Assembly (NCBI GenBank): GCA_023205875.1
Contig: CP060754.1
Span: forward strand, 1,178,001 to 1,242,000
Direction of reading: 5' to 3'
Length of the DNA: 64,000 nt
DNA from: Chloropicon primus
Lineage: Eukaryota; Chlorophyta; Chloropicophyceae; Chloropicales; Chloropicaceae
Shown piece by piece: positions 1-64,000 of the stretch. Both the position numbers and the translations under genes were made by a program. A model generated the notes under the pieces. The model did not search any database. It had not been told where the DNA came from and saw nothing but the letters and a program-made list of their open reading frames with translations. Positions within the stretch are counted from its first letter, which is position 1, and each line of letters opens with the position of its first letter.

Positions 1-1692
1 GGGGCCGGGAAGCCAGCAAGCGACCCAAGTCCCAAAGAAAATGGTGGTAGTTTGAAGGACAAGGAGTCGAGCGTGGCGGAGATTCCGCTTTTCGGGGAAA
101 GCAGCACAAAGCCGGTCGTGGGTGGGTCACTCCAGAAAGAGGACCCGTCCACAAAGGTTCCGAGGCCACAGCTGGAGATCCAGACAAGGCCGGCAGCCAA
201 GCACAGGAGGGCAAAGTCTGCAGGCTTGTCCAGGCGGAAGAAGAGTCAGGTGGTGGAGATATCCGTATCAAAACGGGAGGAGATCCTTGGTACTTCTGGT
301 TCCGGGAGCCTGGGGAGCGACTTTTCTTTCTCCGCGGTTTCATCAGAGCAGGAGCTCAATCAGCTCATCTCAAACACGATCAGCATGACCCTTGAATCTC
401 AAAAGTCTGGGGTCAAGGCATCTCAGGACAAGGCGGACGCTTCTGCACCGCCGGCCGAGGAGGGCGCCGGCAAAGCAGAAGCCTCAAAAGAAGACCCGGA
501 GGAGAGCCTCGGCGATGATTACGGTCCAGTCTCTGTGGCACCCGAAGAAGCTTTTCAAGCCTCAGATTTCCTCCGCGAGCATTGTCGGGGGATCAGCTTC
601 GAGCCGTGGAACTCGTACTTCCAGGAGATCTCCGTCGACGAGATTAGGCAAGCCCTGGATTCCTCAAGCGCATCGAAGTTGTCCAAACAGGAGAAGAAGC
701 AGATCGAAGTCCAGTACAGGAACGTCGCCTTGAAGGAGCTCGAGGGGGCTTATAGAACCCTGGACGCTTCGCTCGTGGTTTTCCCGCTTTTGCAGTGGCT
801 CCATCTCTGGAGCGGCATGAAGGAGGGGGGAGCTCCTCATTCGGAGGAAGAAGGCATTTTGCTTAACGCCTGCAGTGAATTGGGGCTTGCCAAGGAGGGG
901 GAGGTGGCCATAAGCGAAAGGGTCGAGAGGGCCGGCGAGGGCGACGGGAGCACAAAGACGGGAAAGGGTTGCGCGGGTTCTGACGCCGTAGAGGAATTCA
1001 CCGCCATAGTTTCAGGGAGTTTCGACGAGTCCGAAGGTTCCATGGAAGCCAAGCTGAGGAGGGTCTTGCTATCCCAGCCTTCCGACTTGTGGTGCTCCGT
1101 CTTTTCGGGATCCTTGGAGAGGATTCTGACCTTGGAGCTCCCTTCTTTGTGCGAGGAAAGCTCGGCGGCCGAGAGGTTGGAGAAAAAGTTGGAGGTGATC
1201 TTTGACATGGGGTGGGGTTTGATCGGCCGGGAGTTTGCTTTTGAGCTCATGAATCAGGTCGTGGCCCACGACGATGGCAGCAGCTTGGGGCTGAGGGCGG
1301 TCGTCAGGGCCCTGTCCCACGGGATGGTGAGGAGGCAGGAGAAGGAGAACGCTCACGAGAGGGTCGCCGCGGAGATTTTTGAGATGGGAAGCAGAGCCAG
1401 CTCTGGTTTGGGAACCACGGCGCTCGAGATGTCTCTCAAGTACGACTTGAGCGGGAGCTTGGACGAGTCCAGCCTCAGGGAGGCTGAGGATGCGCTCCAG
1501 GAGACCCTCCGTCACCACCAGGGCGGGGGCTGGGGACGGGTCGCGAACTCCTCCGAGTGCAGCACGTGCGGAAACTTCGTCCAGCAGACGGACAACATCG
1601 TTGTCTTCAACGGTGGGGAGGTCTACCACGAGAGGTGCTGTTGCGAGGACGCCCCCGTGTCCAAGATGCCCCAAATCATGCCAACCCTTTAA
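1..1692 (+). CDS. 3' part of an unrecognised gene with a C-terminal half-LIM/zinc-finger-like motif (truncated by window edge)
   Basis: The frame is open from base 1 to the TAA at 1690-1692, so the start lies before the window. At least 563 residues are visible. The first ~170 are Ser/Lys/Glu-rich and look disordered. The middle (about 190-500) is helical and rich in Glu and Leu, with no family I recognise. The last 40 residues hold a Cys/His cluster of the form C-x2-C-x(~17)-H-x2-CCC, with the short run VVFNGGEVYHERC, which resembles the first zinc knuckle of a LIM domain or the C-terminal finger of vacuolar sorting (Vps8/Vps39-type) proteins. I cannot choose between these. The next gene (RCL1) follows on the same strand 200 bp later. 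The coding call rests on the long open frame and codon use (GAG, AAG, CTC, TCC) like the neighbours. Confidence 0.75.
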   Translation, partial: GAGKPASDPSPKENGGSLKDKESSVAEIPLFGESSTKPVVGGSLQKEDPSTKVPRPQLEIQTRPAAKHRRAKSAGLSRRKKSQVVEISVSKREEILGTSGSGSLGSDFSFSAVSSEQELNQLISNTISMTLESQKSGVKASQDKADASAPPAEEGAGKAEASKEDPEESLGDDYGPVSVAPEEAFQASDFLREHCRGISFEPWNSYFQEISVDEIRQALDSSSASKLSKQEKKQIEVQYRNVALKELEGAYRTLDASLVVFPLLQWLHLWSGMKEGGAPHSEEEGILLNACSELGLAKEGEVAISERVERAGEGDGSTKTGKGCAGSDAVEEFTAIVSGSFDESEGSMEAKLRRVLLSQPSDLWCSVFSGSLERILTLELPSLCEESSAAERLEKKLEVIFDMGWGLIGREFAFELMNQVVAHDDGSSLGLRAVVRALSHGMVRRQEKENAHERVAAEIFEMGSRASSGLGTTALEMSLKYDLSGSLDESSLREAEDALQETLRHHQGGGWGRVANSSECSTCGNFVQQTDNIVVFNGGEVYHERCCCEDAPVSKMPQIMPTL

Positions 1693-1891
1693 ACTAAACA
1701 AAGTACACGATCTATCATTCATCATCCTTCACCACCTCCCACCATCCATATCCATTCTGCAGAAGAGAAGGAAAATTTTCCTGCAGCCGCCTTGGCGTTG
1801 TTCGTGGAGGGAAAGGTGAAAGGTGGTGGTGGGTCGGTTGTCGTTCCCAGTCCCAGGCCGAGGGGGAAAGGAAAGCGAAGGGGGAGGGAGC

Positions 1892-3016
1892 ATGGTGATG
1901 GAGGTGGATTCACACCGGTGCTTGCGGATGGCCCTGGTGCTCAGCACCTTGGCCGGGACGCCGCTGCGTATAAAGAAGATCAGGGAGCGTGACGAGCGGC
2001 CCGGACTTCGTCCAGAGGAGGTCAGCCTCCTCCGTCTGTTGGAGAAACTCACCAACGGAACAATCGTGGAGATCAACGAGACGGGTACGAGTTTGAGGTA
2101 CAAGCCCGGCGTCATCGTCTCGGGGTCTCTGCGGCACGACTGCGGCAAGGGGAGAGCGATAGGATACTTCCTGGAACCCCTAGTCCTCCTCGCGCTGTTT
2201 GGGAAGAGGGCGTTGTCGATTACGCTGACGGGTATAACGAACGACGACGTGGACCCTTCCGTGGACTGCTTTCGCTCCGTGACGCTCCCTCTGCTTCGGG
2301 AGTTCGGCGTCGGAGAGGACGACCTGCAGAAGCCCTTGAAGCTCCAGATTAACAAGCGGGGGATGAGGCCCTTGGGGGGAGGGGAGGTGTTCTTCAACTG
2401 CCCGACGGTGAAGTCGATCAAGTCGGTGCGGGTTCTCGACGAGGGGATGGTGAAGCGGGTGAGAGGGATCGCTTACAGCTGCAACACCCCGCCGCACATG
2501 ACGATGAGGATGATCGACGGGGCGAGGGGTGTCCTGAACAAGCTCCTCGCGGACGTCTACATCTTCACGGACCACATGAACGGGGGCAAGGCTGGAGCTT
2601 CCCCTGGTTATGGGCTGGCTCTCATCGCGGAGTCCACCACGGGGAGCAGGATGTACACGGAGCAGTCCTGCAGCGCCAAGAGCGACGACGCAGGCGACGC
2701 CGATGCGCGGGCGAAGGCCCTGCCGGAGACCTTGGGTGAGAACTCTGCCATGATGCTCTTGGAGGAGGTGAAGCGAGGGGGGTACGTGGACAGCTCGCAC
2801 CAGGCCCTGGCGCTCACGCTGTGCGCCCTGTCCAGCCAGGACGGAATATCGCAGCTCAGGACGGGGCCTCTGACCCCTCACAGCGTCGAGATACTCCGGC
2901 TGATCCAGAAGTTCTTGAAGATAAAGTTCAAGATCGCTCCAGAGCAGCAGAGCCGAACGCTCTTCCTTTCGTGCATCGGCGCCGGCATCAAGAACTTGGC
3001 CAAGGGGGTAAACTAA
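1892..3016 (+). CDS. RCL1: RNA 3'-terminal phosphate cyclase-like protein, ribosome biogenesis factor
   Basis: Intronless, 374 residues, the usual size for RCL1. The start at 1892 is the first in-frame ATG; the frame runs further 5' but without Met. RCL1 works in the nucleolus with Bms1 and in 18S rRNA processing at site A2; it belongs to the RNA cyclase fold but is not a cyclase in yeast. Diagnostic runs are visible in order: LVLSTLAGTPLRIKKIR near residue 20, GLRPEEVSLLRLLEKLTNG near 45, GVIVSGSLRHDC near 80, ITNDDVDPSVDCFR near 125, RGMRPLGGGEVFFNCP near 165, and DHMNGGKAGASPGYGLALIAE near 235. The cyclase catalytic histidine region seems replaced, as in true RCL1 proteins. It is convergent with the next gene; an AATAAA-like string lies at 3064-3070. 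Confidence 0.96.
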   Translation: MVMEVDSHRCLRMALVLSTLAGTPLRIKKIRERDERPGLRPEEVSLLRLLEKLTNGTIVEINETGTSLRYKPGVIVSGSLRHDCGKGRAIGYFLEPLVLLALFGKRALSITLTGITNDDVDPSVDCFRSVTLPLLREFGVGEDDLQKPLKLQINKRGMRPLGGGEVFFNCPTVKSIKSVRVLDEGMVKRVRGIAYSCNTPPHMTMRMIDGARGVLNKLLADVYIFTDHMNGGKAGASPGYGLALIAESTTGSRMYTEQSCSAKSDDAGDADARAKALPETLGENSAMMLLEEVKRGGYVDSSHQALALTLCALSSQDGISQLRTGPLTPHSVEILRLIQKFLKIKFKIAPEQQSRTLFLSCIGAGIKNLAKGVN

Positions 3017-3083
3017 GAAGCTAAGCGAGGGGAGGGTTTTGGCATATCTACATACACTACATCCATAATAAAGTTATTTTCCT

Positions 3084-4523
3084 TTACCTGTTCCTCATAA
3101 ACGAGTTTTCCTTCGAAGCGCCTTTCCCCCTGCTGGGAGTCCTCACCAGAGGAGGCTTTGGCAAGTTGACCTTCCCCGGGGACACAGGCGTGTTCTGCCC
3201 CCAATCAGGAGCGCTCGTGAGGACGAGGTTAATGTCCGTCTCCTCGCCGCCAACGAAGCTCTCTCTGTTGTCCTGCTCCACGGGGTTTATGCTCATGCTT
3301 CCCTTCCTCGCAGACATTGCCGCGGCAAGCGCAGGGTCTTCCGTCGATTGAATCATCTGCAAGATGCCGAGGTCTTGGCTTCCGTTCAAAGTGTCCCCCC
3401 AGGAATTGTTGCCGCCGCCCATGCCTGCCGCTCCCGACTCGTCGATGGTCGAGTCAAGCTGCTTCTTTACGAAGTACGCACTCCTTGTCATACCCGCGTT
3501 GGCATCCATCTTTGGCCCCGCCTTCACCAAGTCTCCTTCCCTAATGGTGACCCCCGAGACAATCTTCATGCTCTCCATCATGCTGGGCAGGCCCCTCTGG
3601 GCCTTCTTCACGAACTCTGGAACAGGCTTGGCCAACTTGTTGGACACGCCGTTCTGCTTCTTCAAGGGGGAGACCTCGCCTTGGCGCTTGCCATTGGCCA
3701 GGCCCATGGCTGCACCTCCTGCAAGCTCGTCAGGCTTCGACTTGTCCGAGAACCGGAACTTGAGGGAGACGGACGAGGGCGGCAAGCGGTCCGGGTCCAG
3801 GCGGTTCAGGACCACGACCTGTCCCGACTGGTCGTAACCGTACTCCTTCCCCCTCAGCTCCTGCTGAAGGGCCTGGAGGCGCTTCTTCTCTTCCACATCG
3901 TTGGCCTCCGCCTGCCTCAGAACCTCCTGTGCATTCTTCCTCGCTTCGAGCTCGTCCCTCAGCCTTTGCTCGAGCTCCACCTGCTTCTGGGTCAGCTTCT
4001 TCCGATTCGAGCGGTCCACGATAGGCACAAGGCGACTCGTCTTGAGGGACTCTCTTCCCGTCCTCGCTCCCTTCAACGCACCCAAGTCTCCCGTCGAGGT
4101 CTGCTCCCTCAGCGTCTGCTTCTTCACCGGCGTCGCACTCAACTGCCTGCTCGACTTTCCTTGGGTCTTCTGCTTGGGCTGGTACTTGACACACAACACA
4201 CCTCGAGCCCAAGTGTCAATACTTGCTGGTGAGTGAACCTGCTCCGGCTCAGACACAAGGGACTGCCTCTGAGACTCGTTATCCGCACGGGAAACGAAGT
4301 TCAAGTCCACGGCATCCAGGCAAGCGGATAAGTTCTCTTCCACGGACTTTCGCACCACCCTCTCCAGGAGGTCAGGAGCTCTGGCCCTTGCTATGGCATT
4401 CGACATGACGGTGTCCAATATCGAAAGAGCGATGCTCCTCTTGTCACAGGACTCTTCCCACGCGTCCCAGTTGAAACCCTCGCCCGTCATCCCAACAAGC
4501 TCGTCCACCCCCTGAATCACCAT
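3084..4523 (-). CDS. C2orf81-like (DUF4639-type) coiled-coil protein, possibly flagellar
   Basis: Intronless, 479 residues, ATG at 4523. Residues 98-110 carry the run SPASIDTWARGVL; metazoan C2orf81 proteins have a matching S/D-x-W-A-x-G motif after an acidic N-terminal helical region, and I base the family guess on this. Residues ~170-235 are a strongly charged coiled coil. It is followed by YGYDQSGQVVVLNRLDP, a tyrosine-Asp-Gly turn often seen before short proline-rich motifs in ciliary proteins. The C-terminal 240 residues are low-complexity, rich in Ser, Lys, Gly and Pro. The family guess comes from memory of motifs, not a search. The ARMC2 gene elsewhere in the window supports a flagellate organism. 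No cleavable signal or membrane segment is visible. Confidence 0.5.
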   Translation of the reverse strand: MVIQGVDELVGMTGEGFNWDAWEESCDKRSIALSILDTVMSNAIARARAPDLLERVVRKSVEENLSACLDAVDLNFVSRADNESQRQSLVSEPEQVHSPASIDTWARGVLCVKYQPKQKTQGKSSRQLSATPVKKQTLREQTSTGDLGALKGARTGRESLKTSRLVPIVDRSNRKKLTQKQVELEQRLRDELEARKNAQEVLRQAEANDVEEKKRLQALQQELRGKEYGYDQSGQVVVLNRLDPDRLPPSSVSLKFRFSDKSKPDELAGGAAMGLANGKRQGEVSPLKKQNGVSNKLAKPVPEFVKKAQRGLPSMMESMKIVSGVTIREGDLVKAGPKMDANAGMTRSAYFVKKQLDSTIDESGAAGMGGGNNSWGDTLNGSQDLGILQMIQSTEDPALAAAMSARKGSMSINPVEQDNRESFVGGEETDINLVLTSAPDWGQNTPVSPGKVNLPKPPLVRTPSRGKGASKENSFMRNR

Positions 4524-4627
4524 GGTCCCTTAACTCTATAACTCGATATCTAGATGATAAAGGCCTTTTCTCTCTCTGTCTCTTTCTCAAGCGCGCGCAA
4601 TGGAACGGAATGGAATGGAATGTTTGT

Positions 4628-4909
4628 TCAGGCTGACGGCATTCCTCCTCTGTCACGTCTCTTCCTTGCCAAGGCGCTGCCTTTGACCCTTCCGGCGTCG
4701 TCCGTTGCCGTCCTCGTCCTTCCCTTGGTCGTTGCCTTGGAAATGATTTTCAAGTCAAACTTCAGGAGCTCCTCAGGAGGGAGAGGGAGGGGGTCCATCG
4801 ATGCAGACCCGATGCAAGGGAGGGGGACGAACGGCGAGGGGAGGGTTGGGTCTGGCGTGAGTGTCCGTGTGGCAAAGGGCTTCGGCGTCATTGAAATCTT
4901 GCATTGCAT
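4628..4909 (-). CDS. Possible small basic protein (93 or 56 residues), unrecognised
   Basis: A minus-strand frame of 93 codons between two minus-strand genes, upstream of the C2orf81-like gene. The last 56 codons, from an internal ATG at 4798, use the codons of the neighbouring genes (GAG, CTC, CTG, AAG, AGG, GCC). They read LPPEELLKFDLKIISKATTK, then a Lys/Arg-rich tail. The first 37 codons are Pro/Thr-rich and could be 5' leader. No family is recognised. It could be a real small nuclear or RNA-binding protein or a chance frame in a GC-rich 520-bp gap. Transcript or homologue evidence would be needed to keep it. Confidence 0.35.
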   Translation of the reverse strand: MQCKISMTPKPFATRTLTPDPTLPSPFVPLPCIGSASMDPLPLPPEELLKFDLKIISKATTKGRTRTATDDAGRVKGSALARKRRDRGGMPSA

Positions 4910-5043
4910 TGTGCTTTCAATGGACTACCGAGGACCGGGCCCGGGCCGCTGCGTGTGTGTGTGTGTGGGAGTTCGTGTGTGCGAGCGAGGGAGGGAGGGA
5001 AAAGCCACCAGGCCTGGGTGTCAAGTTTGTATACAAAAGTTCC

Positions 5044-6471
5044 TCATTTTCCTTGAAGAAAAGATTTGATGATCTCCCTGTGTGCTGGTGAGCCCACGAC
5101 ACTGAGGGAGATCGTGGGGCTCGAAGCGTAGGACAAGAGCTTATGCACCCGGCCCACCGCGTCTGCAAACCTCCCCGGGTCCACCTCTCCCGACTTCACG
5201 GCCCTGAAAATCGCTTCGATGGCCTCGTTCTGGCTCGACTCGGAGTGGCAGACGAGGAACATGTCCACGCCAGCCTTCAGTGAACGCACGATAGCCTCCC
5301 CGAGGCTAAAGTTTTTCGTGATCGCTCCCATCTCCATGTCATCAATGAATACCGCCCCCCTGAAACCCAAATCCTTCTTCAGAAAGTCGACTACGAACTT
5401 GCTCATTGAGGCAGGGATGCCGAGGTCCACCTCGGAAGGGCTTTGGAGCTCCGGGACGAGGAGGTGCCCCACCATGATCGCCGCAACGTCGTTTTCTATC
5501 GCTCTTTCGAACGGTGGAATCTCCGTTTCCAGCAGGCGAGCGCGACTGTGTTTGATGACAGGAATGTCGACGTGGCTGTCTTGGGAGGTATCGCCGTGTC
5601 CAGGAAAGTGCTTCGCACAGGCCGCAACGCCCTCCTCTTGGATGGACGTGATGAACGCACCCCCGAGCTCCCCAACGTCCTTGCTGCTGGAACTGTACGA
5701 CCGGTCGCCGATGACAGGGTTCTTGGGGTTGGAGTCCACGTCCAGCACCGGGGCGAGGTCCATGTCCACGTTCACAGCTTTGAGCTCCGCGGCCATCACC
5801 TGGGTGCGGAGGAAAAGACAAGAAGCAGTCAGTACGTGCGCGGGTGAGCAAAAAAAAATGAATGCGATCGTGCTTACCTTTGCGATTCTGGTGACCGCAC
5901 CCTTCCTGTCCTCGCAAGATGCAATTCTCCTCGCGGAGGGTATGTCGGTGAAGCTCTCCTGGCTCGTAAGCCTCGCCACTTTCCCACCCTCCTGGTCCGT
6001 CATGACGAGAAGCTTGCGGCCGTGCGCCAGCGCCTCCAGTTTCATGCTCGAGCATAGAGACTTGACCTGATCCGGGGACTCGACGTTCCTCCCGAACAGA
6101 ATCGTGGCCACGGATCCTGCGGGCGGCCGATGGAACGGCACCGAAGCCAAAGCAGCGAGCGTCAGTTCCCACCTCTCCTTCCCCTACTGCTCGCACGAGC
6201 AGGGCAGAGCAGAGCATCCACCTCCTCGGATCAAGTCCTAAGATTGAGTCTTACCTTTTGCGATCAATCTCTTGGCGTGGCCGTTCGCCTCCCTGCACGG
6301 CGAATCGAACCCGAAGACAACGAGGCTCGCGCACAACCTCCGAACCTCCTCCTCCTCCTCCTCACTCCACTCTCGTCCCTCCCTCCTCATGCCATCATCA
6401 TCTTCATCACGCAAGGGAGCGCGCGCGAGAAAAAGCCTCGTGTTTAGTCGCCCGAGCGCCACATTTCGCAA
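5044..6471 (-). CDS. Glycoside hydrolase family 3, NagZ-type beta-N-acetylglucosaminidase (3 exons)
   Basis: My model joins 6471-6255, 6116-5878 and 5799-5044 (403 residues). Both introns are GT-AG; the second, 78 bp, is in frame and so is hidden in the open frame. NagZ enzymes cut terminal GlcNAc from muropeptides or chitin oligomers. Visible in order: LVVFGFDS (exon 1), TILFGRNVESPDQ, LLVMTDQEGGKVARL, the acid/base loop KHFPGHGDTSQDSHVD, IMVGHLLVPEL, and FIDDMEMGAI, which holds the nucleophile Asp (as in SDDLxM of NagZ). The size fits single-domain NagZ rather than large plant GH3 enzymes. An alternative ATG at 6390 would shorten the N-terminus by 27 residues. It is attractive because the shared promoter element at 6473-6509 otherwise abuts the ATG. 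Divergent from a GH25 gene. Confidence 0.92.
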
Positions 6472-6472
6472 G

Positions 6473-6509
6473 AGAGGGCTCCGCGGAAAGCCCTCGTCAC
6501 GACGATTCC
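6473..6509 (+). promoter_or_regulatory. Divergent-promoter element, copy 1 (GH3/GH25)
   Basis: Reads GAGGGCTCCGCGGAAAG, then five bases, then TCACGACGATTCC. It aligns with copy 3, where the parts are GCGAGGGCTCTTTCGAAA and ACACGACGCTTCC. It lies between the GH3 (-) and GH25 (+) start codons. It is a weaker match, because TTTCGAAAG is changed to CGCGGAAAG. It belongs to the family described in the findings. Confidence 0.45.
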
Positions 6510-6621
6510 ATCGGCGACCCCTCCCATCGCTTCCCTCCCCCTCCTCGACCCCAGAACTTACCTCAATTACAAGGCGTCCGTCGTCGTTCCCCCTCGCTTG
6601 TGTCAGGAGAGAGAGGCGGCA

Positions 6622-7580
6622 ATGGCCTATATTCCCAGTGCGATGAAGGGAGGGATGGTGCCGGTGGCAGCATGCCTGCTGGTTATGGTCCTAGGGTCCA
6701 TGGGAAGCGTCTGCTGCGACAGCATCTTTGACAAGTCAAGGGGTCCATTCCAACAAAGAGGGTACCAACTTGTGGTTGATGTGAGTTCACCGGTGACTGC
6801 AAAGCAATGGAGTTGCCTGAGAGGCCAGCTTGAGGTCTACCAGGTTATTGTGAGAGCATGGAGGAGCTTGGGCACCATGGATGCCAACGCGAATGCGACT
6901 ATTGCTGCAGCCCATGCCGCCGGCATCGACAAAGTCGACGTATACATGTTCCCCTGCATCAAGTGCCTCCAATTTGAGCAGCAGGTGGATGGGATGCTTC
7001 TAGGTCTTGAGACGTCCAAGTACGACAGGGTCTGGCTGGACGTGGAGGTGAGTGGCGGTGCCAGGGGCGTGGGAGCAAAATTGCAAAGCCGTTTCGATGA
7101 TGCTGACGTTCGACCGCTATTCCTTGCTTTCTTTGACTCGCCAGGGCGTCCAGTACTGGACCAGCAGCTGCGACACGAACTTGCAGTACTTTGAGGAGCT
7201 CATGGCAATCCTGGTTCAGAGGCTGGGGGTGACAAGGGTAGGAGTCTACGTGAGCCCAACCAGCTGGAAGGCTCTCATGTGCGACTACTACACGCCTTTC
7301 TCCTCGGTCGTACCTCTATGGGTGAGTGCAGCATCTTCCCCCCCTCGGCTCGGTTCCCGAACGCGTTGTTCCTGACCCCTGCGCTCTCTAGTATCCTCAT
7401 TACGATAACAACTACGGGTTCCAGGACTTTCCTCCGGCCGGGTACGGTGGCTGGAGCCATCCAAGCATCAAGCAGTACCTCGGGAGTGCTTCGGCTTGCG
7501 ATGCATCGATCGACATCAGTTCCAAGTTTGTACTAAACCCCTACCCCAACCCACCATCCGCCAGTCCGCTTGCATCCTAA
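6622..7580 (+). CDS. Secreted GH25 lysozyme-like protein (3 exons)
   Basis: Exons 6622-7047, 7145-7321 and 7392-7580 give 263 residues; both introns are GT-AG and phase 0. The first 35 residues form a signal peptide (hydrophobic run VPVAACLLVMVLG). The mature part follows the animal/amoebozoan GH25 pattern: GYQLVVDVSS (catalytic Asp on strand 1), VIVRAWRSLG, KVDVYMFPCIKC, and YDRVWLDVEV, which supplies the Asp-x-Glu pair of GH25 muramidases. The C-terminal HPSIKQYLGSASACDASIDI matches the final strand of the family (usually Q-Y-x-D). GH25 enzymes hydrolyse the MurNAc-GlcNAc bond of bacterial walls. With a signal peptide this one should act outside the cell or in a digestive vacuole. A weaker alternative splice (donor after AAGTTT near 7528) would change the last residues. 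Confidence 0.88.
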
Positions 7581-7823
7581 AAGATCCTGTTCGTCTTGCA
7601 GCAAACTTTTGTTCACGAGCTTACTCCTCCTTGCCCAGGGGCGCGGTCGTCCTTGCGGAAGGGACAGACTCCCACCTTCCCCTCTTCCTATCTTTAGGCC
7701 TAAAACTGCATCGCTCCTTGCATCATCATCACTATCACTATCATCGTGGCAGCAAAGACAAAGCGAGAAGGAGCCAAAGGTACCAAAGGAAAGAGGAACT
7801 GTCACATCTAGTCCATCTGTCTC

Positions 7824-7864
<41 letters not shown>

Positions 7865-7966
7865 CACCGACTGAAGGAGCCAGTTCCTCCTCCTGCTGCT
7901 GCTATGCCACACACATGATTTCAGAATTTTCTGCGACCCCCAAGGAGGCAAGACACCTCAGCGACC
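7581..7966. other. Intergenic gap with a (CT)n tract
   Basis: No gene is supported here. It holds an A/C-rich stretch, a run of about 15 CT repeats at 7829-7860 and a TCC/TGC-rich stretch before the WASHC4 start codon. It is probably the 3' end of the GH25 transcript and the promoter/5' UTR of the next gene. Confidence 0.6.
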
Positions 7967-10900
7967 ATGGCGTCGCTCCCGCTTCCAGGTAAGGAGGGCA
8001 GACCACCTCATCCGAACACCTCACACGGTTGATCCTGACCGTGTTCCCGCCGTTCTTTGACTTGGCTCCACCTTGCCGCTAACTTTGCTCTTGGCTTCGT
8101 TTCCTCTGGTTGGGTCCTGGTCCTGGTCCTGGTTGGTTTGGCACAGGGGAAACGCTGGCAGCGATAGAAGAGGAGTTCGAGTCCTTCCGCAGGCTCAGCG
8201 AGGAGTTCATCGATGGATCCAAAGGCCTGCTTGTGGACCTCGAGCCGTTTTCGGGTGAAACTTCAGGACAGTTTCACTTGGAGAACAAGGTGACTCGACC
8301 GATAAAGAACGTGGTCCTTCCCAAGAGGAGGGAGCCACTGAACAAAATAGTGGAAGGGGCGGAGACAGGGAACGATGCGGTGGAGAAGATCATACTCGTC
8401 TTCGGTTTCCTTAGGAATGAGGTACGAATTCTCAAGGAGAAAGCTCTGGAGACCACGGTGCCGTTCCTGCTGCTTTTTGGAGAGTCCATGGAGGCCGAGG
8501 GGGACAACAACACTGTCAAGGACGGGGATGGCCACCTGAAGTTCGCAAAAGGGATCAAAGGCCTGATAAAGGCGCTGGAGCTCGTGGAGAGAACGAGGGA
8601 CGTGCTCACTAACCTGGTCCGGCAGTGCTATGCCGTGCACGCGGACTCGGGGGACAACTTGGCCCTTTACAAGACTTTCCAGGACGCGGGGCTCAAGTCT
8701 GTTATGATGTCCATAGGGACGTGCCTGTACATTCTTCTGCTCGTGGACTCTGCGATCAGGCACAACCCGCTGCTCCTCACGTGCAGCTCCATGTTTCAAG
8801 GAACGCTGAGCACGCTCTCCTCGCAGCCAGAAAAGTATGGCTTGACGTCCGAGGAGGTGGACAAGTTGACGTGGGACCTGCAGAACGTGGACAGGTTGAT
8901 CTCGTCTCAGGGCAACTTTCAGAGCGCCATCGAGCACGTCCTGACCGAGATCGAGGTCAGCTCGAAGAGCATCAAGTCCCTTCTCAAGCAGATGCACGCC
9001 GTCGTAAGCGAAAGCCTGAGCCACTGCATTCAGAGGAACGACCACGGGGTGGAGTCCCCCTACGAGAACGAGATACTTCTGCAGAACCTCTGCCTTACGA
9101 TTCTGTACACTTGGATATCCGGGGATACGACGGACAAGAAGGTGCTCCGACTGTCGACTGATGTCTCGAAAGCTATTCCTGTCGTCCCGCTGTACGGTCA
9201 CATGATCTTGGTCATCTCCGACATGCTGGAGCAGCTCCTGCACCCTTCGTGGCTCAAGGAGAAGCCGAGCGACTTCAAAGTTAAGTCGAAGAAGAATCAG
9301 CTTGCCTTCCTTGCGCAGCTGGACGAGACCTTCGTGAGCCGCTCCAGAGCTCTGATCAAGAGTCTAACGTCCTGGTGCATCACCGTGGACGACGAGATTC
9401 CGAAGAACATGAACTCCACGGACGTCTTCGCCTACGCGCTGAAAACTCTGAAGGACGGGCTCCACAACGTCGGCTCGCTCCAGGGGCTTCTGGTCACGTT
9501 TCTGGAGCTCCACACGCAGATGGAAAAGCCCGTGAACAAGGTTCAGATCAAGATGGTCTGCCAGGCGGCGGCGATGCTGAAGATAGTCGAGAGGGTCTTC
9601 AACAAGCGCTCTGCCGTGCTGCTGCAGATGATACCTTACATTCTCAGCACTGTCCAGGCCAAAATGTTCTCGATCTTGGAGCCGCTGAGGAGGAAGCTTG
9701 AGGCGGACATCGAGACCGGGCCGAAAAAGGGTCTCAAGGGCCTGCTCTCCTCGAAGGATGCCGACGAGATGAAGCTCGATGCGTACGCCTTGGTCACCAT
9801 CGCGCTTCACGCTCTCGACGGCCAGACGTCTTCCCAAAGGATTGCTCTGGTCTCCCTCATCTTCGACCTGCTGAAGGACCTGCAGCAGATCAAGGGGGAC
9901 AAAGCGACGGACCTCATGGTGTTCCTGAGCTTACTGAACTTGATGTACGAGTACGAGAAGCTGCTGGATGCGAAGTGCGACTGCTCCTTCCTGATCTTTA
10001 GCTCTGACATCCTTGGAAAGTTCCTCACCGAGGTCTTCGAGGACTTCAAGCTGCACTCCCAGGTGTACTACGTGGTCAACGCCTTCCACGACGGCCAGAA
10101 GCTCATCGCGAAGAGTGGGCTGGAGAACGAGTGCATGGTGACATTCAGCAAGAACTTGGAAAAGCTGTTCTTGACCAGCTTTGTGGAGCCCCTGCACAGG
10201 ATGATAGAGAACGATTTGAGGTTTCACTTGCACTCGGAGCGGATCGAGGGCATGACGAGGAAGAATCCTTTGGAGGACAAGCAGTCTGACATCACGCCCC
10301 TGCTGGGGATGAGCCCAATTGCTTTCCACACGAGCCTCACGAGCATTAGGGACCAGATCACTCACTACTTGAACCAGACTTTCTACAATCACACCGCGAT
10401 CGGTCTGCAAAACTGGAAGACGTACAACGAGATGTTGAACCTCGCTGGGAACAAGTACGGGCTGAGACTCTCGGAGATCCACCTTCCTCAGCACACGTTG
10501 GAGCAGGGCCTCGACGTTCTCGAGATCATGCGAAACATTCACATCTTTGTGATCAAGTACAACTACAATCTCCATCTGCAGACGTTCGTGGAGAAGCTGG
10601 CGGACTCCGTGGACAGGAAGCACCTGAACACGATCAGCATTCGGCACATCGCAAACTCGATTCGATCCCACGGCATCGGGATCGTGAACACGACGATCAA
10701 CTACGTGTACCAGTACCTGACCAAGAAGTTGGAGGTCCTCACCACGTTCTTGTACGACGACCACATCAAGTCGAGGCTCAAGCGGGAGATGCATTTCTTC
10801 AGCGAGAAGCAGGAGGAGCTGGACCACGAGTATCCTTTCGAGAGGGCCGTGAATTTCAACAAGGACATCAGGAAGCTGGGGGTTACTAACAATGGCATGA

Positions 10901-11637
10901 CGTACATGGATAAGTTCAGGGAAGCCATCACGGAAGTGGGCAATGCTCTCGGCTTCGTTCGAATGATGAGGCTCGGAGCGATGCGTTACTGCAGCCAAGC
11001 TACCGAGTTCCTGCCGACCCACGAGTATCCCTCCTCGGGGGAGGAGAACTTGAGCTTCACCGCGCAAGCGCAGGGGGAAATGGACGACACCTTGGTCCTG
11101 GACTGCACGAAGCAGGTGGACTCCCTTGTAGAGAACCTTCAGACCAAGTCAGCGGAAACTTTGGATTACCTCAACCTCCTCGTCTCGGTGTTCTCCAAGG
11201 AGCTGTGCAACGAAAGGTTTTCTCATCTGCAAGACTTTCACATTATCATCCCTTCGGTGACCCTGAACGCGGTGGAGAGCCTGCTCAGAGGCAAAGAGAA
11301 GCTGAGCAAGAGGGGCGTGGACAGCGAGGCCACGTTCAGCGACGATGGCTTCGCCCTTGGTTTGGCATACCTCCTGCGCGTCCTGAAGCAGGTCAAGGTG
11401 TTTAATGACATCCACTGGTTCGACGCGGTCAGAAAGTATTACGTCGCGGAGAAGGAGAAGCTCTTGGCCTCCAAGCAGACGGTCAGGAGGTCCAGCTTCT
11501 TCGGCGGCAAGGCTGCGACGAGCGAGGAGGCTCACAACACGCAGCTCCTCCTTGCGAGGCACGAGGGGCATCTCGAGGAGTTCAACTTCCTCGAGTGGAC
11601 CCTCAGGGCCGCGAACACGTTCTTCCACAACCAGTGA
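7967..11637 (+). CDS. WASHC4: WASH complex subunit 4 (SWIP / strumpellin- and WASH-interacting protein)
   Basis: Exon 1 is a 22-bp coding exon (7967-7988, residues MASLPLP plus one base), followed by a 158-bp GT-AG intron and a single large exon 8147-11637; 1,170 residues in all, matching human SWIP (about 1,170). The frame is open upstream of 8147 but has no ATG, which forces this model. The family signature is strong in the middle and C-terminal regions. SPIAFHTSLTSIRDQITHYL lies near residue 728, followed at once by NQTFYNHTAIGLQNWKTY. NTISIRHIANSIRSHGIGI lies near 835, and a YPFERAVNFNKDIRKLGVT run near 900. The WASH complex activates Arp2/3 on endosomes for cargo sorting; SWIP is a structural subunit. 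No other WASH subunit is in this window. The gene is tandem to GH25 and convergent with the DUF3181-like gene. Confidence 0.95.
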
Positions 11638-11764
11638 AGGACAAACGCCGCACATTGCGTCAAAATTCTTTAATACCCCCATTTGTATATACGATGTTAA
11701 CACAACACAACGGCGTTGCCGCCTCGTCCCATTGCCTTGCCTGTTTTGTCTTGATTGTCTTCTT

Positions 11765-12277
11765 CTACCTGTCGTCCATCCACTCCTCGATGGCCCTCGT
11801 GAGGTCGTACATGCAAGTCTTTCCAATGGAGTCGAGGAGGGAGACCTTGACCTTCCCTCCGCCGAGGTCCAAGGGGATCGCCTTCATCACGGCCTTGATC
11901 TCCGCCTCGTCCACCCTGCCGCTCGCCACCACCTTCTCCCCAATCTGTTGCGCGAGAACGTTGTGCATCCTGATCTCAGAGCTCCCGCCGACCTTGATGT
12001 CCTTCACGTACAGGTGCCACCCGTTCACGTCCACGTAGACCTCGCCCCCCATCTTGTACGCCAGATCCTCGAACGCGTTCAGCTTCTTCTTCATCCCATC
12101 AGCGGACACGAAGTTCGCCAGATCCACGAAACTTCCCAGGACATCCTTCCCGGGGTTACTCGCTCTTGGCCTCAACCTCGCCTGGTGGAAGAGTTGGCGC
12201 TGAGGACGGCTCCCAACACACGACGGGATCATCCTCCCGCCAGGCAACACCCTCCCGCACCCCAACACGCTCGACAT
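11765..12277 (-). CDS. DUF3181-like plastid protein
   Basis: 170 residues from the first in-frame ATG at 12277; the frame extends 13 codons further without Met. The N-terminal ~55 residues are rich in Arg, Ser, Pro and Gly and look like a transit peptide. The mature part reads GGEVYVDVNGWHLYVKDIKV near residue 85 and AIPLDLGGGKVKVSLLDSI near 140. That matches my memory of the short cyanobacterial/plant DUF3181 family (motifs Y-x-D-V-x-x-W-H-L-Y-L and LGGG). The function is unknown. It is divergent from hisD and shares its promoter region. The assignment is by motif recall; a profile search would settle it. Confidence 0.65.
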   Translation of the reverse strand: MSSVLGCGRVLPGGRMIPSCVGSRPQRQLFHQARLRPRASNPGKDVLGSFVDLANFVSADGMKKKLNAFEDLAYKMGGEVYVDVNGWHLYVKDIKVGGSSEIRMHNVLAQQIGEKVVASGRVDEAEIKAVMKAIPLDLGGGKVKVSLLDSIGKTCMYDLTRAIEEWMDDR

Positions 12278-12343
12278 CCTCTCCCTCGCTCTCGTCCCCG
12301 TCCCTTCCCAAACCAAACCAAAATCCTCACTACGGCGTCAAAT

Positions 12344-12394
12344 CTTTCGAGCGACGGCTCTTTCGAAAGCCAAAGAGATGACGCTTCCGTCTGT
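12344..12394 (+). promoter_or_regulatory. Divergent-promoter element, copy 2 (DUF3181/hisD)
   Basis: One of the two best full-length copies. It contains TTTCGAGCGACGGCTC, then TTTCGAAAG, a 5-base spacer, GAGATGACGCTTCCG and TCTGTG. It lies 67 bp from the minus start and 126 bp from the plus start. The identity with copy 3 extends over nearly 60 bp, starting at GTCAAATC. Confidence 0.75.
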
Positions 12395-12519
12395 GCCACT
12401 CTCCTTCGTATCCCTCGCCCTCTCCTCCAGATACCGCCCTCGCTTTCGTCCTCCTCGTTCGATCTGATCTCCAGCTCCAGTCACAAGAGCAAGGAAGAGC
12501 AGAGAGAGAGAGAGCGAGG

Positions 12520-14046
12520 ATGAGAGGCGCAGGTGTGAGGACGAGGGGCAAGAGCGTTGTGGCGTTGCGTTCGGGGGAGCCGTTGCGGAGGAGGAAGGGT
12601 TGCGTCGGTAACGGACGGCGCGGCGTTACGGTCGTTCTCCGTGGAAGGCCAGGGGAAAGTCACGTTTGTTGTTGGAAAGGAAGGAGGACGAGGATGAGGA
12701 TGATGGCGACGGAAGCGGTGAGTCCATCGTCGGCGTCGTTGTTGTTGAAGGAGTACGAGTGGAGGGACATGGACGAGGCGGACAAGGAGAGCGTCGTGCA
12801 GAGGCCTCGGATTGACTTTGGGTCGATAAGTGACATCGTGGGTCCCATCGTGGAGGACGTGAGGGTGAGGGGAGACGAGGCGGTGAAGGAGTTGACGAAG
12901 AAGTTCGATAGGTGCGACCTGGAGGAAGTCTGTGTCGAGATGAGTCAAGTGGATTGGCCGGAGGGGCTTGGCAAGGAGGTCACGGATGCGTTCGACACTG
13001 CGTACGAGAACATCAAACTGTTTCACGAGGCACAAAGGCAGGAGGAGCTCAAGGTGGAGACGATGCCTGGGGTGACCTGCAGGAGGATGAGCAGGCCCAT
13101 CGGGAGCGTGGGGTGCTACGTTCCTGGGGGGACGGCGATCTTGCCCTCCACCGTCCTCATGCTTGCTCTTCCGGCAAAGGTCGCTGGCTGCAAAACCATT
13201 GTGATGGCGACTCCGCCCAGGCAGGACGGGAGCATCTCTCCCGAGGTCCTGTACTGCGCGAAGAAGATTGGGGTCACGCACCTGCTCAAGGCGGGGGGAG
13301 CCCAGGCGGTGGCCGCCATGGCTCACGGGACGGAAACGTGCCCAAAGGTGGACAAAATCGCTGGTCCGGGGAACCAGTTCGTGACGGCAGCGAAAATGCA
13401 GCTACAGAACAGCGAGGCGATGGTGGCCATAGACATGCCGGCCGGGCCGAGCGAGGTGCTCGTCATCGCGGACGGGGGCGCCGACCCCGCCCACGTGGCG
13501 GCGGACGTCTTGTCCCAAGCAGAGCACGGGGCGGACTCTCAGTCCGTCCTCGTCGCCATCAAAGGGGTGGACATGGAAAAGGTGCAGGAGGAGATCAGGA
13601 CCCAGCTGGCGAAGTTGCCGAGGAACGAGGCCGCCTCCAAGGCCCTGACTCACTCGTTCGCGGTCAGGGTGGACTCCCTGGAGGAGGCTTGCGAGTTCTC
13701 TAATATCTATGCCCCGGAGCACCTGATCGTGAACGTGGAGGGGGCGGAGAGGTGCTTGGACATGGTAGAGAATGCGGGAAGCGTCTTCCTGGGCCGGTGG
13801 ACCCCAGAGAGCGTGGGAGACTACGCGAGCGGGACGAACCACACCCTCCCAACGTATGGCTACGCCAAGATGTACTCTGGGGTCTCCTTGGACACCTTCC
13901 TGAAGAAGATCACGGTCCAGAGCCTGAGCAAGGAGGGTCTCAAGGGCTTGGGCCCCGCCGTGGAAATCATGGCCGAGGTGGAGGGTCTCGAGGCCCACAA
14001 GCAAGCCGTCACAATGAGGCTCAAGAGCATTCATGAGGGTCACTAA
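12520..14046 (+). CDS. hisD: Histidinol dehydrogenase, plastid-targeted
   Basis: Intronless, 508 residues. It catalyses the last two steps of histidine synthesis, L-histidinol to L-histidine, with two NAD+. The first ~65 residues are Arg-rich with few acidic residues, a plastid transit peptide. Core motifs are all present: [20 protein letters not shown] near residue 195, [14 protein letters not shown] near 280, [13 protein letters not shown] near 305, the zinc-ligand helix [15 protein letters not shown] near 327 (Gln and His ligands), [10 protein letters not shown] near 395 and [20 protein letters not shown] near 425 (including the Asp of the active site). The ATG follows a GA-rich leader. 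It is divergent from the DUF3181-like gene, with a strong copy of the shared element between them. Confidence 0.97.
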
Positions 14047-14163
14047 ATTCTTTTAACTTCCCTCAGTCCAGTCCAGTCAGCAGTCTCTCTGGTCTGCACC
14101 ACCACCACCATCATATTCTCCTCCCGGGTCCCCTCTTATCGTCCTCCTCGGGACACCACCACC

Positions 14164-14195
<32 letters not shown>

Positions 14196-14394
14196 CGGAG
14201 AGAGAATGAAGAGATAGAGAATGAAGAGAGAGAATGAAGAGAGAGAGAGACCAGTACATTCCCAATCACCCCTCCCCCTCCTTCCCCTCCCCTCCCCTCC
14301 TTCACATCCTCCTCCTCAATCCTCCTCCAAGGTGATCTCAAAGCTCAAAGCTTCACAGAGAGAGAGAGAGAGGAGGTAATAGGATTAGGGTAGG
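14047..14394. repeat. Intergenic gap with (CAC)n(AAC)n and GA-rich microsatellites
   Basis: Between hisD and the gamma-SNAP gene, both on the plus strand. It carries a CAC run followed by an AAC run at about 14152-14196, then GAGA blocks with an AGAGAATGA motif repeated at 14200-14245 and a final GAGAGA tract at 14357-14374 just before the gamma-SNAP ATG. No shared divergent element is seen. No gene is supported. Confidence 0.7.
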
Positions 14395-15487
14395 ATGACG
14401 GAGGAGGCGCGGAAGCTTGTGAAGAAGGCGGCGAAGCTGCTTCAGCCCTCGATGCTCGCCCTTCGAATGAAGCCGGACTGGGACCAGGCGACGCCCATGT
14501 TCGAGGAAGCAGCGAAAGTTTTCTTGAGGTACAAGCAATTTAAGGATGCACAGTACTCGTACGAAAGGGCTTCGGAAGGGCAGCAGAGGCTCGGGTCCGA
14601 GCTCCATGCCGTGAAGCACCTCGAGGCGGCGGCTGAGTGCGCCTGCAAGGACAAGCGCCACGACGACGCTTGCAACTTGTATCGAGCTGCCTACGAAACT
14701 TTTGCAGGCATCGGGAAGATTGCCATGGGAGCTGCCGCTTTGTCAAGGTGGGTTGGAGTCGCCGAGCCACGACGGGCGTTAACTCGAGACTGCTGACACG
14801 TTTCTTTCTGCCTGTCCCTCTTTGTTTCCTGGTTGACCGATTTTGCCTCCGTCGTTTGCTCTTCATCTCTGCAGAGGCGCCAAGCTCCTTTCCGAGGAAG
14901 GGAAGACGGAGCTCGTGAAGAGCCTGTACGAGATGGCACTGGAAGCTATCGAGGATGAGGGTGGAGTGGACAGCTCGAGCGCGGGATCCCTGGTTGTCAC
15001 GAGCCAGGACCTCTTCGGATCGTACACGAAGCTCCTGGTGGAGGCCAAGCTGTTCCAGGACGCCGCGAGGAACGAGCTGCGTTACGCGGCCTTTGTCAAC
15101 TCCCTTTCGTCTTTCAATGGGACGAGGTCCCTCTGCCGGGCTTACCTGCAAGCCATCGTTCTCAATCTCGTGGCTGGTGGCGGTCAGGAGGCTCTCGCTA
15201 CCTGGAACGATTGCTTTGAAGTGGAAGGATTCATGTCGTCGAAGACTGCTTCGTACGCCCAGGACCTCCTGGACGCGTGCAGGACTGGGGACTACAAGCA
15301 CTTCATGGACTGTGTACAAAACGGGGGAGTGCTCTACGAGTTGGACAACAGCATTGCCAGGCTTCTGAAAAAGGTGAGCGAGGCCACGTTCGACCAGGTG
15401 GCGAGCGGCGTCGGTGCCCAAACCCTCACGGTCGATCAGTTGGCACAGCAAGGCGCGGGAGGGGCCGAGGAAGAAGACTTGTGCTGA
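14395..15487 (+). CDS. NAPG: Gamma-SNAP, vesicle fusion adaptor (2 exons)
   Basis: Exons 14395-14747 and 14875-15487; the 127-bp GT-AG intron splits an Arg codon; 321 residues. SNAPs form a helical TPR-like solenoid that recruits NSF to SNARE complexes. The N-terminal half has the repeat pattern KPDWDQATPMFEEAAKVFLR, KDAQYSYERASEG and DDACNLYRAAYETFAGIGK, with alternating small residues. The gamma rather than alpha type is supported by YAQDLLDACRTGDYKHFMDC near residue 255 and the acidic C-terminus ending EEEDLC, close to the YSGGLC-type end of animal gamma-SNAP. Alpha-SNAPs instead carry a Leu-rich C-terminal NSF activator. It is convergent with ATPAF1 (126 bp gap, AT-rich at 15555-15580). 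Confidence 0.85.
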
Positions 15488-15612
15488 GGCTCTTCCGGAA
15501 AAGAAAAGAGAAAAGTAAAGGGAAGCGCGCCCGTTTCTTCTTCTCTTTTTGTTATGTATATTATTTTAATATTATTTTCTGCCAGGTCCCGGCCCTGGTC
15601 TGATCGCCCCCT

Positions 15613-16380
15613 TTAAGCCAAGAAGCCGAGGTGTTTGATGTAGGCCTTGAAATCGAACTGGCTGCTCGCGTGGTTGAAGGTCTTCACCCACCTCGCGTAC
15701 TTCTCCGGGTGGAGGTAGTGGTCGTATACCCTCTTCGTCAGCATCCTTGCCTCGAATGCGTTGATCAGCTTTGGGCTGGACACGTCCCCTCGGACCAGCA
15801 CGATGTCCTTCTTCGCCAGCTCGGTGTAGTGCGTGAGAGTAAGGTGGGAGTTCGCGGTCATGGAGTTGCCCTGGAACTCCTCCAGCGAGGTGAAGAGGGC
15901 GAGCTTGGACTGCGGATTTTGCAACTGCCACTGGACGACGAGGGTCACGTAGCCCTCCGGCTTTTCCAGGGGCACGACGAAGATGGGGCTCTCCTGCGCG
16001 TTCCTCAGAAGCCGCTTGTACTCGTTTCTCGTCAGCGTGTGCCCAATACGTCCCATCCTCTCGTCCTCGTGGAACTTCATCCACGTCCGTTCAATGTACT
16101 CCCTGCTCTGCCCCGCAAACGTCTCCAGCTTCACCACCTTGTCCAGGGTCGTCGGGGAGGGCGGGGACTGCCAGCCCCCTTCCCCGGGCATCCCCACCAG
16201 ACCCGAGTACCCCCTCGCAAAAGTCCAGGAGGAGGAGGTGGTGGCGGTGGTGGTGGTGGTGGCCACTACTAAGGGATCCGCGGTTCCAGCTTCACCGAGG
16301 ACCGACCTTGCGACCCCCCGGCGCACGAGCTCGCAAGCTCTCTTCCCAAGTTGACCGCCGCGCAACATCATCATCCTCAT
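15613..16380 (-). CDS. ATPAF1: Mitochondrial F1-ATPase assembly factor ATP11/ATPAF1
   Basis: 255 residues from the ATG at 16380; the frame continues upstream without Met except non-ATG codons. ATP11 binds free beta subunit of F1 and prevents aggregation during assembly in the mitochondrial matrix. The N-terminus (MRMMMLRGGQLGKRACELVR) is an amphipathic presequence. Family marks: LDKVVKLETFAGQSREYIE near residue 75, then TWMKFHEDE; FVVPLEKPEGYVTLVVQWQ near 130; SHLTLTHYTELAKKDIVLVR near 180, ending GD. The latter is the best-conserved block of the ATP11 family. A GGT/ACC-rich stretch at 16225-16262 encodes a Thr-rich linker. It is divergent from MTHFR. Confidence 0.96.
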   Translation of the reverse strand: MRMMMLRGGQLGKRACELVRRGVARSVLGEAGTADPLVVATTTTTATTSSSWTFARGYSGLVGMPGEGGWQSPPSPTTLDKVVKLETFAGQSREYIERTWMKFHEDERMGRIGHTLTRNEYKRLLRNAQESPIFVVPLEKPEGYVTLVVQWQLQNPQSKLALFTSLEEFQGNSMTANSHLTLTHYTELAKKDIVLVRGDVSSPKLINAFEARMLTKRVYDHYLHPEKYARWVKTFNHASSQFDFKAYIKHLGFLA

Positions 16381-16552
16381 CCTCGTCAACAACAACAACA
16401 ACAACAAGAGGTGTCACTTCAATCGCAAGATGTTCTCCACGACAACAACAACCTTTCCCTCTCCTTGACGCCCTCAGCCGAGAGACCCCGTTCACCTTCC
16501 CTTCCTTCGAACGCAAGAACCTCTTCCTCCAATTAATAACCCCTCGGTCAAA

Positions 16553-16602
16553 TCCTTCGAGCGAGGGCTCTTTCGAAACACTGAGACACGACGCTTCCGT
16601 GT
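16553..16602 (+). promoter_or_regulatory. Divergent-promoter element, copy 3 (ATPAF1/MTHFR)
   Basis: Contains CCTTCGAGCGAGGGCTC, TTTCGAAACACTGAGACA, then CGACGCTTCCGTGTGT. It shares nearly 60 bp with copy 2, with only scattered changes. It sits 173 bp from the ATPAF1 ATG and about 170 bp from the MTHFR ATG, close to the middle of the intergenic region. Confidence 0.75.
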
Positions 16603-16735
16603 GTCACGCTATCTCCCTCCCTCCGTCCCTCTCCCTCCTCCCGATCGCTTTCTCCCTCCCTACCTCTCCTCTCCTCCCCGATCGACGATCGAAGCGGCGG
16701 AGATCACACAATCTGATAAAGCCGGCGCGATCGAT

Positions 16736-16769
<34 letters not shown>

Positions 16770-18116
16770 ATGAAGATATCGGAAAAGCTGGAGGAGTGCA
16801 CCAAGAATGGACAGGTGTACTTCAGCTTCGAATACTTTCCACCCAAAACGGAAGAGGTAAGCTGCCAGCCTTTCCATTTCCATGCTTTTCGTTTCGATTC
16901 TCTTTCTTCTTTGCCGTTTGTTGTTTCATTTTCACTCTTTTTTTGTGTGTGGAAGCAAGAAAGAAACGCAGACGGGATGGCCTCGAACGAAATCATCTAA
17001 AGGAGCCGGATGGGCTGACGCTTTCGTTTCGTTTCGTTTCGTTTCGTTTCTTTTTTTTCTTCGGCTTCCCATTGCCATCTTCCTCTTCCTCGTCGTCGTC
17101 GTCATGGTCATGGTCATGGTAATTCAGGGAGTGAACAACTTGTTCCCGAGAATGAAGAAGATGGTTTCGTACGGACCTCAGTTCTGCGACATCACGTGGG
17201 GAGCGGGAGGAAGCACGGCTGATTTGACGCAGGACATTGCCACCCGAATGCAGAAGGAGATTGGTGTCGAGACCATGATGCACTTGACTTGCACCAACAT
17301 GATGCCAGAAAAGGTGACTGTGGCTCTGGAGAAGTGCAAGGAGGCGGGCATCGATAACATCCTGGCTCTTAGGGGTGATCCACCAAAAGGTAGGTCGGGA
17401 ACACCAAGGGATCTGTTCCCTTCTTGCGTTGTGCGACGCAGGCAGAGGAGGTTCTGACTCTAGAGCTTTTCTTTTTTTCAGGCCAAGAAAAGTGGGAGGC
17501 CGTCGAGGGAGGCTTTGAGTGCGCCCTCGATCTCGTGAAATTCATTAGGGAGAAGCACGGCGACTTCTTCGGCATCGGCGTGGCCGGCTACCCAGAGGCC
17601 CACCCTGATGCCATCTGCGACGATCCAGAGCAGTTCGCGAAGAACTACCAGGGGGAGCTCGAGTATCTGAAGAAGAAGATTGACGCCGGCGGCCAGATGA
17701 TCATCACGCAGCTCTTCTACGACTGCGGGACCTTCCTCAAGTTTGTCAAGGACTGCAGGAACATCGGGATCAACTGCCCTATCTTGCCTGGAATCATGCC
17801 CATCCAGTCCTATGGCGGCTTCATGCGCATGACCGGGTTCTGCAAGACCAAGGTGCCCCAGGAGATTCTCAACACGCTCGAGCCAATCAAGGACAACCCA
17901 GAGGCGGTGAAGAAGTACGGCATCCACCTCGCAACGCAGATGTGCAAAACTCTCATCGAGGCCGGGACTCCAGGACTCCACATGTACTCCCTGAACCAGG
18001 ACAAGGCCGTCCTTGGGATCCTCGGTGGACTGGGACTGATCTCCATCGAGGAGCCAGCAAAGAACCCCACGCCGGCGATTGAGGAGAAGAAGGAGGAGGA
18101 GAAAGCGAAGGCATAA
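16770..18116 (+). CDS. MTHFR: Methylenetetrahydrofolate reductase, catalytic domain only (3 exons)
   Basis: Exons 16770-16856, 17128-17389 and 17482-18116; introns of 271 and 92 bp (GT-AG). The protein has 327 residues. It reduces 5,10-methylene-THF to 5-methyl-THF, the methyl donor for MetH, whose gene lies at 59 kb. Motifs: [14 protein letters not shown] near residue 15 (the Glu at the folate site), [15 protein letters not shown] near 50, THLTC-type block [10 protein letters not shown] near 80, [12 protein letters not shown] near 105, [14 protein letters not shown] near 145, [15 protein letters not shown] near 190 and [13 protein letters not shown] near 225. It ends soon after [20 protein letters not shown] with a Lys/Glu-rich tail. 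The roughly 250-residue C-terminal SAM-binding regulatory domain of plant, fungal and animal MTHFR is absent, because a clean stop follows the tail. A (GA)n leader directly precedes the ATG. Confidence 0.95.
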
Positions 18117-18177
18117 ATAACCAAGCAAAAAGTGTTTGTTGTGTCGCAAATAATCATGCATTATTATTTTCTCTTTA

Positions 18178-21162
18178 TCAAACTTGGAGCCCGGTCTCCT
18201 CGGTCGCCAGCTCCAGCAGGAGGGGGTCGTCAAAGAATTTGCTTATGGTTACATTTTCGCTCAACCCCTTCCTCCGTCTCATCTTGACCATGAACTCCCT
18301 GGCGAGGTGGGGAATGGGCGCCGGCTCCAGAGGCCTCAGCACAATGCTCTTGTCAAGCGGATCGCCCGGAACAACTTGCCAGTGGTCGAATACGCTCAAG
18401 CAGAAGCTCTGTCCCTGGGTGTGGTACCTCAAGTCTGTTTCGAATCCGAACGATTCGATCACCGGCAGCTGGGCCTTGACGATATAAATTGGTGTTCCTG
18501 GCTTGGCCACCTCCCGGACCACGTGCCCCCTCCTCCTGTTGAGCACGTTATAGATCGCCTTCATGCAGTTTGCGGGCGTTTGAATCTCCACCCGGTACAC
18601 GGGCTCCATGAGCCGGGGCGTGGCGGTGAGAAAGGAGGAGTACGTAACTCTCCTTGCGGTGGGGATGATTTGTCCTCCACTCCTGTGGATCGCCTCTTCC
18701 GCGATTGTAGCATCCAAGAGCTTGAATTTGACGCTCCTCATGGGCTCGTCGCACAGCGGCCCTTCCCTGGCACCCCACTGGAAGCCTTGGATCACAGAGT
18801 TCTTGACTGCGTTCACAAGGCTCTTGTCCACCTCTGAGGCCAAGGTATCGTCTAACAAAGCATTTGCACCCTGCTTCTCCGGGCCGAAAGCCCACACGGA
18901 TCTGCCTGCCATGACATCCCACTCATACCTTTCCTCTAGGTACTTTCCCATCCTTTTCTTGGGCCACTCAATGTCCACGACTCCGTTCTCTATGTCTTCG
19001 GCCAACCCTTTGTCCAAGGGCTCCGCAACCATTGTCAGCTTGTTCCTCTTGTTGGGGGTATCCGCAAAGCACTTGATTGCCGAGGTCTCCAGAACCGTCT
19101 CCGTGAAAGAAACGACTGGATCTGCTACCTTGACCTCGATGTTGCTGTACATCTCTCTCAGGTCTTTAAGGACACAGTCCAAGTACAGCTCCCCTGTTCC
19201 AAGGATGGTGTGCTCCCCGCTCTCTTCGACCTTTGTTACGGCCAAAGGATAGCTCTTGTTGATTTTCCTCAAACCCTCAACCATCTTTGGAAGGTCCTGG
19301 GGGTTCAGGGGCTCAGCAGCTGTTCTCATCACCGGCAGAGTCCTGAATTTCAGAGGCTCAAAAGTGTACACTTCCTCCTCGTTGAAGCTCTCGTGGACTA
19401 TCGTCGCGGTCTTGACAATGCTGGCGTCAACGCCTCCGAGAAGGACCCAGTTGCCCGCCTTCCCCAAGGTGACTGGAATGCGGTACCTGCCCTGGAAGAT
19501 CCAGACGGAACTTACTGTCGCAACAGTGCTGTCCTCCTCATCCTCGGGAGAGTAACTTTCACCCAAAACCCTGACCCTTTCCCCCGGCCGTACCGTCCCG
19601 CTCAACACCCTTCCAAACGCATCAAAGGCGTTGCAATCGTTGGTCGGAAACAGCTTGCAAATGTTGATCACGAGTGGTCCCCTGGAGTTGCACCCGAGCA
19701 TGGATTGCACGACCCTACCGTCTTGCGGCCCGGTGTAGTGGTTGGCCACCTTTTTTCCCGTTCCTTCTTGGCTCGAAGGGATCCATTTGCACAGCATGTC
19801 GACAATGCCTTCCGCGGATCCAAAGATCGCCTTGCACACCTCCTTGAGCAAGGGCTTGACGTCCAGGTTCAGTATCGAGGGTTTCAGGTGAGCCCCAAAC
19901 TCCTCCAGCAGCTCCTGGAGTCTTGGCTGCTCTTCTCCGAGCACGACGCCATAGATTTTGTACAGGGGTTCGAGAATAAACTCCACAAAAGTTCTTTGGC
20001 CGCCGCTGCCCACCGCTTTCTTCCCAAACGTTCTCTTGCTGGGGTCGAAGTACTGGTCCCCCCAAAGCCTCTTCGAGAACTTGTCCACAGGTATGTAAAT
20101 ATCATGAACCTCGCTGTACAGCTTCGCGAAAGAGGGCAAGGTGAAGCTCCAGCCTGACATTGCGCTCGAGAACGCGACGTTTCCCTTCGCAGGGCTCAGA
20201 ACCGGGTAGGTCTCGCCTCCAGGAACACTCCTCACGAAATCGTTCAGCTCCTGAATGACGTGCCTCAGCTTGTAGTACGCATCGTTTGGGGGCAGCTTGA
20301 GCTCCAGTATGAGCCTGTCTATCTTGTTGATCACCACGGTGATCGCCAGTCCCTCAGCGATTGCAGTCTTGATTGCGAGCTCGGTGCTGATCATAAGGCT
20401 TTCTGCCGCGTCTACGACGAGCAAGATTCCGTCCGAGAGTCTCAGGGACGCAACCGTCTCGTCCGTGAAGTTGGTGTGGCCGGGCGAGTCCATGAAGTTG
20501 CACAGGTAGGACTTGCCGCTCATGCTCTGAAGGACCAAGCTCATCGGCGTCGCTTTGATGCTTATCCCCCTCTTCTGCTCATCAAACCTGTAGTCTGTGT
20601 ACCTCAGCGACTTCCCCTGGCCGCTTCTACTGGCCACTTGGTCCGCCTCCCGAGGGCTGTGAGTCTGCTCTACGAACATGTCCACCACGGTCGTCTTCCC
20701 GTGGTGCAAGTGACCCGCCACAGTGACGTTCCTAATAAGCTCGGGATTCGACATCAAGCCGGCCAGAAAGTCCTGGGACACGGTCGTCTCCGGAACCTCC
20801 TTCTCCTGCAGTTGCCAGGCCTTGGCCGCAACCGACTTGATCAGGGCCTCCTCAAGAGGCTGCGCGTCCTCGTCCTCCACCAGAGTCTCCACATCTCCCC
20901 CGTACACCTCCTCGGCGGAGGGATAGTGCTTCTTGTCCTCGTGGAGCACGATCTGCTGCCCAGGGTCCTCTTCGTGTTCCTCCTCTGCCTCCTCGAGGAA
21001 AGCCATCCTCTCGTCCGCCCTCGCCTCCGCAGCGGCGAGCTCCTCATCATACTCCTCCTCCTCCACCGAGCGCACGTCCCCTTCCGACTCCTCGTCCTCC
21101 GAAAGAGGCGGCCCAACGTAATTCCCAAACTCATCATAAAGGTCTCCCTCCTCCATCTCCAT
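18178..21162 (-). CDS. EFTUD2: U5 snRNP GTPase Snu114/EFTUD2
   Basis: Intronless, 994 residues from the ATG at 21162; human EFTUD2 has 972. It is an EF-2-like GTPase that controls unwinding of U4/U6 by Brr2 during spliceosome activation and disassembly. The start LYDEFGNYVGPPLSEDEE is the typical acidic N-terminus. HEDKKHYPSAEEVYG is near residue 75. The GTPase domain begins near 145 with NVTVAGHLHHGKTT (P-loop), then FMDSPGHTNFTDE (G3, Ser where most have Thr) and VINKIDRLILELKLPP (G4). Domain IV and V blocks such as QGFQWGAREGPLCDE, GGQIIPTARRVTYSSFLTAT and HWQVVPGDPLDKSIVLRPLE are near-universal. Its presence fits an intron-containing genome. It is divergent from the ERICH2-like gene over a duplicated promoter segment. 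Confidence 0.98.
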   Translation of the reverse strand: MEMEEGDLYDEFGNYVGPPLSEDEESEGDVRSVEEEEYDEELAAAEARADERMAFLEEAEEEHEEDPGQQIVLHEDKKHYPSAEEVYGGDVETLVEDEDAQPLEEALIKSVAAKAWQLQEKEVPETTVSQDFLAGLMSNPELIRNVTVAGHLHHGKTTVVDMFVEQTHSPREADQVASRSGQGKSLRYTDYRFDEQKRGISIKATPMSLVLQSMSGKSYLCNFMDSPGHTNFTDETVASLRLSDGILLVVDAAESLMISTELAIKTAIAEGLAITVVINKIDRLILELKLPPNDAYYKLRHVIQELNDFVRSVPGGETYPVLSPAKGNVAFSSAMSGWSFTLPSFAKLYSEVHDIYIPVDKFSKRLWGDQYFDPSKRTFGKKAVGSGGQRTFVEFILEPLYKIYGVVLGEEQPRLQELLEEFGAHLKPSILNLDVKPLLKEVCKAIFGSAEGIVDMLCKWIPSSQEGTGKKVANHYTGPQDGRVVQSMLGCNSRGPLVINICKLFPTNDCNAFDAFGRVLSGTVRPGERVRVLGESYSPEDEEDSTVATVSSVWIFQGRYRIPVTLGKAGNWVLLGGVDASIVKTATIVHESFNEEEVYTFEPLKFRTLPVMRTAAEPLNPQDLPKMVEGLRKINKSYPLAVTKVEESGEHTILGTGELYLDCVLKDLREMYSNIEVKVADPVVSFTETVLETSAIKCFADTPNKRNKLTMVAEPLDKGLAEDIENGVVDIEWPKKRMGKYLEERYEWDVMAGRSVWAFGPEKQGANALLDDTLASEVDKSLVNAVKNSVIQGFQWGAREGPLCDEPMRSVKFKLLDATIAEEAIHRSGGQIIPTARRVTYSSFLTATPRLMEPVYRVEIQTPANCMKAIYNVLNRRRGHVVREVAKPGTPIYIVKAQLPVIESFGFETDLRYHTQGQSFCLSVFDHWQVVPGDPLDKSIVLRPLEPAPIPHLAREFMVKMRRRKGLSENVTISKFFDDPLLLELATEETGLQV

Positions 21163-21474
21163 CCCTCTCTCTCTCTTCCTCTGATCACAAAACAACACCA
21201 CGGCGCCTCGCCGCCAGCCTCGGCCAACAAGGCAGAACCTCGCCTCGCCTCGTGATCAATCCACTCGCCTCGACCTCGCCTCCTCCCCCTCCCCCTTCTC
21301 TCTCTCTCTCTCCCTCTCTCTCTCTCTCTCTTCCTGCTCTCCCCGCCGCTCCTCTGCTCTCTCTCTCTCTCTCCAATTCTTGGACAAACTCCTGGGGGAC
21401 AGGATAGCGGAGGGGACGACACGGAGAGGGCGATTGGACCAGCACAGGGGTCTCAGACGTGAGTGGGAAGGACA

Positions 21475-21515
21475 TCAGTCGATAGTACGTCTCGGCATCT
21501 TTCTGGTGGTACCCG
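21475..21515 (-). promoter_or_regulatory. Divergent-promoter element, copy 4 (EFTUD2/ERICH2-like)
   Basis: On the minus strand it reads CAGAAAGATGCCGAGACG, then TACTATCGACTGATGTCC, preceded by GGTACCAC. It keeps the GAAAG-N5-GAGACG core but not the palindromic TTTCGAAAG. It lies within the first unit of the 179-bp duplication. Confidence 0.55.
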
Positions 21516-21654
21516 CATCGCTCTGTTTTGTGTCGAGGACGAGGCACTGGACGACATCTTGGACAAACTCCTGGGGGACAGGATAGCAGGAGGGGACGAC
21601 ACGGAGAGGGCGATTGGACCAAGACAGGGGTCTCAGACGTGAGTGAGAAGGTCA

Positions 21655-21695
21655 TCAGTCGATAGTACGTCTCGGCATCTTTCTGTTGGGTACTC
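21655..21695 (-). promoter_or_regulatory. Divergent-promoter element, copy 5 (second unit of the duplication)
   Basis: Reads CAGAAAGATGCCGAGACG, then TACTATCGACTGATGACC on the minus strand, nearly identical to copy 4 because it lies in the second 179-bp unit. It is about 70 bp upstream of the ERICH2-like ATG. Confidence 0.55.
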
Positions 21696-21763
21696 ACATC
21701 GGTTTGGGGTCTTGAATAGTTGCGAGGCACTGGACGAGAAGAGCTTGGACTTTGGCAAGCAAG

Positions 21764-22737
21764 ATGGAGGATGGGATGGAGAAACTCAGCCTGAACTCGC
21801 ATGCCATGAGCGAGGGAGACTTGAGGATACTGGAGGTAAGCAGCCCAACTGAGATTGTGCTTCCCTTGCTGCTCACAGAGGTGCCTTTGGTTGTTTCGTC
21901 CACTCGAGGCCTCATGCCACTCTGAACTGACAGAACATATCTTCTTCTTTTCCCCCACAAAGCAAACGCTCATCAAGAAGGTGAAGGCGGAGGAGTACGA
22001 GGAGGCGATGAAGGTCGCTAACAAAAGTAAGTGCCTTGCTCTCTCGCTTTCCTGCTCGATGTTTCCTCGGGAAGGGAGGGGATCTCTTGCCCTCCACCTC
22101 GCCGTCGTCCTCGTCGCCGAAGGCCCTCCCTCCAGCCCCGTGGACGCCGCTTGTCCCCCTCGTCACCTCGACTAACGATCGCCTCGTGTTCATGGCTTGC
22201 AGTCATGGCTGCGGGAAGGGGAAACGTTATGACGATTGAAATTCACAAGCTCCTTCAGGAGAAAATCAAACTCGGTAAGTATCTGTTCTGTTCTGCAGAG
22301 AGGGACTCTCTCCTCCCGCTCGGGGTGAGCGATATCCCGCTGGCACCGGTGCCGACCCCACGCGCGGGCAGATCCCCGATGGAGCACTCCAAAGGGTCTC
22401 CCTCCCTATCCCAGTTCTCTTGGCTGACACACCTCTGCACTCTCCCGTAGACAACGACGAGTCGAGTTCGGAGTACTCGTCCTCGTCCGACGACAGCTCT
22501 TCAGAGGAAGACGGCGACTCCGACGAGGAGAAGAGCGACAGCACCGGCTCCAGTGCATCCGAGGAAGAGCTTGACGAGAGCGAGACGCTTTGGGGGAAGA
22601 TGGACAAGAGCAAGCCAAAGGAGGAGGTTGGACGACCAAAGCAAACCTCGACAATGAGCAAAGAGGAGAGGCAAGCTTTGAAGTCCAAACTGATGTCAGA
22701 GCTCACTGAGCTGAAGCAGCAATCGCCGTACAAGTGA
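21764..22737 (+). CDS. Small acidic protein, ERICH2-like (4 exons)
   Basis: My model joins 21764-21835, 21963-22026, 22203-22274 and 22451-22737 (164 residues). All three introns are GT-AG (127, 176 and 176 bp) and codon phases agree across every junction. The N-terminal third is helical: LIKKVKAEEYEEAMKVANKI, then VMTIEIHKLLQEKIKL, resembling the single helical-repeat pair in glutamate-rich protein 2 of animals. Next comes a Ser/Asp/Glu tract of about 40 residues and a C-terminal Lys-rich helix, EERQALKSKLMSELTELKQQ. The function is unknown. The ERICH2 link is only a motif-level impression. It is the most intron-dense small gene here. Confidence 0.6.
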
Positions 22738-22865
22738 AGGGGGCATGAAAAGGCCCCAATGCAATGTAATAATATATCAAGCAACCTGTACCTGTATATC
22801 AAGCAAGCAAGCAAGCTGTTGAGTCTCCTGTTGGACAGACCGCTGGACAGACCGCCTCGACTACA

Positions 22866-23375
22866 TCAAAAGGCGGCTTCCTGGAACGGCGTGTTGGCGA
22901 ACTCGTCCGGCAGTGGAGGAGCATTAGCAGGTGCCACTCTCTCCTTGTTTTTCCGTCGCTTCTTCATCGTCGGTCGAACCTTGCCATTCGACTTACGGAA
23001 GATCTACATTTCCACAGGAGGGAGCAAAACACAAGGCAAACGTCAGCAAGAGCCCAAACACGAAGAAAAAGCGCACGCTTCCACCCGTCTCCTCCTCCTC
23101 GTCCTCCTCCTCCTCCTCCTCGTCGTTGTTGTTGTTGTCTCGGTAACTCGACGACTCACCTTTCCCTTCTTCGTTTTGGGGTCCCCTCTGCCCATCCATA
23201 GCATTCCATCCTTCGCGTCTGCGTCCGTGGTCATGGACCAAGGCTTGGACCACTCGTTGACGACGTTGGAAAGAAAGCTTCCTGTTGTCCTCGCCACCGC
23301 CGTTGCCACCCTCGCTCCCTTCTCGAAGGCCAACGCCCTCGCCATGGACGCCATCGTTACCGACGCCACCGCCAT
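22866..23375 (-). CDS. bTHX-type small-subunit ribosomal protein of an organelle (2 exons)
   Basis: Exons 23375-23160 and 23003-22866 with a 156-bp GT-AG intron; 117 residues. No single open frame shows it, as the signature spans the splice: MGRGDPKTKKGK at the end of exon 1 continues into IFRKSNGKVRPTMKKRRK in exon 2. This is the THX/S31 signature (GRGDKKTKRGKxFxGSxGxxRP), a 25-30 residue peptide that sits in the head of the bacterial 30S subunit. It occurs as PSRP4 in plastids and as bTHXm in plant mitochondria. The first ~55 residues (Met, Ala, Arg, Val rich) form an organelle presequence. The 27-residue tail ending FANTPFQEAAF is an extension I do not recognise. Plastid versus mitochondrion cannot be decided from the sequence. 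The TGA is at 22868-22866. Confidence 0.85.
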
Positions 23376-23514
23376 CGTCTCTGTCTCTCTCTGTCTGCAG
23401 CCGGAGGAGGGGCTGGGATCCCATGGACAAGAGATGAAGTGAACTTGAGGGAAGGGTGGGTTTTGTGCACGTCAGGGGGGACAGGGGAGGGAAGAAGGAA
23501 GAGAGACAAGCACT

Positions 23515-23555
23515 TGTATCGAAAGTACGTCTCAAAATCTTTCGATTGGTACCTC
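23515..23555 (-). promoter_or_regulatory. Divergent-promoter element, copy 6 (bTHX/coiled-coil gene)
   Basis: On the minus strand: GGTACCAATCGAAAG, ATTTT, then GAGACGTACTTTCGATAC. It matches copy 8 (GTACGAAACGAAAG, CCCGC, GAGACGTACTTTTG) very closely. It is 140 bp upstream of the bTHX ATG and about 250 bp from the plus-strand ATG. Confidence 0.7.
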
Positions 23556-23803
23556 TCTGGACTTCTGGGACGCTGGGAGTGCTCGAAAATTGTGAACAAG
23601 GGGGCCTTGGGCAGAGCAAAGGGCATCACACAAAAGGTAAGGCTACTTGCAGAGGTCTGCGAGGGAGAGGTGGATGGGACAAGGGGTGGATGGAAACATC
23701 GCCTCTCGATCGCTTGCTCTTGATGTTACTCGCTTGAGCGGAGTGGTGCCTTGACGAGGAAGCTGAGGAACTGATGAAGGGACTGGCTTTTGTGTTTGCA
23801 GTG

Positions 23804-25202
23804 ATGAGTGCTCGAAGGGACAGCACCGAGGACAGGTTCTACTCCGCCTCGGAGGAGGAGAGGGAAGATGGGAGGTACGTGGACAGAGGGAGGAGGGATC
23901 GGGCGAGCTCCTCTTCCTCTCAAGTGGAGCCCAAGAACGAAGCAAGCTGTGCAGAAATGGGAGTGAGCGGACAGAACTCGGCCAGTGCAGCTGCTGTCAG
24001 GCCACATCGGAGGAAGAGTCAGTTGGGTCGGGACCTGCAGGCGAGCATCTCGAGCCTGGCGACCATTCCGCCGTTAAAGGTGCCTGTGCCTGGCGAGGAG
24101 GGCGGGGAGGACGCACTAGGCGCGCTCCTGGACGTTGCGGTTAAGGGAAACGGAGCGGGTTCAGGGACAAACTCCGAGGAGGTGGGCCAGGCGTCCACGT
24201 CTGTGAACAAGTATCTGCTGGAGACTACCCTCACGAAAGTGGCAGAGATAGAGACCAAGCTACACACCATACAGCTTAGCCTTGCCGAGGAGCAAGGCGG
24301 CGGGGAGATCAAGAGATCCAAAGCCAGCTTGGCGGTCTCCGCATCGGGGCGAGGGACCGGAGGCGACCAATACGAGGTGCTGGAAGGCCTGCTTCAGGTA
24401 AGAGAAAGAGAGAGAGAGAGAGAGATCACCAACACCCGTGTCTTTTGGCTTTGCTGACTCTGCCACCACTCTCACGACACGGCGGCCAAAGGTTCTGAAT
24501 AGCGTGAACCAAGTGAGTGACATGATCGCTGTGAAGAACGAGATGTTCACGCTGATCGAAGAGAATTGTAACCTCCTGTGCCTCCAAGTGAAGGCCACGC
24601 AGAGGGACAAGGAGAAGGAGGTGCAAGACCTGCAGGGCCGCATCGCTGGGCACAAGAAGACCCTGGAGGAGAAGGAGAAGGAGGTGCAAAGCCTTCGGGA
24701 AAGCGTCTCGGAGTACAGAAGGATTCTCGAGGAGAAGGAGAAAGTAGCGAGCAAGGGTAGGTGGGAGAAGAGTGAGAAACAAAGGGTCCTCGAGGACTTC
24801 AACCACTTGAAGGACTTGTACGACAAAGACAGGCGGAGGATGGAGGGGCTGATCGAAGACGCTGAGAGGAGACTCAGAATGATGCAGCTGTCTTACAACA
24901 GCGCGGTCTTCTCGCCGAGCATGGGGGCAGCATCTGTGCCTCAGCCGCTGCATCACAAGAGAAACAGCGTCACTAGCTTTTCCCCCCTGATCAACTCCTT
25001 TCAGGACAGAGTGCACAGCAACCTGTCGTTGTCGTCCTCTCATGAGAACCTCCCTCAGGGCCCCCACCCCAGCAACAGCGTTGACCTCCACACCAACGGC
25101 ACCTCGAACGGCGGCTCGGACATGATCGAACTCGTGGACATGCTGACCGCCGAGAATACCAAGTTGAGACAAATCGTAAACAGCTCCCCTGCCTCTTCCT
25201 AA
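23804..25202 (+). CDS. Coiled-coil protein of unknown function (2 coding exons)
   Basis: Exons 23804-24397 and 24492-25202 (434 residues) with a 94-bp GT-AG intron that starts with a GA-repeat. A further GT-AG pair (donor near 23637, acceptor at 23801-23802, just before the ATG) suggests a 5' UTR intron. Residues 1-150 are disordered and Ser/Glu-rich. Residues ~150-180 and ~200-330 are long heptad coiled coils (for example LQVKATQRDKEKEVQDLQGR, then VQSLRESVSEYRRILEEKEK). The C-terminus is Ser/Asn/His-rich and ends with a short Leu-zipper-like MIELVDMLTAENTKLRQIV. No enzyme motif or membrane segment is seen. It could be cytoskeletal or centrosomal; I do not recognise the family. Confidence 0.75.
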
Positions 25203-25537
25203 GTTCAGGGGCAAGGGCAGCAATAGTATACAAGATAGAAATAGATCGAAGTTCATCGCATCGCATCCTCGATGATGATGACCTCCACCTCTCTCTCTTT
25301 CTCTCTCTCGCAGGGCCACCCATTCGAGATTGTCTCGACAAATCGTAACGAAAACGAAGTGCCTCAAGATCAAGCACTTGCCCTGCCTCTTCCAAAGGCA
25401 AGACATGAGTCTCATCCCGCCTTGCCCTTCCCCCCCTTGCTCCCCTTCCCATCCAAAGCCAACCGATGAAGCAGATCTGATCTGGCAGCAGCGGCCCGTC
25501 GTCGCGACGGAGGGTACCGGACCAAAGGGCGAAGGCA
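25203..25537. other. Intergenic gap upstream of murG, no feature seen
   Basis: 335 bp between the coiled-coil gene and murG, both plus strand. It contains a CTCTCT stretch near 25295 and no copy of the divergent-promoter element. A short N-terminal exon of murG could hide here, since the annotated start gives only a ~30-residue leader, but no splice pair stands out. Confidence 0.5.
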
Positions 25538-26812
25538 ATGTGCAGGGGGAGGTGCGTCCGACCCCGACCCACCGTCAGATCGATACGCTGCCATGTCGTC
25601 CAAAGGAACGACCGACCGCCCTCGATCCTCTTCACTTGCGGAGGGACGGGGGGACACATCTATCCAGCTGTCGCGATTGCGGACCGCATCAAACGTGTTT
25701 GTCCGGACCTTGAGGTGGGGTTCATTGGGAGTCGAGACCGATTGGAGTGGGACATCGTGCCAAAGTCCGGGTACCCGATCCGCTCGGTCCCTTGCGCGCC
25801 CATCCACAGGCCCATAGCCTCGTTTCGGAACGTCAGGACAATTTTGATCCAGGTCTTGGGGTTGCTCAAGGCGTTGTGGCTCCTGGCGAGAAGGAGGCCC
25901 GCCGCAGTTGTGGGGACTGGCGGGTACATCACCGTGCCGACGTGCTTTGCGGCGTGGCTGCTGAGGATTCCCGTCTTCCTGCACGAGTCCAACGCTCTTC
26001 CAGGACTGGCGACAAGGTTTCTGGTCAACACACTCGGATGCGCCGCGGGGGTGTTCCTCGGGTTTGCGGAGGCGAGGAAGCACCTTCGGGGGGGCACGAA
26101 CGTGGTGGTGACTGGGAACCCGGTTCGCGAGGGCATACTTCCGAAGAACTGGGACGGGATTGAGGCGAGAGCGGACAAGATCAACAGGCTTTGGGGGCGC
26201 GTCGGGGGGGGATCCGGGGGAACGAGACCCTCGGAAGGCTTGTGCCTCTGCGTCATGGGCGGCTCCTTGGGCGCCGGCAAAATCAACCAAGTGCTGGAGG
26301 AGTGCGCGGAAACCCTGTTGACCAAATTTACAGACTTGCATATCATCTGGCAGACGGGGGAGAGGTACTACGAGGAAGCGAGGGGCGGTGCATCGCGCGG
26401 AGGGTCAGACGCACGAGGCAGGGGCTCTCCCAACGAAAGGCTCGCCATTTTGCCGTTCTTGGACGATATGCCACTGGTGTACTCGTGCTGCGATGTGTTC
26501 GTCTGCCGTTCGGGGGCCATCACTTGCAGCGAATTGCTGTGCGCGAGGAAACCGAGCATACTGATTCCTTCTCCAAACGTGACGGACGATCATCAATCGA
26601 GGAACGCCGACGCTCTGCAGAACTCGGGCATGGCGATACTTCTGGAGGAAGAGAGCCTCGATGGAGACGCTCTCGTCGCCACCATCGAGTCGCTCCTGGA
26701 GGAGGGCGGAAGAAAGCTCAAGGGGATGGGCGAGGCACTGGAAGGTGCTGCAGAAAACGTGGCGAGCGAGGACATCGCGATCGCAATTTTGAGACAACTC
26801 GTTGATGTCTAA
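25538..26812 (+). CDS. murG: MurG, lipid II-forming N-acetylglucosaminyltransferase, probably plastid
   Basis: Intronless, 424 residues, with a 33-residue Arg-rich leader (possibly a transit peptide). MurG moves GlcNAc from UDP-GlcNAc to lipid I, giving lipid II for peptidoglycan. The sequence is clearly MurG: ILFTCGGTGGHIYPAVAIAD (G-loop 1, Cys replacing the usual Gly/Ala), VVGTGGYITVPTCFAAWLLR near residue 125, VFLHESNALPGLATRFL near 148 (the HExNAxPG motif), VVTGNPVREGI near 195, VMGGSLGAGKINQ near 240 (G-loop 3), and VCRSGAITCSELLCARKPSI near 325, followed by LIPSPNVTDDHQSRNA. All UDP-GlcNAc contacts expected from E. coli MurG appear conserved. An insertion of about 15 Gly/Ser/Arg residues near 290 is unusual. 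Nuclear murG genes in algae serve a peptidoglycan layer around the plastid or at its division site. Bacterial contamination is unlikely given the flanking eukaryotic genes. Confidence 0.95.
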   Translation: MCRGRCVRPRPTVRSIRCHVVQRNDRPPSILFTCGGTGGHIYPAVAIADRIKRVCPDLEVGFIGSRDRLEWDIVPKSGYPIRSVPCAPIHRPIASFRNVRTILIQVLGLLKALWLLARRRPAAVVGTGGYITVPTCFAAWLLRIPVFLHESNALPGLATRFLVNTLGCAAGVFLGFAEARKHLRGGTNVVVTGNPVREGILPKNWDGIEARADKINRLWGRVGGGSGGTRPSEGLCLCVMGGSLGAGKINQVLEECAETLLTKFTDLHIIWQTGERYYEEARGGASRGGSDARGRGSPNERLAILPFLDDMPLVYSCCDVFVCRSGAITCSELLCARKPSILIPSPNVTDDHQSRNADALQNSGMAILLEEESLDGDALVATIESLLEEGGRKLKGMGEALEGAAENVASEDIAIAILRQLVDV

Positions 26813-26814
26813 GA

Positions 26815-26831
26815 GACAGAGACAGAGAGAG

Positions 26832-26862
<31 letters not shown>

Positions 26863-26868
26863 GAGATT
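26815..26868 (+). repeat. (GA)n tract at the murG 3' end
   Basis: About 25 GA units with a few GAAAGA interruptions, starting 3 bp after the murG stop codon and ending 27 bp before the 3' end of the convergent minus-strand gene. Confidence 0.85.
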
Positions 26869-26894
26869 AATATTATACTGTTTTACACCAAGCC

Positions 26895-29579
26895 CTAGGC
26901 TTGCGGGGGCCTTAACCTCGCCTTCACCGAGAGCGGAAACTTGCAAAAGCACTTCTCTGGATCTGGGCTCAGAACGCAGGAGAGCACCGTGGAATGACCT
27001 GGTCCAATCGACAGGGCGGTCCTCAATTCTGGTATCGTGGCGTTGTTCCAGCGTTCCTTGGACCCAGGCTGCAACTTGAATGTGCCCACCACGGGCTGCT
27101 TCATAGTATTCTCGGGCACGAAACCGCCCAAGACGTCTGTGCACAAATCGTACAGGTAAGGGTCCTCTTCCAAGTGCTCGCAAACCAGGATAGAACCATT
27201 GTCTCCAAAAAGAAGCTGGACGCCCCTCATGTACAAGAAACCCAAGACACAACTCTCCCACATCGCTCTCGTGCAAGAATCGTGGCTCGCGCAGAGGAGC
27301 AAGCACTCGCTCACCCCGCTCATGGCCATCGCAACGAATTCGGCTGTCCTCTCCTCCTCCTCCGCTGGGTTGGGTGGCTTGTTGCTGTTCTTGTAGCTCT
27401 TTCCGACCAGTTCTATGCAGTCCTTCGAGAGAATTCCGAGGTTGCTGCCGATGCCATGCCAGCACAAGGGCTGGACATGCTCCTCCGCTAGTCTCGTGCA
27501 AGTGCTCACGCACTTCTCCCAAGTGAAGGGGTAGTTGTGGCCCTGAACCCTCTTGATGTCGTTCTTGCCCAAGTCTTCCTGCTCGCATATCCTTTTGCAC
27601 TTTTCCTTGCCCAAGTCACTGCACTTGGTGACGGAATCGCTCACAAACTTGTAGGCATCAAGCATGTGGTCCTCGTACGACAGCTGGAAATAGCCTCTGT
27701 TGTAGTAGCACGCACCCGCAGCCCGCCGGAGCGCGTGGTGAAGCTTCGCCCGCTTGCCGTGCCTAAATGCACCCCACAGAGCTTCCAGGTAAGTCCCCCC
27801 AATCGAGTCGCACTTTTTCAGGACCCTGTCGTTCCACTCGCTGTTCACCTTGTAGTTGAATGTCTTGTTCGCCCTCTGCATCGCCACCCTCTCCGTGTCG
27901 TCTTGCGAGTAAACCTTCCTTGACAGCGTGTTTATCAAGGTCCGGTGCATCTCGTGATAGAACCCAGTGTAGCAGCTCGAAGACGCGTAGTCATCCAGTA
28001 CGGCATCGCCACTCTCGATGCTCATGGTGGACGCCACCCGCTCGCACGCCAGCATCGTGAGGTCGAAACTCAAAGCGTTCCTCCTGTCCTCTGCTGTCTC
28101 CTTCACTTCGTAACCGTCGTCGGCTGCGGCGTTCCAATGCAGGAGCTCGATCTCGTACACGATTGGGGTGTTGGGCGGAACAAGTCCATCTGGGGATCCT
28201 TGCTCACCGTAAGCATACTCGGGCGAGAAAGTGAACTTGCTGAATTCCTTGAGGTTCATCGTGCTTATCGCAATGGCCAAGCCCTTGATCGTCTCGTGGC
28301 CGTCGAGCCGAATGGGGTGCGGCCTGTCCTCTGCCCCAACCCTGCTCGTTTGGTATACTGTGCCGTCGCCAAGCTGTGCGGTGTAGTGCACCAGCACCTC
28401 ATCCGTTTCCCGTGGCTTCCCGTTGAACCTTTCCCCTTCGTTGATCATCTCCTTCTTCACTCCCCCGTCAGGCGTCAGCGAGGTTTTCATGCCCTCACTT
28501 AACCCGTCCATGAATCGCACTGCCACGTGCTTCAAGCTCGACTCCAAGGACTCAGCCTCCAGAGCCCTGAACTCGGAGCCCCCTCGAGGCAGACCGGAGT
28601 TGCCCGAAAAGTAAAAGATGCCGTGCCCTATCCCGTGCCCGCAAGCCATGTAGCCCTGGTTGAACGGAGCGTAACTGCAGAGGTTCCCGAGGTAAAGCAA
28701 GACTTCCTCGAACTTGGGCTTGTCCTGCAGGTACCGCAATTGGGACCAAACGACGGCATGGATCACATCGTCGTATTTTGTTGTATCTGGCGTCCCGATA
28801 GCGAGCTTGAACTTCTCCGGGGCGTCCTCCCACCTCTTTTCGCCGTGCAAGGACGCGTTCTGCTCCTTCTGGAGGAGCGCCGAGTAGCCGCACAGCATGG
28901 CGACGTCCTCGATGTTGTCCGCCCTCAGCTCGCGGCCGTCGACCAGGGGGGCGTAGGCGTCCATCTGGGACTCCACCCTTCGATCGAACACCTGTTTCGC
29001 GATCCACATCCCAAGGGCGTGTTCCTCGAAGGAGAGCGAAGTCGTCGCTTTCGATTTCAAGTCCCAGGCCCCCCAAGTCTCCCCGCTTATCTGCAGATGG
29101 AAGTACTTGAGCCAGAAGGCGAAGATCGGAGTCCCGTACGTGCTCCACAACGTCCTCAGGAGGTCGCCCAAGTGCCTCTCTATGACTTCTCTGTCCGCGA
29201 CAATGAATTTCTCCCCCAAGTCCTCTTGCTTCAAAACGGCCTCGACGTGAGGAGGGGCCAGCCTCTCCCACTCCGTTGCCAGTTGCCGCACCCTCCTGTC
29301 TTCCAGCAGGGAGAAGAAGAACTCGCACGGCCTGAGGTTTCCCTCGCTGCGCCCGGCACTCTCCTCCAGACGTGGAACTCCATCCAAGTTCAGCGCCTGA
29401 AAGTCGGCGAACGGCTTGCGAAACGTGGAAGAACCTTCGCCAGTCCAGCCGAAGTCGCCGTTCGGACCCGCCAGGTACTGGAGGACCCCTATCACGCCCA
29501 CGAGCAGGGCGACGGACGCCAAGACTTTCTGCCTAGACCTCCTCAGAGGCCGAGAAACGTTCCCTTTAATCCCTCTCAT
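26895..29579 (-). CDS. Membrane-anchored Cys-rich protein with an embedded FKBP-type domain
   Basis: Intronless, 894 residues from the ATG at 29579; ten more upstream codons lack ATG. Residues ~18-36 (VLASVALLVGVIGVLQYLAG) form an uncleaved signal anchor after an Arg/Lys cluster, so the rest should lie in the ER lumen or outside. Residues ~50-370 carry CGYSALLQKEQNASLH and the odd motif YMACGHGIGHGIFYFSG near 309. Residues ~380-481 are an FKBP fold: DEVLVHYTAQLGDGTVYQ, IRLDGHETIKGL, EFSKFTFSPEYAYGEQGSPD, PNTPIVYEIELLHW. Key FKBP12 active-site residues differ (Phe36-Asp37 become Tyr-Gln, Trp59 becomes Leu), so prolyl isomerase activity is doubtful. The C-terminal half has about 20 Cys and a second PLCWHGIGSNLG motif near 703, suggesting the Cys-rich domain is split or doubled around the FKBP. 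I do not know this architecture. Confidence 0.85.
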   Translation of the reverse strand: MRGIKGNVSRPLRRSRQKVLASVALLVGVIGVLQYLAGPNGDFGWTGEGSSTFRKPFADFQALNLDGVPRLEESAGRSEGNLRPCEFFFSLLEDRRVRQLATEWERLAPPHVEAVLKQEDLGEKFIVADREVIERHLGDLLRTLWSTYGTPIFAFWLKYFHLQISGETWGAWDLKSKATTSLSFEEHALGMWIAKQVFDRRVESQMDAYAPLVDGRELRADNIEDVAMLCGYSALLQKEQNASLHGEKRWEDAPEKFKLAIGTPDTTKYDDVIHAVVWSQLRYLQDKPKFEEVLLYLGNLCSYAPFNQGYMACGHGIGHGIFYFSGNSGLPRGGSEFRALEAESLESSLKHVAVRFMDGLSEGMKTSLTPDGGVKKEMINEGERFNGKPRETDEVLVHYTAQLGDGTVYQTSRVGAEDRPHPIRLDGHETIKGLAIAISTMNLKEFSKFTFSPEYAYGEQGSPDGLVPPNTPIVYEIELLHWNAAADDGYEVKETAEDRRNALSFDLTMLACERVASTMSIESGDAVLDDYASSSCYTGFYHEMHRTLINTLSRKVYSQDDTERVAMQRANKTFNYKVNSEWNDRVLKKCDSIGGTYLEALWGAFRHGKRAKLHHALRRAAGACYYNRGYFQLSYEDHMLDAYKFVSDSVTKCSDLGKEKCKRICEQEDLGKNDIKRVQGHNYPFTWEKCVSTCTRLAEEHVQPLCWHGIGSNLGILSKDCIELVGKSYKNSNKPPNPAEEEERTAEFVAMAMSGVSECLLLCASHDSCTRAMWESCVLGFLYMRGVQLLFGDNGSILVCEHLEEDPYLYDLCTDVLGGFVPENTMKQPVVGTFKLQPGSKERWNNATIPELRTALSIGPGHSTVLSCVLSPDPEKCFCKFPLSVKARLRPPQA

Positions 29580-29774
29580 CCTCTCTGAGAAGCTCTCTGC
29601 TCCAAACAATGGTGACCTTCAACGACCTCCAGCCCCAGGGTCGAAGCCTCGCCCAGCCATGGCCGAGCCGCTTGGCAACGCCTCGGAGCTTTGCCCTTCC
29701 CTGGAGCCTTGTCCTTCCTTCCCCTCACGCCAATACGGCCACTAGCACACCCTCCCGGACGCCAAATCGATCCA

Positions 29775-29811
29775 GTGAAGGATCAATCGAAAGGAACTCG
29801 ACGCGAATGCC
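29775..29811 (+). promoter_or_regulatory. Divergent-promoter element, copy 7 (FKBP gene/chorismate synthase)
   Basis: Reads GTGAAGGATCAATCGAAAG, then GAACTCGACGCGAATGCC. It matches the GCGAAGGCTCTTTCGAAAG core with four changes. It is about 200 bp from the minus-strand ATG. Confidence 0.6.
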
Positions 29812-29950
29812 TTTCCTTTCCCTGTCTCGACCGCGTCACCCCCCACCCCTTCACAATCCCGTCTTGCCCCTCACCCCCAATCCCAGTGTCGAGCCACAAG
29901 CCTCTCCTGGCCCTCGTGGACTCCACAGAGCATCAAAAACGTCAAACAAG

Positions 29951-29984
29951 GTACGAAACGAAAGCCCGCGAGACGTACTTTTGT
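29951..29984 (+). promoter_or_regulatory. Divergent-promoter element, copy 8 (FKBP gene/chorismate synthase)
   Basis: Reads GTACGAAACGAAAG, CCCGC, GAGACGTACTTTTG. It is a close relative of copy 6 but on the other strand, about 120 bp upstream of the chorismate synthase ATG. The region 29580-30105 holds no gene. Confidence 0.7.
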
Positions 29985-30105
29985 CCTGTTCCCTCCTTTC
30001 CTGCCTCTTTCCTCCCGATCGGCCCTCTTTGCGCTCAATACTGGTGCCCCTCTCCCCAGTTCCTTGTCCTTGGGATGAAGGTACCGCAAGTGGTTCGGTT
30101 CGTTG

Positions 30106-31519
30106 ATGGCGAGGAGAGGAGCAGAACTTGAGAGAAGGATGAGGTCTGCGCAAGTCTGTCGTGGGTTCAAGGCGGCGCAAGGGCCGAGGAGGGCAAGAGT
30201 GATCTCCAGAAGTGGGAGCACCTATGGAACGTGCTTCCGCGTCACGACCTTTGGAGAGTCCCACGGCAAGGGCGTTGGTTGCGTGGTGGACGGGGTGCCA
30301 CCACGCCTGCCCGTTGATGAGGAAGAGATTCAGTTCGAGCTCGACAGGTACGTACCATCCAGGAAGAGGCTTCGACTGCCGTCATGCAATTCATCTCACA
30401 CACACACACACACACTCTCTCTCTCTCTCTCTGTCTCTGCCTCTCACTCACTGCATGGGTGAATGGGTTTGTGTCCGCAGGAGGAGGCCTGGACAGAATA
30501 GGTTGACGACGCCGAGGAAGGAGTCGGATGCTTGTGAGATCCTTTCCGGAGTGAGTGACGGGCTCGCTCTCGGGACGCCTATCGCCGTGGTGGTGAGGAA
30601 CAAGGATCAGAGAAGCGGAGACTACAAGGAGATGTCGGTGGCTTATCGTCCATCTCACGCGGACGCGACGTATGATGCCAAGTATGGCGTGAGGGCCGTG
30701 GCGGGAGGGGGGAGGAGCAGTGCCAGGGAGACGATCGGGCGCGTGGCCGCGGGAGCGATAGCGAAGAGCTTGCTGAAGAAGGTGGCAGGGACAGAGATCA
30801 TCGCGTGGGTGTCGAGTGTGAAGGACGTCAAGGTCCCCGAGGACGCTGTCGACCACGACGCTTTGACCGTGGAGGAGGTCGAGGAGAGCATGGTTCGCTG
30901 CCCGCACGAGGAGACTTCGGAGAGGATGATCAAGGAGATCGACAACATCAAGAGGCAGAGGGAGTCGTGCGGAGGGACGGTGACCTGCGTGGTGAGGAAC
31001 TGCCCTTGGGGCTTGGGATCCCCCGTCTTCGACAAGCTCGAAGCCGAGCTGGCCAAGGCCATGATGTCCCTGCCGGCGACCAAGGGCTTTGAGATTGGAA
31101 GCGGGTTCTCGTCCACCACCATGACCGGCAGCGAGCATAACGACGAGTTCGTCACGGCGGTGGACGATGACATCGCGGGGAGCAAGAGGATTAGAACGAA
31201 AACGAACAGGTCCGGTGGCATCCAGGGCGGCATCTCGAACGGAGAGAACATCGTTCTCCACATCGCTTTCAAGCCCACCTCCACCATCGCCATCAAGCAG
31301 AACACGGTGACGAGGGACGCCGAGGAGGTTGAGACCGTCTTCAAGGGCAGGCACGATCCCTGCGTAGTTCCAAGGGCGGTCCCCATGGTGGACTCGATGG
31401 TCGCGATAGTTTTGGCCGACCAGCTCCTGCAGAACCACGCGCAGTGCAGGGTCCTGCCGTCGGATGACGTCCCGCTGGTGGCGAGAGAGGACCACCAGCT
31501 CATGCCGCAGAGTAATTGA
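30106..31519 (+). CDS. aroC: Chorismate synthase (2 exons), plastid shikimate pathway
   Basis: Exons 30106-30347 and 30481-31519; the 133-bp intron (GT-AG, with CA and CT repeats) splits the first Arg of the RRRPGQ motif; 426 residues. It converts EPSP to chorismate using reduced FMN. A ~33-residue Arg-rich transit peptide precedes [20 protein letters not shown] (FMN/EPSP site). [26 protein letters not shown] near residue 125, [19 protein letters not shown] near 145 and [21 protein letters not shown] near 280 follow. [13 protein letters not shown] near 315 and [18 protein letters not shown] near 365 are also typical. All active-site histidines expected from the family are there (ESHG, SHAD). 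It is convergent with the S74-chaperone gene. Confidence 0.97.
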
Positions 31520-31592
31520 TTGATTGATGCTTTTCTTTCATATATCTAAAAAAATAGAGAGAGAGAGAGAGAGAGCTCCCACGCTTCCCACT

Positions 31593-32606
31593 CTAGCGCC
31601 GATCGATCCTCTCGAGGTCGGACACCCTTTCCCTCAAGCCCTCGATCTGCTGCTGCTGCGCTTGCAAAGCCGCGACGAGGTGGATGTTCACGTCGTGGAC
31701 GTCGACCTGCAATATCTCGTCTGCTATGACGTCGCCCTCTTTGCTGCTGATCCCCTCCCCCGTGCGCATCACGGCCTCCGGAAAGACCTCGGCGTACTCC
31801 TGAGCGATGAAGTTGACCCACTTGTCCCTTCGCCGCACCTCCGGGTACCTCTCAGCGTACGCCTCGATGTACGCGTATGACACCGGTCTCAGCGCCAAGA
31901 TCTTGCCCAGCGCCTCCTCCGGAACAATCGTCTCCACTCGCTCCTTAATCCTGGCGTCAGAGTTAGAGAGCCAGCTCCCCGCAGTCGTCTTGCTCGCCTC
32001 GCCGTTCACCTCCAACGTGTTCGTCTTGGCGATCCTCCCCAAGCCGACCTTGCCCTCGGCCCCAATGAAGAGGCGAGGAGATGCCTTCCCGCTCGTGTGG
32101 AACGAGATGCCGTGGTCAGACGACGTCCCGATCGAGAGGGCGTACCCCGAACCACCACCGAACACCCCAGTCCCGGTGGAGGATTCGTGACCAATCTTGC
32201 TCTCGACCTCCTCGCTCGAGTCTCCCATGGTGAGGTAGGACGCCATGGTCTTGGTCGTCCTCGAGAGCCTCAAGAGCTCGCCGTAAGAACCTTTGACATT
32301 CACTGGAGCGGCCAAGTCGTTCGCTGTCACTCCCTTCTCCCTCCCTTCGTCGTCCTTGAAGTACAAGTTCCGGTCCTTCTTGCAGTAGATGGAGCAAGTT
32401 CCCTTGGGAGATTGCTTGGGACCATTCTGCAGGAGCTTCATCCTATACGTGCCATCCACCTTGACGTTCCCGTACTCCATGGTCATGCCAGGGAGGTCGC
32501 AGATCTCCTCGCTCCCAATGCTGTGATCCACAAGCAGGAAGAGGGACACCAAGAACGCCACATTCCTCCACTGCGGCTCGGCACCTCCACGCGGCCTCAG
32601 CCCCAT
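31593..32606 (-). CDS. Secreted protein with C-terminal endosialidase-type intramolecular chaperone (S74) domain
   Basis: 337 residues from the ATG at 32606, chosen because it begins a signal peptide (NVAFLVSLFLLVDHSIG). Residues ~35-110 contain several Cys and a CDLP/GTCSIYCKK pattern. Residues ~120-200 are Gly/Ser-rich beta-like sequence with FGGGSGYALSIG and LFIGAEGKVGLGRI, the look of trimeric phage tail-fibre shafts. NTLEVNGEASKTTAGSWLSN then SDARIK near 215 is the S74 cleavage site, where Ser acts as nucleophile and Asp/Lys assist in endosialidase, MYRF and tail-spike chaperones. ALGKILALRPVSYAY, FIAQEYAEVFPEAV and a final coiled coil (ALQAQQQQIEGLRERVSDLE) complete the ~120-residue chaperone. 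In the family it drives trimer folding and is then autocleaved. The frame is intact and codon use is like the neighbours, so this looks like a working host gene. Confidence 0.85.
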   Translation of the reverse strand: MGLRPRGGAEPQWRNVAFLVSLFLLVDHSIGSEEICDLPGMTMEYGNVKVDGTYRMKLLQNGPKQSPKGTCSIYCKKDRNLYFKDDEGREKGVTANDLAAPVNVKGSYGELLRLSRTTKTMASYLTMGDSSEEVESKIGHESSTGTGVFGGGSGYALSIGTSSDHGISFHTSGKASPRLFIGAEGKVGLGRIAKTNTLEVNGEASKTTAGSWLSNSDARIKERVETIVPEEALGKILALRPVSYAYIEAYAERYPEVRRRDKWVNFIAQEYAEVFPEAVMRTGEGISSKEGDVIADEILQVDVHDVNIHLVAALQAQQQQIEGLRERVSDLERIDRR

Positions 32607-34001
32607 CCCAAGAGATGGAGTTTGTGAAATGGACAATGGACAATGGAAAGGAATGGACCACTCACTCTCACTCACTCTCACTCTCTCACTCACTCACTTG
32701 CTTGTGTCGCTGTCCAATGAGGGGTTGGCCAGGAGGCAAGCGGCGCAAAGGGTAGCAAGCAAGAGGACTGGAAGCCGTTTCCAGCAGCAGAACAGAGAGG
32801 AGGAGAGGAAGGGGATGGAGTCTTGGGACTTGTTCCGCTTAGTCTCGTTTTCGTGACTCTACTGAGGAAAGTAAAGTGAGGGTGGAGAGGGAGACGGAGA
32901 GATGGAATCAAGTCCGACAGGACAAGGACAAGAGAACAAACAAAGAATCTTCATCTTGTCTGATCCATGTGAACATCCCTTCATCTTTTGGTGGCTCCCT
33001 TCGTCTTTTTTTCCGTCGTCGGAAGGAATCATCACCAGGGGGAGGATCTCCTCCCTCCCTCGTGAGTGTGTCTCTCTTCTCTTCTCTTCTCTTCTCTTCT
33101 CTTCTCTTCTCTTCTCCTTCATTAGACGCTTATCCTTTGAGGAGAAAAAAGTTCTTCGTGGTTGCAACCAAAGGCCTCGTGGTTGCAAAAACGTTTTTCC
33201 AACCAAGTCTAAACGTCGCTTCATGCCTCTCTCTCCTCCTTGGCAATTAAGGGAATCCGTCCAAGAGAGCGCAAAGACAGGAGCGTCCGTCGTTGCTCTT
33301 GTGGTTGGGTCTTGGAGTTAATTACAGTTCCAGTTGGGTTCCGGTTCCTCCCAGCAGAGAATCTTCTACGTTGCAACACAGAGAATTGTTCTCTTGTTCT
33401 CTTGTTCTTGGCTTCTTCTTCTCCCCCTTGTTCCCTCGAGTTATTCCCAAGACATCGTGCTGTGGATTCCTTCTCCTTCTCCTTCTGCGTCCACCAGTGC
33501 TCTTGGCTTGTCTGCTTGATGCTCAGCCTGGAGCTCCAAACTCCTGAGAGACTCTGCAGACAACAGACAAGAAGTTGGCGGTGGCGCTAAGGTCTTGTTC
33601 CCAACCAAACACACAACCACCAAAGCAAGAGCAAACCTTCGACCGAGGTCCACTTCCAGCGGGAGTGAGCGTGTGTGTGTGTGCTTGTTTACTGTCCAAG
33701 GTCAAGGTCTTCGAAGAGACTTGTGTACCGGTACTTGTGCCCTCGTAGGCTTTTACAAGAGAGAGGAATCTCGCAAGAGGTTTTTCTCTACCGAGCTCAA
33801 GGCAAGATTTCTTCGTCGGTCCAAGCGAGAGATAGGAAGGACAGCACGGAATCAAGGCGCACTAGTCTACCTAGCGTTCGAGAGGTGCTGGACGCGCCAT
33901 CTTTGGTTGAAGCGCAGACGGATGAGACCGTAGGTGAACGTGTACCGGTAGGGATCAGTGCAAAGGGAAGAATATCTTTCAACATCCGAGAGAAGCTGGG
34001 C
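32607..34001. other. Long intergenic/leader region upstream of the P4-ATPase, with a (CTTCT)n repeat
   Basis: 1.4 kb between divergent genes. It holds a run of eight or nine TCTTC units at 33073-33116, CACTCA repeats at 32660-32697 and a GTGTGT stretch near 33673. It is the one divergent intergenic region in which I do not find the shared promoter element. The P4-ATPase frame stays open from 33675 to its first ATG at 34002. The stretch may therefore include an N-terminal exon or long 5' UTR with introns; no convincing start exon was identified. Confidence 0.5.
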
Positions 34002-37000
34002 ATGAAGGTTGCGGACGCAAACACGGCCGGTGGCCGAAGCGTGCCGATTCAGGTGACTGACCACACGTCAGAGCACTGCAACAACTTGGTGAGGACGGCG
34101 AAGTATTCTATCATATCTTTCATTCCTGTGAACTTGTTCAACCAGTTCCAGAGGGTTGCGAACATTTACTTTTTGTTCATCGCGATCCTGCAGTTTATCC
34201 CTGGGCTTTCTCCAACTCACTGGAGTACCACGGTGGCTCCCTTGGTTGGAGTGCTGACGGTCAACGCCGTCAAGGAGGGATACGATGACTACTTTAGGCA
34301 CAAGTCCGACAAGGAGGTCAACAACAGGGAGGTCCAGGTCTTGAGAGGGACCGCCTTCGTGAGAAAGTTGTGGAAGGAGCTTCAAGTGGGAGACATCATT
34401 CGCATTCACCACTCGGAGCAGGCGCCGGCTGATATTGCGATCCTCTCCTCTGGCCACGAGGAGTCCATCGCTTACGTGGAGACCTCCAACTTGGACGGAG
34501 AGACCGCCTTGAAGCTCAAGACGGCCGTGTTCAAGGATGCCTCGCAGCAGGACCAGGAGATCAATGACCTCACGGTGAAGGTCAATGGGGCCCAAGTCAC
34601 CGCGGAGCTCCCGAACAACGACCTTTACAGGTTCAAGGGCGTTGTCAGGCTGAACGACAGCACCGAGATCCCGCTCGACCCCAACAACTTGATCCTCCGT
34701 GGCTCTTCCCTGAAGAACACGAACTGGGTCATGGGCTGCGTCGTGTACGCCGGAAAGGACTCCAAGATTCTGCTCAACATGACTGACGCCCCTCACAAGG
34801 TCTCTCAGCTCGAGAGGCACATGAATGTTTTGGTCGCAGGCGTCTTCACCTTCCTCGGTGTCGTCTCCATCGTCCTTGGCATCGTCTCGAACAGCGCTCT
34901 GGCCAAGTTGAGGACTCACTGGTACATGGAGAGCGAGGACAAGTGGCCATCTTTTGACCCGTCCTTCATCAACATTGTGGTGCAGGCGATCCGTTTCATC
35001 ATTCTGCTGAACCAGTTCATCCCGATCTCCTTGTATGTGACCTTGGAGCTCGTCAAGGTCATCCAGTGCTACTTCCTGAACGTCGACAGGAGGATGTACC
35101 ACAAGGACACTGATACTCGCTTCATGACTCGTACCACGAGCTTGAACGAGGAGCTCGGACAGATTCAGTACGTGTTGTCGGACAAGACGGGAACCCTGAC
35201 CCAGAACGTCATGGAGTTCGTTGGCTGCTCGATCGCCGGGTCCGTTTTCGATGCGAATGACGTTGCCAGCAGTATGGTCGGCAGTGACATCGGAAGCGAC
35301 GGTGGCACGAGCACGTACTCCAAGTACAAGAAGACCACGGGCTACCACTCCATATCGGCTAGCAAGAAGTTGAAGAAGTACATCGATGGCATTTACGGGG
35401 ACATGAAGGCCAGCGGCTCCCTCAAGGACCCAAAGAGAATCCATGTGGACATGTTCCTCAAGGCTCTTGTCTTGTGCAACACTGTCACGACCATCGACAA
35501 GGACATCCAGGAGCAGCTCAGCTCCGCTGGAAAGGACGTGGGTCAGTACATGGCCGACTCCCCTGACGAGGAGGCCCTTGTCGAGGGCGTTTCCAGTCTT
35601 GGGTACACACTCACTTCGAGAACCAAGGATAAGGTCCAAATCACTTGCCCAGCGGGTAAGCTCGAGTTCACCCAGCTCGCCCTTTTGGGCTTCTCTTCCG
35701 AGAGGAAGAGGATGAGCGCGATCTACAAGACCCCTGAGGGCAAGATCGTCATTGTCTCCAAGGGAGCTGACCAGGTCATGCTCCCAAGGTGCAAGAATGA
35801 CAACCAGGTCATCACCACGACGAAGAACCATTTGAAGGGCATGGGAATGTCTGGTTACCGTACCCTGTGCGTGGGTTACAAGGAGATCTCTGACGCGGAG
35901 TTCAACGAGTGGAACACGCAGTACCACCAAGCGACCCTGTCCATGGAGAACAGGACTGCTGCCATCGAGAAGTGCGCTGAGATGATTGAGAACGACTTGA
36001 CTTTGCTCGGAGCCACCGCCGTGGAGGACAAGCTCCAGGACGGAGTGCCTGAGACCATCAGCATGCTCTTGGAAGCTGGACTGCACGTCTGGATTCTTAC
36101 CGGTGATAAGCTCGAGACGAGTTTGAGTGTCGCCTTGTCCTCGATGTTGTTGACTGATATCATGCCTGTTGTTATCTTCAGAGATGACATGCTCATCGAC
36201 AGCGACAGCGAGGTTGCCAGGAAGAAGAACAGGGAGCTCATTGACTCGAAGATCGACGAGACCGAGACCTACAAGAGAAATGACCAGAAGCTTGGTTTGG
36301 TTATCGAGGGAGGAGCATTGACGATCATGCTTCGACCTGAGTACCAGGAGAGCTTGCTGAAGATGTGCAAGCTTTGCAACTCTGTCATCTGCTGCAGAAT
36401 GTCTCCGCTCCAGAAGGCGGAGGTGACCAAGCTGGTGAAGGACACCGGAAGCATTACCCTTGCTATTGGTGACGGAGCAAACGACGCGGGAATGATCCAG
36501 TCTGCTCACGTCGGTGTCGGTATCAGTGGACGCGAAGGAAGGGCTGCCGTTCTTGCCAGTGACTTCGCCATTGCTCAGTTCAGGTACCTTTCTCGCTTGC
36601 TTCTCGTGCACGGAAGATGGTCGTTCCTCAGAAACAGAGAGGTCGTCCTGTACGCCTTCTACAAGAACATTGCGTACTGCTTCCCGAACATCTTGTTGGC
36701 TTGCCTCACCGGGGTTTCCACCCAGCCTCTGTACTCTGCGGCCTTTATCGCGACGCACAACGTGTGCTGGACGTCCTTGCCAACCCTCGCGAACGCGACC
36801 TTGGAGCAGGACGTGAACCCCCGCACCGTGGTCAACAACCCTGACTTGTACAAGATCACGAGTGAGGCGGACAGGAAGAACTTCTTCAAGTGGACTGCCT
36901 ACTGGCTCACCAGTGCTTTTTGGCATGCCATGGTCATCTTCTGGGTTCCTTTCTTGGCCTACATGAACAATGACGGAAGCGGGAAGGAGAGGGGCATGTG

Positions 37001-37481
37001 GTTCATGGGAGCTATCGTGTACACCTGCGCTGTCATTGTGGTGAACTTGAAGCTCGCCATGAGAACTAGGTATTGGACCTGGATCACCCACTTCTTGACT
37101 TGGGGAAGCATCATTGTCTTCTTCGCCTTCCTTGCTTACGTGAGCTCGATCTGGAAGTCCATGGACCTCTTCCCAGAGCTCTTCGGGGTGGCTACTGTTT
37201 TCTCCCAGCCAACATTCTGGTTGGTGATCTTGCTCGCGGTGGTGATGTGCCTGTGGTTCGACTTGGCGGTCGACTCCATCCACAGGACTTTCTTCCCCAA
37301 CATGCAGCACTTCTTCCAGCAGTTGGAGTTCTTGGGAGGAGGAAAGCAGCCCGTGAGCTCGCTGCAGAGCACGCCTATTCATACCCCAAGGCAATCGAGG
37401 AGCAACTCTCTCGCCCTCAGCGCCGACAGCATGGACTCTGTGCCCAGCTTGCCCTCTGTCATCCAAGTGATCTCCTCCTAG
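34002..37481 (+). CDS. P4-type ATPase, phospholipid flippase
   Basis: 1,159 residues from the first in-frame ATG at 34002; the same frame is open for 109 codons upstream without ATG, so the N-terminus may be longer through a 5' exon. P4-ATPases flip aminophospholipids to the cytosolic leaflet, usually with a CDC50 partner. Marks: TAKYSIISFIPVNLFNQFQR then VANIYFLF (TM1), ETSNLDGETALKLK (the P4 DGET in place of TGES), YVLSDKTGTLTQNVMEF with the phosphorylated Asp, YMADSPDEEALVEG (nucleotide domain), LTGDKLETSLSVA, and IGDGANDAGMIQSAHVGVGI, ending SGREG. ASDFAIAQFRYLSRLLLVHG and ten hydrophobic segments follow. The C-terminal ~60 residues (NSLALSADSMDS) are Ser-rich. Very regular codon choice (AAG, CTC, TTG, GTC) suggests high expression. 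It is intronless within the annotated part. Confidence 0.95.
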   Translation: MKVADANTAGGRSVPIQVTDHTSEHCNNLVRTAKYSIISFIPVNLFNQFQRVANIYFLFIAILQFIPGLSPTHWSTTVAPLVGVLTVNAVKEGYDDYFRHKSDKEVNNREVQVLRGTAFVRKLWKELQVGDIIRIHHSEQAPADIAILSSGHEESIAYVETSNLDGETALKLKTAVFKDASQQDQEINDLTVKVNGAQVTAELPNNDLYRFKGVVRLNDSTEIPLDPNNLILRGSSLKNTNWVMGCVVYAGKDSKILLNMTDAPHKVSQLERHMNVLVAGVFTFLGVVSIVLGIVSNSALAKLRTHWYMESEDKWPSFDPSFINIVVQAIRFIILLNQFIPISLYVTLELVKVIQCYFLNVDRRMYHKDTDTRFMTRTTSLNEELGQIQYVLSDKTGTLTQNVMEFVGCSIAGSVFDANDVASSMVGSDIGSDGGTSTYSKYKKTTGYHSISASKKLKKYIDGIYGDMKASGSLKDPKRIHVDMFLKALVLCNTVTTIDKDIQEQLSSAGKDVGQYMADSPDEEALVEGVSSLGYTLTSRTKDKVQITCPAGKLEFTQLALLGFSSERKRMSAIYKTPEGKIVIVSKGADQVMLPRCKNDNQVITTTKNHLKGMGMSGYRTLCVGYKEISDAEFNEWNTQYHQATLSMENRTAAIEKCAEMIENDLTLLGATAVEDKLQDGVPETISMLLEAGLHVWILTGDKLETSLSVALSSMLLTDIMPVVIFRDDMLIDSDSEVARKKNRELIDSKIDETETYKRNDQKLGLVIEGGALTIMLRPEYQESLLKMCKLCNSVICCRMSPLQKAEVTKLVKDTGSITLAIGDGANDAGMIQSAHVGVGISGREGRAAVLASDFAIAQFRYLSRLLLVHGRWSFLRNREVVLYAFYKNIAYCFPNILLACLTGVSTQPLYSAAFIATHNVCWTSLPTLANATLEQDVNPRTVVNNPDLYKITSEADRKNFFKWTAYWLTSAFWHAMVIFWVPFLAYMNNDGSGKERGMWFMGAIVYTCAVIVVNLKLAMRTRYWTWITHFLTWGSIIVFFAFLAYVSSIWKSMDLFPELFGVATVFSQPTFWLVILLAVVMCLWFDLAVDSIHRTFFPNMQHFFQQLEFLGGGKQPVSSLQSTPIHTPRQSRSNSLALSADSMDSVPSLPSVIQVISS

Positions 37482-37659
37482 GTGGTGCGAGGCAAGGCAT
37501 TGTAAGAATAAAACCAAACAATCACTATAACTATGTAGTTCCGGATAAACTTTTCTAAACCACAACCACAACACACACACATTGCTATTGCCGGGAGTTT
37601 CTGACTCGCGTGGCTGCCTCTCCCTCCTCCTGGCCCCTCCCTCTCTGGATCAGAAAAAA

Positions 37660-38166
37660 ATGGTGAGGCTGTGGCCGTCGGCCAAGTTCTTTCAGTTGGG
37701 AGCTGGGATAGCGACGTGCTACTTCCTCGTGGACGCAACCGAGGAGTTGTCCCTCTTCCTGACCTGTCGGGACACGGTCACTCGCGCGGCCAACGCGAAC
37801 GCGGCCCTCAAGGAGGAGATAGGCGACGTCATCACTCCCGGACAGTACTGGGACTCGAGCTTGAGGACCACGCATCACGGCAACGTTGTGCACAGCACGA
37901 TTCCGGTGAGAGGAGGGAAAGGATCGAGCGACGTCGTTCTCAAGCTGGTCAAATCGAGCAGCGCGTCTTCGGCTCAGCAGGGAGGCAAGTGGCTTAGCGG
38001 CATCTTTGGGGATCGTGACTACTATTGCCCTGGAGAGAACTTGATCTACAACCACCTCGGCCGAGGAGAGTGGAAAGTGCTCGTCCACTACGCAGTCATA
38101 GGAGGGGCAGGATCCCTGCCTAAGCACTTCAATCTCGAGGAAAGGGACGGCAAACAAGGCGATTGA
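37660..38166 (+). CDS. COA1-like small membrane protein
   Basis: 168 residues from the ATG at 37660, preceded by a frame open for 26 codons without ATG. A hydrophobic segment at residues ~9-28 (FFQLGAGIATCYFLVDATEE) follows a short basic start, giving a single-pass topology. The rest has the pattern of the Coa1/TIM21 fold: NAALKEEIGDVITPGQYWDS, VVHSTIPVRGGKGSSDVVLK (the V-x-G-x-K-G strand) and EWKVLVHYAVIGG. Coa1 proteins help cytochrome oxidase assembly in the inner mitochondrial membrane. The identification is by pattern only and moderate. It lies in a tandem plus-strand run: P4-ATPase, this gene, TPR gene. Confidence 0.55.
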   Translation: MVRLWPSAKFFQLGAGIATCYFLVDATEELSLFLTCRDTVTRAANANAALKEEIGDVITPGQYWDSSLRTTHHGNVVHSTIPVRGGKGSSDVVLKLVKSSSASSAQQGGKWLSGIFGDRDYYCPGENLIYNHLGRGEWKVLVHYAVIGGAGSLPKHFNLEERDGKQGD

Positions 38167-38187
38167 TTGCTTTGCGCGTTGTTTGAT

Positions 38188-38189
38188 TC

Positions 38190-38224
<35 letters not shown>
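38188..38224. repeat. (ATTG)n tetranucleotide repeat
   Basis: About eight ATTG units between the COA1-like gene and the TPR gene, ending 15 bp before the TPR ATG. It could tune the 5' leader length. Confidence 0.9.
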
Positions 38225-38238
38225 TGAAGCAAGCCATC

Positions 38239-39735
38239 ATGGCGTCGTCGTCCAGGTTGTGGACGACAGCAAGGGTGGCACTGAGCGCCCTGGCGGCAAG
38301 GGACGCGGGCGGGCGCTTGAACCAGAGCCAGGCCCCCCACGCCTTCCTGCTTCCTGCGATTGGGGGGGTTGCTGGTTTGGGACTGGCTTGCAGCAAGGTG
38401 GTGCACTCGGAAGAGGAGTGCTCTGACTGCGCCAACGAAGGCAGGACGGAGACGACGGTGAACACGCCGAACAAGCACTCGACAGCCAAGTGGCGAGTGT
38501 TCACAGATCGGGCCCGTGATCTTCACCAGCAAGGCAAAATCGAGGAGGCTCGGGCGTTCTTCCAGCGCGCATTGGAGGAGGCGGAAAAGGGCTTCGGCCC
38601 CGAGGACGAGCACCTCGCGGCCAGCTATCAAAACTTGGCTGAGCTGCTGAGGATCAACAGGGAGTTCGAGGAGGCGGAGGCTCTGTACCAGAAAGCTATC
38701 GCGTTGCTGGAGAGCAAGTCCAAGAAGAGAGCTGCACGCTCCCCCGAGGCCAGCAAATTCGAAAGGAACAACTTCATCAGCGAACCTGTGCGGCAGAAGG
38801 CCTTGGCGACCACGGTAGACCACCTTTGCGGCATTTACCTCCAAATGCAGCCAAAGAAACTCGAGGACGCAAGGGACTGCTACCAGAAGGCCTTGAAGCT
38901 CAAGCTAGAAGCTTTTGGTGGCCACCACATCGAGGTCGCAAACACTCTTGCGCGGGCTGCCCAAGTGAGCGAGCTCCAGGGTAGGCACCGCCAGGCCATC
39001 GATTTGATGGGCCAATCCGTGGATTGCTTGCTAAAGAACCAAGGGAACGAAGACGAGAGTGGGAGGACGATATTGAATGACTCTGTGATGAAGCTGTTCC
39101 GGGTGAGGACCCTCCAGCTGGCGAACTTGCTTCTCAGGCAGGAGTCCGAGTCCGAGACTCGCGAGGCGGAGGAAGTGCTGAGGAGATTAATCAATCTGAC
39201 CATGCAGAGCGGGGGGCAGGGCGAAGAGGAGGCTTCCTGCGACGAGAACGACTTGATCGGCCGTGACCCGCAAGTGTGCAACCTTTTCTGCCAGGCACTG
39301 GTGGCCTCGCGAGATCCAGGAAGATGCGAGAAAGCTGTGGCATTGCTCGAGCCGCTCAAGGATCGGCTGTTGAGCGCAAAGGCGAGCTCCCTGCAGAAGG
39401 ACCTCTCGGAATGCGCTATAAGCAGGCACCTGGGAGAGGCCTACTTGTGCTTGGGAAGGGAGGAGGAGCTGAAGAGCCTCAATCTCGAAGATGTAGAGCA
39501 AAGGATTTTTGCGCTGTGGGATGACCTCCGGCGGGGGAAGCAGGGGCTACCGAAGAGACTCCTGGCTCCGGTGACGTTCGAGCTACTTGGGCTTTTGGGG
39601 GTTTCCTCCCGAGTGGCCAGCGATCCTGCGCGGAAGCGAGAAATTTTGGGAATTGTAGAAAAGATTGTAGCGTCCTCTGGTAACAATTCTGACGTTGAAA
39701 AGGTTGCCACGAAAGTAAAAGCAAGTATGCCATGA
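38239..39735 (+). CDS. TPR protein, probably organelle-targeted
   Basis: Intronless, 498 residues. The first ~30 residues (MASSSRLWTTARVALSALAA) are Ser/Arg/Ala-rich without acids and resemble a mitochondrial presequence, followed by a short hydrophobic stretch AIGGVAGLGLACSKV. From residue ~85 on there are tetratricopeptide repeats of the kinesin-light-chain type: DRARDLHQQGKIEEARAFFQ, ASYQNLAELLRINREFEEAE (then ALYQKAIALLE), DARDCYQKALKLKLEAFGGH, and IEVANTLARAAQVSELQGRH. The C-terminal 200 residues are helical without a clear repeat. The specific role is unknown; TTC19-like and plant organelle TPR proteins have this layout. It is convergent with ARMC2 (57 bp gap). Confidence 0.75.
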   Translation: MASSSRLWTTARVALSALAARDAGGRLNQSQAPHAFLLPAIGGVAGLGLACSKVVHSEEECSDCANEGRTETTVNTPNKHSTAKWRVFTDRARDLHQQGKIEEARAFFQRALEEAEKGFGPEDEHLAASYQNLAELLRINREFEEAEALYQKAIALLESKSKKRAARSPEASKFERNNFISEPVRQKALATTVDHLCGIYLQMQPKKLEDARDCYQKALKLKLEAFGGHHIEVANTLARAAQVSELQGRHRQAIDLMGQSVDCLLKNQGNEDESGRTILNDSVMKLFRVRTLQLANLLLRQESESETREAEEVLRRLINLTMQSGGQGEEEASCDENDLIGRDPQVCNLFCQALVASRDPGRCEKAVALLEPLKDRLLSAKASSLQKDLSECAISRHLGEAYLCLGREEELKSLNLEDVEQRIFALWDDLRRGKQGLPKRLLAPVTFELLGLLGVSSRVASDPARKREILGIVEKIVASSGNNSDVEKVATKVKASMP

Positions 39736-39792
39736 TCGCATTACTTGGCAGGCTATTTCTTTATTCGTATATTTATATGTACACACACGTCT

Positions 39793-42560
39793 TCATGTCG
39801 TATTTTCGGTGAAGCTCTGGATCAGGTTCTGAGCCACACTCCAGGAGTCACCCCCAATGCCCCTGCCCTTCAGGTCATTCAGCGTCTCGGAGAGCTCAAC
39901 GAATCTGACTGTGTTGTCGTCCGAGTAAGGGATTTCCCACGTCTTCTGAGCGTGCCTGGCGTTGAAGAGCGCCTTGCAAGCGGGGGAAATGTACCTGCTG
40001 GCTTCGCTGTCATTCTCGCTGGTCAGCCTCTCCAAAACATCAATGATCTTTGACTCTATCTGCTGACCAATGATCGCAGTCTCCTTCGTTGCGCTGGAAA
40101 ACAAGTTTATCAGAGGCCCCACCGCAGCACAAGCGACGCCCAAATGGACGTGGCTCAACAAGTACGCCAGTTTCTCTATGATGTACTCCCTGTGCATGAA
40201 CTCCCTGCATTCTGGTATCCTCGAGTAGTTGCTGAAGATTCTCGTCGCTTGGATGGCGATCTCGATGTTTTCCGAGAAGAGGTATGGCACCGCGTGCAGC
40301 AGAATTCTCTCGCGCATCTTGAGCACGTGGTTCTCCCCCTCCTCGCCCTGGTAATACGAAATGTTGGCCACGACCGAGATGACGTTGAGGATGAGCTCCT
40401 CGTCGTTCTGCACCGTGCTGCAGGATATGAGGTACTGAAGGCTGTCCGCCAGCTCTTCGCTCTCCGCGAAAATGCGACCATTCTCCGGCAGCATGGAAAG
40501 GTTAGCGACGATGCAGAGGACCTTTGACAGCACGTCCGCGATGACGTCTTTCGTCAATGGCTCGCTGGTCTCCCTCATAGTCTCCATGCTGTCGATCTCC
40601 TTTTCGTTCCTGCCCAGCTCTTGCACTAACCGAACTTTCTCCCTGGACGGACTAGCGGTCGCTTGCAGCTTCTTTGAATACACCGTGACGATCGAGATGA
40701 GAATCTTCTGAGCCTCGAACCTCGAGCAGAGGATCTCTTGGGCCCGCTGGTTGTACATCGTGATGCTCCCTAACGCAAACAGGGCTCGGATCATGACATC
40801 GTAGTGCAGCTGATAGAGCTTGATCACTTCCATGAGAGCTTGCAGGGTCAAGTCATTCTCGCCCACGAACTCCGACCACGGCTCGTCCACGGTGAGCTTG
40901 GAGAAGATCCTCGTGATGTTGAACGTGAGCTCGTGATGGTGGATGTACAGCACCAACAACTTTGCGAGGCAAGCGTGCATCAAATCGTCGCTGAACAGCT
41001 TGAGGACTGTGCCCGTCGGGAGCATCGTGCGAATGAGTGAGGTCAGCTGCACGCACAGCTGGGCCCACTTATCCTTCGACTCCACGCTCATCCCTTGGTT
41101 CAGGAGGTGCACATTGCATGCGGTCTCCAGCGCGTCGAAGAATATCTGCATCGCGCCGCTTCGGATGAAGGCCTTCTGGTTCCCCTCGTCGTTGCAGATG
41201 TTCTTGAGGATTCCCGCAACGAACACCAAGACCTCGAGGGGGTACCTGATGCCCTCCCCGTTCTTCATCCTGGTGATCGACCTGAGGTAGTTTATCAGGG
41301 GAGGTATCACCCGCTCTCTCCGGAAGGCGCTGTCGTTCTGAGGCCTCTTGGACAGGTAGAACAGAGACTGGAGGGACGGCCTCAAGGCGAAGCTCGTTTC
41401 GTTTCCCATGCAAAGCTTCAAATTGATGCACGCGGTCTTGAGGAAAAGCGTTACTTCTGGCTCGAGCACCGTCTCCCTGTTCATCACGTGCATCGTGCTC
41501 CTCAGGATCGCTTCCATGATCGCCACGTTGGACCCCTTGTCGTCCGAGAACACAGTCGAATCGGATTTCAGCCAGACCGTCCACTCCAACTGATTCATGC
41601 CTTGGTCCACGAGGGAGTGAAGCTTGTCACACTCCTGGAGCAAGTTGTCGATTTGGCTCGCGCGGAGATCGCCTAGAACCGCGAGGGTGGACTCGACCCG
41701 CTCCCTCCACGTAACGAACTTTTCGTCCTCGTTGGTCTCGTTGGTCTTGGCCTGAGCCGCCGAGCCGACATCGGTGTACCTTCCTATGACCTCGAACTCC
41801 GGCGCAGCGCTTCTCTTGCCCTCCAGCGAGGCGCCCGAGGTCTGGTAGCTCCGGGCGCTCTTGGGTCGAGTCCGGCCCGACACCGGTCGCCTGGCGGTCC
41901 TCGCCCTCGTGCTCGCAGTCTTCGGCCTCGTGGGATGCAACCCCGAATCTTGGGACGAGAAGGAAGATTCCTCCCCCAGTGATGACCTGCTTCCTTCCCT
42001 TGGGTGCTGGTCCTTGGGCCTGCCCTGCGTCTTCCCGCCGATCAAAAGCTTCTCCCTTTGTATGTTGCTCTCGTTCTCCCTCTCCTGGATCGACTTTGGG
42101 CTCAGCTTCCTTCTTATGGGCCTCAGCCTCGCCGGCTTCGACCTCGAGACATGCTGACTGCCCTCACGAGAGAACACTCTGCCAAGATCAATGAGAGAGA
42201 GAGAGAGGGAAGAGGAAGAGGAAGAGGAAGAGAGTCAGAGGAGGAACGAACGGCGCGCACTCCTCCTTCTATGCCGTGTGTAGCACTTACGATCTGTTGT
42301 GGGACGACTTTGGCCTGTCGTGGTACTGGTCGATGGAGAACAAGCTCCTGGAAGTGTTCGGAGTCACAGGCCTGTATATCTCCCTCACGGATTCCCTGGT
42401 AGCCAAACCGTCAGTCAAAAAGTCCCAAGTCGTAGACAAGAGTAGCACGTTGTCAGCTCAAATCGTCTAATCTCGCGGAAGCCTTCGTGGAATGAAGCGT
42501 CCAAGCGCTGCAGCTTAAACGAAAAACTTTCTCCTACCTCGCCGCTCGGAGCGTCTGCAT
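39793..42560 (-). CDS. ARMC2: ARMC2, armadillo-repeat flagellar assembly protein (3 exons)
   Basis: The big exon (42178-39793) has no ATG in its first 200 codons. I extend it with exon 2 (42395-42291) and a 23-bp first coding exon (42560-42538). Both introns are GT-AG and phases match, giving 837 residues. The spliced start MQTLRAARESVREIYRPVTP fits the conserved N-terminal helix of ARMC2 (pattern REARxALRSVxTxRPFTP in animals). Residues ~60-190 are disordered and basic. From ~200 to the end are armadillo repeats, including LTFNITRIFSKLTVDEPW and ELILNVISVVANISYYQGEE, both signature runs of ARMC2 (NxARIFSKLT, INATATINNLSYYQ). ARMC2 is needed for sperm flagella in mammals and acts as an IFT adaptor for radial spokes in Chlamydomonas. 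It implies a flagellate stage. Its 5' end lies in a 1-kb divergent region with the receptor gene. Confidence 0.88.
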
Positions 42561-43618
42561 GACAGAGCTCTGCCTTCTCCCAAGCATGGGATCCAAGTCG
42601 TCTTTCTCCTGGTTCATGATTGCCTTTGGACGAAGAAAGAACAAGACCAATGAAGACAAAGGACAAAAGGAAAGACAAAGGTGAACCACCTCTCCTTCAC
42701 CGACCGAAGCGACCCAATCAATCAATCGATGGGTTCCCTTATCAATCCATCCATCCAAGGCTCTGCCTTGCGCCCATCTGCGTCGTCCAAGACCGAAGAC
42801 GAAGAAGACGAAGCTCTTTGGGTTCTTGTTCTGTCATTCAATTCAAGCAAGCGGGAAAAAACAAGAAAAGAGGAAAGAAAACGAAGCTCCATTCCATTCC
42901 ACAAGAGAACTTCCACTTCCCTTGGGTTGGATTGACTTTCCCTTCCGGACGTCCTTTCCGTCTTGCCTTGTCAAGGAGAGAAGTACCTTTCCCTCCGGAG
43001 TTGGGCAGTGGAGCAACAAGTGTGACAAATGTGATGCACGTGCACGTTCTCTCTCCCTCCTCTCCCTCTCCCTCTCCCTCTCTCTCTCTCTCTCTCCCGC
43101 CCTGAACATATGTCATTGCGCTTCTACTTTAGGTTTCAGGAATAGTCTGACTCCAGGGAGGCGGGAGAGAGGGCAACGAGGACGAGAGCGAGAACGAGGA
43201 CAACGAGGACGGAGGTGTTGAACAAGGTGGGGGGCTTGGACAGGACGAAGGTTCAGGTCTCTCTCTTTCGAAAGAGCCTTCGCTCGAAACGAGGGACGCT
43301 GTGGGGAGGTTTTGAGAGAGGGAAGGAGAGGAAGCCACGGACCCCACCACCTTGAAGCCATCCATTCTCGTGGAAGAGTGGGAGAAGGTGTGAGGCCCAG
43401 CCGAAGACAACGAACGAGGGCGGAGCACAAAGATCGAGGCAAGGAGGCGTCCAAGACCAAGCCTTTGTCCCAACGCCGCTTCACGCCTTTGAGAGAAGCA
43501 GACTCTCCTCTCCAACCCGTGTTGGCAGTCGATGAAAGCTGATTGGGTACTTGAGCTTTGTTAACGCGGAAGTGTTTGAGTTTGGGAGCGTGTGCTTGTG
43601 CGAGGATAGAGACCCGGC
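42561..43618. other. Divergent intergenic region between ARMC2 and the PstS-7TM receptor gene
   Basis: No gene is supported in this 1,058-bp stretch. It includes CTCTCC-rich tracts at 43050-43097 and GAGACG/ACGAGG-rich sequence at 43150-43215. One strong promoter-element copy lies at 43247-43290. The plus-strand 5' UTR of the receptor probably starts after 43290. Confidence 0.55.
43247..43290 (-). promoter_or_regulatory. Divergent-promoter element, copy 9 (ARMC2/receptor)
   Basis: On the minus strand: GTTTCGAGCGAAGGCTC, TTTCGAAAGAGAGAGACC, TGAACCTTCG. The 5' two-thirds is identical to the consensus. It is 330 bp upstream of the receptor ATG and about 690 bp from ARMC2. Confidence 0.75.
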
Positions 43619-46600
43619 ATGATCATCACGCGAGGACGCGCCCTCCGAACCTCTGGAGCGTATCTTGCAGTCATTAGCGTAGCTGCGTTTGTTTTGTTGC
43701 TCTCCTGCCTGGAGTGCTCCGCAAAACAAAAAGAGAGTCTCGGTGATACGGTCAAGCTGGTCGGCGTAGGAGACTGTGATGCAGAGCATTCCATTCGGAC
43801 GGCCGCGGTGCTGTACAAGCAAAGCCTTAAGCCAAAGTACGACCCGTACGGAATGAGGAAGTTGCCACACAAAGATGTCGATATTTTTTTCTTCAACACA
43901 GACGCCGCGAACGCGGCTTGCCAGCTGAAACATCGTGGCCAAGGCTGCGAGGCTAAGGTCGGTTATGACATGCTGAAAGGAGCTGATTTCATTTGCACGG
44001 AAGAGGATGGAATAGCGCTCACGCAGTTTGACGTGAGCTCGTTTTCTACCCCCATGTTCATTACAGGCGTAGTGCCTGTTTTTAACATCAGGGGCGTTGG
44101 GGGGGAAGCGCTGAAGCTGCGGACGGACGTTCTGTCTCGCATTTTCAGAGGAAACATCACAGCGTGGGATGACCCGGCGATCCTTGCAACAAACTCTGGC
44201 GTGGCGACGACACTCCTGGGAATGAAAGACAGGAACATCAAAGTTGTTGTTCGAGGGGATGATACAGCTTCGACACTAGTGTGGAAGAGAGCTTTGAGCA
44301 GTTTTGATAGTGAATTCGAGGCACAAATTGGTATCAGCTCTACTTCTGACTGGAACGGGGTGGAAGCCATCCGACGCGCCAAATCCTCTGGCGTGGCTAA
44401 AGCAGTCGTGGCCGAAGAGGGTTCCATAGGTTATGCCAGCACGCTGATAGCAGAAGAGTATAACTTGACCTCAGCGCTCCTCATTGACACGGAGACGGGA
44501 AGTGTACTCTTTCCCGGCCCTGCGAAAGTATACTCAACTGCACTGGTCAAAATGCTCTACGGTGAGAAGGATATCGGGGAGCAGGAAAGACTAAAACCAT
44601 TCAATAACCCGTGGCCTATGGCGACAATTTCAACCCTCACCGTTCAGCTAGGCAACGGGGCCCCACTGAGGGAAGGCGCAACTTGCCAGAACGTCGTGGA
44701 ATCCTTTGACTTTGTGACGTGGTTACTCAGCGAGCCTATCATGTCAAGATACTCGGGATCGAGCTTCGTCACTATTGAATTGGTGAAAAAACTCCAAGAG
44801 AGATTCGCGTTCAACCTGGGTGATGGTATGAAGCTCTGCAATGTGACCGCGGTCTTAGCTCCTTCCGCCGCGAAGGAATCCTATGACCTGAAGCTTACAG
44901 TCCAAAGGTCCATAGAGGATGTCGTTCTGAGTCACAGCGATTGGACTGGAGCTGATTTCTCGGTGAAGATCAGCACGGCGGATGAGTGCTATTTCAACGC
45001 ATCGGCGTATAAGGAAAGGGACGTGGATATGTACATTGGGATGACTGAGCCCAGAACTTCCAGACGCGTCTATGAAGACGTAGAAAAGGTGCTGGACACC
45101 ACAGATTCGGTCTACACAAGGGATCCAGAAAGCGCGGGGGACTACATTGCTTTTCCGTATGGAACAATCGGCTATGGGATTGAGTACAACCTTCCGGGAT
45201 ACTCTGAGAAACTGTATTTGACGAAAGAGATGCAGAATGAGATCTTTTTCAAGTTCATCAAGTACTGGAATGATCCGAAACTCGTGGCGTTGAACCCGGG
45301 ACTCGAGCAGATTTCTGAAGAGATCCAAGTGTTCATTTCCACCATGCATGTGCAATGCTATGTGGACCAAAGCGACGACGTGAACTTGGGTGTCCGAATG
45401 CTGTATGTGACAGCCTTGGAGAACGAACGCCTTGGAGAGGCGATAAAGGTTGTCGAAGAAGGGAAAGAAAGTGCTTACGTAAAGGAAACCAACTTCTCGG
45501 TGACAATAGCAACTTGGCCACGCATAGACGAGTTATTGGAAGGTGAAAGACACTTTGCTCGAGAATATGAATGTGAGGGTGAAAGCGAAGTCGAAAGCGA
45601 CTTTTGGCGTACAGATGCCAAGGTGTTGTGTCACGGTTTCATCTTTTTCCAAGTCAACTTGTACGCAAGAAGACACTTTGCTCCAGCAGGGACAGATGAA
45701 ATTGCTATGAAGCGATCGTGTGCCAGGGCAAAAGATACCATCATTCTCACCAAGTCCCTGTTGGCGACGAACGCTGCTAATACATTATCGATGAGCCTTC
45801 CTTATGCGCAGGATGCTGTACGTGAACACAACTGGGCGAATTTGGCATCGATCACGTGTGGTGCTCAAACTTCGGCAGCTTGCGGTGGTGAACTTGCAAA
45901 TGGTTTTGAGGCGTGTTCCTACGAAAGACATTGTACCCAATCTTACAAGATAGAAGAATGTGCCACGAACTTGAGACCAAAACAGAAAGTAACTTTCTTT
46001 TGGACCGATGGCGAAGGGGGTGTGTGCCCAGGAAAGACCGATGTAGAGAGTATACACGTGACCTGCGAGCACATCCCATCTCTATCCACCTTAGCGCTTG
46101 TCCTCAAATCCTTAACTGCTTTCTTCGTCTGGTTTCAAGGGTTAGCATTCTTTGTTTCCGTGAGGTACAGGAGACACCTGTTCATGATTGCAGGACAGCC
46201 TCTCTTCAACTGCCTCATGATCGTCGGGAACATCCTTTGTTTGCTTTATGTACCCTTGTCTGTTGGGACGAAGCAAGAGGGTGAGACTGCTTTCTATAGC
46301 TGTTACCTGAGACATGCCGTGCTCAGTGTAGGCTGGGTCATGAGCAATACCGCCATGGTGTGCAAAGCCTTTAGGATCTACACAATCTTCACAAACAAAG
46401 AGTTGTTTCCAACGAAGCTGGTGGGAAAGGATTTGCTGAAGTATTTTTCTATTCCGGTTCTTGCAGATGTGGCCTTCATTATTTTGGCCCACTTCATTTG
46501 TGATCCCTCCGCGACCACGGCGGTGACAGTCGTCCATGAGAAGGGCATCTATGAGCTCAATGAATGCAACGGGTACAGTCCAGTGGCGGTTTCATTGACT

Positions 46601-47056
46601 TACACTCTCAAGATATCAATCGCGCTTTGTGGACTCTACGTGTGCTGGAGAACGAGAAAAGTCACGTCTTTGTTCTCGGAAGCGAGGTCGACTGGGATTG
46701 TGATTTACAACTCAGCTATCGTCAGCTGCCTTGTGATTATAGTGGTCGCTCTGAGAGAGAATCAAGGTGAGCCTGTCATCATCGTTGTGACGGCTGCAGG
46801 CATATTCTATCACACTTCAGTGAGCGTGGCGATCTTGGTTTTCCCCCGTTACTTGAAGGTGATAGGTTGGATAAAATCAACAGATCCACAAGATACGGAT
46901 GAATTTTTCCTAGAGACGAAGTCTGACGCAGGAATAGTGATAGAGATGGAGGAGGCCCAAGCTCCGTCGGAAGCCCAAGCTCCGTCGGAAGCCCAAACTC
47001 GATCGGAAGCCCAAGCTCCGTCGGAAGCGCTACGGGAAGAACCAACAGGGCGATGA
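43619..47056 (+). CDS. Receptor with two PstS-like binding domains and a class C 7TM domain
   Basis: Intronless, 1,145 residues. Residues 1-36 form a signal peptide (SVAAFVLLLSCLECSA). Residues ~40-390 match the bacterial phosphate-binding protein PstS: IALTQFDVSSFSTPMFITGV then VPVFNIRGVGGEALKLRTD, LSRIFRGNITAWDDPAILAT, KVVVRGDDTASTLVWKRALS, and AEEGSIGYASTLIAEE. Residues ~400-800 are a second copy: IAFPYGTIGYGIEYNLPGYS, FFKFIKYWNDPKLVALNPGL, IQVFISTMHVQ. Seven hydrophobic segments follow at about 822-847, 853-880, 898-922, 939-962, 989-1012, 1026-1045 and 1053-1078. TM3 ends in MVCKAFRIYTIFTNKEL, the class C (GABA-B/mGluR) pattern. The cytosolic tail has four tandem EAQAPS-type hexads from an 18-bp repeat. 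The inferred role is sensing phosphate or a similar anion and signalling through G proteins. Codon use is less GC-biased than the neighbours. Confidence 0.85.
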   Translation: MIITRGRALRTSGAYLAVISVAAFVLLLSCLECSAKQKESLGDTVKLVGVGDCDAEHSIRTAAVLYKQSLKPKYDPYGMRKLPHKDVDIFFFNTDAANAACQLKHRGQGCEAKVGYDMLKGADFICTEEDGIALTQFDVSSFSTPMFITGVVPVFNIRGVGGEALKLRTDVLSRIFRGNITAWDDPAILATNSGVATTLLGMKDRNIKVVVRGDDTASTLVWKRALSSFDSEFEAQIGISSTSDWNGVEAIRRAKSSGVAKAVVAEEGSIGYASTLIAEEYNLTSALLIDTETGSVLFPGPAKVYSTALVKMLYGEKDIGEQERLKPFNNPWPMATISTLTVQLGNGAPLREGATCQNVVESFDFVTWLLSEPIMSRYSGSSFVTIELVKKLQERFAFNLGDGMKLCNVTAVLAPSAAKESYDLKLTVQRSIEDVVLSHSDWTGADFSVKISTADECYFNASAYKERDVDMYIGMTEPRTSRRVYEDVEKVLDTTDSVYTRDPESAGDYIAFPYGTIGYGIEYNLPGYSEKLYLTKEMQNEIFFKFIKYWNDPKLVALNPGLEQISEEIQVFISTMHVQCYVDQSDDVNLGVRMLYVTALENERLGEAIKVVEEGKESAYVKETNFSVTIATWPRIDELLEGERHFAREYECEGESEVESDFWRTDAKVLCHGFIFFQVNLYARRHFAPAGTDEIAMKRSCARAKDTIILTKSLLATNAANTLSMSLPYAQDAVREHNWANLASITCGAQTSAACGGELANGFEACSYERHCTQSYKIEECATNLRPKQKVTFFWTDGEGGVCPGKTDVESIHVTCEHIPSLSTLALVLKSLTAFFVWFQGLAFFVSVRYRRHLFMIAGQPLFNCLMIVGNILCLLYVPLSVGTKQEGETAFYSCYLRHAVLSVGWVMSNTAMVCKAFRIYTIFTNKELFPTKLVGKDLLKYFSIPVLADVAFIILAHFICDPSATTAVTVVHEKGIYELNECNGYSPVAVSLTYTLKISIALCGLYVCWRTRKVTSLFSEARSTGIVIYNSAIVSCLVIIVVALRENQGEPVIIVVTAAGIFYHTSVSVAILVFPRYLKVIGWIKSTDPQDTDEFFLETKSDAGIVIEMEEAQAPSEAQAPSEAQTRSEAQAPSEALREEPTGR
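46951..47028 (+). repeat. 18-bp tandem repeat in the receptor tail
   Basis: Four in-frame units of about GAAGCCCAAGCTCCGTCG, encoding EAQAPS, one unit changed to EAQTRS. It lies in the predicted cytosolic C-terminus, so copy number could vary without harming the fold. Confidence 0.9.
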
Positions 47057-47228
47057 CGCTGCAGGTGGGGCTGGCGGGCTCTGGCACCAGAAGAGGAAAA
47101 GAGGGAATCGATCGAAATAACCCGTACCAAGTCGCAATTGATTGGAACAAGTGCGGAGCTTGGTAACCTTTGAGCTGCCTCTTGATTTTGTAACCTTTTT
47201 TGTTTCGTATTAATGTGACACTAGTTTT

Positions 47229-47438
47229 TTGTTCTATTCCTGTCAGAAGAGCCTTCTGGCTGACGTGGAGAAGGCCAGGGAGAATGTCGTGGATCCCAAT
47301 GGCTCGGACTTTGCCAGGAGGGACGCCACAACCCAGTCCGAGGGCGCAGCCCCTGAGGACACCCCCGAACAGGCCCTGAATTCCCCTCGTCCATCATCCC
47401 CGCGCTTACAATTTGGTGAAGGTCAGAATCAGGTCTAG
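47229..47438 (+). other. Possible extra exon or chance frame 3' of the receptor gene
   Basis: A 69-codon plus-strand frame preceded by an acceptor-like TTCCTGTCAG at about 47238-47247, with codon choice like local genes (KSLLADVEKARENVVDPNGS). It overlaps the last 33 bp of the convergent minus-strand gene. It could be an alternative last exon of the receptor, using a donor such as AAG|GTGATAG near 46859, which would replace the tail after TM7. No independent support is visible. Confidence 0.2.
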
Positions 47439-50285
47439 GATTAGCCCCTCGTTAAACCCTACCTCACAATAGATGAAGTAAAACAAGTACTTCAGGTAAA
47501 ACTCTTGAGAATACCCTAACTTCCTGACTCTCTCCTGCTCCTTGATCCAATTCTCCCTCCATTTCAAGAGTGTAACCGCGTACGACTTTCCGATGTCAAC
47601 GCAGTCGTCAATGCGCAGACCATGCGAGGTCGCGCATTTCAGCATCACTGCCTTGCACGGGAGATGCCCGCCCGGGAAAATGTGTTCCTTGATAAAGTCG
47701 CTGGTGTGAAGCTGGCTCTCGTACCTGTGGTCAGGGTAGGAAATAGCTTGAATCGTCGCTCTTCCACCACATTTGAGCCACCGACTGATGGTGCCAAAGT
47801 AAGTGTCAAAATACTCGTGCCCTACGGCTTCTATCATTTCCACGCTAATGACCTTGTCATAAAGCTTGCCAGTCGTTGGTATTTCACGGTAATCACAGAG
47901 CAAAAACTTGCAGACGTCACTGACGCCAGCCTCCCTTGCTCGCTTGTTGCACTCGTCGAGCTGCTCTGTACTCAGCGTGATGCCGGTTACGCGGCACTGA
48001 TACTCTGTTGCCAAGAATATGGCCATGGCTCCCCAGCCACAGCCGATTTCAAGGACATCGTCATCCTTCTCAATTCCACACCTTTCTGCTATCTCCCGGA
48101 GCTTGCGGACCTGCGCTTTCTCCAGCGTGTCCCACGTCAAAATGGATGATTTGCCGTCGACCTCATCAGAGTCTTGAGAGAAGATTGCTGACGAGTACAC
48201 CATTCTGCTGTCCAGGAATAGCTTGTACATAGCATTACCAGCATCGTAGTGCTCCTCAATGTTCTTGCGGCTGTTTGAAATTGTGTTCGCTCTCAGGATC
48301 CACTTGAGGCGGTAAAACGCTGAGCCAAAAAAATTCATGAACCCCAAAACCCACTTGTTTGTCGAAGAGTTTAGGTCATTCAAGTTCTTGGACAAGACAG
48401 TCAAGAAAACGAACAGATCGTCCACGACAAACTTCCCTCGAAAAAACGATTCCCCCAACCCGATGTCATTCTTTACCACTATGGCTTCAAAGACGCCCAC
48501 GTCGAATACGCGGAGCGTGGCCGCCGCCGCAAGGCTCTTCCGAGAGACGCACTCTTCCGCAGAGTCTTGTGAAGGTGTCCTTCTCTTGCGCTCGAAAACG
48601 TGGGTCTGGACAACACTGCTTGTGTCGGGATCGCCGTAGAGCAGTTCTTTCCCACTAGGCAGAATAACTCTCAGAAAACCCTTCCTGATACACCTCTTCA
48701 TGTACCCGTCGAAGAGACGCATGAAGATCGCCTGCCTGTACGTCACGCCCGGGTCCAAGGCACGGAATTGGTGGCTCAGTTGACTCCAGCTCTCGGGCTT
48801 GTCGAGATGATCTAGCCTTTCTTGATAGTGCCAGGGAGTCAACAAGCCCAGCCGGTTGCACACGTCAACCGCACTTCGGACTCCATCTTCGTGGAACCCG
48901 TAACCGCACCAGGCTCCGCAAAGATAGAGCCCATCCTTGCCGTTCAACGTCTTCAAGCGCTCTTGGGCCTTCTGGGAACTTACACTGAATTGGGGGTGGG
49001 ACAACTTGGTCTCCAGGACTACCTTTCCTGGCGCGATGCCTTTCCACGGGTTGAGAGTGACAAAAAACTGTTCGCAGTCGTCCTGGAGGGAGGACAGCAA
49101 GTTTGCCCAATAACTGATGCAGACCCCTTTCGCGCCCTCCTCGTCGCCTGCTCCGACCTCCTCAAGAACATTCCAAGAAGCCCAACTTCTTTCGTTCTTT
49201 GGCATCCAGCATTTGTCCTTGTGCAGAATCACTTTGTTCTCTTCGTAGCGTATAGACTGCAGTACATCCCGGAACGCCACGGAGTGGTGCCCGCTCCCAC
49301 CGGGGAAGAGGATCTTCAGTGACGTGTCAGCATGAGTTGCAAGCACCACGGCATCGAATTCTTTGACGGCTTCCTTCCCACTCCCGTCCTTGTAATGAAG
49401 TTTGTAACAGTTGGTTGCCCGATCGCGCGCCACGGCACAAACCTCGCAGCTCGTGTGCACCTTTACCCCCTTTCTCGAAGAGCTGCAACTCTCTGCCGAC
49501 CCTCGCAAGTCTTCTGCGATTGCTTCGACGTACCTCTTGCTCCCCCCCTTCACAACCCTCCAACTTGGTCTCTGCATGTTTGTCACTTTGTGGAGGTGGT
49601 GGTTGCACACGAACCTCGCGAGCCAAAGGATGGGGAACCCCTTGACTTGCTTCTTGGGGGAGCTCCAGATCGCACCGCACATCGGGTACATGTAGTGCTC
49701 AGCGAACGCCTTCGAATACCCCCTGGTCTCCATCCAGGCTTCCAGAGTGACCTCCTTCAGGGACTCGTCGCCGATTATGCCCTCCGCTTCCCTCTCAAAT
49801 CGTACGAGGTCTCTCGTCAGCCTCCATTTGTCGCCCTTCGCGACGTCCTTCAAGCCCTCCGAGAAAATTCCGAAAACCCCGTTGTTGCTGCTCCACTCCA
49901 CCGAGGTCCTCCTCCCCCCGCTGCTGTGGTCGTCGCAAAACTTCGAGTAGGACAGGGACATAATACTCGGTTGGCTGTCCACGCCCAAGCACTCGAAGAG
50001 CTCGACAAGGTTCCCATAGTTGGTCAGGTTGAAGACCTGGAACCCCAAGTCCAACTGGACTGTCCTGCCGGAGCCCTCATCCTCGTGCTCCAGAGTCCAA
50101 GCATGCCCCCCAAGCCTGCCCTCCCTCTCGAACAGCTCTACCTCGTACTCCCCAAAGTCCTCCTCGCACGGCGACGACGGCGACGACAACTTCGTCGGGT
50201 CCGGCCTCCCGTTCTTCAGCAGCCACGCGCAAGACAGCCCCGCGATTCCTCCCCCCACCACTCCAACCCGCTTCACCTTCACCAT
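47406..50285 (-). CDS. FAD-dependent oxidoreductase fused to cyclopropane-fatty-acyl-phospholipid synthase
   Basis: Intronless, 959 residues, ATG at 50285. Residues 1-480 form a flavin amine-oxidase-like domain: VGVVGGGIAGLSCAWLLKNG (Rossmann GxGxxG), VELFEREGRLGGHAWTLE, LDLGFQVFNLTNYGNL, and DGLYLCGAWCGYGFHEDGVR with the C-terminal FAD contact. Residues ~500-640 correspond to the linker domain seen between these two in bacteria and plants. Residues ~660-950 are the SAM-dependent synthase: IEEHYDAGNAMYKLFLDSRM, DVLEIGCGWGAMAIFLATEY (SAM motif I), VISVEMIEAVGHEYFDTYF, SDFIKEHIFPGGHLPC. Such synthases add a methylene from SAM across a lipid double bond. The plant proteins with this oxidase-synthase order make cyclopropane fatty acids; the oxidase step is poorly understood. 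No transit peptide is evident. It is divergent from the Cys-rich plastid gene. Confidence 0.95.
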   Translation of the reverse strand: MVKVKRVGVVGGGIAGLSCAWLLKNGRPDPTKLSSPSSPCEEDFGEYEVELFEREGRLGGHAWTLEHEDEGSGRTVQLDLGFQVFNLTNYGNLVELFECLGVDSQPSIMSLSYSKFCDDHSSGGRRTSVEWSSNNGVFGIFSEGLKDVAKGDKWRLTRDLVRFEREAEGIIGDESLKEVTLEAWMETRGYSKAFAEHYMYPMCGAIWSSPKKQVKGFPILWLARFVCNHHLHKVTNMQRPSWRVVKGGSKRYVEAIAEDLRGSAESCSSSRKGVKVHTSCEVCAVARDRATNCYKLHYKDGSGKEAVKEFDAVVLATHADTSLKILFPGGSGHHSVAFRDVLQSIRYEENKVILHKDKCWMPKNERSWASWNVLEEVGAGDEEGAKGVCISYWANLLSSLQDDCEQFFVTLNPWKGIAPGKVVLETKLSHPQFSVSSQKAQERLKTLNGKDGLYLCGAWCGYGFHEDGVRSAVDVCNRLGLLTPWHYQERLDHLDKPESWSQLSHQFRALDPGVTYRQAIFMRLFDGYMKRCIRKGFLRVILPSGKELLYGDPDTSSVVQTHVFERKRRTPSQDSAEECVSRKSLAAAATLRVFDVGVFEAIVVKNDIGLGESFFRGKFVVDDLFVFLTVLSKNLNDLNSSTNKWVLGFMNFFGSAFYRLKWILRANTISNSRKNIEEHYDAGNAMYKLFLDSRMVYSSAIFSQDSDEVDGKSSILTWDTLEKAQVRKLREIAERCGIEKDDDVLEIGCGWGAMAIFLATEYQCRVTGITLSTEQLDECNKRAREAGVSDVCKFLLCDYREIPTTGKLYDKVISVEMIEAVGHEYFDTYFGTISRWLKCGGRATIQAISYPDHRYESQLHTSDFIKEHIFPGGHLPCKAVMLKCATSHGLRIDDCVDIGKSYAVTLLKWRENWIKEQERVRKLGYSQEFYLKYLFYFIYCEVGFNEGLILDLILTFTKL

Positions 50286-50639
50286 AGGAACAAAAACTCT
50301 GCTCTGCTCTCTCTGTTCGCTCTGCGTGTCGGAAAGCGATTCAAGAGAAAGCGATTCAAGAGAAGAAGAAGAAGAAGAAGATGAGGGATATGATGATGAT
50401 GATGAAGAAGAGAAGCCCCCTCCAAGAACGCACGGCCGTCAAGCACTAGGTTCTCTCTCCTCTCTTCTTCTCTCCTCTGGCCGTTACGAGCCGGCGCTTC
50501 TGAGCCTCAAAATTTGGATAAGAAGAGGGAAAAAGGTGAGAGAGGGAGAGAGAGGGAGAGAGAGGGAGAGAGAGGGAGAGAGAGAGAGGTAGGGTGGAGA
50601 GGGATGGGAGAGAGGGAAGAGGAGGGTGCGGAGGAACGA

Positions 50640-50682
50640 TAGAGCGTCTCTTTTTCTTTCGAAAGAGCATTCACTCGAACCG
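50640..50682 (-). promoter_or_regulatory. Divergent-promoter element, copy 10 (CFA synthase/Cys-rich gene)
   Basis: On the minus strand: TTCGAGTGAATGCTC, TTTCGAAAG, AAAAA, GAGACGCTCTATCG. It joins the features of the TTTCGAAAG-type and GTACGTCTC-type copies (compare GAGACGTACTATCG in copies 4 and 5), so it shows they are one family. GAGAGG-rich repeats fill 50535-50620 beside it. Confidence 0.75.
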
Positions 50683-50775
50683 AGGAACACGTCGAGAAGG
50701 AAGGCAAAGACGCGGAGAGAGGAAGAGGAAGACGGGGAGGCAAGGGGAATCACCTCTCGCAGGAGGAAGGGAGGG

Positions 50776-51498
50776 ATGAGGACGGGCTTGGGTTGTCGTG
50801 GCAGGCATCGATTGGGGGGGCTCCTCGCGGCCGGGGCCAAGGAGCCGGGACGGGGGAGGCCGGAAGGTCCTCTCCGGCCGCAGTGTTCGAGGAGGGGAGG
50901 GGAAGCGGGTTGCTCCAGTAGTTTCTCTCCTCCCGAGGAGGCGCTGGGGCAGCAGGAAGCGAGGAGTGGCCTCGGCCGAGGTATGGCGTCTTGCGCGGTC
51001 GCGGTCGCCCTGTCCCTCTCGATTGCGACGGGAGGAGCGATGTGTGAGGAGGTTGGGCTCGCTCACGTCGGGCTCTTCGGCCCGGACATCGAGAAGGATC
51101 CGATCGAGCCCTTCACGCTGTACGGGGAGATCGTGAAGAAGTTCTTCATCGAGAACCTGGACGAGACGGGAAAGATCAAGTCCCGCAGCAAGGGGTTCAC
51201 GTCTCAGGTTTGCATCGAGGGCCTCCCCATCTCCGTCCCTCAGAAGGACGAGTACGGGGTTCCCACTTGCGTCGAGGTGGTCGGGCAGGACTTCGAGCGG
51301 ACCTGCGACAAGGCGTGCTCCAGGGGGTGCGAGGAGCAAATCAGGGCCTACTTGAACAAGGTGGAGGCGGACACGGGGTTCAAGCTGGAGCCCGGGGAGC
51401 CCAGGCGGCTGCTCGTGTCGTGCTCGAAGCGGTGCTTCAAGGAGTCGATGAGGCCGGGAATGAACCGGCCCTTCCAGCTCAAGTGGAGTAGGGAATAA
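50776..51498 (+). CDS. Conserved Cys-rich protein with plastid (lumen-type) targeting, function unknown
   Basis: 240 residues from the ATG at 50776; the frame is open 50 codons upstream and another Met precedes, so the start is uncertain. The first ~70 residues are Arg/Gly/Ser-rich (transit-like). A hydrophobic run follows, MASCAVAVALSLSIATGGAM, which could be a lumenal targeting segment or an anchor. The mature part reads VGLFGPDIEKDPIEPFTLYG, then VKKFFIENLDE, KGFTSQVCIEGLPISVPQ, CVEVVGQDFERTCDKACSRG, and VSCSKRCFKESMRPG. It has at least nine Cys in CxxxC-type pairs. I recall similar unnamed chloroplast proteins in plants, but cannot name it. An AATAAA string follows at 51526. It is convergent with the ChaC gene. 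Confidence 0.7.
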   Translation: MRTGLGCRGRHRLGGLLAAGAKEPGRGRPEGPLRPQCSRRGGEAGCSSSFSPPEEALGQQEARSGLGRGMASCAVAVALSLSIATGGAMCEEVGLAHVGLFGPDIEKDPIEPFTLYGEIVKKFFIENLDETGKIKSRSKGFTSQVCIEGLPISVPQKDEYGVPTCVEVVGQDFERTCDKACSRGCEEQIRAYLNKVEADTGFKLEPGEPRRLLVSCSKRCFKESMRPGMNRPFQLKWSRE

Positions 51499-51563
51499 CG
51501 ACAAAAATATTTTCCAAGTCCCGGAAATAAAGAATACACTAAATCCTTCTTTGCGCGCACGTG

Positions 51564-52133
51564 CTAGGAGCCCGCGCCATCTTCGAGCTGCGCCCTGACC
51601 TCCTCCTCCAGCTGAAAGAGCTCGGCGTCCCCCAGGCCGTGCTCCCTCATGGCGTCTGCCAGCATGAAGAGATACTCGGAGTTCGGCCCGCTGGGTCCAG
51701 AGGAAATTGCGATCTGCTTCGCGAGCTGCTCCAGGGGGAGGGGTCCCAGGTAGTTGGGATTTAGGGCCCTGTCCGGCGTGGCGATCCACGTCAAGGCTTC
51801 CTCCACCGCGACCCTCTCTTCCCCCGTCTCCTCGCAGACTTGGAAGAGCGGAAGCCTCGCCTCTAGATCATACTGCTTCTCCCTTTCCTTGAGGTAGGCG
51901 TAGATGCCCCCATCCTCCCAGTCCTCGTCCCTCACCTCGAAGGCTCTGCCCCACACGACGGCTCCGGCCTCCTCGTGGAGGGTCACCGTCCTCCCCGGCC
52001 TCTCAGGCGTCCCCCTGTGGTCGGTGCTCCCCTGGTACCACACCCTCTTAAAACCCTTGGCGTACGCTATCCGGCTCCTCTCGTAACGGAAGGAAGGCCG
52101 CCAAATCAGCGAACCGTATCCAAACACCCACAT
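51564..52133 (-). CDS. ChaC-type glutathione-specific gamma-glutamylcyclotransferase
   Basis: Intronless, 189 residues, the normal length of ChaC2/GGCT2 enzymes. It cleaves cytosolic glutathione to 5-oxoproline and Cys-Gly. It starts directly with the substrate loop MWVFGYGSLIWRPSFRYERS. RVWYQGSTDHRGTPERPGRT near 30, AVVWGRAFEVRDEDWE near 58 and IYAYLKEREKQYDLEARL near 77 follow. The last holds the catalytic Glu of the YLxxREx2Y motif. TPDRALNPNYLGPLPLEQLA near 118 is the Asn-Pro-Asn-Tyr-Leu-Gly run of the family. No targeting peptide. It is divergent from WEE1 (690 bp gap). Confidence 0.96.
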   Translation of the reverse strand: MWVFGYGSLIWRPSFRYERSRIAYAKGFKRVWYQGSTDHRGTPERPGRTVTLHEEAGAVVWGRAFEVRDEDWEDGGIYAYLKEREKQYDLEARLPLFQVCEETGEERVAVEEALTWIATPDRALNPNYLGPLPLEQLAKQIAISSGPSGPNSEYLFMLADAMREHGLGDAELFQLEEEVRAQLEDGAGS

Positions 52134-52254
52134 CGAGCCAGATGCTACCTATCTATATAGTATCTATCGATACATATACTATTGATGATGATGATGATGA
52201 TTGATCTGACCTCTTCGGAGGGATCACCCGAACACTCCGGTTGTCAAAAACGGT

Positions 52255-52296
52255 AAGCGAGGGCTCTATCGAAAGAACGCGAGATAAGCTTATCTT
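52255..52296 (+). promoter_or_regulatory. Divergent-promoter element, copy 11 (ChaC/WEE1)
   Basis: Reads AAGCGAGGGCTCTATCGAAA, GAACGC, GAGATAAGCTTATC. It is 122 bp upstream of the ChaC ATG and about 530 bp from WEE1. The rest of 52134-52822 holds TGA repeats near 52183-52200 and a CT-rich block, but no supported gene. Confidence 0.65.
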
Positions 52297-52822
52297 TCAT
52301 CGATTCGTATCCATCGCCCCTTGCCTTGAACTCGCTTCAGCCTCTTCTATGTTCGCTCCACTCTCCCTCTCTCGGCTCTTCTCTCTCTCTCTCTGTCGTT
52401 CAAATGTGCAGGACAGACCGTTGAGAGTTTGAGGAGTGGAAGGCGAAGGTGAGTTTGGGTCGACAATGACGCCGCGCGAGGGGAGAAGACGAGAAATAGG
52501 AGCGCAAGAGAAGAAGCTTCGCGCTTAGAGCTTTCTTTCGAGCGTTCGTTTGTCGCGAGGCGTGGAGAAACGAAACCAGGAGGGACGAGAAGGTCTGACG
52601 CTTTTGAGGCTGGCTTTTTTGTCTCTTGATTACCAAGGAGGAGAGGGAGGGAGAGGGTCGTGCGGAGGGAGGGAAGGGGGGCGTCGTTGGCCATTGACCA
52701 CGATCTTGAGATTGGGTCGAACCCCCGCATTGCGAAGCAACTAGGAGGAAAGACCTCTCGTTGCGCGTTTCTTTCATCGCTTGCTTCGTGTGTCCAGTGA
52801 GAGCAGCCAGTGCAGCGCCAGT

Positions 52823-54523
52823 ATGTCCCAGTCGCCCTTCAAGCTGAAGACGATACGGAGCATGTTCAGCTTCGGCTCGTCCCAGCCTTCCCAAGAGAAA
52901 GGATCTCAGGACAGGGGTCGGTTGTCACCGAAGCCGATCCGTTGCTTGGGAGTCGTGGATCCAGGGACGACGGTGCCGGGGGCTCCAGGGAAGCTGCAGA
53001 GGAAGAAGAGGAGTTTGAACCTGGCGCTGAGCCAGGTCACGCTGGGCTCACCGGTGGAAGGACTAGCAGCAAGCTCGTCCTTTCAGCAGGCCAGCGGGCA
53101 GCAGTCGGATGGGGCGGGCCCCATGGAGTCCCACCCGACCGCTGGGACGCAGAACAACATGAGCGTCTCGCAGAGCCAAGATTTCTTCTGCACCCCAGAC
53201 TTCGTCACCCCGAACGACGCGCAGCTGAAGATCCCGGCCCCGGGCTTCAACGGATTCGCTGGGCCGGGCGTCCCCCCGGGGAGCTTGGCTCACCCGCCCA
53301 CGAGGGACTTCACGCCGCTCGGGTGCAAGAGGCCCAGGTCGGTGTTCGACGTTCTGATGTGTCCGGAGAACAGGCGCTCACAGCTTCAGGCGTACTCCCA
53401 GGAGCTCGACGGGTACAGGCCCCCGGGGACCAGGGTGAAGGGAGGCGGCCTCAAGGGCATCAAGCCGATCCCCAAGTCTCCCCTGTGTGTAAAGAACCCC
53501 TTCAAGGGCCAGCTCGCGAACATCCCGGGCAACGTGCAGCAGGAGGACTTGCTGATGAAATCGGACGACGAGAAGGACGCGGAGCAGGGGAAGGGGCAGG
53601 ACGTCTTTGATGAGCCCCAGCTGGTGAAGAGGAAGAGGGGCGGGGACGCCAAGCGGAAAAGGCGGAAGAGGAAGATGTTCACGTCCATCAGCGGGATGAA
53701 CAACGGGAGGTACAGGAGTGACTTCAAGGAGGTGCAGAAGCTCGGGTACGGGTCTTTCAGCACAGTCTTCAGGTGCATCCACAGGCTCGACGGAACCCAG
53801 TACGCCATCAAGCACGTGAAGAAGAACTTGAGCACGTCCAACGCCGACATCGCACAGGCCCTGCAAGAGGTTCAGGCGTACAGCGCCCTTGGACCTCACC
53901 CTTGCCTGCTCACGTACCACACAAGCTGGATCGAGAACTCGAGGCTCTACATCCAGTTGGAGCTCTCGGACTGCTGCCTCACGGATTACACGAAGCAGGG
54001 CAAGACCTTCGACGAGGAAGAGCTCAACTGGATGCTTTGGAGCAGTCTGCAGGCGCTCCACCACATGCACGCGAGCGGCTTGGCGCACATGGACGTGAAA
54101 CCGGATAACATCCACGTCGTGGGCAACAAGTACAAGATAGGGGATCTTGGGACGTGCACCAAGTGCGTGAGCGAGGACGCGGATCAGCCCGGGGTCTCCC
54201 CGCATTGCCTGTACAGGGAGGGGGACGCTCGTTACATGGCGCCCGAGCTCTTGAACGACAACCTCGGCCACTTAGACAAGTCTGACATTTGGTCTCTGGG
54301 AGCCACGGCGTACGAGCTGGCGCGCAAGTGCCCGCTTCCGATGAAGGGCGACAATTACAGGGAGATCAGGGAGGAGAACCTCGCTGCGATTCCGTCGTTC
54401 AGCGACACTTTCTTCGAGCTGATCACGCGCATGATGAGGCGGGACCCGGCGGAAAGGCCGAGCGCGGCGCAGCTGATGCAGCACAGGATCTTCGACCACA
54501 TGAGGGCAAGTAACCATTCATAG
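52823..54523 (+). CDS. WEE1: WEE1-type cell-cycle kinase
   Basis: Intronless, 566 residues from the ATG at 52823. WEE1 phosphorylates the inhibitory Tyr of CDK1. Residues 1-280 are disordered, Pro/Ser/Lys-rich, with a basic patch KKRKRG-like near 270 that could be a nuclear signal. The kinase domain spans ~295-560: FKEVQKLGYGSFSTVFRCIH (P-loop), YAIKHVKKNL (Lys of VAIK), LYIQLELSDCCLTDY, and HMHASGLAHMDVKPDNIHVV. The last has HMD for the usual HRD, with the Wee1 K-P-x-N-I. KIGDLGTCTK (DLG for DFG, a Wee1-family mark) and GDARYMAPELLND follow. Animal Wee1 has EGD-S/C-RYM at the last site, matched here by EGDARYM. It is convergent with the TLDc gene. Confidence 0.92.
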   Translation: MSQSPFKLKTIRSMFSFGSSQPSQEKGSQDRGRLSPKPIRCLGVVDPGTTVPGAPGKLQRKKRSLNLALSQVTLGSPVEGLAASSSFQQASGQQSDGAGPMESHPTAGTQNNMSVSQSQDFFCTPDFVTPNDAQLKIPAPGFNGFAGPGVPPGSLAHPPTRDFTPLGCKRPRSVFDVLMCPENRRSQLQAYSQELDGYRPPGTRVKGGGLKGIKPIPKSPLCVKNPFKGQLANIPGNVQQEDLLMKSDDEKDAEQGKGQDVFDEPQLVKRKRGGDAKRKRRKRKMFTSISGMNNGRYRSDFKEVQKLGYGSFSTVFRCIHRLDGTQYAIKHVKKNLSTSNADIAQALQEVQAYSALGPHPCLLTYHTSWIENSRLYIQLELSDCCLTDYTKQGKTFDEEELNWMLWSSLQALHHMHASGLAHMDVKPDNIHVVGNKYKIGDLGTCTKCVSEDADQPGVSPHCLYREGDARYMAPELLNDNLGHLDKSDIWSLGATAYELARKCPLPMKGDNYREIREENLAAIPSFSDTFFELITRMMRRDPAERPSAAQLMQHRIFDHMRASNHS

Positions 54524-54605
54524 ACACTTTTGCTTTACAGTTAGGAATTTTGCGATTTTTTTTGTTGCATGGAGCCGAGGAGCAAAGCCTGCCGCGGACC
54601 TCGCG

Positions 54606-55334
54606 TCAGTCCCCCAAGGACCAGACTTCGATGGTCTGGACAGTGAAGTTCTCTTCCTCGGAGAGCCTTTCCAAGCCTTCGAAAGTCGGTGAGCAGGAGC
54701 TGCTCCCGTGAAGGAGCTCCTGATCGATCCACAGGGCGAACCTCCCGCCGCCCCCGAAGCCAATGCAGTCCTCGGTGCTGAGCAGGAAAAAGTCATTCTG
54801 GTTCTGCGACGCGGACCCCTTCTCCTTGTCGTACTTCCAGCGGTAAGCCTCTGCGTCGGGGTGGAGCTTGAAGACGAAGGTCTCCCCTGTGCCGTAGTAC
54901 TTGTGCTGAACCATGTAAGGGTCCGTGGCGAACGCGCCGAAGATGCTGCCCCGCACGTCCTTGACGAGCAAAACGGTCGGGAAAGCGTTAGAAACACGCC
55001 GGTAGAAAGTCTGCAGAGAAAAACCGTGCTTTGAGGTGGAGTACAGCAGCCGCCAGGTCTGCTGCTTGAACCTTGGAGGCACGCTGTCCATCAGAAACAC
55101 GACGTGGTCCTCCAGCAGCATGTCCGACTCCGCCGTCACCTTCTCGAGTCGCTTGGCCAGGCCCCTCCTCTGTATCGAACGAATCGTCGCGGTGATTGAC
55201 GAGAGGAGGGAGGTTGCCTTCTCGCTGACAAGGCGACGCAGGCTAGAGGAAGAGGACGCCCGCGACGAGGACGGCTGCGAGCCCCCCTCCCCGCCCTCCT
55301 CGTCCGCCTTGGAAAAAATCCTAAAGCTGTTCAT
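54606..55334 (-). CDS. TLDc-domain protein (OXR1-like)
   Basis: 242 residues from the ATG at 55334. The frame extends 91 codons further 5' to 55607, including an ATG, but that part crosses a poly-Lys/poly-A run and overlaps the 3' end of the next minus-strand gene. I therefore prefer the shorter start. Residues ~75-240 are the TLDc domain: LLEDHVVFLMDSVPPRFKQQ, WRLLYSTSKHGFSLQTFYRR, VLLVKDVRGSIFGAFATDPY, ETFVFKLHPDAEAYRWKYD, and DFFLLSTEDCIGFGGGGRFA (then LWIDQELLHG). TLDc proteins of the OXR1/NCOA7 type regulate the V-ATPase and oxidative stress tolerance. No LysM or GRAM domain precedes it, so it is a short OXR1-type protein. Confidence 0.93.
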   Translation of the reverse strand: MNSFRIFSKADEEGGEGGSQPSSSRASSSSSLRRLVSEKATSLLSSITATIRSIQRRGLAKRLEKVTAESDMLLEDHVVFLMDSVPPRFKQQTWRLLYSTSKHGFSLQTFYRRVSNAFPTVLLVKDVRGSIFGAFATDPYMVQHKYYGTGETFVFKLHPDAEAYRWKYDKEKGSASQNQNDFFLLSTEDCIGFGGGGRFALWIDQELLHGSSSCSPTFEGLERLSEEENFTVQTIEVWSLGD

Positions 55335-55616
55335 GAACAGAGGGACAACTGGCCAGCCAGAGAGAGTGAGCAACTTTTTTTTTTTTTTTACAAAAGGCCT
55401 CGGTTGGCAAGCCGCTTGCTCTTCGGGGACCCCAGGGACCTCGGACAATGGGTTAAAGTAAACTAACTGAGACGTGTATTGATAAACAAACAAGAAGTAT
55501 TTTACTGCACACTTGGGAGGGAGCAAGCTTGCCACTCCCAAGTGCATTGCGAGGTCGAAGGAAACTTTCTTTGACTGTTTGCGGCCGTGCGCTCTCTCTC
55601 TTGGCATGCAAAATGG

Positions 55617-56184
55617 TCATGAGGAGGACGCGAATTCCAGGGGGTCGTTCTGGTCGAGGACGCTCATTCCCGGGCAGTCGTTCGCCCGAGCCCAGTCGAT
55701 GACGTCCGCGTGGCCGCCAGACATTGCCTGCGTGGTGCAGCGATGGAGAAGAAGAAAAAATCAGTCGCCCCGCGCGCGTTGTCGACGTCGAATCGAATCC
55801 AGGTGCTCCACTCACGTGCACGCTCGTGAACTTGTTCCACGGGCACCCTTCCTTCCTCGCCCACTTGAGAACCTCGAGATGGCCCCCAAAGGCGGCGGCA
55901 TTGCAGACCCTGTCGTTCCAGGGGCAGCCCTCGCTCCGGAGCCACTGCAAGAGCTCCAGCCTCCCCGCAAAGGCGGCGAAGCTCGCGGTCCTCTCGTCCC
56001 ACGCCACCCTCTCCCTCCTCAGCAGCGTCAGAGCCGCGCGGGAGCCCTGGAAGGCCGCCACCCTGGCCAACAGCGATCCCACCGCCTTCCCTTCCCTCTC
56101 ATCGATCGATTGGAGCGCCCAACGGTACCACTCAGGGCTGTAAGTCGGTGCGTTCTTCTGCAGCTTCTCCCTCTGGAGGTCTTC

Positions 56185-56215
<31 letters not shown>

Positions 56216-56483
56216 CGAAAAGAGGAAGAAGAAGAAGAAGAAAGAAAGGAAGGAGTCAGGAGGACGGCGAAGCGAATCCCATTCGCCCCAACACACCTGT
56301 CACGAGCTTGATCCTCCCATCCCTCTTGACCACCTCCAGAAACCGCTTGCAGGTCATCGCAAAGGCGAAGACATCGTACCCCTCCGAGACCTTTTCCAAG
56401 ACCTTGGCAAAAACTTCGTGAGGCAGGCTCGTCCAGTTTACCCGCACCTCTTCCCTCCTCCTCGCCTCCCTCGTCCTCACCAT
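55617..56483 (-). CDS. F-box-like/ankyrin-repeat protein (3 exons)
   Basis: Exons 56483-56297, 56180-55816 and 55727-55617, with GT-AG introns of 116 and 88 bp and consistent phases; 220 residues. Exon 1 encodes NWTSLPHEVFAKVLEKVSEG then YDVFAFAMTCKRFLEVV, an F-box-like helix set (LPxExFxKVL...CKRF). Exons 2-3 encode three or four ankyrin-like repeats of the CPW type: ASFAAFAGRLELLQWLRSEG then CPWNDRVCNAA, AFGGHLEVLKWARKEGCPWN, and AMSGGHADVIDWARANDCPG. F-box/ankyrin proteins of this type are common in algae and oomycetes and are thought to be SCF ubiquitin-ligase adaptors. Intron 1 contains a CT tract. It is divergent from the ALDH gene. Confidence 0.82.
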
Positions 56484-56711
56484 CGCCCGGCACGGGAGAG
56501 CGTTACAGAAACTCCTCGACCGTTTCACTCGCCACTGCCTCCAAAAGCAAAATCCGATTCACCTCCCTCACACGCCACGTCAGATCGGGGCGAGGAGGAG
56601 AGAGAGGAGAGGAGCCGGTTGGTGCACGGTCGTGAGATCGATCCGATCGAAGCGCGTGCGCGCGTGTGTGTGTGTGTGTGGGGGGGGGGTGCCGTGTGAG
56701 GGTTTCGATCG

Positions 56712-56755
56712 TATCCGGGATCCTCTGCGTCGAAAGTTTCTGACGGAGCTTTTTC
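56712..56755 (+). promoter_or_regulatory. Divergent-promoter element, copy 12 (F-box/ALDH)
   Basis: Reads GGATCCTCTGCGTCGAAAG, TTTC, TGACGGAGCTTTTTC. It keeps TCGAAAG, the spacing and the CTTTTTC end, but GAGACG is changed to TGACGG. It is about 80 bp upstream of the ALDH ATG. A GTGTGT run followed by nine G lies at 56663-56690. Confidence 0.5.
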
Positions 56756-56831
56756 ATCCGGCGAAGGACAAAAGCAAGCGTCGAGGAGAGAGAAGAGAGA
56801 AGAGAGAGAGAGAGTTTTGAGATTTTTCGGT

Positions 56832-58637
56832 ATGGCGACGGCAGAGTTCTCCATGGTGGACAGCTTGCTGACTTCGCTCGGGATACGGACGTTTCGTGCG
56901 ACTGCGGCCGCGGCGAAGGTGCTGAGAGGTCTCGGCGGCGCGAGGACGGCGCGCAAGTTCCAGAAGGGAAGGCCCAAGGAGGCGAAACCCTCCGCGGAGT
57001 TGGAGGATGTGGAAACCCTGCTGGAGGGGTTGGACGGTCGCAAGGTGGCGTGGGCCCAGACCGACGCGATTAAGAAGGCGGAATACCTGGAGGAGTGCCT
57101 GAAGAGGATGGTGGGCAAGACGGACGAGTGCGCGAAGATAACGTGCGAGGTGAAGGGCGCGTACGAGTCTGGCCAGGGGGAGGAGCTCGCGGCGTGGTCG
57201 AGCTGCTGCTGGTTTGTGAGCGAGACGGTCAAGTCCCTGCGCCACGACTTCAAGCCCCCGCTGGGCCCCGTGAGGACGGTGAAGGGCGAGGAGACCTTCG
57301 AGGTGGTGGAGACCTTCCCGAGGGGCTTGCTCCTGAGTTTGGTGTTCCTGGGCATGAAGGGCGAGGTGTGGGTGAAGCCCGGGAAGAGGGTGAGACAGGG
57401 CGCCCCGAGGGTCAACGAGAAGGGGTCGGTGTGGCTGGTCCTCGGGGCGGGAAACCAGGTCCCTGCCGTGGTGGGCGACATCGTGCACTGCATGTTCATG
57501 TGCAACTCCACCGTGATACTGAAGATGAACCCCATCAACGATTTTCTGGGGCCCTTGCTGGAGGACTGCTTCGACCCGCTCATCCGCAGGGGTTACCTGA
57601 AGATCGTTTACGGGGGGGCCGAGGTCGGGAAGATGCTCGTGAACCACCGCCTCACCGAGGAGATCCACATGACTGGCAGCGACAAGACTTTTGACGCCAT
57701 CACGTGGAGGGGACAGAAGCCAAAGCCTGGCAGCAAGAAGCAGGATCCCCCGTTCAAGAAGCCCGTGCACGCCGAGCTTGGTTGCGTCACTCCCTTCATC
57801 ATACTTCCCGGCAACTGGTCGAGCGAGGACCTGGATTTCCAGGCGAAGCAGTGCGTGTCCGGGAAGCTCCACAACGCCGGGCACAACTGCGTGGCGCTCG
57901 AGGTGCTCGTGGTCCCCGAGAACTGGCACCTGAGGGAGAAGTTCATGGCGAGGGTGGAGCACCACCTCGAGAGGAGCCAGAAGAGAATCGCGTGGTACCC
58001 CCACAGCAAGGCCAACTACGACAGGTTCGTCTCGCAGTTCCCTCACGCCAAGAAGTTCGGATCGTTCGACGAGAGCACCGGCCAGTGCCCTTGGGTCTTG
58101 GCCTCCGGACTCACGCCGGAGACGGCGAGCAGCAGCCAAGAGAACTGGTGCGGCGTGCTGCAGGAGGTGAGGATCAAGAGCAAGAACCTCAATGACTACG
58201 TTGAGCAAGTTGCGGACTTTTGCAACAACAAGCTTTGGGGGGACCTCTCGTGCGCCGTGTTCGTGGACCCCAAGACGCAGAAGCACTCGAAGCGGGAGCT
58301 GGACCACCTGCTCGAGAAGCTGAGGTACGGAAGCATTTCCGTGAACTGCCCAACGACGCTCGTTTTCGCTGTCCCTACCTTGACTTGGGGCGCGCACCCT
58401 GGGAACACCGTCCAGGACATCCGCTCCGGAAACGCGTGCGTGCACAACACGAACTGTATCCAAGACCACCAGAAGTCCGTGCTTTATGCCCCCTGGAAGC
58501 CGCCGATCTACCCCGTCTGGAACTACGACAACGTCAACCTGGAGAATTCTGCCAAGGGGATGGTGAACTTCTTCGCCTTCCCAACCCTTCCCAACTTTGC
58601 GGCTCTGGCACTGCAAGCCCTTTTTGGCACGCCTTGA
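56832..58637 (+). CDS. Divergent aldehyde dehydrogenase family protein
   Basis: Intronless, 601 residues; ATG at 56832 after a GA-rich leader. It has the ALDH fold order: GLLLSLVFLGMKGEVWVKPG (replacing the usual proline-rich entry), LVLGAGNQVPAVVGDIVHCM, VILKMNPINDFLGPLLEDCF (NAD site, K-P-type Lys present), IHMTGSDKTFDAI (in place of FTGS), and VHAELGCVTPFIILPGNWSS (ELGC instead of ELGG). GKLHNAGHNCVALEVLVVPE holds the catalytic Cys in the G-x-x-C context. It is about 100 residues longer than standard ALDH, with a helical N-terminal extension from 1 to ~110. The substrate cannot be told; I recall long bacterial ALDH-like proteins of this type. No targeting peptide is certain. Tandem to MetH. 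Confidence 0.85.
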   Translation: MATAEFSMVDSLLTSLGIRTFRATAAAAKVLRGLGGARTARKFQKGRPKEAKPSAELEDVETLLEGLDGRKVAWAQTDAIKKAEYLEECLKRMVGKTDECAKITCEVKGAYESGQGEELAAWSSCCWFVSETVKSLRHDFKPPLGPVRTVKGEETFEVVETFPRGLLLSLVFLGMKGEVWVKPGKRVRQGAPRVNEKGSVWLVLGAGNQVPAVVGDIVHCMFMCNSTVILKMNPINDFLGPLLEDCFDPLIRRGYLKIVYGGAEVGKMLVNHRLTEEIHMTGSDKTFDAITWRGQKPKPGSKKQDPPFKKPVHAELGCVTPFIILPGNWSSEDLDFQAKQCVSGKLHNAGHNCVALEVLVVPENWHLREKFMARVEHHLERSQKRIAWYPHSKANYDRFVSQFPHAKKFGSFDESTGQCPWVLASGLTPETASSSQENWCGVLQEVRIKSKNLNDYVEQVADFCNNKLWGDLSCAVFVDPKTQKHSKRELDHLLEKLRYGSISVNCPTTLVFAVPTLTWGAHPGNTVQDIRSGNACVHNTNCIQDHQKSVLYAPWKPPIYPVWNYDNVNLENSAKGMVNFFAFPTLPNFAALALQALFGTP

Positions 58638-59243
58638 CGCTAGAGAGAGAGAGTGAGGCTCTGAGAAAGAAAACGCTAATTTATTATCAAGCACGCGCGG
58701 GAGAAGAAGAGATCCCGCATCCAAGCCATTCCAAGAGTCGTGTAATAAATGACGAAAAAAAAAAGAGGAAAGCAAACACACAACCCAAAGCATCACCGCC
58801 CGTCCAGTCCACCTTGGCCAGGGACGGTTACCAAAGTTGTAGTTGTCCTCCTGCACTCCGTCCGGCCCCACCTTCCAACTTTTCCCCAACCTTCCCATGG
58901 AAGACGTCACTGCCGTCACCTCGGACTCTCGCCCATTCCTCTGTAGAAAACGCCTCTTGCACGCGCCACCTTCTGCGCCATCCGATCTTTGCGATCGAAG
59001 GGGAGAGAGGAGCGGAAGGGGACGACGATCACTTTGCGGGGCGATCGATCGCGATCGATCGGAGCGGAGGACCAAGGGGTGAAGCGAGGGGGGAAGAGGC
59101 ACGTGCGGGACGTCCTTTACTTTAATTTCGGTGTTGGGTTTTGTCCATTTCGAGAAACGCCCGTGTCTTGTCGTGTCGTGTCGTCTTTGCCTTTGCTTGT
59201 GCAGGACTGGATTTGATTCCTTTTCGTGTGAAGAGGATTGAGG
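58638..59243. other. Intergenic gap between the ALDH and MetH genes
   Basis: 606 bp with no supported gene. It contains AGAGAG right after the ALDH stop, a poly-A run at 58755-58764, and a GCGATCGATC direct/inverted repeat at 59040-59060. No divergent-promoter element is seen, consistent with a tandem gene arrangement. Confidence 0.55.
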
Positions 59244-62200
59244 ATGAGTTCGAGGGGAGGGGAAGGGAGTGGCTTGGTGGAGAACCTTGACGCCAGGCAG
59301 TGGTTGGAGTATGCGATGCGTTACGCGAGGACGAACCCGGCGGTTGCTATCCTTGCTATCGCTTTCGCGTTGCCAGCAGCCTCTGCAGGAGTGTCCTTCG
59401 CCGTGTTTGCCTTCTTCCTCGTAGCGCCGGTGGCGATACCAGCGGCCGTAGTGTTCGCCTTGTACTACTTGTACACGAAGAGCAGCGCCAAAGTTACCGT
59501 CAAGAGGACAAAGCCCAAGACGACGACGGCGAGAAAGCCGAGGAAGCAGAACGTGGAAGGAATCCCTACTGAGCTGCTTCCTCCAGAGAACCTGGCGCCT
59601 GTTCCGGTGTACAAGCCGTTCAGCTCGGCCGTTGTTCCGACGGCCAACTATGGTGTGATTCAGAAGCTGTTCACGGAACGCATTTTGGTGATTGATGGCG
59701 CCATGGGAACTTCCATTCAGAAGTACAAGATTGATGAGCCTGACTTTAGAGGGGAGCGGTACGCGAACCACACCCACCCGCTGAAGGGCAACAACGACAT
59801 CCTTGTGATTACCCGCCCCGACATCATTAGCGAGATCCACAGCAAGTTCCTTGAGGTCGGTGCCGACTTTATCGAGACGAACACGTTCAGCGGAACCTCC
59901 ATCGCTCAGGCTGACTACGAGCTGCAAGCGGAGGAGGAGGTGCGCCTGATCAACAAGAAAGCCGCTGAGATTGCCAAGGAGTGCTGCGTCAAGTTTACCG
60001 CAAAGGATCCTTCCAAGCCTCGCTTTGTTTGTGGTGCCATTGGGCCCACGAACAGGACACTGAGCGTCTCTCCCTCTGTGGAGAACCCGGCATTCCGCAA
60101 CGTGACTTTTGATGAGGTTGTTGCGGCCTACACCGTCCAGATTGATTCTCTGGTCGCGGGCGGAGTGGACGTTCTTCTCGTCGAGACGATCTTTGACACG
60201 CTGAACGCAAAGGCCGCTTTGTACGCCATCGAGCAGTACTTTGCGGAGAAGGGAATTCGTCTTCCCGTTTTCATCAGTGGCACCATTGTGGACAACAGTG
60301 GGCGCACGCTTAGCGGGCAGACCAACGAGGCTTTCTGGAACAGTGTCCAGCATGCCAAGCCCCTCGCCATAGGTTTGAACTGCGCTCTTGGTGCCAGCGA
60401 CATGATTGGTTACATCGAGAACCTCAGCCAGTGCTGCGACTGCTTTGTGTTTGCCTACCCAAACGCCGGTCTGCCAAACTGCATGGGCGGTTACGACCAG
60501 ACCGGAAAGGAGATGAGGGAGGAGGTCCAGCCCTTCGTGGAGCGGGGGCTCGTGAACATGCTTGGAGGGTGCTGCGGCACTTGGTACGATCACATCGAGG
60601 AGATTGCCGACCTCGTCAAGGGGTACGAGCCAAGGAAGATCCCTCGGGTTGAGGAGAAGATGCGTTTGAGCGGCCTTGAGCCTCTGAACTACACCCCTGA
60701 CGAGAAGAACATGAGGGGCACCTTCTTGAACGTGGGCGAGCGGTGTAATGTCGCAGGCTCCATGATGTACAAGAAGGCCATTGTTGACGGCAACTACGAG
60801 AAGGCTCTTTCTATTGCCCTGAAGCAGGTGCAGCAGGGCGCTGATGTTCTTGACATCAACATGGATGATGGCCTGATCGACGGTGTTTCTGCGATGACCA
60901 AGTTCGTGAACTTGCTCATTTCTGAGCCTGACGTGAGCAAGGTTCCTTTCATGATCGACTCCTCGAAGTTCCACGTGGTTGAGGCTGGCCTGAAGTGCGC
61001 CCAGGGCAAGTGTATTGTGAACTCCATTTCCTTGAAGGAGGGCGAGGAGGCTTTCAAGCACCACGCCAGAATCTGCAAGTACCATGGCGCATCTGTTGTT
61101 GTCATGGCCTTTGACGAGGAGGGTCAGGCTGCGACCTTTGAGGACAAGGTCCGCATCTGCCAGAGGGCTTATCGCATCCTCGTGGAGGAGGTCGGGTTTG
61201 CAGGGCACGACATTATCTTTGATCCAAACATCTTGACTGTTGGCACAGGCCTCGCAGAGCACAACAACTATGCCGTGGACTTCATTCGCGCCACTCGCGA
61301 GATCAAGAGGGTTTGCCCCGGCTGCAAGATCAGCGGAGGCGTGTCCAACATTGCCTTCTCCTTCAGAGGCAACGAGGCTGTGAGAAGGGCCTTCCACAGC
61401 GCTTTCTTGTACCACGCTTGCAACGCGGGCATGGACATGGGCATTGTGAACGCTGCCCAGGTGAAGGCTGATGCCTATGACAAGGTCGACAAGGAGCTCT
61501 TGGGTTACGTTGAGGACGTGTTGCTGAACCGCTGCGACAACGCCACGGAGAGGATGCTGGAGTATGCGGCCACGCTTGAGCCCAAGTGCAAGCCCACTGC
61601 AGTTGTGAAGAAGGGTTCCGGTGTTCCAGCCTTCACCCCATCCCCAAAGGTGAACGAGAGGACGCACGACACTTTGGCTCCTCCAGAGAACCTGGCGCCT
61701 GTTCCGGTATACAAGCCGTTCAGCTCGGCCGTTGTTCCGACGGCCAACTATGGTGTGATTCAGAAGCTGTTCACGGAACGCATTTTGGTGATTGATGGCG
61801 CCATGGGAACTTCCATTCAGAAGTACAAGATTGATGAGCCTGACTTTAGAGGGGAGCGGTACGCGAACCACACCCACCCGCTGAAGGGCAACAACGACAT
61901 CCTTGTGATTACCCGCCCCGACATCATTAGCGAGATCCACAGCAAGTTCCTTGAGGTCGGTGCCGACTTTATCGAGACGAACACGTTCAGCGGAACCTCC
62001 ATCGCTCAGGCTGACTACGAGCTGCAAGCGGAGGAGGAGGTGCGCCTGATCAACAAGAAAGCCGCTGAGATTGCCAAGGAGTGCTGCGTCAAGTTTACCG
62101 CAAAGGATCCTTCCAAGCCTCGCTTTGTTTGTGGTGCCATTGGGCCCACGAACAGGACACTGAGCGTCTCTCCCTCTGTGGAGAACCCGGCATTCCGCAA

Positions 62201-64000
62201 CGTGACTTTTGATGAGGTTGTTGCGGCCTACACCGTCCAGATTGATTCTCTGGTCGCGGGCGGAGTGGACGTTCTTCTCGTCGAGACGATCTTTGACACG
62301 CTGAACGCAAAGGCCGCTTTGTACGCCATCGAGCAGTACTTTGCGGAGAAGGGAATTCGTCTTCCCGTTTTCATCAGTGGCACCATTGTGGACAACAGTG
62401 GGCGCACGCTTAGCGGGCAGACCAACGAGGCTTTCTGGAACAGTGTCCAGCATGCCAAGCCCCTCGCCATAGGTTTGAACTGCGCTCTTGGTGCCAGCGA
62501 CATGATTGGTTACATCGAGAACCTCAGCCAGTGCTGCGACTGCTTTGTGTTTGCCTACCCAAACGCCGGTCTGCCAAACTGCATGGGCGGTTACGACCAG
62601 ACCGGAAAGGAGATGAGGGAGGAGGTCCAGCCCTTCGTGGAGCGGGGGCTCGTGAACATGCTTGGAGGGTGCTGCGGCACTTGGTACGATCACATCGAGG
62701 AGATTGCCGACCTCGTCAAGGGGTACGAGCCAAGGAAGATCCCTCAGGTTGAGGAGAAGATGCGTTTGAGCGGCCTTGAGCCTCTGAACTACACCCCCGA
62801 CGAGAAGAACATGAGGGGCACCTTCTTGAACGTGGGCGAGCGGTGTAATGTCGCAGGCTCCATGATGTACAAGAAGGCCATTGTTGACGGCAACTACGAG
62901 AAGGCTCTTTCTATTGCCCTGAAGCAGGTGCAGCAGGGCGCTGATGTTCTTGACATCAACATGGATGATGGCCTGATCGACGGTGTTTCTGCGATGACCA
63001 AGTTCGTGAACTTGCTCATTTCTGAGCCTGACGTGAGCAAGGTTCCTTTCATGATCGACTCCTCGAAGTTCCACGTGGTTGAGGCTGGCCTGAAGTGCGC
63101 CCAGGGCAAGTGTATTGTGAACTCCATTTCCTTGAAGGAGGGCGAGGAGGCTTTCAAGCACCACGCCAGAATCTGCAAGTACCATGGCGCATCTGTTGTT
63201 GTCATGGCCTTTGACGAGGAGGGTCAGGCTGCGACCTTTGAGGACAAGGTCCGCATCTGCCAGAGGGCTTATCGCATCCTCGTGGAGGAGGTCGGGTTTG
63301 CAGGGCACGACATTATCTTTGATCCAAACATCTTGACTGTTGGCACAGGCCTCGCAGAGCACAACAACTATGCCGTGGACTTCATTCGCGCCACTCGCGA
63401 GATCAAGAGGGTTTGCCCCGGCTGCAAGATCAGCGGAGGCGTGTCCAACATTGCCTTCTCCTTCAGAGGCAACGAGGCTGTGAGAAGGGCCTTCCACAGC
63501 GCTTTCTTGTACCACGCTTGCAACGCGGGCATGGACATGGGCATTGTGAACGCTGCCCAGGTGAAGGCTGATGCCTATGACAAGGTCGACAAGGAGCTCT
63601 TGGGTTACGTTGAGGACGTGTTGCTGAACCGCTGCGACAACGCCACGGAGAGGATGCTGGAGTATGCGGCCACGCTTGAGCCCAAGTGCAAGCCCACTGC
63701 AGTTGTGAAGAAGGGTTCCGGTGTTCCAGCCTTCACCCCATCCCCAAAGGTGAACGAGAGGACGCACGACACTTTGGCTCCTCCAGAGAACCTGGCGCCT
63801 GTTCCGGTATACAAGCCGTTCAGCTCGGCCGTTGTTCCGACGGCCAACTATGGTGTGATTCAGAAGCTGTTCACGGAACGCATTTTGGTGATTGATGGCG
63901 CCATGGGAACTTCCATTCAGAAGTACAAGATTGATGAGCCTGACTTTAGAGGGGAGCGGTACGCGAACCACACCCACCCGCTGAAGGGCAACAACGACAT
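59244..64000 (+). CDS. metH: Cobalamin-dependent methionine synthase with tandem homocysteine/folate modules (continues past window)
   Basis: Open from the ATG at 59244 to the window end, 1,585 codons with no stop. MetH transfers methyl from 5-methyl-THF via B12 to homocysteine. Residues ~27-70 are strongly hydrophobic (VAILAIAFALPAASAG, then FAVFAFFLVAPVAIPAAVVF) and are followed by a Lys/Thr-rich stretch, an unexpected membrane hairpin or anchor. Then comes a homocysteine S-methyltransferase module: ILVIDGAMGTSIQ, IGLNCALGASDMI (first Zn Cys) and NMLGGCCGTWYDHI (Zn Cys pair). A pterin-binding module follows: FLNVGERCNVAGSMMY, DVLDINMDDGLIDGV, PFMIDSSKFHVVEAGLK, ISGGVSNIAFSFRG. Instead of going on to the B12 cap, the chain returns to the first module. 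Unit 2 (61679-63778) repeats 700 residues and unit 3 begins at 63779. The B12 and activation domains must lie beyond the window if present. Confidence 0.92.
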   Translation, partial: MSSRGGEGSGLVENLDARQWLEYAMRYARTNPAVAILAIAFALPAASAGVSFAVFAFFLVAPVAIPAAVVFALYYLYTKSSAKVTVKRTKPKTTTARKPRKQNVEGIPTELLPPENLAPVPVYKPFSSAVVPTANYGVIQKLFTERILVIDGAMGTSIQKYKIDEPDFRGERYANHTHPLKGNNDILVITRPDIISEIHSKFLEVGADFIETNTFSGTSIAQADYELQAEEEVRLINKKAAEIAKECCVKFTAKDPSKPRFVCGAIGPTNRTLSVSPSVENPAFRNVTFDEVVAAYTVQIDSLVAGGVDVLLVETIFDTLNAKAALYAIEQYFAEKGIRLPVFISGTIVDNSGRTLSGQTNEAFWNSVQHAKPLAIGLNCALGASDMIGYIENLSQCCDCFVFAYPNAGLPNCMGGYDQTGKEMREEVQPFVERGLVNMLGGCCGTWYDHIEEIADLVKGYEPRKIPRVEEKMRLSGLEPLNYTPDEKNMRGTFLNVGERCNVAGSMMYKKAIVDGNYEKALSIALKQVQQGADVLDINMDDGLIDGVSAMTKFVNLLISEPDVSKVPFMIDSSKFHVVEAGLKCAQGKCIVNSISLKEGEEAFKHHARICKYHGASVVVMAFDEEGQAATFEDKVRICQRAYRILVEEVGFAGHDIIFDPNILTVGTGLAEHNNYAVDFIRATREIKRVCPGCKISGGVSNIAFSFRGNEAVRRAFHSAFLYHACNAGMDMGIVNAAQVKADAYDKVDKELLGYVEDVLLNRCDNATERMLEYAATLEPKCKPTAVVKKGSGVPAFTPSPKVNERTHDTLAPPENLAPVPVYKPFSSAVVPTANYGVIQKLFTERILVIDGAMGTSIQKYKIDEPDFRGERYANHTHPLKGNNDILVITRPDIISEIHSKFLEVGADFIETNTFSGTSIAQADYELQAEEEVRLINKKAAEIAKECCVKFTAKDPSKPRFVCGAIGPTNRTLSVSPSVENPAFRNVTFDEVVAAYTVQIDSLVAGGVDVLLVETIFDTLNAKAALYAIEQYFAEKGIRLPVFISGTIVDNSGRTLSGQTNEAFWNSVQHAKPLAIGLNCALGASDMIGYIENLSQCCDCFVFAYPNAGLPNCMGGYDQTGKEMREEVQPFVERGLVNMLGGCCGTWYDHIEEIADLVKGYEPRKIPQVEEKMRLSGLEPLNYTPDEKNMRGTFLNVGERCNVAGSMMYKKAIVDGNYEKALSIALKQVQQGADVLDINMDDGLIDGVSAMTKFVNLLISEPDVSKVPFMIDSSKFHVVEAGLKCAQGKCIVNSISLKEGEEAFKHHARICKYHGASVVVMAFDEEGQAATFEDKVRICQRAYRILVEEVGFAGHDIIFDPNILTVGTGLAEHNNYAVDFIRATREIKRVCPGCKISGGVSNIAFSFRGNEAVRRAFHSAFLYHACNAGMDMGIVNAAQVKADAYDKVDKELLGYVEDVLLNRCDNATERMLEYAATLEPKCKPTAVVKKGSGVPAFTPSPKVNERTHDTLAPPENLAPVPVYKPFSSAVVPTANYGVIQKLFTERILVIDGAMGTSIQKYKIDEPDFRGERYANHTHPLKGNND
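59579..61678 (+). repeat. MetH 2,100-bp tandem unit 1
   Basis: The first complete unit, 700 codons. It differs from unit 2 at three sites by direct reading: 59609 (G versus A, silent), 60646 (G versus A, Arg to Gln) and 60698 (T versus C, silent). It covers the whole homocysteine and pterin modules plus the linker ending VNERTHDTL. Confidence 0.95.
61679..63778 (+). repeat. MetH 2,100-bp tandem unit 2
   Basis: The second complete unit, offset from unit 1 by exactly 2,100 bp and in the same reading frame, joined at APPENLAPVPVYKPF. All Zn-ligand and folate-site motifs are intact in this copy too. Confidence 0.95.
63779..64000 (+). repeat. MetH tandem unit 3, partial (cut by window end)
   Basis: The 222 bases present are identical to the start of unit 2, including the A at 63809 that distinguishes unit 2 from unit 1. 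Total copy number is unknown. Confidence 0.9.

Follow-up and report, generated by a model that had tools for sequence, protein, structure and literature searches.

Large domain motions have made MetH a textbook example among enzymes, in which a single B12 domain moves between the homocysteine and the folate domains. The supply of B12 limits much of the phytoplankton. In Phaeodactylum tricornutum, Bromke and Hesse (2015) described an in-frame 'intron' of METH that encodes another MetH-type and pterin domain; they suggested a domain doubling and called for its experimental verification (PMC4523565). The available part of that report says nothing on other algae, on uniform copies or on linker conservation, and repeated heads are unmentioned in the available parts of PMC11439496, PMC3901274 and PMC6557843. 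Among the papers listed in literature searches on the subject, none describes multi-headed MetH in its title or in the abstract shown. The layout has thus gone almost unnoticed in print. Here, we describe a three-headed MetH of Chloropicon primus, where a head denotes one homocysteine and one folate module, and compare it with related proteins.

A repeated MetH head in C. primus

The window, i.e., the whole stretch of 64,000 nucleotides that was analyzed, contains three direct repeats with a period of exactly 2,100 bp (Table 1), the only direct repeats of at least 150 bp reported in this 64-kb window. A chance origin of a 2.1-kb repeat is out of the question. The window ends within unit 3, and 20 kb of chromosome from position 59001 on, 15 kb of it beyond the window, were examined. 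Unit 3 was found to be the final one, since it diverges from the repeat after KKGSGV and runs into the B12 module; the assembly therefore contains exactly three heads. The open frame (59238–67646 in window numbering) starts at a TTG, the first ATG being at 59244, from where the gene comprises 2,800 codons with a terminal stop only.

Table 1. Features of the MetH locus of C. primus (positions in the window; for variable sites, the unit 1 position and base are given before those of unit 2).
Feature	Position	Strand	Remarks
MetH coding sequence, in-window part	59244..64000	+	continues to 67646 = contig position 1,245,646
N-terminal hydrophobic stretch (residues ~32–77), then Lys/Arg-rich stretch	59337..59474	+	possible membrane hairpin
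Repeat unit 1, 700 codons	59579..61678	+	
Head 1 homocysteine S-methyltransferase domain PF02574 (residues 148–457)	59685..60614	+	Pfam
Head 1 pterin (folate)-binding domain PF00809 (residues 498–736)	60735..61451	+	Pfam
Inter-head linker 1-2, part absent from the head 3-to-B12 linker	61626..61678	+	
Repeat unit 2	61679..63778	+	three bases differing from unit 1
Head 2 homocysteine domain	61785..62714	+	placed by 2,100-bp offset
Head 2 folate domain	62835..63551	+	placed by 2,100-bp offset
Inter-head linker 2-3	63726..63778	+	identical to linker 1-2
Repeat unit 3 start	63779..64000	+	beyond the window: head 3, PF02607, PF02310, PF02965
Variable site 1	59609/61709		G/A, silent
Variable site 2	60646/62746		G/A, Arg CGG to Gln CAG
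Variable site 3	60698/62798		T/C, silent

Over their 2,100 bp, units 1 and 2 are distinguished by exactly three bases, and four-fold sites differ at 2/307, 1/308 and 1/307 positions between units. At the three variable sites, unit 3 carries A, G and T, which matches unit 2 at the first site and unit 1 at the remaining two; this mosaic suggests an exchange between units. Alternatively, these sites could have been shifted by short-read polishing of near-identical copies, a procedure that can make the copies of a repeat look more alike than they truly are. The original prediction, made from the letters of the window, had proposed an in-frame 2,100-bp repetition of the MetH head whose first two units differ at three bases, one of them an Arg/Gln change, with several heads possibly feeding one B12 domain and with copies not simply pasted; the repeat starts, the base differences, the single B12 module and the mosaic unit 3 are all in agreement with it, while its count of at least three heads is narrowed to three in the assembly.

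Pfam detected three PF02574, three PF00809, one PF02607, one PF02310 and one PF02965 in the protein. All four MetH modules are present, namely homocysteine (PF02574), folate (PF00809), B12 (PF02607 and PF02310) and reactivation (PF02965), and with three homocysteine and three folate modules the protein departs from the canonical layout with one of each; at least two heads with one B12 and one activation module place it in a multi-headed class. Unit 3 with the tail scored 1,873.8 bits against NF007024 (cut-off 1,497) and 1,621.4 bits against TIGR02082 (cut-off 1,010.85), and aligned with a solved MetH over residues 27–1287 of 1,288, the MetH structures listed being 9ssp, 8g3h and 4ccz. The zinc-binding cysteine triad of the homocysteine domain, located by the E. 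coli numbering, is present in all three heads. The linkers between heads span ~111 residues, of which the first half resembles the head 3-to-B12 passage and the second half is rich in proline and lysine. The folate-linker-homocysteine segment was predicted from the single sequence with a mean pLDDT of 40, and this model was too poor to be informative. The Pfam family SmaI (PF17411) also lay narrowly above its cut-off, with no single stretch that passes; this match is probably spurious, being a sum of weak matches over three units.

The genome searched comprises 17,584,162 bases in 20 contigs, and the MetH contig 1,855,637 bases. Within these 17.58 Mb, the full MetH tail occurs at one place only, the inter-head linker at exactly two, and the MetH gene is the sole match of PF02310, a profile that detects 12 of 14 prokaryote control genomes. 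MetE was sought with PF01717 and PF08267, detected in 10/14 and 9/14 prokaryote controls, and neither was found in the genome, although a MetE gene split by introns could escape such a search. Chloropicon reportedly has less than one intron per gene on average, according to the available part of PMC12301720. With a sole B12-binding match and no MetE found, the whole methionine supply would hang on the ratio of heads to B12.

Other features of the locus were noted. An aldehyde dehydrogenase gene lies upstream of the MetH gene. An antisense frame (56754–63998, minus strand, 2,414 codons) is open across the whole array and beyond, and is probably a by-product of codon use; it was not treated as a gene. 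A 180-bp tandem repeat is found at 21378–21701 (1.8 copies, 93% matches). A search of plasmid DNA returned 34 records, with one place each, all at 60–80% identity.

Occurrence of multi-headed MetH proteins

A search with the full protein of 2,800 residues, which only admits candidates of at least ~1,540 residues, gave 331 matches among 7,998 candidates scored; due to this length limit, the ordinary one-headed MetH (~1,250–1,450 residues) is absent from it. The best 120 of the 331 matches and the C. primus MetH were cut into modules with BLAST probes. Among these 121 proteins, 89 contained two heads with a complete tail, 15 (C. primus included) contained three, and two, from Bryopsis and Haematococcus, contained four, the other 15 being incomplete variants of the same pattern. 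No relative more than 92% identical to the C. primus MetH was present among the matches listed.

The multi-headed members include Chlamydomonas incerta, Volvox carteri, V. africanus, V. reticuliferus, Pleodorina and Astrephomene, as well as Dunaliella salina, Chlorella sorokiniana, C. vulgaris, Parachlorella, Trebouxia, Myrmecia, Ostreobium and a pedinophyte. They also include Chrysophaeum, the diatoms Nitzschia inconspicua and Epithemia, the dinoflagellates Polarella and Prorocentrum, and Mucochytrium. Further members are assigned by their JGI codes to Botryococcus, Chlorokybus and Mesostigma. A second search, starting from the Chrysophaeum protein (best 120 of 300 matches, 41 new), added Aureococcus and Hondaea. 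In a third search, limited to ~1,580 residues or less (best 120 of 8,000 matches, 118 new), 96 of the 118 new proteins had one complete head and a complete tail; this one-headed set includes Zygnematophyceae, chytrids, dictyostelids, animals and some Chlorellales. Two B12 caps or two activation domains were found in none of the 280 proteins (0/280). The fusion of two genes by annotators was rejected, since no B12 module stands between heads. The architecture is very probably real, and it is widespread.

The number of heads in a given record has to be read with care. Short-read assemblers collapse exact tandem repeats or cross them once, and the head counts of individual metagenome assemblies were therefore not trusted. 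Among the matches listed, at least 51 green relatives are complete and one-headed; for 11 of these 51, a multi-headed protein with a tail of at least 98% identity exists, so that they may represent collapsed repeats, while others, such as those from Zygnematophyceae and Auxenochlorella, look genuine. In C. reinhardtii, the gene model CHLRE_06g250902v5 (P0014) reads HCY-FOL-HCY-HCY-FOL-B12-ACT, the order expected if an erroneous gene model had dropped a folate domain and the B12 cap from a three-headed gene like that of C. incerta. PF16561, a glycogen-binding AMPK-type domain, is listed for several MetH proteins of streptophyte algae, namely P0065 (Mesostigma, by its JGI code), P0172 and P0175 (Closterium) and P0186 (JGI code Mesen1). 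The inter-head linker of P0065 is 193 residues long and repeats a stretch also found before head 1, and the PF16561 module may be part of the repeat unit in this protein.

A hydrophobic stretch of ~45 residues with central prolines precedes head 1 in C. primus and is kept in P0007 and in the one-headed P0121–P0130. No Pfam family was detected in the N-terminus of the C. primus MetH. Head 1 is preceded by 40 residues or more in 183 proteins, and 67 of these, mainly green-type, reach a Kyte-Doolittle value above 1.6 over a window of 19 residues. Green algal MetH may be membrane-anchored.

Integrity and possible role of the additional heads

Building on what is legible in the sequences (the architecture, its spread, the one-to-many ratio of B12 domain to heads, the uniformity within species, the conserved linker and the intact catalytic residues), we consider it probable, at roughly 60%, that the C. 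primus enzyme belongs to a widespread and old algal class, (Hcy-Fol)n-B12-Act with n = 2 to 4, whose heads are homogenized by conversion and share one B12 domain. The tandem array would be old in green algae, and its units would be kept near-identical by gene conversion and/or unequal crossing-over, processes that would also alter n. Each head would bind both homocysteine and methyl-folate, and the mobile B12 domain, present only once, would visit whichever head is loaded, which may allow a higher turnover per cobalamin when B12 is scarce; docking may also occur between neighboring molecules. A bolder version, which we advance only tentatively, is that of an ancient cofactor-sparing MetH. Two to four interchangeable heads would share one cobalamin domain, so that more methionine is produced per B12 where B12 limits growth; selection would maintain at least two heads and gene conversion would maintain their likeness, the enzyme having arisen or been inherited in the green and the stramenopile/dinoflagellate lines. 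It predicts multi-headed proteins mainly in B12-dependent species, yet Phaeodactylum has MetE together with a doubled METH, as given in the available part of PMC4523565.

Residues were scored by alignment columns over the 261 full heads of the best 120 of 331 matches and C. primus. The three zinc cysteines were kept in 260, 261 and 261 of the 261 heads, the sole loss being in head 2 of P0073. In the folate domain, 10 of the 13 columns examined were kept in at least 259 of 261 heads; the variable ones were an asparagine (219/261), the serine of MIDSS (176/261) and the glutamate of LKEGE (110/261). We also compared diverged heads within proteins, using 145 invariant columns defined from 96 single-head MetH proteins. 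In 37 head pairs of less than 96% identity, from 25 proteins, 1.8% of positions differed at the 145 invariant columns and 12.0% at the 436 other columns. This conservation favors a function of the additional heads without proving it, as conversion from the last head could keep unused heads intact.

The same caveat underlies the strongest alternative, in which the repeat is recombination-prone and confers no advantage; head number would drift, and the heads would stay intact through repeated overwriting by the essential copy. Conversion alone would indeed preserve the catalytic residues, n varies from 1 to 4 among relatives, and P0243, P0271, P0272 and P0279 run contrary to the trend, with 11–16 differences between their heads at the invariant columns. 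However, the loss of a unit by unequal crossing-over is easy and n is nevertheless kept at 2 or more across classes, and the heads of P0012, P0009 and P0010, which are 80–88% alike, differ at only 0–3 of the 145 invariant columns. Neutral drift of this kind is unlikely in our view.

Somewhat less probable still is that the additional heads do not serve the attached B12 domain. They could be released as free heads by cleavage, an internal start or splicing, act as stores of homocysteine or folate, or be methyltransferases that act in trans or draw on a different donor, e.g., S-methylmethionine. PF02574 does include methyltransferases independent of B12, and the frame contains a Met codon 42 residues ahead of unit 2, making internal starts possible. 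In P. tricornutum, the extra head lies inside an in-frame intron of 2,280 whose retention is supported by ESTs according to the available part of PMC4523565, so that alternative splicing is possible in this species. Against such roles, each repeat includes the folate domain, with its conserved residues kept, as well as the homocysteine domain, a joint repetition that makes most sense with a corrinoid acceptor, and the only PF02310 match of the genome is the one in this gene.

Age and homogenization of the array

Heads are generally more alike within a protein than between species. Named species with at least two full heads number 33, and in 32 of them the lowest identity between heads of the protein exceeded the highest identity to another named species, the exception being C. 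reinhardtii, which ties with C. incerta at 98.1%; Trebouxia C0005, Tetrabaena and Aureococcus, with fewer than two full heads by the cut-off, were left out of this comparison. When every other protein of the set was considered, named or not, the heads within a protein were the most alike in 129/153 proteins, and in a tree of heads they grouped by protein in 132/153. Sets of near-identical records account for 12 of the 21 exceptions; strain UWO241 falls between the heads of C. eustigma and C. incerta between those of C. reinhardtii, and in the group of P0271, P0272, P0279 and P0243, first and second heads stay separate. For C. primus, the minimum identity within the protein was 99.8%, as compared to a maximum of 75.2% to another named species. 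Its heads are up to 94.2% identical to those of the sister protein P0007, which is the closest multi-headed relative among the matches listed (two heads, 92% identical overall).

The two heads of P0007 are 100% alike and the linker between them is homologous to that of C. primus, which indicates that the tandem array is older than the divergence of these species and that its units, near-identical within each, were homogenized separately in each species. The linker is not restricted to this pair. A green linker pattern, P(K/R)xN ... LAP ... PVPxY, was found in 72 of 89 inter-head linkers, where green designates, here, for the one-headed relatives and for head divergence, proteins whose last head is at least 68% identical to C. 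primus head 3, as a proxy. It was matched by 4 of 4,450 shuffled linkers and by 0 of 69 head-to-B12 linkers; patterns were composed after viewing the linkers, so the shuffled linkers control for shuffling and not for the choice of pattern. Most of the 17 negative green linkers show the same linker by eye, and a narrower first pattern had matched 52/89. The C. primus linker is of the green type, Chlorokybus and Mesostigma linkers show a weaker likeness to it, stramenopiles share a different linker and dinoflagellates a third.

Among 16 green proteins with at least three heads, 13 have head 1 as the single most divergent one, often by a margin of less than 1%, as expected if exchange is rarer at the edge of an array. 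The C. primus MetH departs from this edge effect, its deviating head being head 2, and so do 4 of 5 non-green proteins. A tail tree was built from 59 of 60 chosen proteins, C. reinhardtii being left out for want of a full tail. Multi-headed proteins fell mainly in a green group and in a stramenopile/dinoflagellate group, with at least nine changes between single and multiple heads, seven of them forced by well-supported branches, as compared to an average of 17.8 in shuffles. Since some of the 'single' labels are suspect, origins could not be counted on this tree.

Taken together, the likeness of heads within species and the conservation of the linker across green algae argue for an old array whose uniformity is maintained by gene conversion or unequal crossing-over. 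The near identity of the units is thus, on sequence grounds, best described as concerted evolution rather than a sign of recent origin. The original prediction had read it as very recent duplication or gene conversion: conversion or unequal exchange stands, while a recent origin by simple duplication was rejected, as the linker is common to P0007 and other green algae.

A variant in which each species duplicated its head recently and independently, old copies being lost and no array being long-standing, is improbable. The near identity within species and the changes forced on the tail tree would fit it, and unequal crossing-over is itself a form of such duplication. Nevertheless, each new duplication would make a new junction, whereas the green linker is homologous between classes and was found in none of the 69 head-to-B12 passages; furthermore, a positional divergence of heads is retained in P0271, P0272, P0279 and P0243, and the one-headed labels behind the count of changes are partly suspect.

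The least probable reading is an assembly artefact, i.e., a real gene with one or two heads to which a misassembly of repeats or haplotypes added units. As described in the available part of PMC12301720, the C. primus RCC138 assembly was made from Nanopore reads with Canu and polished with Nanopore and Illumina reads, a type of assembly that can err in repeats, and the species is reported as mostly diploid. Among relatives, what appears to be one species has seven records of 1,439 residues with one head (P0151, P0153, P0155, P0156 and P0158–P0160) and nine of 2,144 residues with two (P0036, P0038–P0040, P0043 and P0048–P0051), their tails being identical at 98% or more; the two lengths are one unit apart, which reflects either collapsed repeats or copy-number polymorphism. 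One-headed and multi-headed Aureococcus records also have nearly the same tail. However, multi-headed proteins come from many named genomes, the junction linker of C. primus is absent from its head 3-to-B12 passage and has homologs in an independent relative and in green algae, and heads only 80–92% alike (P0012, P0009, P0010, P0015 and P0112) were not made by an assembler duplicating a sequence. The artefact, which had been offered as the alternative at the outset, was consequently rejected for the architecture, and could explain the number n only.

Comparison with known systems

One cobalamin domain facing several identical heads would change the one-to-one stoichiometry that is assumed for MetH, with a bearing on estimates of B12 demand, on the size of METH expected in proteomics and on algal gene models. 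The natural series from n = 1 to n = 4 offers a test of head number against turnover per cofactor, and the array is a protein-coding tandem repeat whose concerted evolution can be traced through much of algal diversity.

The supposition that no MetH of this kind is known did not hold, as two to four heads are common in algal MetH and a doubled head had already been noted in Phaeodactylum (available part of PMC4523565). As compared to the canonical MetH (TIGR02082/NF007024), unit 3 of C. primus with its tail equals an ordinary full-length enzyme, which lacks the two additional complete heads and the N-terminal hydrophobic stretch before them. The P. tricornutum METH, in the available part of PMC4523565, contains a second MetH-type and pterin-binding domain in one gene, as in C. 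primus, but has two heads instead of three and was reported as a curiosity of a single species. The same (Hcy-Fol)n-B12-Act layout as in C. primus, with n = 2 to 4, is found in public proteins labelled only as hypothetical protein or methionine synthase, such as those of Volvox carteri (2,783 residues), Chlamydomonas incerta (2,743 residues), Bryopsis sp. (3,361 residues), Haematococcus lacustris (3,657 residues) and Nitzschia inconspicua (2,113 residues).
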